From IMG/VR virus record IMGVR_UViG_3300045131_000618, positions 1-32,011 of that record: a stretch of DNA of 32,011 bases, one strand, 5' to 3'. Below the pieces are notes generated by a model. The model did no database searches, was not told where the DNA came from, and saw only the letters and a list, made by a program, of their open reading frames with translations. Both the position numbers and the translations under genes were made by a program. Origin of the DNA: a virus. Below, piece by piece: positions 1 through 32,011 of the stretch (position 1 is its first letter; every line of letters begins with the position of its first letter).

Positions 1-2
1 TA

Positions 3-329
3 GGACTATTTTTAAAACAATGCCACGAAGGAAAGCCATTAACAGTTGTTGGAGATGGATCTCAGCGCAGAGACTTTACGCATATCTCTGATGTGGTAGA
101 AGCAAACATCCTTGCATCTGAAGCAAGTCATGGCTTTGGTGAGGTATATAACATTGGGTATGGAAGTAACTACTCTATAATTGATATTGCTAATATAATT
201 TCAAATGATATTAAGTTTATACCGTCAAGAGTTGGAGAGGTTCAAGAAACTCTTGCATCAAATCAAAAGTTTAAAGATTTAACTGGTTGGATGCCAAAGG
301 TATCCCTTATGGAATGGATACAAAAATGA
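3..329 (+). CDS. NAD-dependent epimerase/dehydratase, C-terminal part (cut by window edge)
   Basis: The frame is open from base 3 and has no start in the window, so only about the last 108 residues are present. The motif GDGSQRRDFTHISDVVEA near the visible start and YNIGYGSNYSI after it are typical of extended short-chain dehydrogenases that act on nucleotide sugars (UDP-glucose 4-epimerase or dTDP-glucose 4,6-dehydratase type), where RDFxHxxD lies in the substrate-binding half. The Rossmann NAD site and the YxxxK catalytic pair are off-window, so the exact reaction cannot be named. The stop overlaps the next start (ATGA), placing it in an operon with methyl- and glycosyltransferases and implying a role in making a sugar precursor. 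Confidence 0.85.
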   Translation, partial: GLFLKQCHEGKPLTVVGDGSQRRDFTHISDVVEANILASEASHGFGEVYNIGYGSNYSIIDIANIISNDIKFIPSRVGEVQETLASNQKFKDLTGWMPKVSLMEWIQK

Positions 330-1039
330 CAGAAATGGTTAAAGCAGTTTTAAACGGAGAGTTTGAAATGATCTTGCCTAAGCACCGTGCAGATAGACCA
401 GACTGGTATCAGCCACATGGCTGGGAAAAACCAAGACTAAAGCATATGTCTGAGAACATTAGTACTGGAGATGTTGTTTACTACGTTGGTGCTGAAGAAG
501 GAGAGTTTCCAGCGCTGTGTCAAATGTGGGGGGCAGAGGTGGTGTTATTTGAGCCAAATCCTAAAGTTTGGTCGCACTTTCCTGCAACATGGACTGCAAA
601 TAATTTAGAAATTCCTATGGTATGTATTCCTGGGTTTGCTTCTGATAAAATAAATGATCTTGCAAGAATTTATTATAATGAATGGCCACCAGAGGTTAAT
701 GATGTAATTGAAGCAGCGCATGGCTTTAAAGAGTTATATCTTGAAGGAGATACCTATGGGCAAATTACTATAGATTCTTGTGTATATGATCATGGAATTA
801 AGCCACCTACCGCTATTTCATTGGACGTAGAGGGTAGTGAATGGAGGGTGCTAGGAGGTGCAGAGAAGGTGCTTAGAGAGTACAAACCAAAGATCTGGCT
901 ATCTGGACACCCTGAGTTTATGTTACAGCAATGGGATGAATCTTTATATAATCTTAGACAATGGATCAAGGGATTAGGATATACTGAAATAATTTTAGAC
1001 TATCAGCATGAGGTGCATCTTTATTATGAATCATGCTAA
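326..1039 (+). CDS. FkbM-family SAM-dependent methyltransferase
   Basis: Predicted O-methyltransferase of about 237 residues. VVYYVGAEEGEFPAL (about residues 50-64) is the glycine-rich SAM loop, LFEPN (74-78) is the acidic ribose-binding strand end, and SLDVEGSEWRVLGGA (165-179) is the FkbM signature DxEGxExxVL. I place the start at 326 because that ATG overlaps the preceding TGA as ATGA. An upstream ATG at 287 lies inside the epimerase frame. FkbM enzymes commonly methylate sugars of glycans or natural products, and the position in a glycosyltransferase operon fits glycan methylation. The substrate is not determinable. Confidence 0.85.
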   Translation: MTEMVKAVLNGEFEMILPKHRADRPDWYQPHGWEKPRLKHMSENISTGDVVYYVGAEEGEFPALCQMWGAEVVLFEPNPKVWSHFPATWTANNLEIPMVCIPGFASDKINDLARIYYNEWPPEVNDVIEAAHGFKELYLEGDTYGQITIDSCVYDHGIKPPTAISLDVEGSEWRVLGGAEKVLREYKPKIWLSGHPEFMLQQWDESLYNLRQWIKGLGYTEIILDYQHEVHLYYESC

Positions 1040-1574
1040 AACTTTTTGGGATAACGCTGCTAAAGATCCAGATGTAAGGTATAAGTATATTGCAGATGAG
1101 TGGGCAACTACGGAAACATTTTTGGATCTTATAAAAAATAATAATCACGAATGGAATAGTGTTTTAGAAATTGGTTGCGGAATAGGCAGACTGCTAGTTC
1201 CTTTTGCAGATATGCACAAAGAGTGTAACTTTTATGGGATAGACATATCTGATGAAATGATAAACCTTGCACCTAAAAGAGATAATATAAAGTATCAAGA
1301 ACTTGCAGACAACCTTGATCTTGTATATTCAATGTTAGTCTTTCAACATATTGAACACCAAGAAAAGATTAACTACATAAAACTTGCTTATGAAAAATTA
1401 AAAGTTGATGGTATTTTATTCTTTCAGTTTGTTGTTGGGGAAGAGAACTCTCCATACTCTTATCAAACATCAAGGTTTGAAATTGAAAAAATGCTGAGTA
1501 GTGCAGGATTTAAAAACTTAATCTTTACAGATCATATGCATCCTGAGTGGATGTTTGTTAGGGCTACAAAATGA
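1026..1574 (+). CDS. Class I SAM-dependent methyltransferase
   Basis: About 182 residues. Motif I is VLEIGCGIGRL (about 46-56), followed by GIDIS (71-75) and the post-II region LDLVYSMLVFQHI (98-110), all typical of small Methyltransf_11/25-type enzymes. The ATG at 1026 is preferred over the one at 1008 because GAGGTG lies about 10 bases upstream of it. The gene overlaps the end of the FkbM gene by 14 bases. It probably methylates a sugar or lipid in the same glycan pathway. The two methyltransferases are unrelated in sequence, so they probably act on different substrates or positions. Confidence 0.82.
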   Translation: MNHAKTFWDNAAKDPDVRYKYIADEWATTETFLDLIKNNNHEWNSVLEIGCGIGRLLVPFADMHKECNFYGIDISDEMINLAPKRDNIKYQELADNLDLVYSMLVFQHIEHQEKINYIKLAYEKLKVDGILFFQFVVGEENSPYSYQTSRFEIEKMLSSAGFKNLIFTDHMHPEWMFVRATK

Positions 1575-2419
1575 CTAATGCATACATATATTCTATTGAT
1601 CCGCTTGATGCTGCGGATGGCAAATGGGACTATGGATTACTTAAAGAAACATTTGAAAAAAATAATGTTAGTCAGATAGTTGTAAAAGAAATACCAAAAG
1701 CAGATCGTGGGTTTGTTGTTATTCCTGGACAAGGTAATGCTGGAAAAGAAGATGCAATATCCAAACAATTAAAAAACCTTGATAGGGCTGTTCTATTTAT
1801 TACTGGTGATGAATGTGCATTTTTTGATGTAGATAAAATTGATCATCCTAATATATCTATTTGGATTCACTATGCACACAAAAAACATGAAAAATATAAT
1901 AAGTTTTTTATTGGTGTGCCCCAACATTTAAAGTCTAACTTGCCTGATTATCCTGTTAAAGAATATGATATTTATTTTGGTGGACAGATAACTCATCAGC
2001 GTAGAAAGCAGTTGTCCGAAGTCATGCCAAACCTTCCTAATGCCCTTTATAGGCCCACAGAGGGCTTTGCACAGGGCGAGCAGCCTAAAGACTACTACAA
2101 GACTCTATCAAAGGCTAAGGTTGTTCCAGCCCCTGCTGGTGCCCAAGTTATAGACACCTTTAGATTCTTTGAGGCTATTGAAATGTTGGCTTTGCCTATT
2201 GGTGATCGTGTTGATTCTAAAGGTGAAATGATTGATTATTTTAACTATGTTTATCCCGCAGGAATTCCAATTGAAAAAGTTAAAAACTGGAACCAACTGC
2301 AAGAAATGCTTCCTAATCTTATTAATAATTACCCAAATAATATGCATCAGGTTGTGTGTTGGTGGATTAAATATAAAAGAGATTTTTCTATTAAAGTAAT
2401 GAAGGATCTGTATGAATAA
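1571..2419 (+). CDS. Exostosin-like (GT47-type) glycosyltransferase
   Basis: Protein of 282 residues. Residues 184-210 (VVPAPAGAQVIDTF, then RFFEAIEMLALPI) match the exostosin-family pattern in which a P-x-G loop is followed by R-x-F-E-A-x-x-x-x-x-x-P-I, the sugar-nucleotide binding part of a GT-B fold. No signal peptide or membrane helix is seen, so it is probably cytoplasmic. The start overlaps the previous stop as ATGA. Family assignment rests on this one motif plus overall size, so the sugar donor and acceptor are unknown. Confidence 0.65.
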   Translation: MTNAYIYSIDPLDAADGKWDYGLLKETFEKNNVSQIVVKEIPKADRGFVVIPGQGNAGKEDAISKQLKNLDRAVLFITGDECAFFDVDKIDHPNISIWIHYAHKKHEKYNKFFIGVPQHLKSNLPDYPVKEYDIYFGGQITHQRRKQLSEVMPNLPNALYRPTEGFAQGEQPKDYYKTLSKAKVVPAPAGAQVIDTFRFFEAIEMLALPIGDRVDSKGEMIDYFNYVYPAGIPIEKVKNWNQLQEMLPNLINNYPNNMHQVVCWWIKYKRDFSIKVMKDLYE

Positions 2420-3173
2420 AAATGATGTAACTATCGTTGTTGCTACCTCTGTTCTGCCAAGCCACCCAGATACTGCAATCATTGATGAGACAATTTCCAC
2501 AATAAGGGTGCACTTCCCTAACAATGAGATTATCTTGCAAATGGATGGTCTGCGTGAAGAGCGCTTATCCCACAAAACAAATTACGATGAATATAAAAAT
2601 AGAGTTCTGTGGAAATGTTTGCATCAATGGAAAAATGTTTTACCAATAATTTTTGATGAGCATAGCCACCAAACAACAATGATGAAAAAAACAATTGATA
2701 TTATTGATACTGCGGTAATACTTTATGTTGAAGGAGATGCACCAATTACTCCAGACTGTGAAATTGATTGGCAAGAGTGTTTAGATATGCTTGAATATGA
2801 AAAGGCTAACACTATTAGGTTTCACTTTGAAGCCTCTATACCAAAACCACACAAACATTTAATGTTTGGACTTGAGAATGGTTTTATGAGAACTGCTCAG
2901 TGGAGTCAGCGTCCACACTTAAGCACAGTTAAATATTACAAAGATGTTGTTCTTCCTTTCTCTGATGACAAAACTTTTATTGAAGATAGGTTTCACGGCA
3001 AGATTCAAGACGATATTTTGCCTTATGGTGAGTTTGATCAAATAGGTTGGAACAAACATAAACTTTGGATATATCATCCAGAAGGAAACATTAAGCGCTC
3101 ATACCATTTAGATGGTCGCCAGGGTACACAAAAATTTACAGTAGATGATGAAGCCTGGGGGTATACAGAATGA
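2412..3173 (+). CDS. Glycosyltransferase family 2-like protein
   Basis: Protein of 253 residues that starts with a GT-A type strand (TIVVATSVLPSHP, 7-19) of the kind that opens GT2 nucleotide-diphospho-sugar domains. Residues 106-112 (VEGDAPI) are in the place of the usual metal-binding acidic cluster. The rest does not match a family I know. It overlaps the preceding gene by 8 bases and the next start by ATGA, so it is translationally coupled within the glycan operon. Glycosyltransferase function is inferred from the N-terminal fold signature and the context; the substrate is unknown. Confidence 0.6.
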   Translation: MNKNDVTIVVATSVLPSHPDTAIIDETISTIRVHFPNNEIILQMDGLREERLSHKTNYDEYKNRVLWKCLHQWKNVLPIIFDEHSHQTTMMKKTIDIIDTAVILYVEGDAPITPDCEIDWQECLDMLEYEKANTIRFHFEASIPKPHKHLMFGLENGFMRTAQWSQRPHLSTVKYYKDVVLPFSDDKTFIEDRFHGKIQDDILPYGEFDQIGWNKHKLWIYHPEGNIKRSYHLDGRQGTQKFTVDDEAWGYTE

Positions 3174-4216
3174 GATTAGGGATCATTGCAAGATCTGATA
3201 ATACTGGTCTCGGTAATCAAACTAGGAATATAGTCAATATGCTTAACCCTAATAAAATATTGCTTATTGACTCTACACCATTTAATGAAAATAAACAACA
3301 TCCAGAGTGGTACTCTGGGTATAATTGCATAACTACAAAATATGGTTTTGCTAAAAAAGAAGAAATAGTAGAATTCCTTCATGAACTTGACGTTGTTTTA
3401 ACTTGTGAATCTTTTTACAGCGATTTATTTTTACGACTTGCTGAAAAAAGAGGAGTAAAAACAATTTTGCAATACAATTATGAGTTTTTAGATTTAGTTA
3501 TTAATCCAGAACAGAGGATACCTAATGTTTTATTATCACCTAGTGAATGGAAAATTGATCACGTAAGAAAAGTTCTTGGTCATTTAACACAGGTCATTCA
3601 CATTCCACCACCAATTGAACCATCTGTATTTTCTAAACAAAAAGAAATAAATATGTCTAAAAATCATAACAGGATCCTGCATATTGCTGGAAAGTTTGCA
3701 TCAAAAGATAGGAACGGTACCAGTACTGTAATTGATATGCTTAATTACTCAAAAGAAAACTATGAATTAGTTATTAAAAGTCAAACACCGATTGAAACAG
3801 ACTGCAAAGACCCTAGACTAACTATTGACATGTCTAGTCCTGAAAATAGTGCAGATCTTTATAGTGGTTTTGATGCTATGGTTCTTCCAAGAAGATATGC
3901 TGGACTTTGTTTACCCATGAACGAATCTCTTATGAGTGGTTTGCCAGTGTTTATGACTGATATATCCCCAAATAATGCTGTTTTGCCCAATAAATGGTTA
4001 GTTGAATCAAAAAACATTGATAGGCTTTTAACCAGAATGACCCTTGATGTTTACGAGGCAGACACTAAAAAACTTGCAAACATGATTGATAGTTATATTA
4101 AGCTAGAAAATAAAAAAGATTTAAAACAAGAGGCATTTGATATAGCAATTAATAACTTTAATGCAAATATTCTTAAACAGCAATACCTAAACGTTATTAA
4201 TAATATTATTAGTTGA
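3170..4216 (+). CDS. Glycosyltransferase family 4-like (GT-B) protein
   Basis: Protein of 348 residues with a two-domain GT-B layout. An N-terminal half carries TGLGNQTRNI (about 12-21). The second Rossmann domain starts near 168 (RILHIAGKFASKDRNG). The donor-binding stretch LPRRYAGLCLPMNESL (239-254) followed by MSGLPVF matches the conserved G-x-x-x-P-x-x-E-x-x-x-x-G-x-P block of GT4 enzymes. The start overlaps the previous stop as ATGA. It is the last gene of the plus-strand operon, and its final 30 bases overlap the 3' end of the opposing glycosyltransferase gene. Confidence 0.8.
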   Translation: MRLGIIARSDNTGLGNQTRNIVNMLNPNKILLIDSTPFNENKQHPEWYSGYNCITTKYGFAKKEEIVEFLHELDVVLTCESFYSDLFLRLAEKRGVKTILQYNYEFLDLVINPEQRIPNVLLSPSEWKIDHVRKVLGHLTQVIHIPPPIEPSVFSKQKEINMSKNHNRILHIAGKFASKDRNGTSTVIDMLNYSKENYELVIKSQTPIETDCKDPRLTIDMSSPENSADLYSGFDAMVLPRRYAGLCLPMNESLMSGLPVFMTDISPNNAVLPNKWLVESKNIDRLLTRMTLDVYEADTKKLANMIDSYIKLENKKDLKQEAFDIAINNFNANILKQQYLNVINNIIS

Positions 4217-4894
4217 AAAATTTCTTTTTAAATCTTCTAAGCCAACAAATGTTGCTTTATCGTCATAGATAAACTGAATGTCTGTTTTTAATAGTTTTAT
4301 TTTATAGTCTGTATATTTTAAAATATAATGAGATAACCATAAGTCATCAATAATATGATATTCTTTTGGACATTCAAAAAACTTATCATCTAAAAATATT
4401 TTAGCAGAACAAATAAGTCCACCAGTGCCAGCATAGTTGCCTTCTTCTCCGTCAACAAGTCTTACCTTGTCCCAGTAATCGTCATCAAATTTATGTGCGT
4501 AAAATGATTTGATAGATTTTTCATCATATTGATTGTAACAATCTTGAATAAAAGATATTGGCAACATCTGATCATCATCAATAAAAATTACACGCTCATA
4601 TCCTTGATGAGCTAAGTCTCTAGCAAGATAAAACCTTGAAAACATTTTATATATATTATTATATTTTTTTATATAAAAATTAAACTGTAAATCATTTTCA
4701 TATTTTTTAAAGTATGATATTAATTTATTGTCTTGGTCTTCTGAATTATTGCATATATAAAAGTCAAAATCTTTATTTGTTTGATCTTTTAATCTTTTTA
4801 AAGTTTTAGGAATGTTTGTGAGTCTGCGAAATGTACACATGATTAGTGCTGTGTTAGATTTACCCTTAGTTTGTTTTTGATACATATATGTCAT
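4187..4894 (-). CDS. Glycosyltransferase family 2 (GT-A) protein
   Basis: Protein of 235 residues. LIMCTFRR (17-24) is the opening strand of a GT2 domain, VIFIDDDQMLP (102-112) contains the metal- and donor-binding DxD (D106-D108), and IIDDLWLSHY (181-190) supplies the usual second acidic pair. The family is clear; the sugar is not. It is the last minus-strand gene before the convergent glycan cassette and probably works in the same modification pathway although it is transcribed from the other side. A second ATG three codons in is an equally possible start; neither has a visible ribosome binding site. Confidence 0.83.
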   Translation of the reverse strand: MTYMYQKQTKGKSNTALIMCTFRRLTNIPKTLKRLKDQTNKDFDFYICNNSEDQDNKLISYFKKYENDLQFNFYIKKYNNIYKMFSRFYLARDLAHQGYERVIFIDDDQMLPISFIQDCYNQYDEKSIKSFYAHKFDDDYWDKVRLVDGEEGNYAGTGGLICSAKIFLDDKFFECPKEYHIIDDLWLSHYILKYTDYKIKLLKTDIQFIYDDKATFVGLEDLKRNFSTNNIINNV

Positions 4895-4902
4895 AGTATT
4901 AA

Positions 4903-4939
4903 AGAAAGAGAGGGATAGGCCAATTAGACATATCCCTCC
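4903..4939 (-). terminator. Probable rho-independent terminator
   Basis: On the minus strand GAGGGATA and TATCCCTC form an 8-bp stem (arms 4910-4917 and 4931-4938) with a 13-base loop, followed by TCTTTCTTT. It sits 9 bases after the stop of the holin-like gene. The T tract is interrupted, so some readthrough into the glycosyltransferase at 4187-4894 is likely. Confidence 0.6.
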
Positions 4940-4947
4940 CTAAAGAA

Positions 4948-5214
4948 TTACTTCTTTGCTGTAGCTTTTCTAGCTGTTGGCTTCTTGACTACCTTAGCAG
5001 CCTTCAGAGCCTTATCTACGGCTTTCATATCTGGCAGGCGACCAAAAGCCGCGTCTGCTGGATTGATTGCTCTCATTGCTACTGGCACGATTGCACCAAG
5101 TAGTGAGTATACAAGTGTTTCTGGATCAGTGATTCCAGCAGCATACATTGCTGTAGCTGCACCAATTGCTGATCTTGCGTATGAGGCAAGTGCCTTTTTA
5201 ATTTGTTCGTTCAT
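4948..5214 (-). CDS. Small holin-like membrane protein with basic Lys/Ala tail
   Basis: Protein of 88 residues. There is a hydrophobic Ala-rich segment near 12-28, a second one near 33-48 (LVYSLLGAIVPVAMRA), then a polar stretch, and a basic tail from about 68 with KKPTARKATAKK at the end. Two short membrane segments plus a charged tail fit a phage holin or accessory lysis protein. No family is firmly recognised. A strong AGGAGGA lies just before the start, and the XapX-like gene ends 9 bases upstream. The gene is last in its operon, followed by a terminator. Confidence 0.6.
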   Translation of the reverse strand: MNEQIKKALASYARSAIGAATAMYAAGITDPETLVYSLLGAIVPVAMRAINPADAAFGRLPDMKAVDKALKAAKVVKKPTARKATAKK

Positions 5215-5223
5215 TTTTTCCTC

Positions 5224-5382
5224 CTAGGATATAGCTCGTGTTAATATTGTAAAACCAATCCATAGACCAATGATTCCTGCGACTCCCGCAAAAACTGGTG
5301 GTGCTGGTACTGGCAATTTGAATGCTGCAAACACGACACCGCATCCAAAACCTGTTAGTGTTGATAGTATAACATCTTTCAT
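5224..5382 (-). CDS. XapX-domain small membrane protein
   Basis: A 52-residue protein beginning MKDVILSTLTGFGCGVVFAA. The segment FKLPVPAPPVFAGVAGIIGL matches the XapX (DUF1427) pattern of two membrane helices separated by a K-x-P-x-P-A-P-P turn. The start forms ATGA with the stop of the upstream gene, and GAGGAAAT is a good ribosome binding site. XapX proteins are small and of unknown function in bacteria. Together with the downstream holin-like protein it may form a two-component membrane unit; that is inference. Confidence 0.7.
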   Translation of the reverse strand: MKDVILSTLTGFGCGVVFAAFKLPVPAPPVFAGVAGIIGLWIGFTILTRAIS

Positions 5383-5798
5383 TTTATTTCCTCTGCTGGC
5401 AATAATTTTATAAGATCTTTATAGGATTTAGATATTTGAACCATGGCTGAATAATCTGGTCTTTCAACCGAGATAGTGTCTCCGTAATCATCAAAATGAC
5501 TAATATAAGAATCTACATCGTCAACAAATTTAGATAAACCTTCTTGAACATCTTCAATGTATTGATATGCCCAGTCACGAGAGTCAGAAAGGAACTTAAC
5601 AAAGTTTTCTTTATGAACATTATCGTCACCTTTAATTTGAGAATCTTCAATTTCGTTAACATATTTTTCAAGGACAAGCATGTCAATAAATAATTTTTCA
5701 TATTGTTTGCGGATTTTAACAAAGTTATAAGATAAAGTTAAATATGCAACGCTTACTGAAAATAAACATGTTGAAATAATGATAGTAGAAATATTCAT
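5379..5798 (-). CDS. Membrane-anchored hypothetical protein
   Basis: Protein of 139 residues. A hydrophobic N-terminal helix (about 4-25, IIISTCLFSVSVAYLTLSYN) is followed by a charged, largely helical body rich in Asp, Glu and Lys, with a possible coiled coil at 30-60. The first helix is followed by KIRK, which predicts the N-terminus outside and the body in the cytoplasm. No family recognised. It is coupled to its neighbours by overlaps on both sides. Spanin or lysis roles are possible from the position next to holin-like genes but are not shown. Confidence 0.65.
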   Translation of the reverse strand: MNISTIIISTCLFSVSVAYLTLSYNFVKIRKQYEKLFIDMLVLEKYVNEIEDSQIKGDDNVHKENFVKFLSDSRDWAYQYIEDVQEGLSKFVDDVDSYISHFDDYGDTISVERPDYSAMVQISKSYKDLIKLLPAEEIK

Positions 5799-6028
5799 TA
5801 CTTTACTACCTCTCTGGTTACTAAAACAATTGCTCCGTTTTGTTCAAGAACTTCTTTTATTTTTGCTACATACTGAATAGCTTTAATCTTTTCGTCATGT
5901 ACCATATGAATAAAATCATGTTCATTAAGTTTAACAGTTAAGAATTGCTCATTATCAATTATATTAATTCCAAAATCTTTTGGAGGAATAATTGAATGTA
6001 CTGCCCTACGCATCTCATTTGTATACAT
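5798..6028 (-). CDS. Hypothetical protein
   Basis: Protein of 76 residues, soluble, with a mixed alpha/beta pattern and no cysteines. I do not recognise a domain. Start and stop each overlap the neighbouring genes by one or a few bases, so it belongs to the same polycistron as the WhiB gene and the membrane protein downstream. Confidence 0.6.
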   Translation of the reverse strand: MYTNEMRRAVHSIIPPKDFGINIIDNEQFLTVKLNEHDFIHMVHDEKIKAIQYVAKIKEVLEQNGAIVLVTREVVK

Positions 6029-6327
6029 TATTCTTGCTCGCCTTCAGAATAACGAAATATATCTTCAAGGCAAGTAAAACCTGAATCTTCTTTAATCTCA
6101 AGAGAGGATAACAAAATTCTCCAAGTTTCTTCAATATAACCTTTTGCAATTTCTGTATGTGTTACTAATTCAGAATCAATTAAAAAAGCAAGTGGCAAAC
6201 CTAAATCATTATAAGAAATAAAATCCTCAAATGTTTTTTCATGTTTATGGTTTATCCACAATTCAGCAAGGATAGAACAAACATCTTCAAAAGATGTTAA
6301 TTCGTTTCCATCGTTAGCGCTTGCCAT
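6028..6327 (-). CDS. Hypothetical acidic protein
   Basis: Protein of 99 residues, strongly acidic, apparently all-helical and without cysteines or membrane segments. No domain recognised. Its first 30 bases overlap the end of the WhiB gene in another frame, an unusually long overlap for this genome, and its start has no strong ribosome binding site, which suggests translational coupling to WhiB. Confidence 0.6.
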   Translation of the reverse strand: MASANDGNELTSFEDVCSILAELWINHKHEKTFEDFISYNDLGLPLAFLIDSELVTHTEIAKGYIEETWRILLSSLEIKEDSGFTCLEDIFRYSEGEQE

Positions 6328-6584
6328 ATTTTACCCCATTGATTTTTATTTTTATGTTTATTAAATTCTTTTGATACTTCTCCACCTTCTAAGTATACAC
6401 CACCCCATACGCCCCACTCTTTACCAGATACTCCGTTAGCAAAACATATTTTTGCAACGGGACAAGAGGCGCAGAAATTATCTATATTGGATCTTAGATC
6501 AATATCATCTTCATATTTATCAAAGTATAGATTAGTATCTAAGCCTAAACATTTTGCTTCATCTTTCCATAAATGCTGCTTCAA
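6297..6584 (-). CDS. WhiB-family (Wbl) Fe-S transcriptional regulator
   Basis: Protein of 95 residues with the complete Wbl signature: C12, C38-x2-C41 and C47 for the 4Fe-4S cluster, CPV after the second cysteine pair, and GVWGG at 58-62. Wbl proteins are confined to actinobacteria and their phages and bind region 4 of the primary sigma factor to redirect transcription. The start is TTG, supported by AAGGAG six bases upstream inside the end of the previous gene; no in-frame ATG would keep C12. The C-terminal basic stretch after GVWGG is short (KHKNKNQWGK), so DNA contact may be limited. It likely reprograms host or phage promoters. Confidence 0.92.
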   Translation of the reverse strand: MKQHLWKDEAKCLGLDTNLYFDKYEDDIDLRSNIDNFCASCPVAKICFANGVSGKEWGVWGGVYLEGGEVSKEFNKHKNKNQWGKIWQALTMETN

Positions 6585-6587
6585 GGA

Positions 6588-6797
6588 TTACTCCTTATAC
6601 TTATTTGGAATATCCCAGCCTTTTTCATCTACTTTATAAATTTTATGTAGATACCATTGACCATTAATTCTAATACCCTGCGGAGATGTGCGAGCCATTT
6701 CTGATTTCTTAAGATCTAAAATATTCCAGCCATCCCAGAGAAGATTATAATTCTTTTTAACAATTTTTTCCATTACGTCTAACTTACTTACTATCAT
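6588..6797 (-). CDS. Hypothetical basic protein
   Basis: Protein of 69 residues with several tryptophans and a central block SPQGIRINGQWYLHKIYKV followed by GWDIP. The pattern suggests a small beta-rich module, perhaps nucleic-acid binding given its net positive charge, but I do not recognise a named family. Its last codons (AAGGAG-TAA) form the ribosome binding site of the WhiB gene, so the two are obligatorily co-transcribed. Confidence 0.62.
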   Translation of the reverse strand: MIVSKLDVMEKIVKKNYNLLWDGWNILDLKKSEMARTSPQGIRINGQWYLHKIYKVDEKGWDIPNKYKE

Positions 6798-6805
6798 TTT
6801 TATCC

Positions 6806-7168
6806 TTAATACCTATAAATTCCGACTTCAATATTTTTGAGTTCGGCTGATGCTACTAACTTTGATACTGGCTCTTTAGGCTTACTTAAAAAAGCAAGAT
6901 AACTTACCTGCTCCATGTTTTCTTCAATGTAAGAAGCAGGAACCTTAAAGAACTTAATTTTTTTTCCTCTAGCCTTCATGCCTCTTTCAGACAAATTAGA
7001 AAACTCAGAAACCATTGAATTAATTTTTGCAGGACCTGCTGAATAAATTAAAAACTCTTTATCTTCATCTTTCATTGAAGACATAGCAACGCCCATAGCA
7101 CGAAGAAAAACTTGATAATCATCAAAGTCTTTAGTCCCCTGTACTGCTACTATCATTACTATTTCCAT
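6806..7168 (-). CDS. Hypothetical Rossmann-like protein (SLOG/DUF2493-like?)
   Basis: Protein of 120 residues. It opens with a strand-loop MIVAVQGTKDFDDY and has a second strand FLIYSAGPAKINSMVSEF, the order seen in SLOG or DUF2493-type Rossmann folds that bind nucleotides or their derivatives. KKIKFFKVPASYIEEN would be the next strand. The assignment is tentative. The fifth residue is also Met (start at 7156) and gives a more natural N-terminus. The first bases overlap the end of the upstream membrane protein gene by about 26-38 bases. Confidence 0.55.
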   Translation of the reverse strand: MEIVMIVAVQGTKDFDDYQVFLRAMGVAMSSMKDEDKEFLIYSAGPAKINSMVSEFSNLSERGMKARGKKIKFFKVPASYIEENMEQVSYLAFLSKPKEPVSKLVASAELKNIEVGIYRY

Positions 7169-7544
7169 TCTTTAAGTTGTCTAAAATAAATAACATCTTT
7201 TCAATGTCTTTTTTTGACATATTGGTTGTATCAACTGGACTTGTAGTGTCTATGTTGACATTGTTTTCAAATGCATCAGCACAATAAAATATATTGTTGT
7301 TGACCCAATAAGCTTTTCCATCTATAAAAATAACTTTTACAGTATTTCTCTCAATATGCTTTAATGATTGAGAGTTCTGTATTGGTTTTTCATATAAAGT
7401 TTTTGGAAGAAAATCTTTAATCATTAAGTGCACACTGCTTTGGCTGTATGTAATTTTTGAAAAAGGTTTAGTTTTTCTTCCTTTATAAAGTATATAGGAG
7501 GTAATGAGCAATGTCAAGCCCACAGCCATAAAATACTTAATCAT
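7131..7544 (-). CDS. Membrane-anchored hypothetical protein
   Basis: Protein of 137 residues with one N-terminal membrane helix (about 4-20, YFMAVGLTLLITSYILY) followed by KGRK, so the body should be cytoplasmic. A middle region (about 65-85) resembles a short beta hairpin (VKVIFIDGKAYWVNNNIFYC). The tail is Asn/Ser/Asp-rich. No family recognised. GGAG precedes the start and an extended -10 motif lies about 30 bases upstream, so it may start a transcript. Confidence 0.6.
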   Translation of the reverse strand: MIKYFMAVGLTLLITSYILYKGRKTKPFSKITYSQSSVHLMIKDFLPKTLYEKPIQNSQSLKHIERNTVKVIFIDGKAYWVNNNIFYCADAFENNVNIDTTSPVDTTNMSKKDIEKMLFILDNLKNGNSNDSSSTGD

Positions 7545-7572
7545 AATGGCTTTCTCCTATTTCTATAATATG

Positions 7573-7581
7573 ATTATATCA
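7573..7581 (-). promoter_or_regulatory. Extended -10 promoter motif (TGATATAAT)
   Basis: TGATATAAT on the minus strand, with TATAAT at 7578-7573, in the gap between the genes at 7584-7910 and 7131-7544. No convincing -35 is present. The same nine bases recur at 9896-9904 and 16070-16078. Confidence 0.5.
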
Positions 7582-7583
7582 GA

Positions 7584-7910
7584 TTACTTCAGAAGAAGCC
7601 GTTTGATTTCAGCCAATGCTGATTTATGTTCCACGGATAAGCAATTAATTTGTTCTTGATCTAAAGATTTATCTGTTAGGATAACCAGCGGATCATTTGA
7701 CAGCAAGTCTATATCCAAAAACCCCTGCTCCCAAAGGTACATAATGTCACGATTAACTTCAGTTAAATGTTCTTTATAAAGTTCTGGCATTATTTCTTTT
7801 ATTTTTTGGTTAAAAGAGTAAAGAAATTGACCAGTTTCAGAATCAATACCTACAACTTCAATTGCACCATTAAGAATTAATGACTGAATTGTTTCGTCAA
7901 TTGGATCCAT
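7584..7910 (-). CDS. Hypothetical protein
   Basis: Protein of 108 residues, acidic and mostly helical, with a short beta turn near 20-32 (VVGIDSETGQFLYSF). This could be the wing of a winged-helix fold (ETIQSLILNGAIEVVGIDSETGQ resembles helix-strand-wing), but I cannot assign a family. It overlaps the start-side end of the thioredoxin gene by 14 bases. Confidence 0.6.
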   Translation of the reverse strand: MDPIDETIQSLILNGAIEVVGIDSETGQFLYSFNQKIKEIMPELYKEHLTEVNRDIMYLWEQGFLDIDLLSNDPLVILTDKSLDQEQINCLSVEHKSALAEIKRLLLK

Positions 7911-8154
7911 TTATAAACTCTTCTAACTGTTCCCTGGTTTTAGCACCATTTATACGACTTACTTCTTTACCATCTTGAATTAAAATAAAAGTTGGAACTG
8001 ATTTAATTTCAAATTGTTTACAAAGCTCTACGTTGTCGTCGGCGTCAATATACTGAAACTTAATAATTCCTTCACGGTCTAATTCTTCAGCAATGGGTCT
8101 TACCATTTTGCAAGGATTACACCATTCGGCAGTAAAATAAAGAATGTGACTCAT
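7897..8154 (-). CDS. Thioredoxin
   Basis: Protein of 85 residues, a compact thioredoxin fold with the active site WCNPC (W11, C12, C15), a following KMVRP helix and the cis-proline segment KSVPTF. It is shorter than bacterial thioredoxin (about 105), lacking the first helix and strand, as in several phage thioredoxins and glutaredoxins. Likely roles are as reductant for ribonucleotide reductase or as a redox partner of phage enzymes; no reductase is in the window. Its start overlaps the nuclease stop as ATGA. Confidence 0.92.
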   Translation of the reverse strand: MSHILYFTAEWCNPCKMVRPIAEELDREGIIKFQYIDADDNVELCKQFEIKSVPTFILIQDGKEVSRINGAKTREQLEEFINGSN

Positions 8155-8558
8155 TTACCACTCTTTGTTCTTGCTTTGGCAAGAGCATTAAAATCTTTAA
8201 CCTTAGTATCTCCAAGGTATCCCCAGGCATAGCCATCATTAATCATCATGTCATTAAGAGATACGGTGTCTCCATTTATGTATACCCAGCCCAAAATGCG
8301 ACCATACTTTTCAGATGAGTCCATCTTTTCAGTTTTAATTACAACAGACTTGGCATCTTTTAAAGACTTCTTTAGATACTCTTTAGCCTCTAGTCCTAGA
8401 GCCTTCTCAGCAAGATCCTTTGTACGGGACTCAGGAGTATCAATACCAGCCAGTCTAACGCGGGATGCAAATAGGATATCAAACCCTAAATCAATAAGAA
8501 CGTCAATGGTATCTCCATCTACAACATTTTCTACTTTTCTTACATAATATTCATACAT
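8151..8558 (-). CDS. Staphylococcal nuclease-like (SNase) endonuclease
   Basis: Protein of 135 residues. VVDGDTIDV (12-20), RVRLAGIDTPES (33-44) and KYGRILG (84-90) are the three conserved SNase blocks. The expected calcium and catalytic residues D16, R35, D40, T41, E43 and R87 are all present. No signal peptide is seen, so it should act in the cytoplasm, unlike secreted staphylococcal nuclease. It could degrade host DNA or RNA or process phage DNA. The gene lies between a DUF7455 protein and thioredoxin, overlapping both by one or a few bases. Confidence 0.9.
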   Translation of the reverse strand: MYEYYVRKVENVVDGDTIDVLIDLGFDILFASRVRLAGIDTPESRTKDLAEKALGLEAKEYLKKSLKDAKSVVIKTEKMDSSEKYGRILGWVYINGDTVSLNDMMINDGYAWGYLGDTKVKDFNALAKARTKSGK

Positions 8559-8812
8559 TAGTAATCTTGCCCCTTTGCTTTATCTTCAATTAATTTATCT
8601 CTCTCATCAAGAACTGTGAGGGCAAAGGACATCATTTTTTTATATCCTTCTGGATTATTCATTACTTTATTGTAATGGTGACCACAAAATAATAAGTCTC
8701 CAGACACTCCTGTAACTTGTACTAATGCTTCTGCTGCACATGAATCACAACGATCTGTTGGTCCAAGAATCCATTCTTTAACTTTAACTTCTTCTGCAAT
8801 CATTGTATTCAT
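8558..8812 (-). CDS. DUF7455-like zinc-binding protein
   Basis: Protein of 84 residues with DRCDSCAAEALVQVT (20-34) and LLFCGHHYNKV (40-50), the CxxC...CxHH arrangement of the DUF7455 family common in actinobacteria and their phages. Zinc binding is expected. Function in the family is unknown. A second ATG at codon 4 (8803) is an alternative start. A TATAAT-like box lies immediately upstream of the first ATG. Confidence 0.75.
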   Translation of the reverse strand: MNTMIAEEVKVKEWILGPTDRCDSCAAEALVQVTGVSGDLLFCGHHYNKVMNNPEGYKKMMSFALTVLDERDKLIEDKAKGQDY

Positions 8813-8819
8813 AATTATA

Positions 8820-8996
8820 CTACTTCTTTCTATTATCAGTTGAATAAAATCCAGTACCGTTAAAAAGAACTCCTGGAGATGACCATTGTCTACTCATTGT
8901 TGCATTACAACACACAGGCTCTGTACTATCACCAAATTCTCTTTTAAATTCAATGGTTGCAGAGCACTGTGTGCATTTGTAATCATAAACTGGCAT
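8820..8996 (-). CDS. FmdB-family zinc-ribbon protein
   Basis: A 58-residue protein starting MPVYDYKCTQCSATIEFKRE, with C8-x2-C11 and C29-C30 as likely zinc ligands, and ending in SPGVLFNGTGFYSTDNRKK. This matches the FmdB regulatory-protein family (CxxC zinc ribbon with a terminal GSGFYxTD motif). FmdB was named from formamidase operons, but the role of these small ribbons in phages is unknown. The start at 8996 lies just after the lysin stop; the ATG at 9000 is in a different frame. Confidence 0.85.
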   Translation of the reverse strand: MPVYDYKCTQCSATIEFKREFGDSTEPVCCNATMSRQWSSPGVLFNGTGFYSTDNRKK

Positions 8997-8999
8997 GCA

Positions 9000-9575
9000 T
9001 TAAGCCTTCTTTGTTGCCTTTGGTGCCACCTTTGTTGCTGGCTTTACAGCAAGTGGTATACCATCTTCTCCAGTATAAACTGGACGGCCCCAACCAACTA
9101 CTGCATTGATTAATTTCTTTTTGTTATTTTTTATGTAACCACGAGTTTTTTCTACGCACATACCTCCGTTGCGTTGATCTCCTTTTGCAGTTCCTGAAGT
9201 ATTTCCTTCAATAACTTGGATAGTTCCATCACCATTATTTTTAATGCAAAGACCTACGTGTGAAATTCTATTTACACCGTCATCTGGAAAATCAAAAAAG
9301 ATCCAGTCTCCTGGAGTTGGGTCATCATTACGAGCATCTGCCCAACGACCTTCTTTTTTAAATTGATCTGATGCTGCAACTGTTGATGCTGACTTAGGGA
9401 ACTTTGCAACCCCTGCTGTCATAGCGCACCAAGAAACAAATGACTGGCACCAAGGTTGGAAATTTACTTTCATCCATGCACCGTATTTTGTTTCGTTATC
9501 CTTTGGACCTTCAATGGTTCCAACTTCTTTCTTTGCAACCTCAATGATTGCTTCTACTGAGCCTTTGACAGCCAT
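9000..9575 (-). CDS. CHAP-domain endolysin
   Basis: Protein of 191 residues. The CHAP (NlpC/P60-like) core spans about 5-165, with nucleophile C43 in WCQSFVSWC, H106 in RISHVGLC and polar residues E123/N125 in IEGNTS. WIFFDF precedes the histidine as usual. The catalytic domain cleaves peptide bonds in peptidoglycan as an amidase or endopeptidase. No signal peptide is present, so export would need a holin. The C-terminal tail from about 174 is Lys/Ala/Pro-rich (KPATKVAPKATKKA) and may bind the anionic wall. AGGAGGT precedes the start and a consensus promoter lies just upstream. Confidence 0.9.
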   Translation of the reverse strand: MAVKGSVEAIIEVAKKEVGTIEGPKDNETKYGAWMKVNFQPWCQSFVSWCAMTAGVAKFPKSASTVAASDQFKKEGRWADARNDDPTPGDWIFFDFPDDGVNRISHVGLCIKNNGDGTIQVIEGNTSGTAKGDQRNGGMCVEKTRGYIKNNKKKLINAVVGWGRPVYTGEDGIPLAVKPATKVAPKATKKA

Positions 9576-9602
9576 ATATAACCTCCTAAAGTTAGTATTT
9601 CA

Positions 9603-9632
9603 ATTATAGCATTAAGCAGTCTTGGTTGTCAA
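9603..9632 (-). promoter_or_regulatory. Consensus sigma70-type promoter for the lysin gene
   Basis: Minus strand: TTGACA (9632-9627), 18-base spacer, TATAAT (9608-9603), with TG one base before the -10 (TGCTATAAT). This is a near-ideal vegetative promoter. The expected start is about 9596, giving a 20-base leader with AGGAGGT before the ATG at 9575. It overlaps the 3' end of the HNH gene. Confidence 0.8.
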
Positions 9633-9887
9633 CCTGTTGTAAGTTCTTATCCTATGACAGTTTGCACAGACTACTTCACATTTTGCTATTTCTTTTTTTA
9701 TTGCTGCCCACGAAAATCCATCGTGAATCATTCTAGAAACATTATATTTTTTATCTTTAAGATGATCAAAATCTAACACTATTGGATTAGTAACTCCACA
9801 ATCCATACAACCAGATGCTTCTTTTATCTCTGACAGTCTTTTTTTAAACTGCTGCTTATTGTAGTGAACCAACTCTTTGTCAGTCAT
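9612..9887 (-). CDS. HNH endonuclease
   Basis: Protein of 91 residues from the ATG at 9887 (a TTG at 9896 would add three residues). CMDCG near 27-31 and CANCHR near 74-79 form the zinc-binding cysteine pairs, and LDFDHL (39-44) supplies the HNH histidine. This is the common small HNH architecture of phages. It may be a stand-alone homing endonuclease or a packaging-associated nuclease; the terminase genes lie some 8 kb away. An extended -10 box lies just before the start, suggesting a nearly leaderless transcript. Confidence 0.85.
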   Translation of the reverse strand: MTDKELVHYNKQQFKKRLSEIKEASGCMDCGVTNPIVLDFDHLKDKKYNVSRMIHDGFSWAAIKKEIAKCEVVCANCHRIRTYNRLTTKTA

Positions 9888-9895
9888 ATAATGCA

Positions 9896-9904
9896 ATTAT
9901 ATCA
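9896..9904 (-). promoter_or_regulatory. Extended -10 promoter motif for the HNH gene (TGATATAAT)
   Basis: TATAAT occupies 9901-9896 with TG one base upstream. Transcription would begin about 9889, only two bases before the ATG at 9887, so the mRNA would be essentially leaderless. No -35 match is present. No ribosome binding site precedes the gene, which agrees. Confidence 0.5.
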
Positions 9905-9918
9905 GAACAAATTAGAAG

Positions 9919-9998
9919 CCCCACACAGGCAATTCACCTGACTTGCGCCTCGGTCATATAAATGGGTAACTAAACCATCTCTAAGGTCCTGTGTGGGG
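9919..9998 (-). other. Candidate structured RNA element closed by an 11-bp stem
   Basis: The arms CCCCACACAGG (9919-9929) and CCTGTGTGGGG (9988-9998) are perfectly complementary over 11 bp and enclose 58 bases. Inside, on the minus strand, AGATGG can pair with CCATTT around a 9-base loop, and TGAC with GTCA around CGAGGCGCAA, giving a three-way-junction-like fold. One internal pair is G-U on the minus strand but A-C on the plus strand, weakly favouring the minus strand. It lies 15 bases after the pstS stop and 32 bases before the HNH start. It is not a tRNA and has no T tract. I recognise no known riboswitch or ribozyme core. The strand and function are inferred. Confidence 0.5.
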
Positions 9999-10012
9999 AC
10001 AGTTATATTGTA

Positions 10013-11008
10013 CTACTTGATTTTTGATATTTGAGATTTAGCAAGTTTTAGGGCATTGCCACTTATTGCTGAATACCCAAACTCTTCAGCCTTACATTTT
10101 GTTATAGCAAAGGTAAAGAAATTAGCCACATCCTTTGATCCAACTGCTGCTATACCATAACTAAATGTAGATATGTTATAGGCCATCTTAGCAGTGTTGT
10201 TGTAGTTTGGCGTAATAGTTCCATTAGGGTTAGCAGAGAACTCTGACAAGAACCTTGATGCACCACCTGTTGTAGGCTTAACAAAGTTTCCAGCACCATT
10301 TTCAATATATGCTACGCCAAAGGCTTTTGTAAATGAAACCTCATTATAAGCAATTGATCCGTCTGTTCTTGATTGAAGCATCGCCACTCCTTGAGAGCCT
10401 GATGCTGATACAAACGCTCCAATTTTTTCATTTATATCCCCTGGAAATGCTGATGCAAATGCTTTGTTTCCAGATTTTGTCCATATATCTTTTGCAACTG
10501 CATTTAGATATGTGGTAAAAACTTCAGAAGTTCCAGATCCATCTGCTCTATATATAACAGTAATTTTTTTTGCTGGAAGTTTCATAGGATTGTCTTTTTT
10601 TAGCAGTGGATCATTCCACATACTAATTTTCCCTGAAAAAATCTTTGCCAAGTTATCCTTAGTTAGCTTTACTTGACCTTTATATCCATCTAATTTATAA
10701 CTAATTGCAATAGGTCCAGCAACAATTGGTACGTAAACAAAGTCTTGCTTAGGCTTTACTTCTGATGCCCCATATGGAACATCGCTTATAGCAAAGTCTG
10801 CAAGGCCTAAAGCAAATTGATTCTTGCCAGAACCAGACCCATTTGGAATGTATGAAATGCTGTTGCCTGTGACTGCATATGCCACTCTACATTTTTCTAC
10901 AAAGTTAAGAGCAAACGAAGAGCCTGAGCCCTTTATGTCTGCTGCTTCAGCGGTTGGTATAAATAAAACACTAGATAATAGTGCTATGATAATGAACTTG
11001 ATCTTCAT
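10013..11008 (-). CDS. pstS: Phosphate ABC transporter substrate-binding protein PstS
   Basis: Protein of 331 residues with a Sec signal peptide (MKIKFIIIALLSSVLFIPT, then AEA cleavage near 22). Phosphate-binding elements are GSGSSF (27-32), NGSGSGKNQF (56-65), DFAISD (71-76) and YRADGSGT (153-160), the arginine-aspartate-SGT loop that holds phosphate. No lipobox cysteine is seen. PstS captures phosphate outside the membrane for the PstCAB importer; no other pst gene is nearby, so it would work with the host transporter. pstS is a known auxiliary gene in cyanophages. A -10 box places transcription within a base or two of the ATG, and a palindrome covers the -35 region. Confidence 0.93.
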   Translation of the reverse strand: MKIKFIIIALLSSVLFIPTAEAADIKGSGSSFALNFVEKCRVAYAVTGNSISYIPNGSGSGKNQFALGLADFAISDVPYGASEVKPKQDFVYVPIVAGPIAISYKLDGYKGQVKLTKDNLAKIFSGKISMWNDPLLKKDNPMKLPAKKITVIYRADGSGTSEVFTTYLNAVAKDIWTKSGNKAFASAFPGDINEKIGAFVSASGSQGVAMLQSRTDGSIAYNEVSFTKAFGVAYIENGAGNFVKPTTGGASRFLSEFSANPNGTITPNYNNTAKMAYNISTFSYGIAAVGSKDVANFFTFAITKCKAEEFGYSAISGNALKLAKSQISKIK

Positions 11009-11015
11009 AACAATA

Positions 11016-11043
11016 AGTATACTTTAATATGCATATGAATATT
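11016..11043 (-). promoter_or_regulatory. pstS promoter with a near-perfect palindrome at the -35 region
   Basis: TATACT lies at 11021-11016, predicting a start within a base or two of the ATG at 11008 (leaderless). The minus strand at 11043-11026 reads AATATTCATATGCATATT, symmetrical in 16 of 18 positions about CATATG. It sits where a -35 would be, and no TTGACA is found there, so an activator such as a phosphate regulator could bind. It is unlike the E. coli Pho box. Confidence 0.45.
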
Positions 11044-11083
11044 GTTATATACAGCAAACTATGAGTTAATTTTAAATGAATAT

Positions 11084-11105
11084 TGAGCAGTTTTAGACTT
11101 GCTCA
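11084..11105 (-). other. Short hairpin after hsp20
   Basis: TGAGCA and TGCTCA form a 6-bp stem with a 10-base loop, 12 bases after the hsp20 stop. It lacks a clear T tract, so it is at best a weak terminator. The rest of the hsp20-pstS gap holds the pstS promoter region. Confidence 0.3.
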
Positions 11106-11116
11106 GGTCTATTATA

Positions 11117-11533
11117 TTACTTAATCGTGATTGTTTTAGGCTTTTTATCTTCTGGAATAATACGATCAATACTAATATTGAGCATACCATCCTTTAGATC
11201 TGCCCCAGTTACTTCCATGTATTCACCAAGAGCAAAAGATCTTGCAAATTTTCTACTTGCAATACCTTTGTGGACTATCTCAGCATCTACAACTTCCGTG
11301 ATTTCACCCTTGATTACAACTGTTCCATTATCTACTGAAACATCAATGTCGTCTTTTGTGAATCCCGCAACTGCAATAGACAAACGATATGTATCTTCAT
11401 CTAGTTTTAGAATGTCATATGGAGGATATGAGTGTGAATTGGTTTGGTGTGCACTGTTAAGACGGGCTAGGTCTCTATTAAAGCCAATAAAAAAAGGATC
11501 ATTGAATAGATCCATTGCGAACTGTGTTACCAT
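11117..11533 (-). CDS. Small heat shock protein (Hsp20/IbpA type)
   Basis: Protein of 138 residues. The alpha-crystallin domain starts near 37 (YPPYDILKL) and includes YRLSIAVAGFTKDDIDVSV and, near its end, LKDGMLNISIDRIIP, the conserved G-x-L hydrophobic strand. The short N-terminal arm (NDPFFIGFNRDL) is of the IbpA type and the I-x-I tail (KTITIK) is present. It is an ATP-independent holdase that keeps unfolding proteins soluble. Hsp20 is frequent in cyanophages and is thought to help virion assembly or stress survival. AAGGGG precedes the start, and an extended -10 promoter lies about 55 bases upstream. Confidence 0.93.
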   Translation of the reverse strand: MVTQFAMDLFNDPFFIGFNRDLARLNSAHQTNSHSYPPYDILKLDEDTYRLSIAVAGFTKDDIDVSVDNGTVVIKGEITEVVDAEIVHKGIASRKFARSFALGEYMEVTGADLKDGMLNISIDRIIPEDKKPKTITIK

Positions 11534-11588
11534 TTTATTCCCCTTTCAAGCGAATAAGTTAATGTACCCCCGTAGGCAGTACATATAT

Positions 11589-11597
11589 ATTATACCA
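11589..11597 (-). promoter_or_regulatory. Extended -10 promoter motif for hsp20 (TGGTATAAT)
   Basis: TGGTATAAT begins 6 bases after the encoded CCA end of tRNA-Gly, with TATAAT at 11594-11589. The predicted start near 11582 gives a leader of about 50 bases before the hsp20 ATG. No -35 consensus is found because that region is the tRNA 3' end. Confidence 0.5.
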
Positions 11598-11603
11598 AAC
11601 ATT

Positions 11604-11679
11604 TGGAGCAAAAGACGAGATTTGAACTCGCAACATCTACCTTGGCAAGGTAGTACTCTACCAATTGAGTTACTTTTGC
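11604..11679 (-). tRNA. tRNA-Gly (GCC anticodon)
   Basis: A 76-base tRNA including an encoded CCA. The acceptor stem GCAAAAG/CTTTTGC has 7 pairs, the D arm is ACTC-AATTGGTA-GAGT, the anticodon arm is CTACC-TTGCCAA-GGTAG, and the T arm is GCGAG-TTCAAAT-CTCGT. The discriminator base is T, as in bacterial tRNA-Gly. The encoded CCA means it does not depend on host CCA addition. Confidence 0.95.
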
Positions 11680-11683
11680 ATTG

Positions 11684-11756
11684 CTGGTCTGGTAGGACTC
11701 GGACCTACGACTTGCGAATTAACAGTTCGCCACTCTACCAACTGAGTTACAGACCA
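11684..11756 (-). tRNA. tRNA-Asn (GTT anticodon)
   Basis: A 73-base tRNA with acceptor stem TGGTCTG/CAGACCA, D arm ACTC-AGTTGGTA-GAGT, anticodon arm GCGAA-CTGTTAA-TTCGC and T stem GTAGG/CCTAC. The U1-A72 pair and discriminator G are standard for bacterial tRNA-Asn. CCA is not encoded (CAA follows). The T loop reads TCCGAGT instead of TTCGANT, so position 55 is C. Four bases separate it from tRNA-Gly, so both are probably cut from one precursor with the subtilase mRNA. Confidence 0.93.
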
Positions 11757-11763
11757 AAACCTA

Positions 11764-12651
11764 CTAACTTAAAAGCGAAGGATACTTTCCTGCTTTTGGT
11801 AATGAACCTACAAATACATCCCAGGATTCATCTTTAATTTTGTTAACTGCCATGGATGCTGCTACTACTGTTGCAACTGAAGTACCACTCATTGCAGTCA
11901 TATTGCCACGATAATCAGGAATCTTTAGACATGCCGTTCCAATAAAGTTAGCACATACTCTAGAGACAATGCTTGTTGTGTCATTTATATTGCTATTTTT
12001 AACTACCGTTCCATCAGCGACAGCACCTGCAACAGAATAAACTCCAGTTACACAGGAAGGAAATCCAATATGGTTTTTCTTTGAATCATTACCTGTTGCC
12101 ACAAAAGTTGCAACATTGTTTGACTTTAAAATAGAAACAGAAGACTCAAATAAAGCATCTGTTGGACAGGTTCCCACTGGAAAGTTACTTCTAGACTGAC
12201 TAATAGATACAGCCTTGATATTAAACTTAGATGAGTTTACTGAAACCCATGCAAGTGCACGAGCCAAAGATCCTCCATCATTGCGAATCATTGAAAAAGT
12301 ATCATAAACTTTTTCATCGGAAATGCGAATAAATACAATTTTAATATTAGGATTAATTACTGTTGCAATTTTTGCCATGTTATAACCATGGTCTGAACCT
12401 TTAATCTTAAAATCATTTATTGCTGCAACTCCAGCCCCTTCAGAGAAAGAATAAGCTCCTTTTGAATCTGAAAGATTTTTGCCATTTGGACAAGTTTTTA
12501 AAGTAAAGCAAACTTCATAAACAATGTTTGTAAACTTTGATGAATCAATTGCTGAATCAATAATTGCAATTGTTTGATTTTCTGCTGCTTGAACTGGTTG
12601 AACTAATACAAGTCCAAATACTGCTAGTAATAACCCCACTGCTTTTTTCAT
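11764..12651 (-). CDS. Secreted subtilisin-like serine protease (S8 family)
   Basis: Protein of 295 residues with a signal peptide (MKKAVGLLLAVFGLVLVQPV, cut after about QAA). The catalytic triad is complete: D32 in IAIIDSAID, H88 in KGSDHGYNMAKI, and S258 in MSGTSVATVVAA, with oxyanion N188 in VATGND. Five cysteines (48, 54, 162, 200, 233) and C241 could form disulfides outside the cell. There is no clear prodomain. The mature enzyme would act on the cell surface, in the medium or on exported phage proteins such as the two large secreted proteins upstream. GGAGAAAA precedes the ATG. Confidence 0.92.
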   Translation of the reverse strand: MKKAVGLLLAVFGLVLVQPVQAAENQTIAIIDSAIDSSKFTNIVYEVCFTLKTCPNGKNLSDSKGAYSFSEGAGVAAINDFKIKGSDHGYNMAKIATVINPNIKIVFIRISDEKVYDTFSMIRNDGGSLARALAWVSVNSSKFNIKAVSISQSRSNFPVGTCPTDALFESSVSILKSNNVATFVATGNDSKKNHIGFPSCVTGVYSVAGAVADGTVVKNSNINDTTSIVSRVCANFIGTACLKIPDYRGNMTAMSGTSVATVVAASMAVNKIKDESWDVFVGSLPKAGKYPSLLS

Positions 12652-12660
12652 TTTTTCTCC

Positions 12661-12852
12661 TTATATCATTAGACGGACTACATGGCAACATGGGTCACCA
12701 CCGTCATCCCATTCTTTAACTTCTTCTTCGCTCATGAACTCATATCCACCATCATGAGTATTACAGTATGGATCTGAAATCCATCCCCGCTCAATACCGC
12801 TTGTTAGCCAAATACCAAACTCTGCATCTTCTATGCTATCTTCTTTATGCAT
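12661..12852 (-). CDS. Hypothetical acidic protein
   Basis: Protein of 63 residues, very acidic, with GWISDPYCNTHDG and GGDPCCHVVRL around three cysteines and two histidines that could bind a metal. I do not recognise a named family. A promoter with TTGACG and TATACT places the transcript start at the ATG itself, so it appears leaderless. The subtilase start follows 9 bases after its stop and has its own strong ribosome binding site. Confidence 0.7.
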   Translation of the reverse strand: MHKEDSIEDAEFGIWLTSGIERGWISDPYCNTHDGGYEFMSEEEVKEWDDGGDPCCHVVRLMI

Positions 12853-12858
12853 ATTATA

Positions 12859-12887
12859 AGTATACTCCTAAACGCTTACTACGTCAA
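12859..12887 (-). promoter_or_regulatory. Sigma70-type promoter giving a leaderless transcript
   Basis: TTGACG (12887-12882), 17-base spacer, TATACT (12864-12859). Transcription would begin at about 12852, which is the A of the ATG. A second box TATAAT sits between the -10 and the ATG. It overlaps the 3' end of the Ntn-hydrolase gene. Confidence 0.65.
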
Positions 12888-13398
12888 CTGGGCCCATACA
12901 TGATGGACTAAATTTAATTGCTGAATTTACTGCACCTACTACACGTTTTCTTGCATCTTTTGCTTTTTCCGTGGCATTTAAATATCCATAAGCATACTCA
13001 GCTCCTGACCCCATAGCAAGGTATGGAAGTGTATATTTAGACAAAGACATGTCTGCTGAACTATGTTCATATATATTTCCACGAACTGCAATTATTAAAC
13101 CAAGGTCACCTTCTTTTGAAGTATCCACCCAGAAATCATTATAGAATGCACGAAGTTGTTTAATAAATTTAGTTTGCATAAATTTATCTGTATCTTTAAT
13201 ATCTGGTACATAAGGGTTAAAGTTATAGCGTATTCGCTCACCATCCATTGATCCAGCATATCCAATTAAATAGGGTCCTAGTTTCCAAACCTTTGGACTA
13301 GATAGTGCTAAGATAGTGCCATCGTCAGATGCACCACGTTCTCCAGCCATATATATTTTATTATTTATTTCATCACGAACTACTGCAATACAAGTCAT
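12868..13398 (-). CDS. HslV/proteasome-like Ntn-hydrolase
   Basis: Protein of 176 residues whose order of motifs follows HslV, the proteasome beta-like protease: MT at the start, so Thr2 would become the N-terminal nucleophile after Met removal; MAGERGASDD (17-26) in place of IAGDGQAT; SPKVWKL (34-40) with the catalytic-lysine region; GYAGSMDGERI (46-56) like GFAGGTADA; and MGSGAEYAYGYL (129-140) like the GSG-x-x-x-A block. Size matches HslV (about 175). No HslU or other AAA+ unfoldase is seen nearby, so it may act alone, use a host ATPase or be an amidohydrolase of the same fold. It has its own consensus promoter and GGAGGGG ribosome binding site. Confidence 0.8.
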   Translation of the reverse strand: MTCIAVVRDEINNKIYMAGERGASDDGTILALSSPKVWKLGPYLIGYAGSMDGERIRYNFNPYVPDIKDTDKFMQTKFIKQLRAFYNDFWVDTSKEGDLGLIIAVRGNIYEHSSADMSLSKYTLPYLAMGSGAEYAYGYLNATEKAKDARKRVVGAVNSAIKFSPSCMGPVDVVSV

Positions 13399-13428
13399 GC
13401 AGAAACCCCTCCCAAAGCGATATATTTA

Positions 13429-13457
13429 AGTATACCACCCCTAGGAGGGGCTGTCAA
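13429..13457 (-). promoter_or_regulatory. Consensus promoter of the Ntn-hydrolase gene with a palindrome in the spacer
   Basis: TTGACA (13457-13452), 17-base spacer, TATACT (13434-13429), with TG one base before the -10 (TGGTATACT). The spacer holds CCCCTCCTAGGGG (13450-13438), a 5-bp inverted repeat around three bases, a plausible repressor operator and possibly a weak terminator for the upstream gene. The predicted start is near 13422, giving a leader of about 24 bases. Confidence 0.75.
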
Positions 13458-13477
13458 ACAAGGTCAAATATGTTTAA

Positions 13478-13777
13478 CTATGCTGTCTTTGATTTTGATC
13501 TGCGTGTTTCTACTACTTCATCTTGTACAGTTTTTGCATTTTTATCTGTTGTAGAAAATGCTGCGTTGATTTCATCTCTTGTAAGTCTTCCGTCATCCAT
13601 AAATGCACGAGCCAACTTCTCAACAACGACTGCTACTGCACTAAGGCCTGCTACTGTCATTGCTTTTGCTACTGATATTCCTGCAATTGCACCAGCGCCG
13701 ATTACTGCAAGTGCATTTGCTGCAAACACTGCGAGAATACGCATGAGAATATTCCATATATTTGTTATGCTATTCAT
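13478..13777 (-). CDS. Small holin-like membrane protein
   Basis: Protein of 99 residues. Hydrophobic segments at about 8-35 and 38-54 (VAGLSAVAVVVEKLA) can make two membrane helices. Residues 60-71 (MDDGRLTRDEINAAF) resemble an EF-hand-like calcium loop, a motif seen in several small phage proteins. The tail is polar and basic (RRSKSKTA). No named family is certain, but size, topology and its place next to another tiny membrane protein fit a holin. AGGAG precedes the start. Confidence 0.6.
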   Translation of the reverse strand: MNSITNIWNILMRILAVFAANALAVIGAGAIAGISVAKAMTVAGLSAVAVVVEKLARAFMDDGRLTRDEINAAFSTTDKNAKTVQDEVVETRRSKSKTA

Positions 13778-13779
13778 TT

Positions 13780-13959
13780 TTACTCCTCTCTATTTCTAAT
13801 TGGACTAGTAATAATCCAAAGACCAAGTGTCGCTATAATTCCATAGCCAACGATAGTTTTTGCACTACCGTCCAAAACAACCCAGGCAATAAACATTCCA
13901 AGAAGGGTCCATGCCTGATCTATTAGGTCTTTCATTATATTTTTTAGTATTCTTACCAT
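13780..13959 (-). CDS. Small two-helix membrane protein (holin partner?)
   Basis: A 59-residue protein with two hydrophobic stretches (AWTLLGMFIAWVVL and IVGYGIIATLGLWIIT) joined by a short DGSAKT turn. The start at 13959 is chosen because AGGAGGA lies 6 bases upstream; an internal Met at 13935 would give 51 residues. Its start overlaps the last codons of the PA14 protein gene (TGG-TAA read as ATG-GTA). Layout and position before a holin-like gene mirror the XapX protein at 5224-5382. Confidence 0.62.
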   Translation of the reverse strand: MVRILKNIMKDLIDQAWTLLGMFIAWVVLDGSAKTIVGYGIIATLGLWIITSPIRNREE

Positions 13960-16001
13960 TTTCTTCCTCCTCTTGAACCTGGTGAATTGCTGCCTGAGCC
14001 TCCACCAGAACTTCCTCCACCACTAGAGCCTCCTGCTGCTCCTCCTGCTGCAACCGCTGCTGCGTTAATTGCTGCACCTGTTGCTACAACTGTTGCAACA
14101 ACCATATCTGTTGCCTCTTCTCTTTCGCTTTCTGTCATGTCGGCACCAATACTTCCAATGGCTGCTAAGGCTGCCCCTGGATCAGTGAATACTGCTTCTA
14201 TTAATGCTCCTGGATCTTGAACTAATTCTACGTTTGCTGCAACTTCTGCAGTAATAACAAGCACCTCACCAGACTCTGATGTTCTAACTTCAATTGGAGT
14301 ATCTGGTGGCAAGTCTTTAAGTTCAACTCCAGAGGCTTGAATTTCTGCTACTGAAATTGATTCTCCTGGCTTAAGGTCTTCTATTAATGTTGCTATCACA
14401 ACATCTTTTTGCTCTTCAGTTAATTCTTTTCCAGACTCTACATCTTTCTTTATATCATCAATAATTTTTTCTTCTTCTGCAATAACCGCTAACTCTTCTG
14501 CAATTTCCGCTTCTTCCTCTGCTATGGCTGCTTCCTTTTCTGCTATAGCATTTGCTATTTCTTGTTCCATAGCCTCTTGCTCAGCAGCAATTTTTTCTTC
14601 TTCTGCTTTGGCATTTGCCTCTTCTTGCGCTTCTGCTTCTTCTTGTGCAATACGGTCTGCTTCTGCTTGGGCTTCTGCTTCCATTTGTGCTTGTGCCGCT
14701 TCAAGTTCTGCTGCTATACGATCAGCCTCTGCATTTGCATCTATCTCTGCCTGTATTCTTGCTGCCTCTTCTGCCATTGCTGCTTCTTCTTCTGCAATTT
14801 TGGCAGCAAGTTCTGCTGCAATTCTATTTGCTTCTGCATTGGCTGCAGCAATTTCTGCAAGCCTGTTTGCTTCTGCTTGTGCTTCTGCTGCTTGCTGTGC
14901 AATTAACGCTGCTGTTTCTGCTTGTATCCTTGCTGCTTCTGCTTGTTGTGCAGATAACTGGGCTGCTACCTGTGCAGCAATTTCTGCCTCAGTTGGTCCA
15001 GTAGGTACTACTGTAACTGGTCCTGTTGGAACCGCTGGTGTTGTTACAGTTGTTGTTTCGCTAGGTATTGTAACAGTTGCTGTTTCAGGTGTTGGTGTTG
15101 TTACGGTTGTTGTTTCAGAGGGGCTGGGAGTCGGAGTAGGGGAAGGCTCTGGAACAGGTGCTACATATGTAGAACCAGTAACAACATTTGAATTTACAGA
15201 GTAAAGGGCAAATGTATCGTTATCTGATCTAATATGAAATGACCATACTGTTCCTGCTGGCATAAGACCATCTAGTAAAGAATGATTGATTGTAATTGTT
15301 GTATTTAAAGAATTTGGTCCACCAACATTTCCAGTTGCAATTCCCCAGCCATTGCATCCAGAACAATTAAAACTAATTGCATATCTTTCTGGTTGAGTGT
15401 TTCCAGTGTCTGGTGCTTCCCAACTTAAAACTGTTGATGTTTCTCCACTAATTATTGTTAAGTTTCTTGGAGGACCTATTGTTTTTATTACTGGGGCTGC
15501 CTGTGAAGTAAATGCTGATGCTGGAATAATATCCATAGATCCAGATTGATCCCAGTTTAAAAATACGTTTGCTCCCCCGCCATTTTCATAGTACATTAAC
15601 TCTATGGTTTTTGGAACTCCAGCTGTAAAAGATATTGGATCAGTCGTAGTTCCTCCACCACCTTTATCAACCCAGTCATCTGCCACTAATACTTCATCAA
15701 TATATAACCTTGTACCATCGTCTGCTGTTGCTAAAAATGATATATTTTGAGTTGTATTACTAACAATAGACCCAGTAAATCGTACGATAACATCCTCTGA
15801 AGGGCCACCTAAGACACTACCACCACCCCACTGGAAGTCAATGTTGGGTACATTTGTAGTTACTACTGGAGAGGCTCCCTGTGGTATATAAGGGGCACCA
15901 TTCTGTCCCAGTACATCATAGACCTGAGCAGTCAAACCTTCTGCTGCGTGGGCCTTATCAATTATTAAAAGCAGGGGAAATAGAGCAAGGGATAAGACCA
16001 A
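13953..16001 (-). CDS. Secreted PA14-domain protein with Ala/Glu-rich coiled coil
   Basis: About 682 residues from TTG at 16001. An N-terminal hydrophobic stretch ends in AHA, a signal peptide; then a PA14-like carbohydrate-binding domain (about 20-165, with ATADDGTRLYIDEVLV), a fibronectin III-like domain (about 175-275), a Pro/Thr linker, a long Ala/Glu-rich coiled coil (about 335-510), a conserved-looking globular part and a Gly/Ser tail. The given start lacks a ribosome binding site. An in-frame ATT at 16025 has AAGGAG six bases upstream and would give the n-region (M)KILLRIALVLSL, so I think translation starts there. It probably binds surface glycans, as an adhesin or virion-associated fibre. 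Composition is strongly biased. Confidence 0.78.
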   Translation of the reverse strand: MVLSLALFPLLLIIDKAHAAEGLTAQVYDVLGQNGAPYIPQGASPVVTTNVPNIDFQWGGGSVLGGPSEDVIVRFTGSIVSNTTQNISFLATADDGTRLYIDEVLVADDWVDKGGGGTTTDPISFTAGVPKTIELMYYENGGGANVFLNWDQSGSMDIIPASAFTSQAAPVIKTIGPPRNLTIISGETSTVLSWEAPDTGNTQPERYAISFNCSGCNGWGIATGNVGGPNSLNTTITINHSLLDGLMPAGTVWSFHIRSDNDTFALYSVNSNVVTGSTYVAPVPEPSPTPTPSPSETTTVTTPTPETATVTIPSETTTVTTPAVPTGPVTVVPTGPTEAEIAAQVAAQLSAQQAEAARIQAETAALIAQQAAEAQAEANRLAEIAAANAEANRIAAELAAKIAEEEAAMAEEAARIQAEIDANAEADRIAAELEAAQAQMEAEAQAEADRIAQEEAEAQEEANAKAEEEKIAAEQEAMEQEIANAIAEKEAAIAEEEAEIAEELAVIAEEEKIIDDIKKDVESGKELTEEQKDVVIATLIEDLKPGESISVAEIQASGVELKDLPPDTPIEVRTSESGEVLVITAEVAANVELVQDPGALIEAVFTDPGAALAAIGSIGADMTESEREEATDMVVATVVATGAAINAAAVAAGGAAGGSSGGGSSGGGSGSNSPGSRGGRKW

Positions 16002-16069
16002 TGCTATTCTTAATAATATTTTAATATTTAACTCCTTGTAGTCGTAGTGGTGGTATGACTAACAAGACT

Positions 16070-16078
16070 ATTATATCA
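16070..16078 (-). promoter_or_regulatory. Extended -10 promoter motif for the PA14 protein (TGATATAAT)
   Basis: TATAAT at 16075-16070 with TG upstream, directly after the terminator of the preceding gene. The predicted start is near 16063. The position where a -35 should be is occupied by the terminator T tract. Confidence 0.55.
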
Positions 16079-16090
16079 TTTTATAGAAAC

Positions 16091-16120
16091 AAAAAAGGGG
16101 CTAGCACTTGGCTAACCCCC
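16091..16120 (-). terminator. Rho-independent terminator after the Ig-like secreted protein gene
   Basis: On the minus strand GGGGTTAGC (16119-16111) pairs with GCTAGCCCC (16105-16097), 9 bp including one G-U pair, around CAAGT, followed by six T. It ends transcription of the gene at 16136-17842 and separates it from the PA14 gene. Confidence 0.9.
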
Positions 16121-16135
16121 TAATTGTTGGATTAA

Positions 16136-17842
16136 TTAAGCACGAACCTTCTTTTGGATCTTTACGACCAAAGCGGTTAGTGATGTAAGTTGCTTCTTTA
16201 GTGAAGCAATTAATGTTGCAACTTCAGTTGACAACTTAGCAACTGCATCAACTGCAGCCTGTGCAGAAACTGTTGCTGCATCTGCTGCTTTTGCTGCTGC
16301 ATTTGCTGCATCTGTAGCAGCCTGTGCTGCTTTTGCTGCATCTTCAGAAGCCTTTGTAGCAGCTTTTGCTGCTTCATTAGAAACCTTTGCTGATGCTGCG
16401 ACAAGAACTTGTCCAGCAAGTGGAAGTGAAGTTCCACCTGTTGCTGAGATAGTTACAGTATTTTCTGACAAAGGCATAAATACCTTATAAGACTTTACTG
16501 TTTCTGTATCAGTTGTAATTGATGTTGCTGTAATAACATCGGATCCTGAACCAAATGCATATGTAGAAGTAATTCCACCTGTAGCAAATAGGTTAGCATG
16601 TGTCTTTCCAGATACTGGAAGACCTGATGCATCAAGAACTTGAACCTTAACGGTTGCTGCTTCTCCTGGCATATAAACTTCTTTGTCAAAAGACAACTTT
16701 ACAGTTGCTGCTGTACCCTCTACACGAGTAGATACTGGGTTAGAAGAAATTGTGCCAGACTTAATTGTAACTGCAACTCCGCCAGCCTTAACGCCTGTAA
16801 GAGTGAACACTGCTTCACCATTGACAATAGTTGCTGCTGTACCTGTATCAGATACTACTGCAATATCGCTTGAGTACGCATTAAGTGTTCCTGCACCTAC
16901 TGTTACGCCTGCTGCATCTTTTGCAACTGCCTTAACAGTTGTTACGTTTGCACCAACAGCAATAACAGACTTAATTGAAGTTGCTACGATTGAAGCAATG
17001 TCTCCATAGAATGTTACTTGCTCTGTTGCAATTACTGTGCCTGTAAGAGTTGTAAGAGTAATTGTTGATACTCCTGCTGTACCGTCAGCAAATACACCAA
17101 TGTAATTGCCTGTAGGAATTACTAATGCACGACCAGTTGCTGACATTGTTGTAGCATTTGATCCGTACCCAATAAGTCCTGAACCTGAAACAGTTGCAAG
17201 GATTGACTCTGTTGCTGATCCGCCTGCTGCATTTTTAGGTGTAACAACGATAACCGCTGCTGCATCTGTTGCTGTAGCCTTTGGAGCATAAACTGAAGCA
17301 TCTGCTGTTGCAGTTGTAACTTCACCAGAATTTAAAAATGAAGTTGTAGTTGAAGCAGAAGGTGTTAGATCCGCTGCCTTAACTGTAACTGTCCATGCTA
17401 CTGAAGGACCATTTGCTGGTGTTGTAGTAAGAATTCGTGCATCATATGTACCTGCAACTGAAGGTGCATTCAAAGTTACCAAGAACTTTGCTGTTACATA
17501 TGTAGGTGTATTAACTGTTGAGTTAATATCTGCTGAAACATTATTGCCTGCAATAACTACAGATGCAGTTGAAGTTTCAATTAGTGACATAGTTGCAGAC
17601 TTTGCTGCACCTGTTGGTTGTGAAAACATAGCAGAGATAACTGTTGCAGTATCTGCTAATGTTTGAGAAATAAATGACAATGTGACTACTGCAGTTGCAG
17701 ACTCACCAGCGGTAACGGCATCAGTTGCCGCATCAATAGTTAGAGTTGGTGCATTTACAGCAGCACTTGTCGGAAGTGCCGATAGTACGCCAAAAGACAT
17801 TGCTGCAGCTAGTCCTAGAGCGATTTTTTTAAATGAATTCAT
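16136..17842 (-). CDS. Secreted Ig-like repeat protein with Ala-rich C-terminal coiled coil
   Basis: Protein of 568 residues. Signal peptide MNSFKKIALGLAAAMSFGVL ends at about PTSAA. The body is Thr/Ala/Val-rich beta sandwich material of bacterial Ig-like type (for example LDASGLPVSGKTHANLFA and AVAKDAAGVTVGAGT). The last 85 residues are an Ala/Lys coiled coil ending in TSLTALVVKIQKKVRA, a C-terminus I associate with surface proteins of planktonic actinobacteria. It may be a mimic of a host surface-layer-like protein or a decoration on the virion. AAGGAGAAAG precedes the ATG and a strong terminator follows. It lies directly after the terminase large subunit. Confidence 0.78.
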   Translation of the reverse strand: MNSFKKIALGLAAAMSFGVLSALPTSAAVNAPTLTIDAATDAVTAGESATAVVTLSFISQTLADTATVISAMFSQPTGAAKSATMSLIETSTASVVIAGNNVSADINSTVNTPTYVTAKFLVTLNAPSVAGTYDARILTTTPANGPSVAWTVTVKAADLTPSASTTTSFLNSGEVTTATADASVYAPKATATDAAAVIVVTPKNAAGGSATESILATVSGSGLIGYGSNATTMSATGRALVIPTGNYIGVFADGTAGVSTITLTTLTGTVIATEQVTFYGDIASIVATSIKSVIAVGANVTTVKAVAKDAAGVTVGAGTLNAYSSDIAVVSDTGTAATIVNGEAVFTLTGVKAGGVAVTIKSGTISSNPVSTRVEGTAATVKLSFDKEVYMPGEAATVKVQVLDASGLPVSGKTHANLFATGGITSTYAFGSGSDVITATSITTDTETVKSYKVFMPLSENTVTISATGGTSLPLAGQVLVAASAKVSNEAAKAATKASEDAAKAAQAATDAANAAAKAADAATVSAQAAVDAVAKLSTEVATLIASLKKQLTSLTALVVKIQKKVRA

Positions 17843-17862
17843 CTTTCTCCTTGTTAGTATTT

Positions 17863-19641
17863 TTATAATAAATTGAAATTAACGAGATAATCCCGAACTT
17901 CTTCAGGAATTTCCCGATTATCCAATTCTACCATACGTTGTTCTTGTTCTGCAAGTCGTTGCGATGAACGTGACCAAGTATGAATATCAATCTCTAGATT
18001 AGTGTTCTTAGGGGTGTGCGATAAAGCACCAAATACCGCACCTGTTACGGCATCCGATAAGTCTTTTGACTTTTTACGTGGGTGATCTACCTTTTTATCA
18101 TTAATAATCTTAAGCTCTGACATTTCATCAAGCAATAAAGGAATTCTTGGCATAGCAACACGCTCTTCATATATCATCATTGCAAGATCTTCATAATGTT
18201 TTTTACCAACAGACACAGTATCTGTTCTTATTCCTACTGCCTGAAGTTCTTGTTGAATATCAAATGACTGCCATCTATCAAACGTTACCATTCCAAGATT
18301 AAAACCTTGTCTGCGAAGGTTTTGAATCCACTGCTTAACCTCAGAAAGATTAACTGGTCCTTCTACTTTTGGCTCCCACCAAACCACAGCATCAACAATA
18401 ATAATTGGAGCAACCTGTTCATAATCTTTAACTACTTGCAAGTTTACCCACTTATCTACATGTGCAATTGCTACTGCACACTTGTCGTGTTTCTGTGCAA
18501 GGTCAGCGTGAACATAGTAAACTTTGTCTGGATCTGGCTTAAATGATTCATCAAACCTTTTATTATTATCAATTGGGTTTCTAAGAGTCATACACTTTTC
18601 AAGTTTATCTTTTTGTTTAAAGAATGCATCGGATGCAAATGTTGGTACACAAGCAAAGCGTTGCATGGCATCTCCCATGTCTGTAAAGAATGCTAACCTA
18701 AAGTCATCTATTTTACGAGTAGGGTTTACTACCCATGTAGGTCTTTTTAATGCAAATACTCCAGGGTATTTATAGGCAATGATTTGATCTTCATCCCAGG
18801 CAATATCTAAATAGTTACCCTCAAGGTCATCTGGGAAATCTGGATTCATAATAAATCTGTGTGTATATGTTATTGCTTCTTTTTCCATAATTGAATCTTC
18901 ATATTTTTGTGATATAAAGTCCCCTGGAAAACGTGGGAATGATAGAAGTGCAACCTTACCAAGATCTGGAAAACGAGAGTCAACAGATGCACGGAATGCT
19001 TTATAAATATTATCAGCAGTTTTTCCTTGATCATTGCCAGTTCCAACTTCTTGTGCAAACCCAGAAATTTCATCAAGTACTGCAAGTATAAGGTTTAACC
19101 CTTCATGTGATTCACGTTCTGAGTGACCAGAATAAACAGTTATTGCTTTATCAAACTCAATGCTTTCAGCTTTTGCATTATACTTTCCTGCAAACCATTC
19201 AGACTTCTCAATCTTGGTTTTAAAACCTTTAAAGAAAACGTTCTTAGCCTGTTGAGCATTAATGGCAACGTTAATAATGTCAATAGCATCTCCTGCAGGC
19301 TTACCAAAATATCTAGCAGGATCCTTCAAGCATAATAGTTTATATACTATGTATGCACACGCTACAGTTGATGTAAAGTCTTTTCCAGATCCCTTGCCAA
19401 GTTGCAGAATTACTTCATTCTTTGTATATTTTTTATAGTAACGGTGGCCTTCTTCTGCACCCAAAAGATCAACAAGGTCTTCTTCTCTGTATATTTGGCT
19501 CATTGCTTCAACTATGTCGTATTGAACATCTGAAAGTGGTGGCTGATTTAAATATGCTTCACCCTCAACAAATGTTTTAGCATCTACTGGAAGTTCTTCA
19601 AAGTTATTATTTTTTAGTGCCTCAAAAAAATCATTGAACAT
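17863..19641 (-). CDS. terL: Terminase large subunit
   Basis: About 592 residues from the ATG at 19641 (a TTG at 19650 would add three). The ATPase domain has Walker A LQLGKGSGKD (about 79-88) and Walker B LILAVLDEIS with D190-E191. The nuclease domain begins near VYYVHADLAQKHDKCAV and ends with a conserved acidic KDLSDAVTGAV segment. It drives ATP-dependent packaging of DNA into the prohead and cuts the concatemer. It overlaps the 3' end of the small subunit gene. The portal gene usually following is absent; instead two secreted-protein genes follow, so the structural genes must lie elsewhere. Confidence 0.93.
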   Translation of the reverse strand: MFNDFFEALKNNNFEELPVDAKTFVEGEAYLNQPPLSDVQYDIVEAMSQIYREEDLVDLLGAEEGHRYYKKYTKNEVILQLGKGSGKDFTSTVACAYIVYKLLCLKDPARYFGKPAGDAIDIINVAINAQQAKNVFFKGFKTKIEKSEWFAGKYNAKAESIEFDKAITVYSGHSERESHEGLNLILAVLDEISGFAQEVGTGNDQGKTADNIYKAFRASVDSRFPDLGKVALLSFPRFPGDFISQKYEDSIMEKEAITYTHRFIMNPDFPDDLEGNYLDIAWDEDQIIAYKYPGVFALKRPTWVVNPTRKIDDFRLAFFTDMGDAMQRFACVPTFASDAFFKQKDKLEKCMTLRNPIDNNKRFDESFKPDPDKVYYVHADLAQKHDKCAVAIAHVDKWVNLQVVKDYEQVAPIIIVDAVVWWEPKVEGPVNLSEVKQWIQNLRRQGFNLGMVTFDRWQSFDIQQELQAVGIRTDTVSVGKKHYEDLAMMIYEERVAMPRIPLLLDEMSELKIINDKKVDHPRKKSKDLSDAVTGAVFGALSHTPKNTNLEIDIHTWSRSSQRLAEQEQRMVELDNREIPEEVRDYLVNFNLL

Positions 19642-20167
19642 TGTGGACAACGGTAATCACTTCCCCATCTTTTGCAACAGATGAAAGTCTGTACATAATT
19701 AGGTCTCTAATGTCTGGATGAGTGGAAGCAATATCTCTAAGAATACCAACTAAAACTTCTTGTCTTTTTTCAATCTCAACTATTTCTTCTGCAAGTTCTT
19801 TGTTTTCAAGAAGGCCTGCTTTTTGTAGCATATCAATTCTTGCTTTTTCAATATCAACAACTAGCTTAATTGCTTGTGTCTTTGCGCTAAGATTATTTAC
19901 CATAGAGGCTTCATCAATAACTTCATAAGACTTTGTAATTAATTTACTATAGTGAGCATCCATTGCGGCAAGTGCTTCCTTAGCACGAGCACGAATTGCA
20001 TCATTAGCGGAAGCCATGACTTTCCACTCATTTATAAGTTCTACAACACGAACTCTAGGAATTGCTAATTCTTTAGAAATTCTAGTTGGGTCAGTTCCTT
20101 TAAGATACTCTGAGACAACAGTATTTACCTGATCAAGATGTTTTACTAAATCTTCTTCAGTTGACAT
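19631..20167 (-). CDS. terS: Terminase small subunit
   Basis: Protein of 178 residues, helical, with an N-terminal helix-turn-helix (about 24-48, GTDPTRISKELAIPRVRVVELINEW) followed by long helices suitable for oligomerisation. Placement directly before the large subunit, with an 11-base overlap, supports this role: recognition of the packaging site and stimulation of the large-subunit ATPase. Sequence alone would not establish it. Confidence 0.78.
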   Translation of the reverse strand: MSTEEDLVKHLDQVNTVVSEYLKGTDPTRISKELAIPRVRVVELINEWKVMASANDAIRARAKEALAAMDAHYSKLITKSYEVIDEASMVNNLSAKTQAIKLVVDIEKARIDMLQKAGLLENKELAEEIVEIEKRQEVLVGILRDIASTHPDIRDLIMYRLSSVAKDGEVITVVHNVQ

Positions 20168-20408
20168 ATTTTCCCTCTAGCCTGTTAATTTCATCCTTGA
20201 TATAAAATATTGCCTTTTCAAGATCTTGAATTGTTTTTGATTCATCTTTAAGACCTGCTCGCCAGAGATACTTAAAAGCATTACCAATATTAAAATTGCG
20301 ATGGCGAGTAATATCTATACATTCTACGCCTGAAGGATCTGTTGTGTAATGTTGTGGATGATTGACTTGATCAACTGTAATGTTTAAATTATTACTCAAT
20401 TGGCTCAT
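20157..20408 (-). CDS. DUF3310 protein (SaV nucleotide-kinase-like)
   Basis: Protein of 83 residues carrying NHPQHYTTDPSGVECIDI (16-33), GNAFKYLWRAGLKD (42-55) and DLEKAIFYIKDEI (62-74), the hallmark blocks of DUF3310. These proteins are widespread in phages; the family is annotated as SaV-like nucleotide kinase, though the activity is poorly supported. It overlaps the terminase small subunit start by 11 bases and the small membrane protein upstream by 17 bases. Confidence 0.85.
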   Translation of the reverse strand: MSQLSNNLNITVDQVNHPQHYTTDPSGVECIDITRHRNFNIGNAFKYLWRAGLKDESKTIQDLEKAIFYIKDEINRLEGKYVN

Positions 20409-20520
20409 CCTCTTCTAAATCAAATGCCTCTGGCAAAACTTTAAATATTGTAAGAATATAAGTTATTCCTACTGCTCCAGCAATACCAAGACCAATAATG
20501 GTTTTTTGTAACTTGTTCAT
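20392..20520 (-). CDS. Tiny single-pass membrane protein
   Basis: A 42-residue protein, MNKLQKTIIGLGIAGAVGIT and onward, with one hydrophobic helix (about 8-27) and an acidic tail (EAFDLEEDEPIE). The start overlaps the previous stop as ATGA and its end overlaps the next gene by 17 bases, so it is translationally coupled. No family recognised. The basic N-terminus and acidic tail allow either orientation. Confidence 0.6.
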   Translation of the reverse strand: MNKLQKTIIGLGIAGAVGITYILTIFKVLPEAFDLEEDEPIE

Positions 20521-20672
20521 CGTTTTGACTTCCTTAATCCAAACTTAGCAAGATAAACGTAGATAGTTTCTACGCTTGCTCCACACTCTTTGGCAATTTC
20601 TTCTGGGGTTTTTTTATCCATAAGATACCTCTTACGCATAAAAACCTCTGATGTATATAGTTTAGCAGCCAT
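20517..20672 (-). CDS. Small helix-turn-helix DNA-binding protein
   Basis: 51 residues from the ATG at 20672, which follows the previous stop by 4 bases; upstream in-frame codons overlap the preceding gene and look unnatural. YLMDKKTPEEIAKECGASVETIYVYLAKFGLRK is a clear helix-turn-helix of the Hin/transposase type (EEIAKECGASVETIYVYL is the HTH core). It may be a small regulator. No ribosome binding site is visible, so coupling to the upstream gene is likely. Confidence 0.65.
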   Translation of the reverse strand: MAAKLYTSEVFMRKRYLMDKKTPEEIAKECGASVETIYVYLAKFGLRKSKR

Positions 20673-20676
20673 ATTA

Positions 20677-21321
20677 TTATTTGTCAACTTCCGTATTAAT
20701 AACATCATAGTTGTAGGCATTAGAGTCTTCAAGTATCCACTTATCGTAACTCTCAACATCCCATTTGTTTGTATTAATGAGTCTTTGTATTACTAGATCT
20801 TTCTTTGTTACAAATGATGGCTCCTTTAGCCTTACCCGATTATTTGGCTGTATTGCAAAATTTCCATCATCTCTTTGAATGACGTGACCACATTTATGCT
20901 GACCTGGATTTTCAGAATACCCATCATCTAAAATGTTTGTTTCTGGGTTGTGCCAATCAAGTGTAAATAGGTATGTTCCAGGTACAGTTGTCTTAGATCT
21001 ATCAAGATAGGACATTCTCATGTTACTCAAGTTTTCAAACTTTGTAACTGAAACATATGGACTAAAAGAATTCCAAAGAACAAGATTATGAATTGGCTCT
21101 TCTGGTACTCCTGGCTTAGTGCAAAAAGCATTAATTGGCATTCTCCACCAGATACCACCGTCTTCCATTAAAAAATGAAATAAGGGACTTCTACTTTTAA
21201 TACTTGATACACCAAATATAACGCATGGAAAATATTGATCATGGCTATCTTCTTGGTCTCTTAAAAAATTACCACGGACGTAACACTCTATCGGTGGTAT
21301 GTTTGCATTTAACTCAGGCAT
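20677..21321 (-). CDS. Phage protein of unknown function
   Basis: Protein of 214 residues, soluble, rich in aromatic residues (EDGGIWWRMPINAFC, LFTLDWHNPETN, ENPGQHKCGHVIQ). The look is that of a conserved enzyme or binding fold, but no motif ties it to a known family. It starts at TAATG with the resolvase stop and lies between the RuvC-like resolvase and a small HTH gene, so a role in DNA metabolism is possible but not shown. Confidence 0.6.
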   Translation of the reverse strand: MPELNANIPPIECYVRGNFLRDQEDSHDQYFPCVIFGVSSIKSRSPLFHFLMEDGGIWWRMPINAFCTKPGVPEEPIHNLVLWNSFSPYVSVTKFENLSNMRMSYLDRSKTTVPGTYLFTLDWHNPETNILDDGYSENPGQHKCGHVIQRDDGNFAIQPNNRVRLKEPSFVTKKDLVIQRLINTNKWDVESYDKWILEDSNAYNYDVINTEVDK

Positions 21322-21911
21322 TATTTATCAACTCCTATTGCTTTGTCCCAGTTTTTAATAGCCCAATGACCAATACCGCAAGCATCTGCAACATCATTGT
21401 CTGTAATTGTTCTATCATAAATAGTATTTATAAATTTAATTGTTCTTTGTTTTCGTAGTTCTCTTTCATGAGATTTATACCAAGAAACAGATTTGCCTGG
21501 ATTTTGTGCACGGATCAAAAGCTGTTCTTCTTTAGAAATTTTTTTGTTTCCAATATAATTTTGCCATGTGATTGGGGACACCTTTCCAATAACTTTTGTT
21601 CCTGATTGACCTGCTGCTCCTAAAATTGCCCCTTGAACTAAAGCAAGATCTGCAGCAGTCTTAGGACTGTTCATAAAAACAGTATGCTCAATTATAACTG
21701 CTTCAAATCCATTATAAAAGTCAAGAAATGCTTTTACTTTTTTACCAGCATCCATTACTTTTTCGTATGTGTTATTTCCCTCAAAGTTAATTTTTCCAAT
21801 TGCTCCAAGATTATCTTTAGTGTATAAGGCAAATGCAAGGCTGTTTGTGCTTGCATCAATTGCACATATTGTGTCTGGTTGTACTTGATACCCCCACTTA
21901 TTCTTGCTCAT
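21321..21911 (-). CDS. RuvC-like Holliday junction resolvase
   Basis: 196 residues from the ATG at 21911 (a TTG two codons earlier is possible). It has the RNase H-like RuvC layout: AIDASTNSLAFA with D19, VIIEHT with E75, and TDNDVADACGI with the closing acidic pair (about D173 and D176). These four acids bind two metals and cut four-way junctions. At 196 residues it is a little larger than bacterial RuvC (about 170). Neighbouring Cas4-like nuclease and RecA support a recombination or packaging-substrate role. Overlaps the zinc protein gene by 14 bases. Confidence 0.85.
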   Translation of the reverse strand: MSKNKWGYQVQPDTICAIDASTNSLAFALYTKDNLGAIGKINFEGNNTYEKVMDAGKKVKAFLDFYNGFEAVIIEHTVFMNSPKTAADLALVQGAILGAAGQSGTKVIGKVSPITWQNYIGNKKISKEEQLLIRAQNPGKSVSWYKSHERELRKQRTIKFINTIYDRTITDNDVADACGIGHWAIKNWDKAIGVDK

Positions 21912-22188
21912 AATCAAAAAATCCTTTTATTTGTTTTAACATTTTATCAACTTCTTTTTTGCTTATATTACAATTAGAACAAAATCCAGAGTCGTTATAG
22001 ATTGAAAGATCAACACCACAACCGCCCAAACATTTTCTAATTCTTCCAATTCTTTTTTGTCTGCGAGTAATCTGATAGCGTTCTGCTATTTTTTCTTTTG
22101 TAGCGTCGTCTCTACAAGATTCACTACAGTAAATCTGATAAGAAACTTTTGGTGTGAAATATAAGTCACATCTGCTACAAAGTTTCAC
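21898..22188 (-). CDS. Two-zinc-knuckle protein
   Basis: Protein of 96 residues with two four-cysteine sets: C4-x2-C7 with C21-x3-C25, and C53-x3-C57 with C70-x2-C73, separated by a very basic helix (RRQKRIGRIRK). The arrangement suggests nucleic-acid binding. It is not a family I can name with certainty. Overlaps the Cas4-like gene upstream by 14 bases and the resolvase downstream, so it may assist one of them. Confidence 0.65.
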   Translation of the reverse strand: MKLCSRCDLYFTPKVSYQIYCSESCRDDATKEKIAERYQITRRQKRIGRIRKCLGGCGVDLSIYNDSGFCSNCNISKKEVDKMLKQIKGFFDYEQE

Positions 22189-23008
22189 TCAATTCCTCCA
22201 AAGAAGCTATCTTAATTATTCCATCGCCAGCTTCTGCACAAGCTGCTTTTACTGGACATGTCTTACAAATCTTAGAATTTCCACGATAGTTTTTAGTAGG
22301 AAGTGTTTGATCTTCCCAAGCTTTACGAACTTCACGCATCCAATTAAATGCATAGTCAATCCATTGACGATAACCATCATTTACTTCTACAGGAATAATC
22401 ATTAAGTCATGGTTATTTTTGTTTTCATAAACAAGTGCGCCCTTTGATTTTCCAAGTATCTTCATATAAATAAGTAATTGAATAAGGTGTGCACCTTTTG
22501 GTTTATTTGTTTTCTTTCGGTATTCAAATGCTTCACTCATCATTGTCTTAATTTCACCAACAATTTCTTCGCCTTCCCAATTAAACATTACGTCACCGTA
22601 ACCAAAAATTGGTGGATCATTTGCAATAACCTTAAACTCTGTTGTTTTTTCACCTTTATCATTAATATATGGAACTGCAACTCCAGAGGACAACATTGCT
22701 CCTTGAATTCTTTCATGCCCCATAGTTCCAGCACTCATGTTAGCAACGCCATAGGCATCTGTATAGTCATCAAACACATTACCATTAAATGCTAAGTACC
22801 AATAACGTGGACATTGCCCATGCTGGTATGCAATAGTAGATGGAGCAAATGTTTTCTTTGTTGTCATCTTTGGACCACGAGATACCGTGTATCCAGATCT
22901 AATCTTTGTAATCATGTCTTCAGCATTAAAGATTATATTCTGCCTTGTGATGGCTTCTTTCTTATCTGCCTCTTTTAGCATAACCTGCTTTAGTAAACTT
23001 TTTGTCAT
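22175..23008 (-). CDS. Cas4/RecB-like PD-(D/E)xK exonuclease with Fe-S cluster
   Basis: Protein of 277 residues. Nuclease residues: H98 (MGHERIQG), D139 in GYGDVMF, E152-x-K154 in GEIKT, and Q177-x3-Y181 in the closing helix. Four cysteines, C66 far upstream and C248-x2-C251-x5-C257, form the split Fe-S cluster typical of Cas4 and AddB nucleases. Such enzymes resect double-strand ends to give single strands for RecA. No CRISPR array or cas1/cas2 is present, so this is a phage recombination nuclease rather than an adaptation factor. Confidence 0.88.
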   Translation of the reverse strand: MTKSLLKQVMLKEADKKEAITRQNIIFNAEDMITKIRSGYTVSRGPKMTTKKTFAPSTIAYQHGQCPRYWYLAFNGNVFDDYTDAYGVANMSAGTMGHERIQGAMLSSGVAVPYINDKGEKTTEFKVIANDPPIFGYGDVMFNWEGEEIVGEIKTMMSEAFEYRKKTNKPKGAHLIQLLIYMKILGKSKGALVYENKNNHDLMIIPVEVNDGYRQWIDYAFNWMREVRKAWEDQTLPTKNYRGNSKICKTCPVKAACAEAGDGIIKIASLEELSETL

Positions 23009-23030
23009 TTTTATTCCCTTTGTTTATATA

Positions 23031-23039
23031 AGTATAGCA
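23031..23039 (-). promoter_or_regulatory. Extended -10 promoter motif for the Cas4-like gene (TGCTATACT)
   Basis: TATACT at 23036-23031 with TG upstream. No -35 consensus. The predicted start near 23024 leaves about 16 bases before the ATG at 23008, including AAAGGGA as ribosome binding site. Confidence 0.5.
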
Positions 23040-23041
23040 GG

Positions 23042-23359
23042 TTAGCGCATTATATACTTGAGTGCTGACACCAAGCTATTAATAGATTCCGCTGCAGTAT
23101 AGTAAATATTTTTCTTTGCTCTATCATTCTTATCAACATTTGCCATCCAAGTTGCTTTAAAAGCCATCTTTGCTGCAATTGCTTGTAACCTTACGATCTC
23201 AATACTTGCTACTTGCGTTGGAATATCTGGCTTAATAATTACCTTAGCAATAAATGTCAGAGCAGCAGTAAGCTCTTCATCTTGCATATAATCTGCAATT
23301 TCAGTCAAACCGTTTACCATCTCTAGTGTTGTTTTTGCTGGTTCAATTTGTTCAGCCAT
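23042..23359 (-). CDS. Hypothetical helical protein
   Basis: Protein of 105 residues, apparently all helical, with no cysteines and no membrane segment. No family recognised. It lies between the small PD-(D/E)xK protein and the Cas4-like nuclease within the recombination module and overlaps its upstream neighbour by 8 bases. An accessory factor is plausible. Confidence 0.6.
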   Translation of the reverse strand: MAEQIEPAKTTLEMVNGLTEIADYMQDEELTAALTFIAKVIIKPDIPTQVASIEIVRLQAIAAKMAFKATWMANVDKNDRAKKNIYYTAAESINSLVSALKYIMR

Positions 23360-23645
23360 TGTCTTGCCCTTCTGTTAGTTGTTCTAATAATTCTACTTCT
23401 ATTACTGCTAAACGAACCTTTGAATCTGCTTCCCCAAGTACAATAAAGATTGCTGGATCATTATGATTTTTGATTGCATCCGTTACTGCTTTTGCCCAGA
23501 TATCTTTATTGATTGTTATACCCTTTGGATATTCCTTAAAGTCAACTGTAAAGTTTCTCCATGTAGCATCACCTTTATGTGTACCACGTCCAGAATTCTT
23601 GTGCTGTTTGGCACCAATTCTTTTTGACTCACTTCTTTCGCTCAT
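23352..23645 (-). CDS. Small PD-(D/E)xK nuclease-like protein
   Basis: Protein of 97 residues. RGTHKGDATWRNFTVDFK (20-37) reads as the nuclease core G-D...(D)xK with D26, D35 and K37, followed by an alpha/beta part ending in AIFIVLGE and VRLAVIEVE. This is the arrangement of short Holliday-junction or very-short-patch-type nucleases found in phages. The acid of the second motif is Asp rather than Glu, and the family is not certain. Its neighbourhood (RecA, Cas4-like, RuvC-like) supports DNA processing. Confidence 0.55.
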   Translation of the reverse strand: MSERSESKRIGAKQHKNSGRGTHKGDATWRNFTVDFKEYPKGITINKDIWAKAVTDAIKNHNDPAIFIVLGEADSKVRLAVIEVELLEQLTEGQDNG

Positions 23646-23808
23646 AGTCCTTCTTTGTCATAATTAATGGAACTTTTGAAATATGTTTTTTACTGCACAT
23701 CCAAGTTAGTTCTGCTGTTTGAATCCACAAACGCAAAGACTTTACGTCTTCTTTACATATTTGGCAATTAAAATCACCATTAAATATTTTAAATCTTTCT
23801 TCAGGCAT
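23629..23808 (-). CDS. Small zinc-binding protein
   Basis: A 59-residue protein starting MPEERFKIFNGDFNCQICKE. C15-x2-C18 and C38-x3-H42 form a likely zinc site. It overlaps the last codons of recA by 8 bases and the next gene by 17, so its expression is tied to recA. No named family. Confidence 0.6.
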   Translation of the reverse strand: MPEERFKIFNGDFNCQICKEDVKSLRLWIQTAELTWMCSKKHISKVPLIMTKKDYERKK

Positions 23809-24814
23809 TCATTAGCTTATTTCTAAGAGATTCCTGAAGATCAAGATCTTCTTTTACACGGTTGATAAAACCTTCACGACCTTGTACCTTTGTTCCATCT
23901 TCAAGTTTATACCATGCTCCTGTGCGCTCTACAAGTCCCGCAAGTTCTGCGGTATCAACAAGATCTCCAATGCCATCAATACCAACATTATCACCACGAA
24001 AATAAAAGTCATACTCTCCAGACTGAAATCCAGGAGATGTCTTAGAGAATTGTAATTCCCATTTAATTTTGCGACCAATTTTTTCTTCAATAAGTTTATC
24101 TCCTACTTGAATCTTGCCCTTAATAGCTTGATTATCTGATTCAGAGGAAAATAACTTAATAACAACTGAGGAATAAAACTTAGTAGCCTGACCGCCAGAA
24201 GGCTGCTGACTAGTATACATAGCACTAATATTATTACGAGACTGGCTAATAAGCACAAGCATAGTAGGCTTAACTTTATTATTAGCATAGTTAAGCATTT
24301 TCCATGCATTGCTAAAGTCTCTAGATTCCGCTCCAATTTGTTTTGTATTTTCAAGTTGCTTAAGTTCATCTGTATCCTTTTCAAAATATATGGCAGGAAG
24401 CAAAGATGTAATACTATCTATAACAATAATATCAACTCCTGCATTCATTAGATTTGTTCCTACATCTACCATTTCATTAATTGTTCTTGCTTGTGAGTAG
24501 ATTAATTTTGTTGAGTCTACCCCAAGTTTATCAGCCCATGCTGAATCGTATGACATTTCTGCATCAATCCATGCACAAACCTTTCCTTCTGCTTGCGCTA
24601 GAGCAATCATCTGAAGGCACATAGAGGACTTTGCAGAAGACTTTGAGCCCCAAACCAGTACTTGTCTACCATAAGGAAGACCGCCCTTTAGAGCACGGTT
24701 TAAACCAAAACTAGGGGTTGCTGCATATTCAACTTTTTGACCAGTAGCGTCTCCTAAACGCTTGCGAATGCGTGGATCTAATTGTGCTAATACTTCTTCC
24801 ATTGTTACTGACAT
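23801..24814 (-). CDS. recA: RecA-like recombinase with altered Walker A
   Basis: Protein of 337 residues. The ATPase core includes GGLPYGRQVLVWGSKSSAKSS (44-64), IDAEMSYDSAWADKLGVD (with catalytic E86), DIIVIDSITSLLPA (Walker B) and LVLISQSRNNI (near 195, the loop 2 side). Bacterial RecA has GPESSGKT; here it is GSKSSAKS, with Ala61 replacing the glycine before Lys62. The C-terminal domain is short. It catalyses strand exchange and supports recombination-dependent replication. TAATG overlap with the MazG stop shows coupling. Confidence 0.9.
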   Translation of the reverse strand: MSVTMEEVLAQLDPRIRKRLGDATGQKVEYAATPSFGLNRALKGGLPYGRQVLVWGSKSSAKSSMCLQMIALAQAEGKVCAWIDAEMSYDSAWADKLGVDSTKLIYSQARTINEMVDVGTNLMNAGVDIIVIDSITSLLPAIYFEKDTDELKQLENTKQIGAESRDFSNAWKMLNYANNKVKPTMLVLISQSRNNISAMYTSQQPSGGQATKFYSSVVIKLFSSESDNQAIKGKIQVGDKLIEEKIGRKIKWELQFSKTSPGFQSGEYDFYFRGDNVGIDGIGDLVDTAELAGLVERTGAWYKLEDGTKVQGREGFINRVKEDLDLQESLRNKLMNA

Positions 24815-25143
24815 TAAAATCGTACCCCGTGTTTTTCTGGTCTAGTTTTATTGAAGTCTACTTTTTCTCTCAATGCTTGATCAAGTGATAATCTAGTATA
24901 CCCTGCTTCTACTGCTCCTGCATATAGATCTAGAGTACGTATAATAATATCTGCAAACTCTTTTGTTATTTCTTCTTCACCTTTATCTTTTCTAATTGCC
25001 TCCATAACTTCTGTTACTTCAGAAACAATCATCATGCATTGCTTAGCAATAAAAATATCATCAACTTCTTCAGGCCAAAAACCTTTTTCAACTGCAACCT
25101 CATGCAAATTAATTGCTAGATTATCAAATAAATTATCATACAT
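24814..25143 (-). CDS. MazG-like nucleotide pyrophosphohydrolase
   Basis: Protein of 109 residues with the four-acid metal site E42-x2-E45 and E62-x2-D65 (SEVTEVMEAI and KEFADIIIRT) typical of the MazG/dUTPase-like all-alpha fold. It hydrolyses nucleoside triphosphates to monophosphates. In phages it is thought to clean the nucleotide pool or alter alarmone levels. It overlaps the polymerase stop and is coupled to recA. Confidence 0.9.
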   Translation of the reverse strand: MYDNLFDNLAINLHEVAVEKGFWPEEVDDIFIAKQCMMIVSEVTEVMEAIRKDKGEEEITKEFADIIIRTLDLYAGAVEAGYTRLSLDQALREKVDFNKTRPEKHGVRF

Positions 25144-28100
25144 TTACTACATCCTCCAATATAACGGTTCCATCTTTAGTCTTACCCAAAGAAACTTTAT
25201 ATACATTTCCTTCTTCAATAGTCATATATGCTTTAGAAAATACTGTTGGAAATACAAGAATTGAATGAAGTTCTCTTGCTGCATCTGCTACAACAAGATT
25301 AGCCATTTTTTTACCAGCCTTGGTCATTCTTGGTTTGAATGAAACTACAAATTGTTCTTCACCTTTATACGGTAATTGTTTATAATTTAAAAACTTTACT
25401 AATGCATCTTTTGATTCTTTAATGCTATCAGCTGGTATAGCATTTACAATTCTGTTATCACTGACAAGAATTAAATATGTTCTACCAGTTTCAATTAATG
25501 TATTTTCATCATCAAAAATTCCTACACTTCCAGTTTTATCAAGAAACTCAACTCTTGACCAACCCTTACCACGTTTAATTGATTTGATCATACCAAGCAT
25601 AACAAAAGATCCAGTCTCTTCATATTCTTCTGCTTCCTGAATATAAGCATAGTAATGTTGAGGCACCGTCATATTAAACTCAGGTAGGTTTAAGTATTCG
25701 TATAAATTTTCTTTGATTTCTTGATCATTGCGTTCACTGTCAGCAAACGTTGCTGCACCAATTACTCTTAGTGCTTGTAATGCACGAGAGTTTACTCCGT
25801 TACCTTTTGTGAATGTAAACTCTTCAAGTTCTTTGTATGAACTAAATGGTCGTGCTGCAATATATCTTTCTGCAATTTTATCAGAAATAAACTTGATAGA
25901 ACTGAGTCCAAACCTAATGCCTTTACCTTCAATCTTAAAATCCATATCCGAATCGTTAATGTGAGGTAGCTTAACACTAATGCCCATTCTTTTTGCTTCA
26001 ATAAGATATTCAGTTCTTGCATCTTTATCCTTTTCATTCTTTAATAGTGAATACATAAACTCAAGTGGATAATGATATTTTAGCCAAGCTGTCCAGTATG
26101 ACAGTGTTGAGTATGCTACTGCGTGTGACTTATTAAATGAATACCCTGCGTGGGCCTCAAAGTCATGCCATAAATCTAGTGCTTGATTTGGAGAAATGTA
26201 TTGCGAAGCACCTTTAACAAACTGGTCTTTAAAAACATCAAATTCTTTAGCATCTTTTTTCTTACCAATAATCTTTCTAACTTTGTCTGCTTCAGACATT
26301 GACATACCACCAAGTTGTACACATGCTTGCATAACTTGTTCCTGATAAAGAATACATCCATATGTTTCTTCTGTAAATGACTTTAAGATCTGATGCTTAT
26401 AGTCTGGGTTTTGACGACCATGCTTGATAGCAATATAATCTTTGCCAATAGTATTCATAGCACCTGGGCGAACCAAAGCGTTTGATGCAGATAATTCTTC
26501 AAGATTCTTTACACGCATTTTAACTAAAAGGTTTGTGTATGGTGCTGCTTCACACTGAAACACACCTTTTGTATATCCATCAGAAAGCATAGTATATACA
26601 TTAGCATCTTCCATATCAATCTTTAATGGATCAATTTTTGTTCCTTCACGCTCTTTAATAATATCAATACAATCTTTGAGTACCGTTAAAGTTTTAAGAC
26701 CTAAAGCGTCAATCTTAATTAGGCCAATGTTTTCAGCCTCTCCCATATCTACAGCAACAACAGGAATGCGGTCATCGCTGCCAGCAACAGAACGTGTTTC
26801 CATTGGGGCATACCTAAATATAGGGTCCTTACTAGTAACAACACCTGCAGCGTGAATACCAGTGCCCTTAATTCTTCCACGTAATTGTTCACCATACACC
26901 TCTACTTCTGGATATTTATCTCTAAACCATTGTGCACTTTTTGACATGCAGTATTCATCCCAAGTATCAATTTGCTTATTTACTTTATTTGCATCAGCGA
27001 GTGGGATATTTAAAACACGAGAAACATCTTTAACAATATTTTTATCTTTAAACTGCATGAATGTAGCAATAGATGCAACATGTCGGTATTGACGAACAAG
27101 ATAATCTTTTACTTCATCACGGCGATTATCCTGAATATCTGAATCAATATCTGGAAAGTCATTACGGTCAGGGTTAATGAAGCGGAAGAACAAAAGACCG
27201 TGCTTAATTGGATCAATGTCTGTAATACCTAAAGCATAACAAAGCAAAGATCCTGCTGCAGAACCACGACCTGGGCCAACCATAATGCCTTCTTTTTTTG
27301 CCCAGTTAAGCATGTTACGGACAACTAGAAAGTAAGGACCAAAATTCTTTTCACCAATAATTTTTAATTCTTCATCAAGACGATCAAGATATTCTTTATT
27401 ATTTTCTAGACCACGTTGAGATAAACCTTCAATAGCAAAAGTTTTTAATTCCTGCATTGGTTTTTTATATTGAACTGGAAGTAAATCAAGTCCCGACTTA
27501 ATATCATATTCTTCAATTTTGTCTGCAATCTCTAAAGAACTTGTAAACATTTCTTCATCTGTATGACCTTGCTCTGCCATAGCAGATTTCATTTCTTCAT
27601 AAGACAAAAGGTGAATGTCAAAAGTTCTAAATGACATTTTACGATCTTCGCCATATAAATAATCTAGACGCTCCATCATGTTGTTAATTTTCTTTGACTT
27701 GTCAAATGTTGATTCTTTTAATACTTTGCCATGCGTATTAAGCAGAAGCATCATTTCTTGAATTTCTTTTTGACTTGTATCTGCATGGTGACAATCGGGG
27801 GTAACTACTACTTTTACATTAAATGCTTTGGCAAGTGCTACAAGTTCATCATTAATATTCTTTGGATTATGAGGCATCAATTCAATATAAAAGTCATCTT
27901 TAAAACGATTCTTAAACCATTGAACCTTTTCTTTTGCAAATGCATACTCTTCATTCTCAATAGCTTTTGCAATAAGTCCACCCTGACATGCAGACAATAC
28001 AATTAATCCATCTCCGTATTGATCTAATACTTCAAAATCAATTCTTGGTTTTCTATAAAAACCATCTGTCCATGCAATTTCATTTAGTTTATTAAGGTTT

Positions 28101-28411
28101 TCTAATCCTTGTTGATTCTTAGCAAGAAGGACTATATGGAAAAAATTAACATCAAGTGGACCTACCCTTTCGGACTTATCCCTTTTATCATGTCTATCTA
28201 ATGCCAAATAGCCTTCTATGCCAAGAATTGGCTTGATGCCCTTTGCTTTTGCAATTCGGTACAGTTCCCGATGCCCAGATAAGGTTCCGTGATCTGTGAT
28301 AGCCAATGCTGGCATACCAAGTTCAACTGCTCGGTCAATATATTCTTCTGGAGTAGCAACACCATCCATTAAGGAATAGTGTGTATGGACATGCAAGCCT
28401 ACATAATTCAC
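25136..28411 (-). CDS. dnaE: DNA polymerase III alpha subunit (DnaE type)
   Basis: Protein of 1091 residues, slightly shorter than bacterial DnaE (about 1160). The N-terminal PHP domain keeps what look like all nine metal ligands: H7, H9, D16, H41, E66, H92, C142, D206 and H208. The palm has DFPDIDSDIQDNRRDEV with the catalytic aspartates, and a C-terminal OB-fold part carries FVMLGMIKSIKRGKGWSRVEF. It copies the phage genome. An intact PHP site suggests built-in 3'-5' proofreading, as in mycobacterial DnaE1, and no separate exonuclease subunit is seen here. TAGGTGA precedes the start. Confidence 0.95.
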   Translation of the reverse strand: MNYVGLHVHTHYSLMDGVATPEEYIDRAVELGMPALAITDHGTLSGHRELYRIAKAKGIKPILGIEGYLALDRHDKRDKSERVGPLDVNFFHIVLLAKNQQGLENLNKLNEIAWTDGFYRKPRIDFEVLDQYGDGLIVLSACQGGLIAKAIENEEYAFAKEKVQWFKNRFKDDFYIELMPHNPKNINDELVALAKAFNVKVVVTPDCHHADTSQKEIQEMMLLLNTHGKVLKESTFDKSKKINNMMERLDYLYGEDRKMSFRTFDIHLLSYEEMKSAMAEQGHTDEEMFTSSLEIADKIEEYDIKSGLDLLPVQYKKPMQELKTFAIEGLSQRGLENNKEYLDRLDEELKIIGEKNFGPYFLVVRNMLNWAKKEGIMVGPGRGSAAGSLLCYALGITDIDPIKHGLLFFRFINPDRNDFPDIDSDIQDNRRDEVKDYLVRQYRHVASIATFMQFKDKNIVKDVSRVLNIPLADANKVNKQIDTWDEYCMSKSAQWFRDKYPEVEVYGEQLRGRIKGTGIHAAGVVTSKDPIFRYAPMETRSVAGSDDRIPVVAVDMGEAENIGLIKIDALGLKTLTVLKDCIDIIKEREGTKIDPLKIDMEDANVYTMLSDGYTKGVFQCEAAPYTNLLVKMRVKNLEELSASNALVRPGAMNTIGKDYIAIKHGRQNPDYKHQILKSFTEETYGCILYQEQVMQACVQLGGMSMSEADKVRKIIGKKKDAKEFDVFKDQFVKGASQYISPNQALDLWHDFEAHAGYSFNKSHAVAYSTLSYWTAWLKYHYPLEFMYSLLKNEKDKDARTEYLIEAKRMGISVKLPHINDSDMDFKIEGKGIRFGLSSIKFISDKIAERYIAARPFSSYKELEEFTFTKGNGVNSRALQALRVIGAATFADSERNDQEIKENLYEYLNLPEFNMTVPQHYYAYIQEAEEYEETGSFVMLGMIKSIKRGKGWSRVEFLDKTGSVGIFDDENTLIETGRTYLILVSDNRIVNAIPADSIKESKDALVKFLNYKQLPYKGEEQFVVSFKPRMTKAGKKMANLVVADAARELHSILVFPTVFSKAYMTIEEGNVYKVSLGKTKDGTVILEDVVNV

Positions 28412-28419
28412 CTAGTGTA

Positions 28420-29073
28420 TTACCAGTCCATGTTTGTGGATGTAGTACCTGGTGTATCAAAGCCTAGATAAAAGGCTTCTTGTTCAGCATAAGGAATTTT
28501 GTTGAGTGCCTTTTCTAGTGGAAATGGCTCTGTTGCTGCCCAATCAAATGGTTCCTTATCTGGACCACCTGGAATAAGTGTGTACGATGTTTCAGTTCCC
28601 TGACCATTGCGCTTTACTTTCCAAGTAAGATTTGAAATACTGCCTGTCTCCAGTGCGTATTCACGAATAGTGTTAAATGCAGATTGCTTGCTAACACCCA
28701 TTGACCAAATAGCCACATATGGTGCTTCAATACCGTCATCTACAAGTACGTTGCAATAAAAACGAAGACGTGCTCTCCAGCCTGCCTTCATGTCCTTGCG
28801 GTGCATCTCTTCTGCCCAGTCACGACCTTCTGTGTCCATTGTATCTACAGCCTTACGCTTATAGTCTTTTGGATTTGTGTGTTCTGAAACAACAAGTGCG
28901 AGACCACGAGCCTCATTGTAATTTGCTGAATCTTCATCAAGTTCTTCAATGAAGCGAATTTTTACTGCTTGTCCGTCAGCCAACTTAAGCCAACGAACTT
29001 TTGTTCCTGTACCTTCATACTTGGGCTTGTCTACCAATGCGTTGATATTTTTTAGTCCCTTTACAATAGCCAT
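28420..29073 (-). CDS. Probable single-stranded DNA-binding protein
   Basis: Protein of 217 residues. An N-terminal beta-rich region (VRWLKLADGQAVKIRFIEEL, about 27-46) and a middle part with aromatic-basic strands (GWRARLRFYCNVLVDDG) resemble the gp32-like ssDNA-binding proteins of phages, with a short C-terminal end in NMDW. No canonical bacterial SSB signature. The place between primase and polymerase, and a strong promoter of its own, fit an abundant replication protein. Identity is inferred. Confidence 0.6.
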   Translation of the reverse strand: MAIVKGLKNINALVDKPKYEGTGTKVRWLKLADGQAVKIRFIEELDEDSANYNEARGLALVVSEHTNPKDYKRKAVDTMDTEGRDWAEEMHRKDMKAGWRARLRFYCNVLVDDGIEAPYVAIWSMGVSKQSAFNTIREYALETGSISNLTWKVKRNGQGTETSYTLIPGGPDKEPFDWAATEPFPLEKALNKIPYAEQEAFYLGFDTPGTTSTNMDW

Positions 29074-29104
29074 ATTATTTTTCTCCTATGTGTTTTGTTA
29101 TGTT

Positions 29105-30031
29105 TTATTTTAGCATAGAGATGATTGAATTGTCAAACTGGAATTCCAATTTTTTAATTGCATCATCATCCATATCGCCGATATCTTTATATTTTTTATC
29201 TAACTGTATTACTGTAACAAGGTGACCTAGTTTTTCAACTAGTTTATCTTTCATGATAGAGCCAGCCTCATCATTATCTGCAACCAGTACAACATTATTG
29301 AAGTACTTTGCTAATAACTTAATCTGCGAAGCAGACACATTAGCACCCAGCGTTGCAACTGCTGGGAAACCTACTTGATCTAGTCTTATAGCATCAAATG
29401 ATGATTCAACTACATAGACTGTTGTTGATGTTTTAACCTTGTGCAAGTTAAACAAAATTTTACTTTTTGGTAGTCCAGGAGTATTTTTAAAATCTTTACC
29501 CTCAACTGTTCTAGCAACAAAACCAATACACATTCCATCAGGTGTTGCCATTGGAATAATTACTGAATCTTGCTTTTCAGAAAATCCTAGATTAAATTTT
29601 ACCACAGAATCTTTTGTAATGCTGCGACCTTCAAAATATCTCATTGCTCTTGGTGACTCAAGCGCTTGATTATTTAATCTTTTAATTAATACTTCGTCAT
29701 ACTGAACAAAATCAGCGGGTGCGTATAAAGCTTTATCAATTATTGATGAAAGGTTTGACTCTTGTTCTTTGCTTTTAATATATCTTGCTGCTTCAAAGTA
29801 TGTTCTGTTTGACATAAACATAATTAACTCTGTTAAATTCTTAGTCACTTGACAGCCAAAACAAAAAAACAAACCAGACTCTTTGGATACTTCTCCTGCA
29901 GGTGTTCTGTTGTTATTGTGATAAGGACAGAATATAATAAAGTCAGATCCAAACTCTGCTTCAATATCAATTCCTGCCCCGTTAAGAACACGGCGGATTT
30001 GATCCTCTGTGTATATATCGTTACTTGCCAT
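29105..30031 (-). CDS. DnaG-type primase
   Basis: 308 residues from the ATG at 30031, which overlaps the helicase stop by 11 bases; upstream in-frame codons lie inside the helicase gene. The CHC2 zinc finger is C35-x2-H38...C57-x2-C60. The TOPRIM domain has E209 in VYVVESSFDAI and D252-x-D254 in VADNDEAG. It makes RNA primers for lagging-strand synthesis. Much shorter than bacterial DnaG (about 600), it lacks a helicase-binding C-terminal domain, as in several phages. Confidence 0.9.
   Translation of the reverse strand: MASNDIYTEDQIRRVLNGAGIDIEAEFGSDFIIFCPYHNNNRTPAGEVSKESGLFFCFGCQVTKNLTELIMFMSNRTYFEAARYIKSKEQESNLSSIIDKALYAPADFVQYDEVLIKRLNNQALESPRAMRYFEGRSITKDSVVKFNLGFSEKQDSVIIPMATPDGMCIGFVARTVEGKDFKNTPGLPKSKILFNLHKVKTSTTVYVVESSFDAIRLDQVGFPAVATLGANVSASQIKLLAKYFNNVVLVADNDEAGSIMKDKLVEKLGHLVTVIQLDKKYKDIGDMDDDAIKKLEFQFDNSIISMLK
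29107..29136 (-). promoter_or_regulatory. Consensus -35 promoter of the ssDNA-binding protein gene
   Basis: TTGACA (29136-29131), 18-base spacer, TAAAAT (29112-29107), with TG before the -10 (TGCTAAAAT). It overlaps the 3' end of the primase gene. The predicted start near 29100 gives a 27-base leader with AGGAGA before the ATG at 29073. Confidence 0.75.
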
Positions 30032-31244
30032 CTTCAAAATCCTTATAACGATAATAACCTTTGTCAAAGTCACACTGAACCAGAAAGTCTCCCATAAAAC
30101 CATTACGGTTCTTTCTGAAAGCACATTCAATAATGTCGCTATTAGTTGCACGACCCATTGCTAAAACCCAGTCAGCATCATATGCAATCTGCCTAGACCA
30201 TGCAGTCTGTGCAAGTGTTGGAACTGTAGATAGATCTTTTACATCGTCTGGTGTAGCAGATGAAATAGCAATAATAGGTACTTCTTCACCAATAGCCATT
30301 AGTTTAAGTTCTCGTGAAAGGTTTTTCATCTTTACCGTTTCATTATCAGCTTTTTGATTTGGATTCATTAGCTGGAGATAATCTACTACAACAAAATCAG
30401 GCTTGTATTGATCTAGTTTTCCACGAATAATAGATGGTGTTACTTCACCACCTGAGTCATTTGAGATAATATGAAATGGTGGACGACCTTCAATTTTATC
30501 TGCATGCCATTTTTTCATCATATCAAGTTCTACTTCACCGTTTGACAACTTGCGATGAGACCAAAGACCTTCACCCATAATTGTAAATGCACGATTACGT
30601 ACTTCTGTTTCACTCATTTCAAGTGAGATTACAAGGGGTGTCTTACCCTGCTTCCAGGCCTGTACAGCAAAGTAGAGAGCCATCCAAGACTTTCCTATGC
30701 CTGGGTATGCTAAGAAGACTCCTAGTTGACCTGGCATAATTCCAGAAGGTAGATAATTATCAAACCCTGGCAAACCTGTTTTGATTCCTCTATGACCTAG
30801 ACGATGCTGCTCTTTAACTTGTTCAAAGTATGCAATTGCAGAATCAATATCTGTTGCATCAATATCTCTAATTGCTGCTGTATTCTTTTTTAACTGTGAT
30901 GTTTTTGTAATTAATTCTTCAAGGGCTTGGCCTCCTTGCCCATTTTGTACTTCTCCTGCTGCAGATCGTAAAATATCTTTAAGGCTATCATTTAAATATT
31001 CTGATTGTAATTCTTCAAGGTGATGCTTTGTTGCACCTATACCCTGGACTGGTTGAAAGTCTCTAAACTTTTCAACTACCAAAGATGTTGGTGGAACAGT
31101 GCCATTATTTTCTGCATACAATCTAATAAAATTCCACACGTCATTATGTGTGCGAAGCAATGTTTCTACATTTGCCTGTAGCAAAACGTGAAGTTGTTTA
31201 TCTGCTAGGACTGCGGAGATTACTTTTGCTTCTGTATTATTCAC
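30021..31244 (-). CDS. dnaB: Replicative DNA helicase (DnaB type)
   Basis: Protein of 407 residues starting with GTG. Walker A AYPGIGKS (179-186), Walker B FVVVDYLQLM (284-293) with D288, an SLEM segment (208-211), and an ATPase of RecA fold follow a short N-terminal helical domain. It unwinds the fork and interacts with the primase encoded next. At 407 residues it is shorter than bacterial DnaB (about 450-470). The start lies inside the last codons of the preceding gene. Confidence 0.92.
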   Translation of the reverse strand: MNNTEAKVISAVLADKQLHVLLQANVETLLRTHNDVWNFIRLYAENNGTVPPTSLVVEKFRDFQPVQGIGATKHHLEELQSEYLNDSLKDILRSAAGEVQNGQGGQALEELITKTSQLKKNTAAIRDIDATDIDSAIAYFEQVKEQHRLGHRGIKTGLPGFDNYLPSGIMPGQLGVFLAYPGIGKSWMALYFAVQAWKQGKTPLVISLEMSETEVRNRAFTIMGEGLWSHRKLSNGEVELDMMKKWHADKIEGRPPFHIISNDSGGEVTPSIIRGKLDQYKPDFVVVDYLQLMNPNQKADNETVKMKNLSRELKLMAIGEEVPIIAISSATPDDVKDLSTVPTLAQTAWSRQIAYDADWVLAMGRATNSDIIECAFRKNRNGFMGDFLVQCDFDKGYYRYKDFEDGK

Positions 31245-31545
31245 TCAGCCACTCCTTTGCTTTTTTTCTTAGTTCTGCTCTTTGTTTAATATCTTGTTGT
31301 ACTTCTAGTTTACCATTAAGAATTTTTTCTGCATTATATGCAAAGTAATTCCATGTAGGATCTTGTGCAATCTTAAAGTAATACTCTAATAAATCATAGC
31401 ATTCAGAGATACCATAGGATTCAATGAGACCATCTGCTGCCCACTGTTCAACATTTAAATTAATATTAGACTTACGCTCATACCTTTGGGTATAAAATTT
31501 GTTATAGCGACTGAGCAAAGCCATTCTGTCTTTGCGTTCAGCCAT
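31237..31545 (-). CDS. Hypothetical protein upstream of the helicase
   Basis: Protein of 102 residues, mostly helical, basic near the N-terminus (MAERKDRMALLSRYNKFYTQ) and aromatic in the middle (ECYDLLEYYFKIAQDPTWNY). No family recognised. It overlaps the helicase start by 8 bases and shares TAATG with the gene before it. Helicase loaders are often encoded here, so that role is possible but rests on position only. Confidence 0.6.
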   Translation of the reverse strand: MAERKDRMALLSRYNKFYTQRYERKSNINLNVEQWAADGLIESYGISECYDLLEYYFKIAQDPTWNYFAYNAEKILNGKLEVQQDIKQRAELRKKAKEWLSE

Positions 31546-31766
31546 TATCCTTCAGATGCCTCTTCTTGTGCTTCCTTAATCTTTTCTGTAAGCTTGTCTT
31601 CAACAAACTTATAAACACGATCAAAAGCCTGCTCTGTGGTTTCACCATCACGCTTATTGTCAATAACGCCAAGATCAAGTCTTAGTGATTGAAAATTTCC
31701 TAGATTAAGTGTATATCCTAATGTTACGTTTACTTTAGTTGAATCATTTTCCATTGTCCCACCCAT
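31545..31766 (-). CDS. Hypothetical protein
   Basis: Protein of 73 residues with a beta-rich first half (VNVTLGYTLNLGNFQSLRLDLGVID) and a helical second half ending acidic. No family recognised. It opens the replication operon. A start at the Met four codons in (31754) is possible, with GGTGGG upstream of it. Confidence 0.6.
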   Translation of the reverse strand: MGGTMENDSTKVNVTLGYTLNLGNFQSLRLDLGVIDNKRDGETTEQAFDRVYKFVEDKLTEKIKEAQEEASEG

Positions 31767-31782
31767 TTTCTTTGTTTTAATA

Positions 31783-31791
31783 ATTGTAGCA
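31783..31791 (-). promoter_or_regulatory. Extended -10 promoter motif for the replication operon (TGCTACAAT)
   Basis: TACAAT at 31788-31783 with TG upstream, in the gap between the two genes. The predicted start is near 31776. No -35 consensus is present. Confidence 0.45.
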
Positions 31792-31804
31792 CATAACCAA
31801 ACCT

Positions 31805-32011
31805 TTAGATACTTTCACTCCATGTAGGAATAAATCTACCGTCTTCTGTCTTTGTATATGTAAGTATACCGTCTCCCATGCGCCGTGTCAATTCTTGTGT
31901 TGTTGGAGTCATGTTATTAGTTATTAATTTATCTTTTCTTGGTTGCCCAATATGAATACTTGCTAGTATTGCACGTATCTCTCTTACTTGTGATTCAGAA
32001 TAGTATGCTCT
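31805..32011 (-). CDS. Hypothetical protein, C-terminal part (cut by window edge)
   Basis: The frame is open from the window edge to TAA at 31805, giving 68 residues. Visible parts are SESQVREIRAILASIHIGQP, a helix, then MTPTTQELTRRMGDGILTYT and EDGRFIPTWSESI. The second part could be a helix-turn-helix. The start is off-window. No family recognised. Confidence 0.6.
   Translation of the reverse strand, partial: RAYYSESQVREIRAILASIHIGQPRKDKLITNNMTPTTQELTRRMGDGILTYTKTEDGRFIPTWSESI

Follow-up and report, generated by a model that had tools for sequence, protein, structure and literature searches.

A proteasome-type hydrolase gene of freshwater phages, its constant small neighbour and a candidate translational lock in its leader

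What does a proteasome-type hydrolase do in a phage that carries no visible unfoldase, and how would its synthesis be timed? This question is raised by a locus in the window, the 32,011-nucleotide stretch of IMG/VR record IMGVR_UViG_3300045131_000618 analysed here. The first-pass annotation placed an HslV/proteasome-like Ntn-hydrolase at 12868–13398. These coordinates are correct, but the gene sits on the minus strand, where the open reading frame runs from 13398 to 12868 and encodes 176 residues and a stop; the plus strand of the same interval contains 12 stops. All the motifs cited in that annotation (MTCIAVV, AGERGAS, SPKVWKL, GYAGSMDGER and GSGAEYAYGYL) are found in the protein.

12868–13398, minus strand: proteasome/HslV-like Ntn-hydrolase gene, 176 residues, Met-Thr start, without propeptide

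The protein matches PHROG_1040, "peptidase HslV family", over residues 1–175 (E = 2.4e-18). The Pfam Proteasome family gives an E-value of 0.01 with the window protein alone, which does not reach the cut-off, and matches 35 of 42 aligned phage relatives (20–98% identity), with a best E-value of 1.3e-13. Since a PDB search with the single sequence returned marginal matches (best E = 0.25), a profile of the 42-member alignment was needed, and this profile matched HslV along almost its whole length (1m4y, E = 2.1e-14) as well as BPH (5ovu, E = 3.4e-12). The AlphaFold2 model (pLDDT 91.9, pTM 0.88) has an Ntn-hydrolase fold and matches 885 PDB chains at E ≤ 0.001 in Foldseek, where BPH ranks first (TM 0.80), followed by HslV (0.71–0.76), 20S beta subunits and Anbu. 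The viral Foldseek matches include proteins named HslV, proteasome subunit beta and Ntn hydrolase. The proteasome-type Ntn-hydrolase reading is therefore borne out by the PHROG family, the profile matches and the predicted fold, and we regard both fold and family as close to certain. The likeness to HslV stood in part: HslV is close and scores above BPH by sequence profile, yet the nearest solved fold is that of BPH. The protein is best explained as a phage-borne group I proteasome homologue of the HslV/BPH branch.

The codons of the putative catalytic residues lie at the following positions.

13393–13395, minus strand: Thr2, the predicted nucleophile (Thr1 once Met is removed)
13339–13341, minus strand: Glu20, counterpart of proteasome Asp17
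13291–13293, minus strand: Lys36, counterpart of proteasome Lys33
13252–13254, minus strand: Gly49, likely counterpart of the oxyanion-hole Gly47, placed by alignment
13006–13008, minus strand: Ser131, in the GSG motif

Thr2 directly follows the start Met, so removal of Met would expose it; in BPH, Met is removed and Thr1 reacts with epoxomicin (PMC5777263). The first-pass annotation had staked its reading on an Ntn-hydrolase fold, which the model shows, and on the conservation of Thr2 and Lys36, and both residues are identical in 77/77 close relatives and invariant in the 42-member alignment. At position 20, 69 of these 77 relatives carry Asp and the other eight Glu; Glu20 of the window copy is a conservative exception within a Thr/Asp17/Lys33 set that is otherwise complete. 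The GSG motif is retained, Gly49 is conserved in 50/50 sequences, and Ser131 is found in 50/50 close relatives and is nearly invariant in the 42-member alignment. As judged by alignment, the counterparts of proteasome Asp166 and Ser169 appear altered (SPSCMG). A set of 21 phage members, the majority highly divergent, keeps G-x-G together with the Thr, the acidic residue and the Lys.

This conservation bears on the idea of a decoy that would serve counter-defence or host takeover by co-assembling with the proteasome or HslV of the host or by blocking it. The fold is the same as that of cellular subunits, and the late-type position near lysis genes described below would suit such a role. However, a decoy would not be expected to keep its catalytic residues unchanged, or almost so, among phage members that have diverged this far, and mixed rings with host subunits are unlikely because the identity to solved cellular subunits is about 15–24%. 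We consider a decoy very improbable.

Proteasome homologues without an AAA+ partner or functional context, some of them in phages, were described by Fuchs, Alva and Lupas in 2021 as PPH, AAH, CPH and others (PMC8665760), so the window protein represents no new kind and is a further example of these already described homologues. Like PPH, AAH and CPH, it is phage-encoded, lacks a propeptide and an AAA+ partner, and has the Thr1/Asp17/Lys33 set and a compact group I architecture. Compared by description, PPH has about 140 residues and lacks H2, whereas the window protein has 176 residues and both helices of the first pair (53–59 and 70–88) are predicted in the model. No actinophage carrier of AAH was found in the 2021 survey (PMC8665760), whereas the relatives of the window protein belong to stanwilliamsvirid-like, probably actinobacterial, phages. 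BPH (PDB 5ovs and 5ovu) shares with the window protein its fold, the absence of an unfoldase and a similar C-terminal strand (GPVDV in BPH, APIDV in the window protein). On the other hand, BPH is bacterial and only about 20% identical, and the window protein shows no clear counterpart of its long acidic pore loop. HslV (ClpQ), similar in profile and fold as given above, works with HslU, whereas no HslU was found for the phage and the Asp17 counterpart of the window copy is Glu. Separately, a Vibrio phage homologue (L090:3001–3984; 327 residues in total) has a long acidic C-terminal extension that recalls the RPC group of Fuchs 2021 (PMC8665760).

The absence of HslU or another AAA+ gene, already remarked in the first-pass annotation, extends to relatives' contigs of up to 113 kb. 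AAA_2 and AAA were above the cut-off in none of ten records (the window and nine relatives' contigs), and AAA_5 above the cut-off and HslU (TIGR00390) were each found in 0/7 records; ClpP, sought in relatives only, was found in 0/6. Since the window record covers just 32 kb of its genome, this claim rests on three relatives' contigs of 111–113 kb, which may themselves be incomplete. With no phage-encoded AAA+ unfoldase found, any unfoldase that is required must be the host's. HslV and the proteasome work with AAA+ rings, and the phage ring could likewise borrow a host ATPase such as Clp, Mpa/ARC or another AAA+ protein for substrate unfolding. However, the nearest fold, BPH, has no known partner unfoldase and has lost the HslU-interface residues (PMC5777263), and Fuchs 2021 found no co-occurring AAA+ protein for such homologues (PMC8665760). 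Borrowing of a host ATPase therefore seems unlikely. The most likely mechanism, which we hold with middling confidence from the sequence and the model, is that of an active peptidase that would act independently of an unfoldase. BPH itself is inert on standard peptides and casein (PMC5777263).

The first-pass annotation grouped the gene with hsp20 and a subtilase as a small proteostasis set. This grouping is weak: among 61 loci whose downstream sequence extends for 5 kb or more, 55 have Hsp20 and 31 have the subtilase, versus 61/61 for another gene, which encodes a 63-residue protein. The constant neighbour is this protein, not Hsp20 or the subtilase.

12661–12852, minus strand: gene for a conserved 63-residue protein (CxTH...DPC), 15 nt downstream of the peptidase gene, a candidate functional partner
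13478–13777, minus strand: gene for a small membrane protein, holin-like, directly upstream of the peptidase gene

The 15-nt gap is kept in nearly all loci, and W, C, TH and GGDPC are invariant in the 63-residue protein. It has no convincing Pfam family (the best is the SWIM zinc finger, in 19/42 members, best E = 0.0086) and no fold match in the PDB. A homologue also occurs about 1 kb upstream of the peptidase gene in another phage group (L117:1785–1979), and gene 2 of Mycobacterium phage Aminay is a distant match. The constant 63-residue neighbour could be the substrate or cofactor of a specific amidase or ligase, possibly a connectase-like monomer, that acts on one phage or host target, perhaps this neighbour. 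Connectase is a precedent for a monomeric ligase within the family (PMC8665760), but the window protein lacks a connectase-type insertion and its model has both helix pairs, like ring-forming members. We rate such a specific amidase or ligase as rather improbable and favour the active peptidase.

Upstream of the peptidase gene lies the holin-like membrane protein or, in a minority of loci, a CHAP endolysin or another gene. The assignment of the small membrane protein as a holin is weak: it matches PHROG_443 (holin) at E = 0.011 and PHROG_26427 ("nuclease") at E = 2.5e-24. In a second freshwater lineage, whose homologue is about 28% identical (at least 595 loci; L129–L208 belong to it, on contigs of up to about 40 kb), the gene also follows an endolysin-like gene and a small membrane-protein (holin-like) gene, and 44 of 56 long loci have an endolysin-like peptidase (SDHN...D.T motif) within 1.7 kb upstream. 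The linkage to lysis is not universal, since other phage lineages, including the T5-type, place the homologue among nucleotide-metabolism genes. Farther along the window, a gene for a PstS-like phosphate-binding protein (10013–11008, minus strand; PBP_like_2, E = 1.4e-35) is present in 1/80 relatives; it is a recent acquisition and possibly an auxiliary metabolic gene.

The peptidase gene is preceded by a promoter, TTGACA-17-TATACT (13457–13429, minus strand), which matches 11 of 12 consensus positions and has TG before the −10 hexamer.

13452–13457, minus strand: −35 hexamer TTGACA, conserved in relatives
13429–13434, minus strand: −10 hexamer TATACT, with TG in front, conserved in relatives
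13439–13451, minus strand: 5′ arm of a predicted hairpin, GCCCCTCCTAGGG, within the −35/−10 spacer
13405–13417, minus strand: 3′ arm of this hairpin, CTTTGGGAGGGGT, which includes the Shine-Dalgarno sequence GGGAGGGG (13413–13406)

A consensus or near-consensus promoter is present in the leaders of all 79 relatives (72 by pattern and seven by eye), even where the upstream gene differs. A second promoter-like site, TTGACG-17-TATACT, lies at the end of the peptidase gene (12887–12859, minus strand), 6 nt before the start codon of the 63-residue protein; it overlaps coding sequence and the Shine-Dalgarno sequence and recurs in the relative G001.

In predicted folds of the read-through RNA, the Shine-Dalgarno sequence pairs with the CCCCTCC arm located between −35 and −10, while RNA that starts at the gene's own promoter leaves it mostly unpaired. 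Judging from the position of the −10 hexamer, transcription would start downstream of the 5′ arm. Over 41 distinct leaders, the predicted mean unpaired probability of the Shine-Dalgarno region is 0.05 in read-through versus 0.53 in own-promoter RNA; in 11 leaders without the arm, the predicted values are 0.49 and 0.58. Of the other strong promoter-like sites in the window and in a 112-kb relative, none comes close to this leader in strength of fold (−29.4 and −27.1 kcal/mol). The arms also co-vary: pairing of each arm with its own partner gave 27.8 versus 23.7 after permutation, a value reached in 0/5000 class permutations, and 23 distinct arm pairs contain 15 mismatches versus 26.8 when dealt at random, a value reached in 0/2000 column dealings, but these counts are neither probabilities nor independent tests because the loci are related by descent. 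Another promoter-like site, at coordinate 102363 (plus strand) of G001, in L106, has the spacer GGGCCCGC, which is nearly complementary to GCAGGCCC just before the next start codon.

The hairpin precedes the peptidase gene in 58/58 loci in which the holin-like gene lies directly upstream (54 by motif and four that were missed by motif and placed there by the neighbour survey), and in none of 19 loci with another upstream gene. Where a gene has been inserted (five loci), the hairpin keeps its place after the holin-like gene and forms part of the leader of the inserted gene; this is clear in four loci and weak in L012. We therefore reject a hairpin specific to the peptidase gene. The "private" promoter of the first-pass annotation is real and conserved, but the hairpin over the Shine-Dalgarno sequence is tied to the position of the holin-like gene.

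Leader hairpins hide the ribosome-binding site of T4 gene e (lysozyme), soc, 49 and I-TevI; in the gene e type, the promoter lies within the DNA that encodes the 5′ arm, and transcripts from this promoter lack the arm (PMC3014915). The leader in the window has the same layout, with promoter DNA serving as the 5′ arm and the 3′ arm covering the Shine-Dalgarno sequence, and its arms co-vary. It differs in that T4 gene e has a T4 late promoter, whereas the window has a sigma-70-type promoter. In addition, the controlled gene here, as read from sequence, would be the peptidase or whichever other gene stands behind the holin-like gene, unlike in T4 gene e. We consider that the hairpin is probably a T4 gene e-like translational lock on the gene that follows the holin-like gene. 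Because it goes with the holin-like gene, the hairpin may affect the peptidase gene only incidentally.

The paired arms might instead be a DNA operator or the terminator of the holin-like transcript. An element that remains behind the holin-like gene despite a different next gene behaves as a 3′-end element would. However, substitutions that preserve pairing and the many T-G (U-G in RNA) pairs, 34 of 230 cells versus 15 mismatches, fit RNA better than a DNA palindrome. The spacing between the arms varies from 44 to 48 nt, no U tract follows the stem, and the hairpin was not listed by the terminator scan. An operator or terminator is thus possible but doubtful, and the translational lock remains our preferred reading.

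Relatives of the 176-residue protein are encoded at no fewer than 484 loci in IMG/VR. A peptide-seeded search for close relatives found none among 84,980 genomes of bacteria and archaea (one genome per species). TerL and DnaE share about 53% identity with their counterparts in Streptomyces Stanwilliamsviridae phages, and inspection shows a WhiB-like gene; an actinobacterial host is therefore likely, as judged from these genes. The GC content is 31–40%. The nearest matches of the PstS-like neighbour (34–38% in Lysobacter and Pseudoxanthomonas) are uninformative on the host. In the Stanwilliamsviridae phage Yaboi, the peptidase gene is absent even by profile search, and a seed from Vibrio phage phiTY18 had no match in IMG/VR.

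Taken as a whole, the locus is best explained, with moderate confidence, by a proteasome-like peptidase, a 63-residue cofactor, adaptor or inhibitor, and timed expression. Host methionine aminopeptidase would expose Thr1, and the subunits would assemble into a ring that may cleave peptide bonds in substrates that are small or have already lost their fold, with no unfoldase dedicated to it, as has been suggested for BPH. The 63-residue protein may act on this ring as a cofactor, adaptor or inhibitor. Read-through transcripts from the holin-like gene would fold the leader so that the hairpin hides the Shine-Dalgarno sequence, while transcripts from the gene's own promoter would begin downstream of the 5′ arm, with the Shine-Dalgarno sequence left accessible, as in T4 gene e. 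A more far-reaching and improbable reading is a two-gene viral degradation unit, in which an unfoldase-free proteasome-like ring and a dedicated 63-residue cofactor, late, lysis-adjacent and translationally locked, would help with the timing or completion of lysis or with the last steps of virion assembly; in the 28%-identical second lineage, too, the homologue stands behind endolysin-like and small holin-like genes.

Phage proteasome homologues are common, occurring here in two lineages and on hundreds of freshwater phage contigs, and the 2021 survey could assign them neither a substrate nor a partner nor a genomic context (PMC8665760). The locus offers two testable handles on such homologues: a constant small gene for a candidate partner, and a co-varying leader, putatively a translational lock, tied to the holin-like gene.
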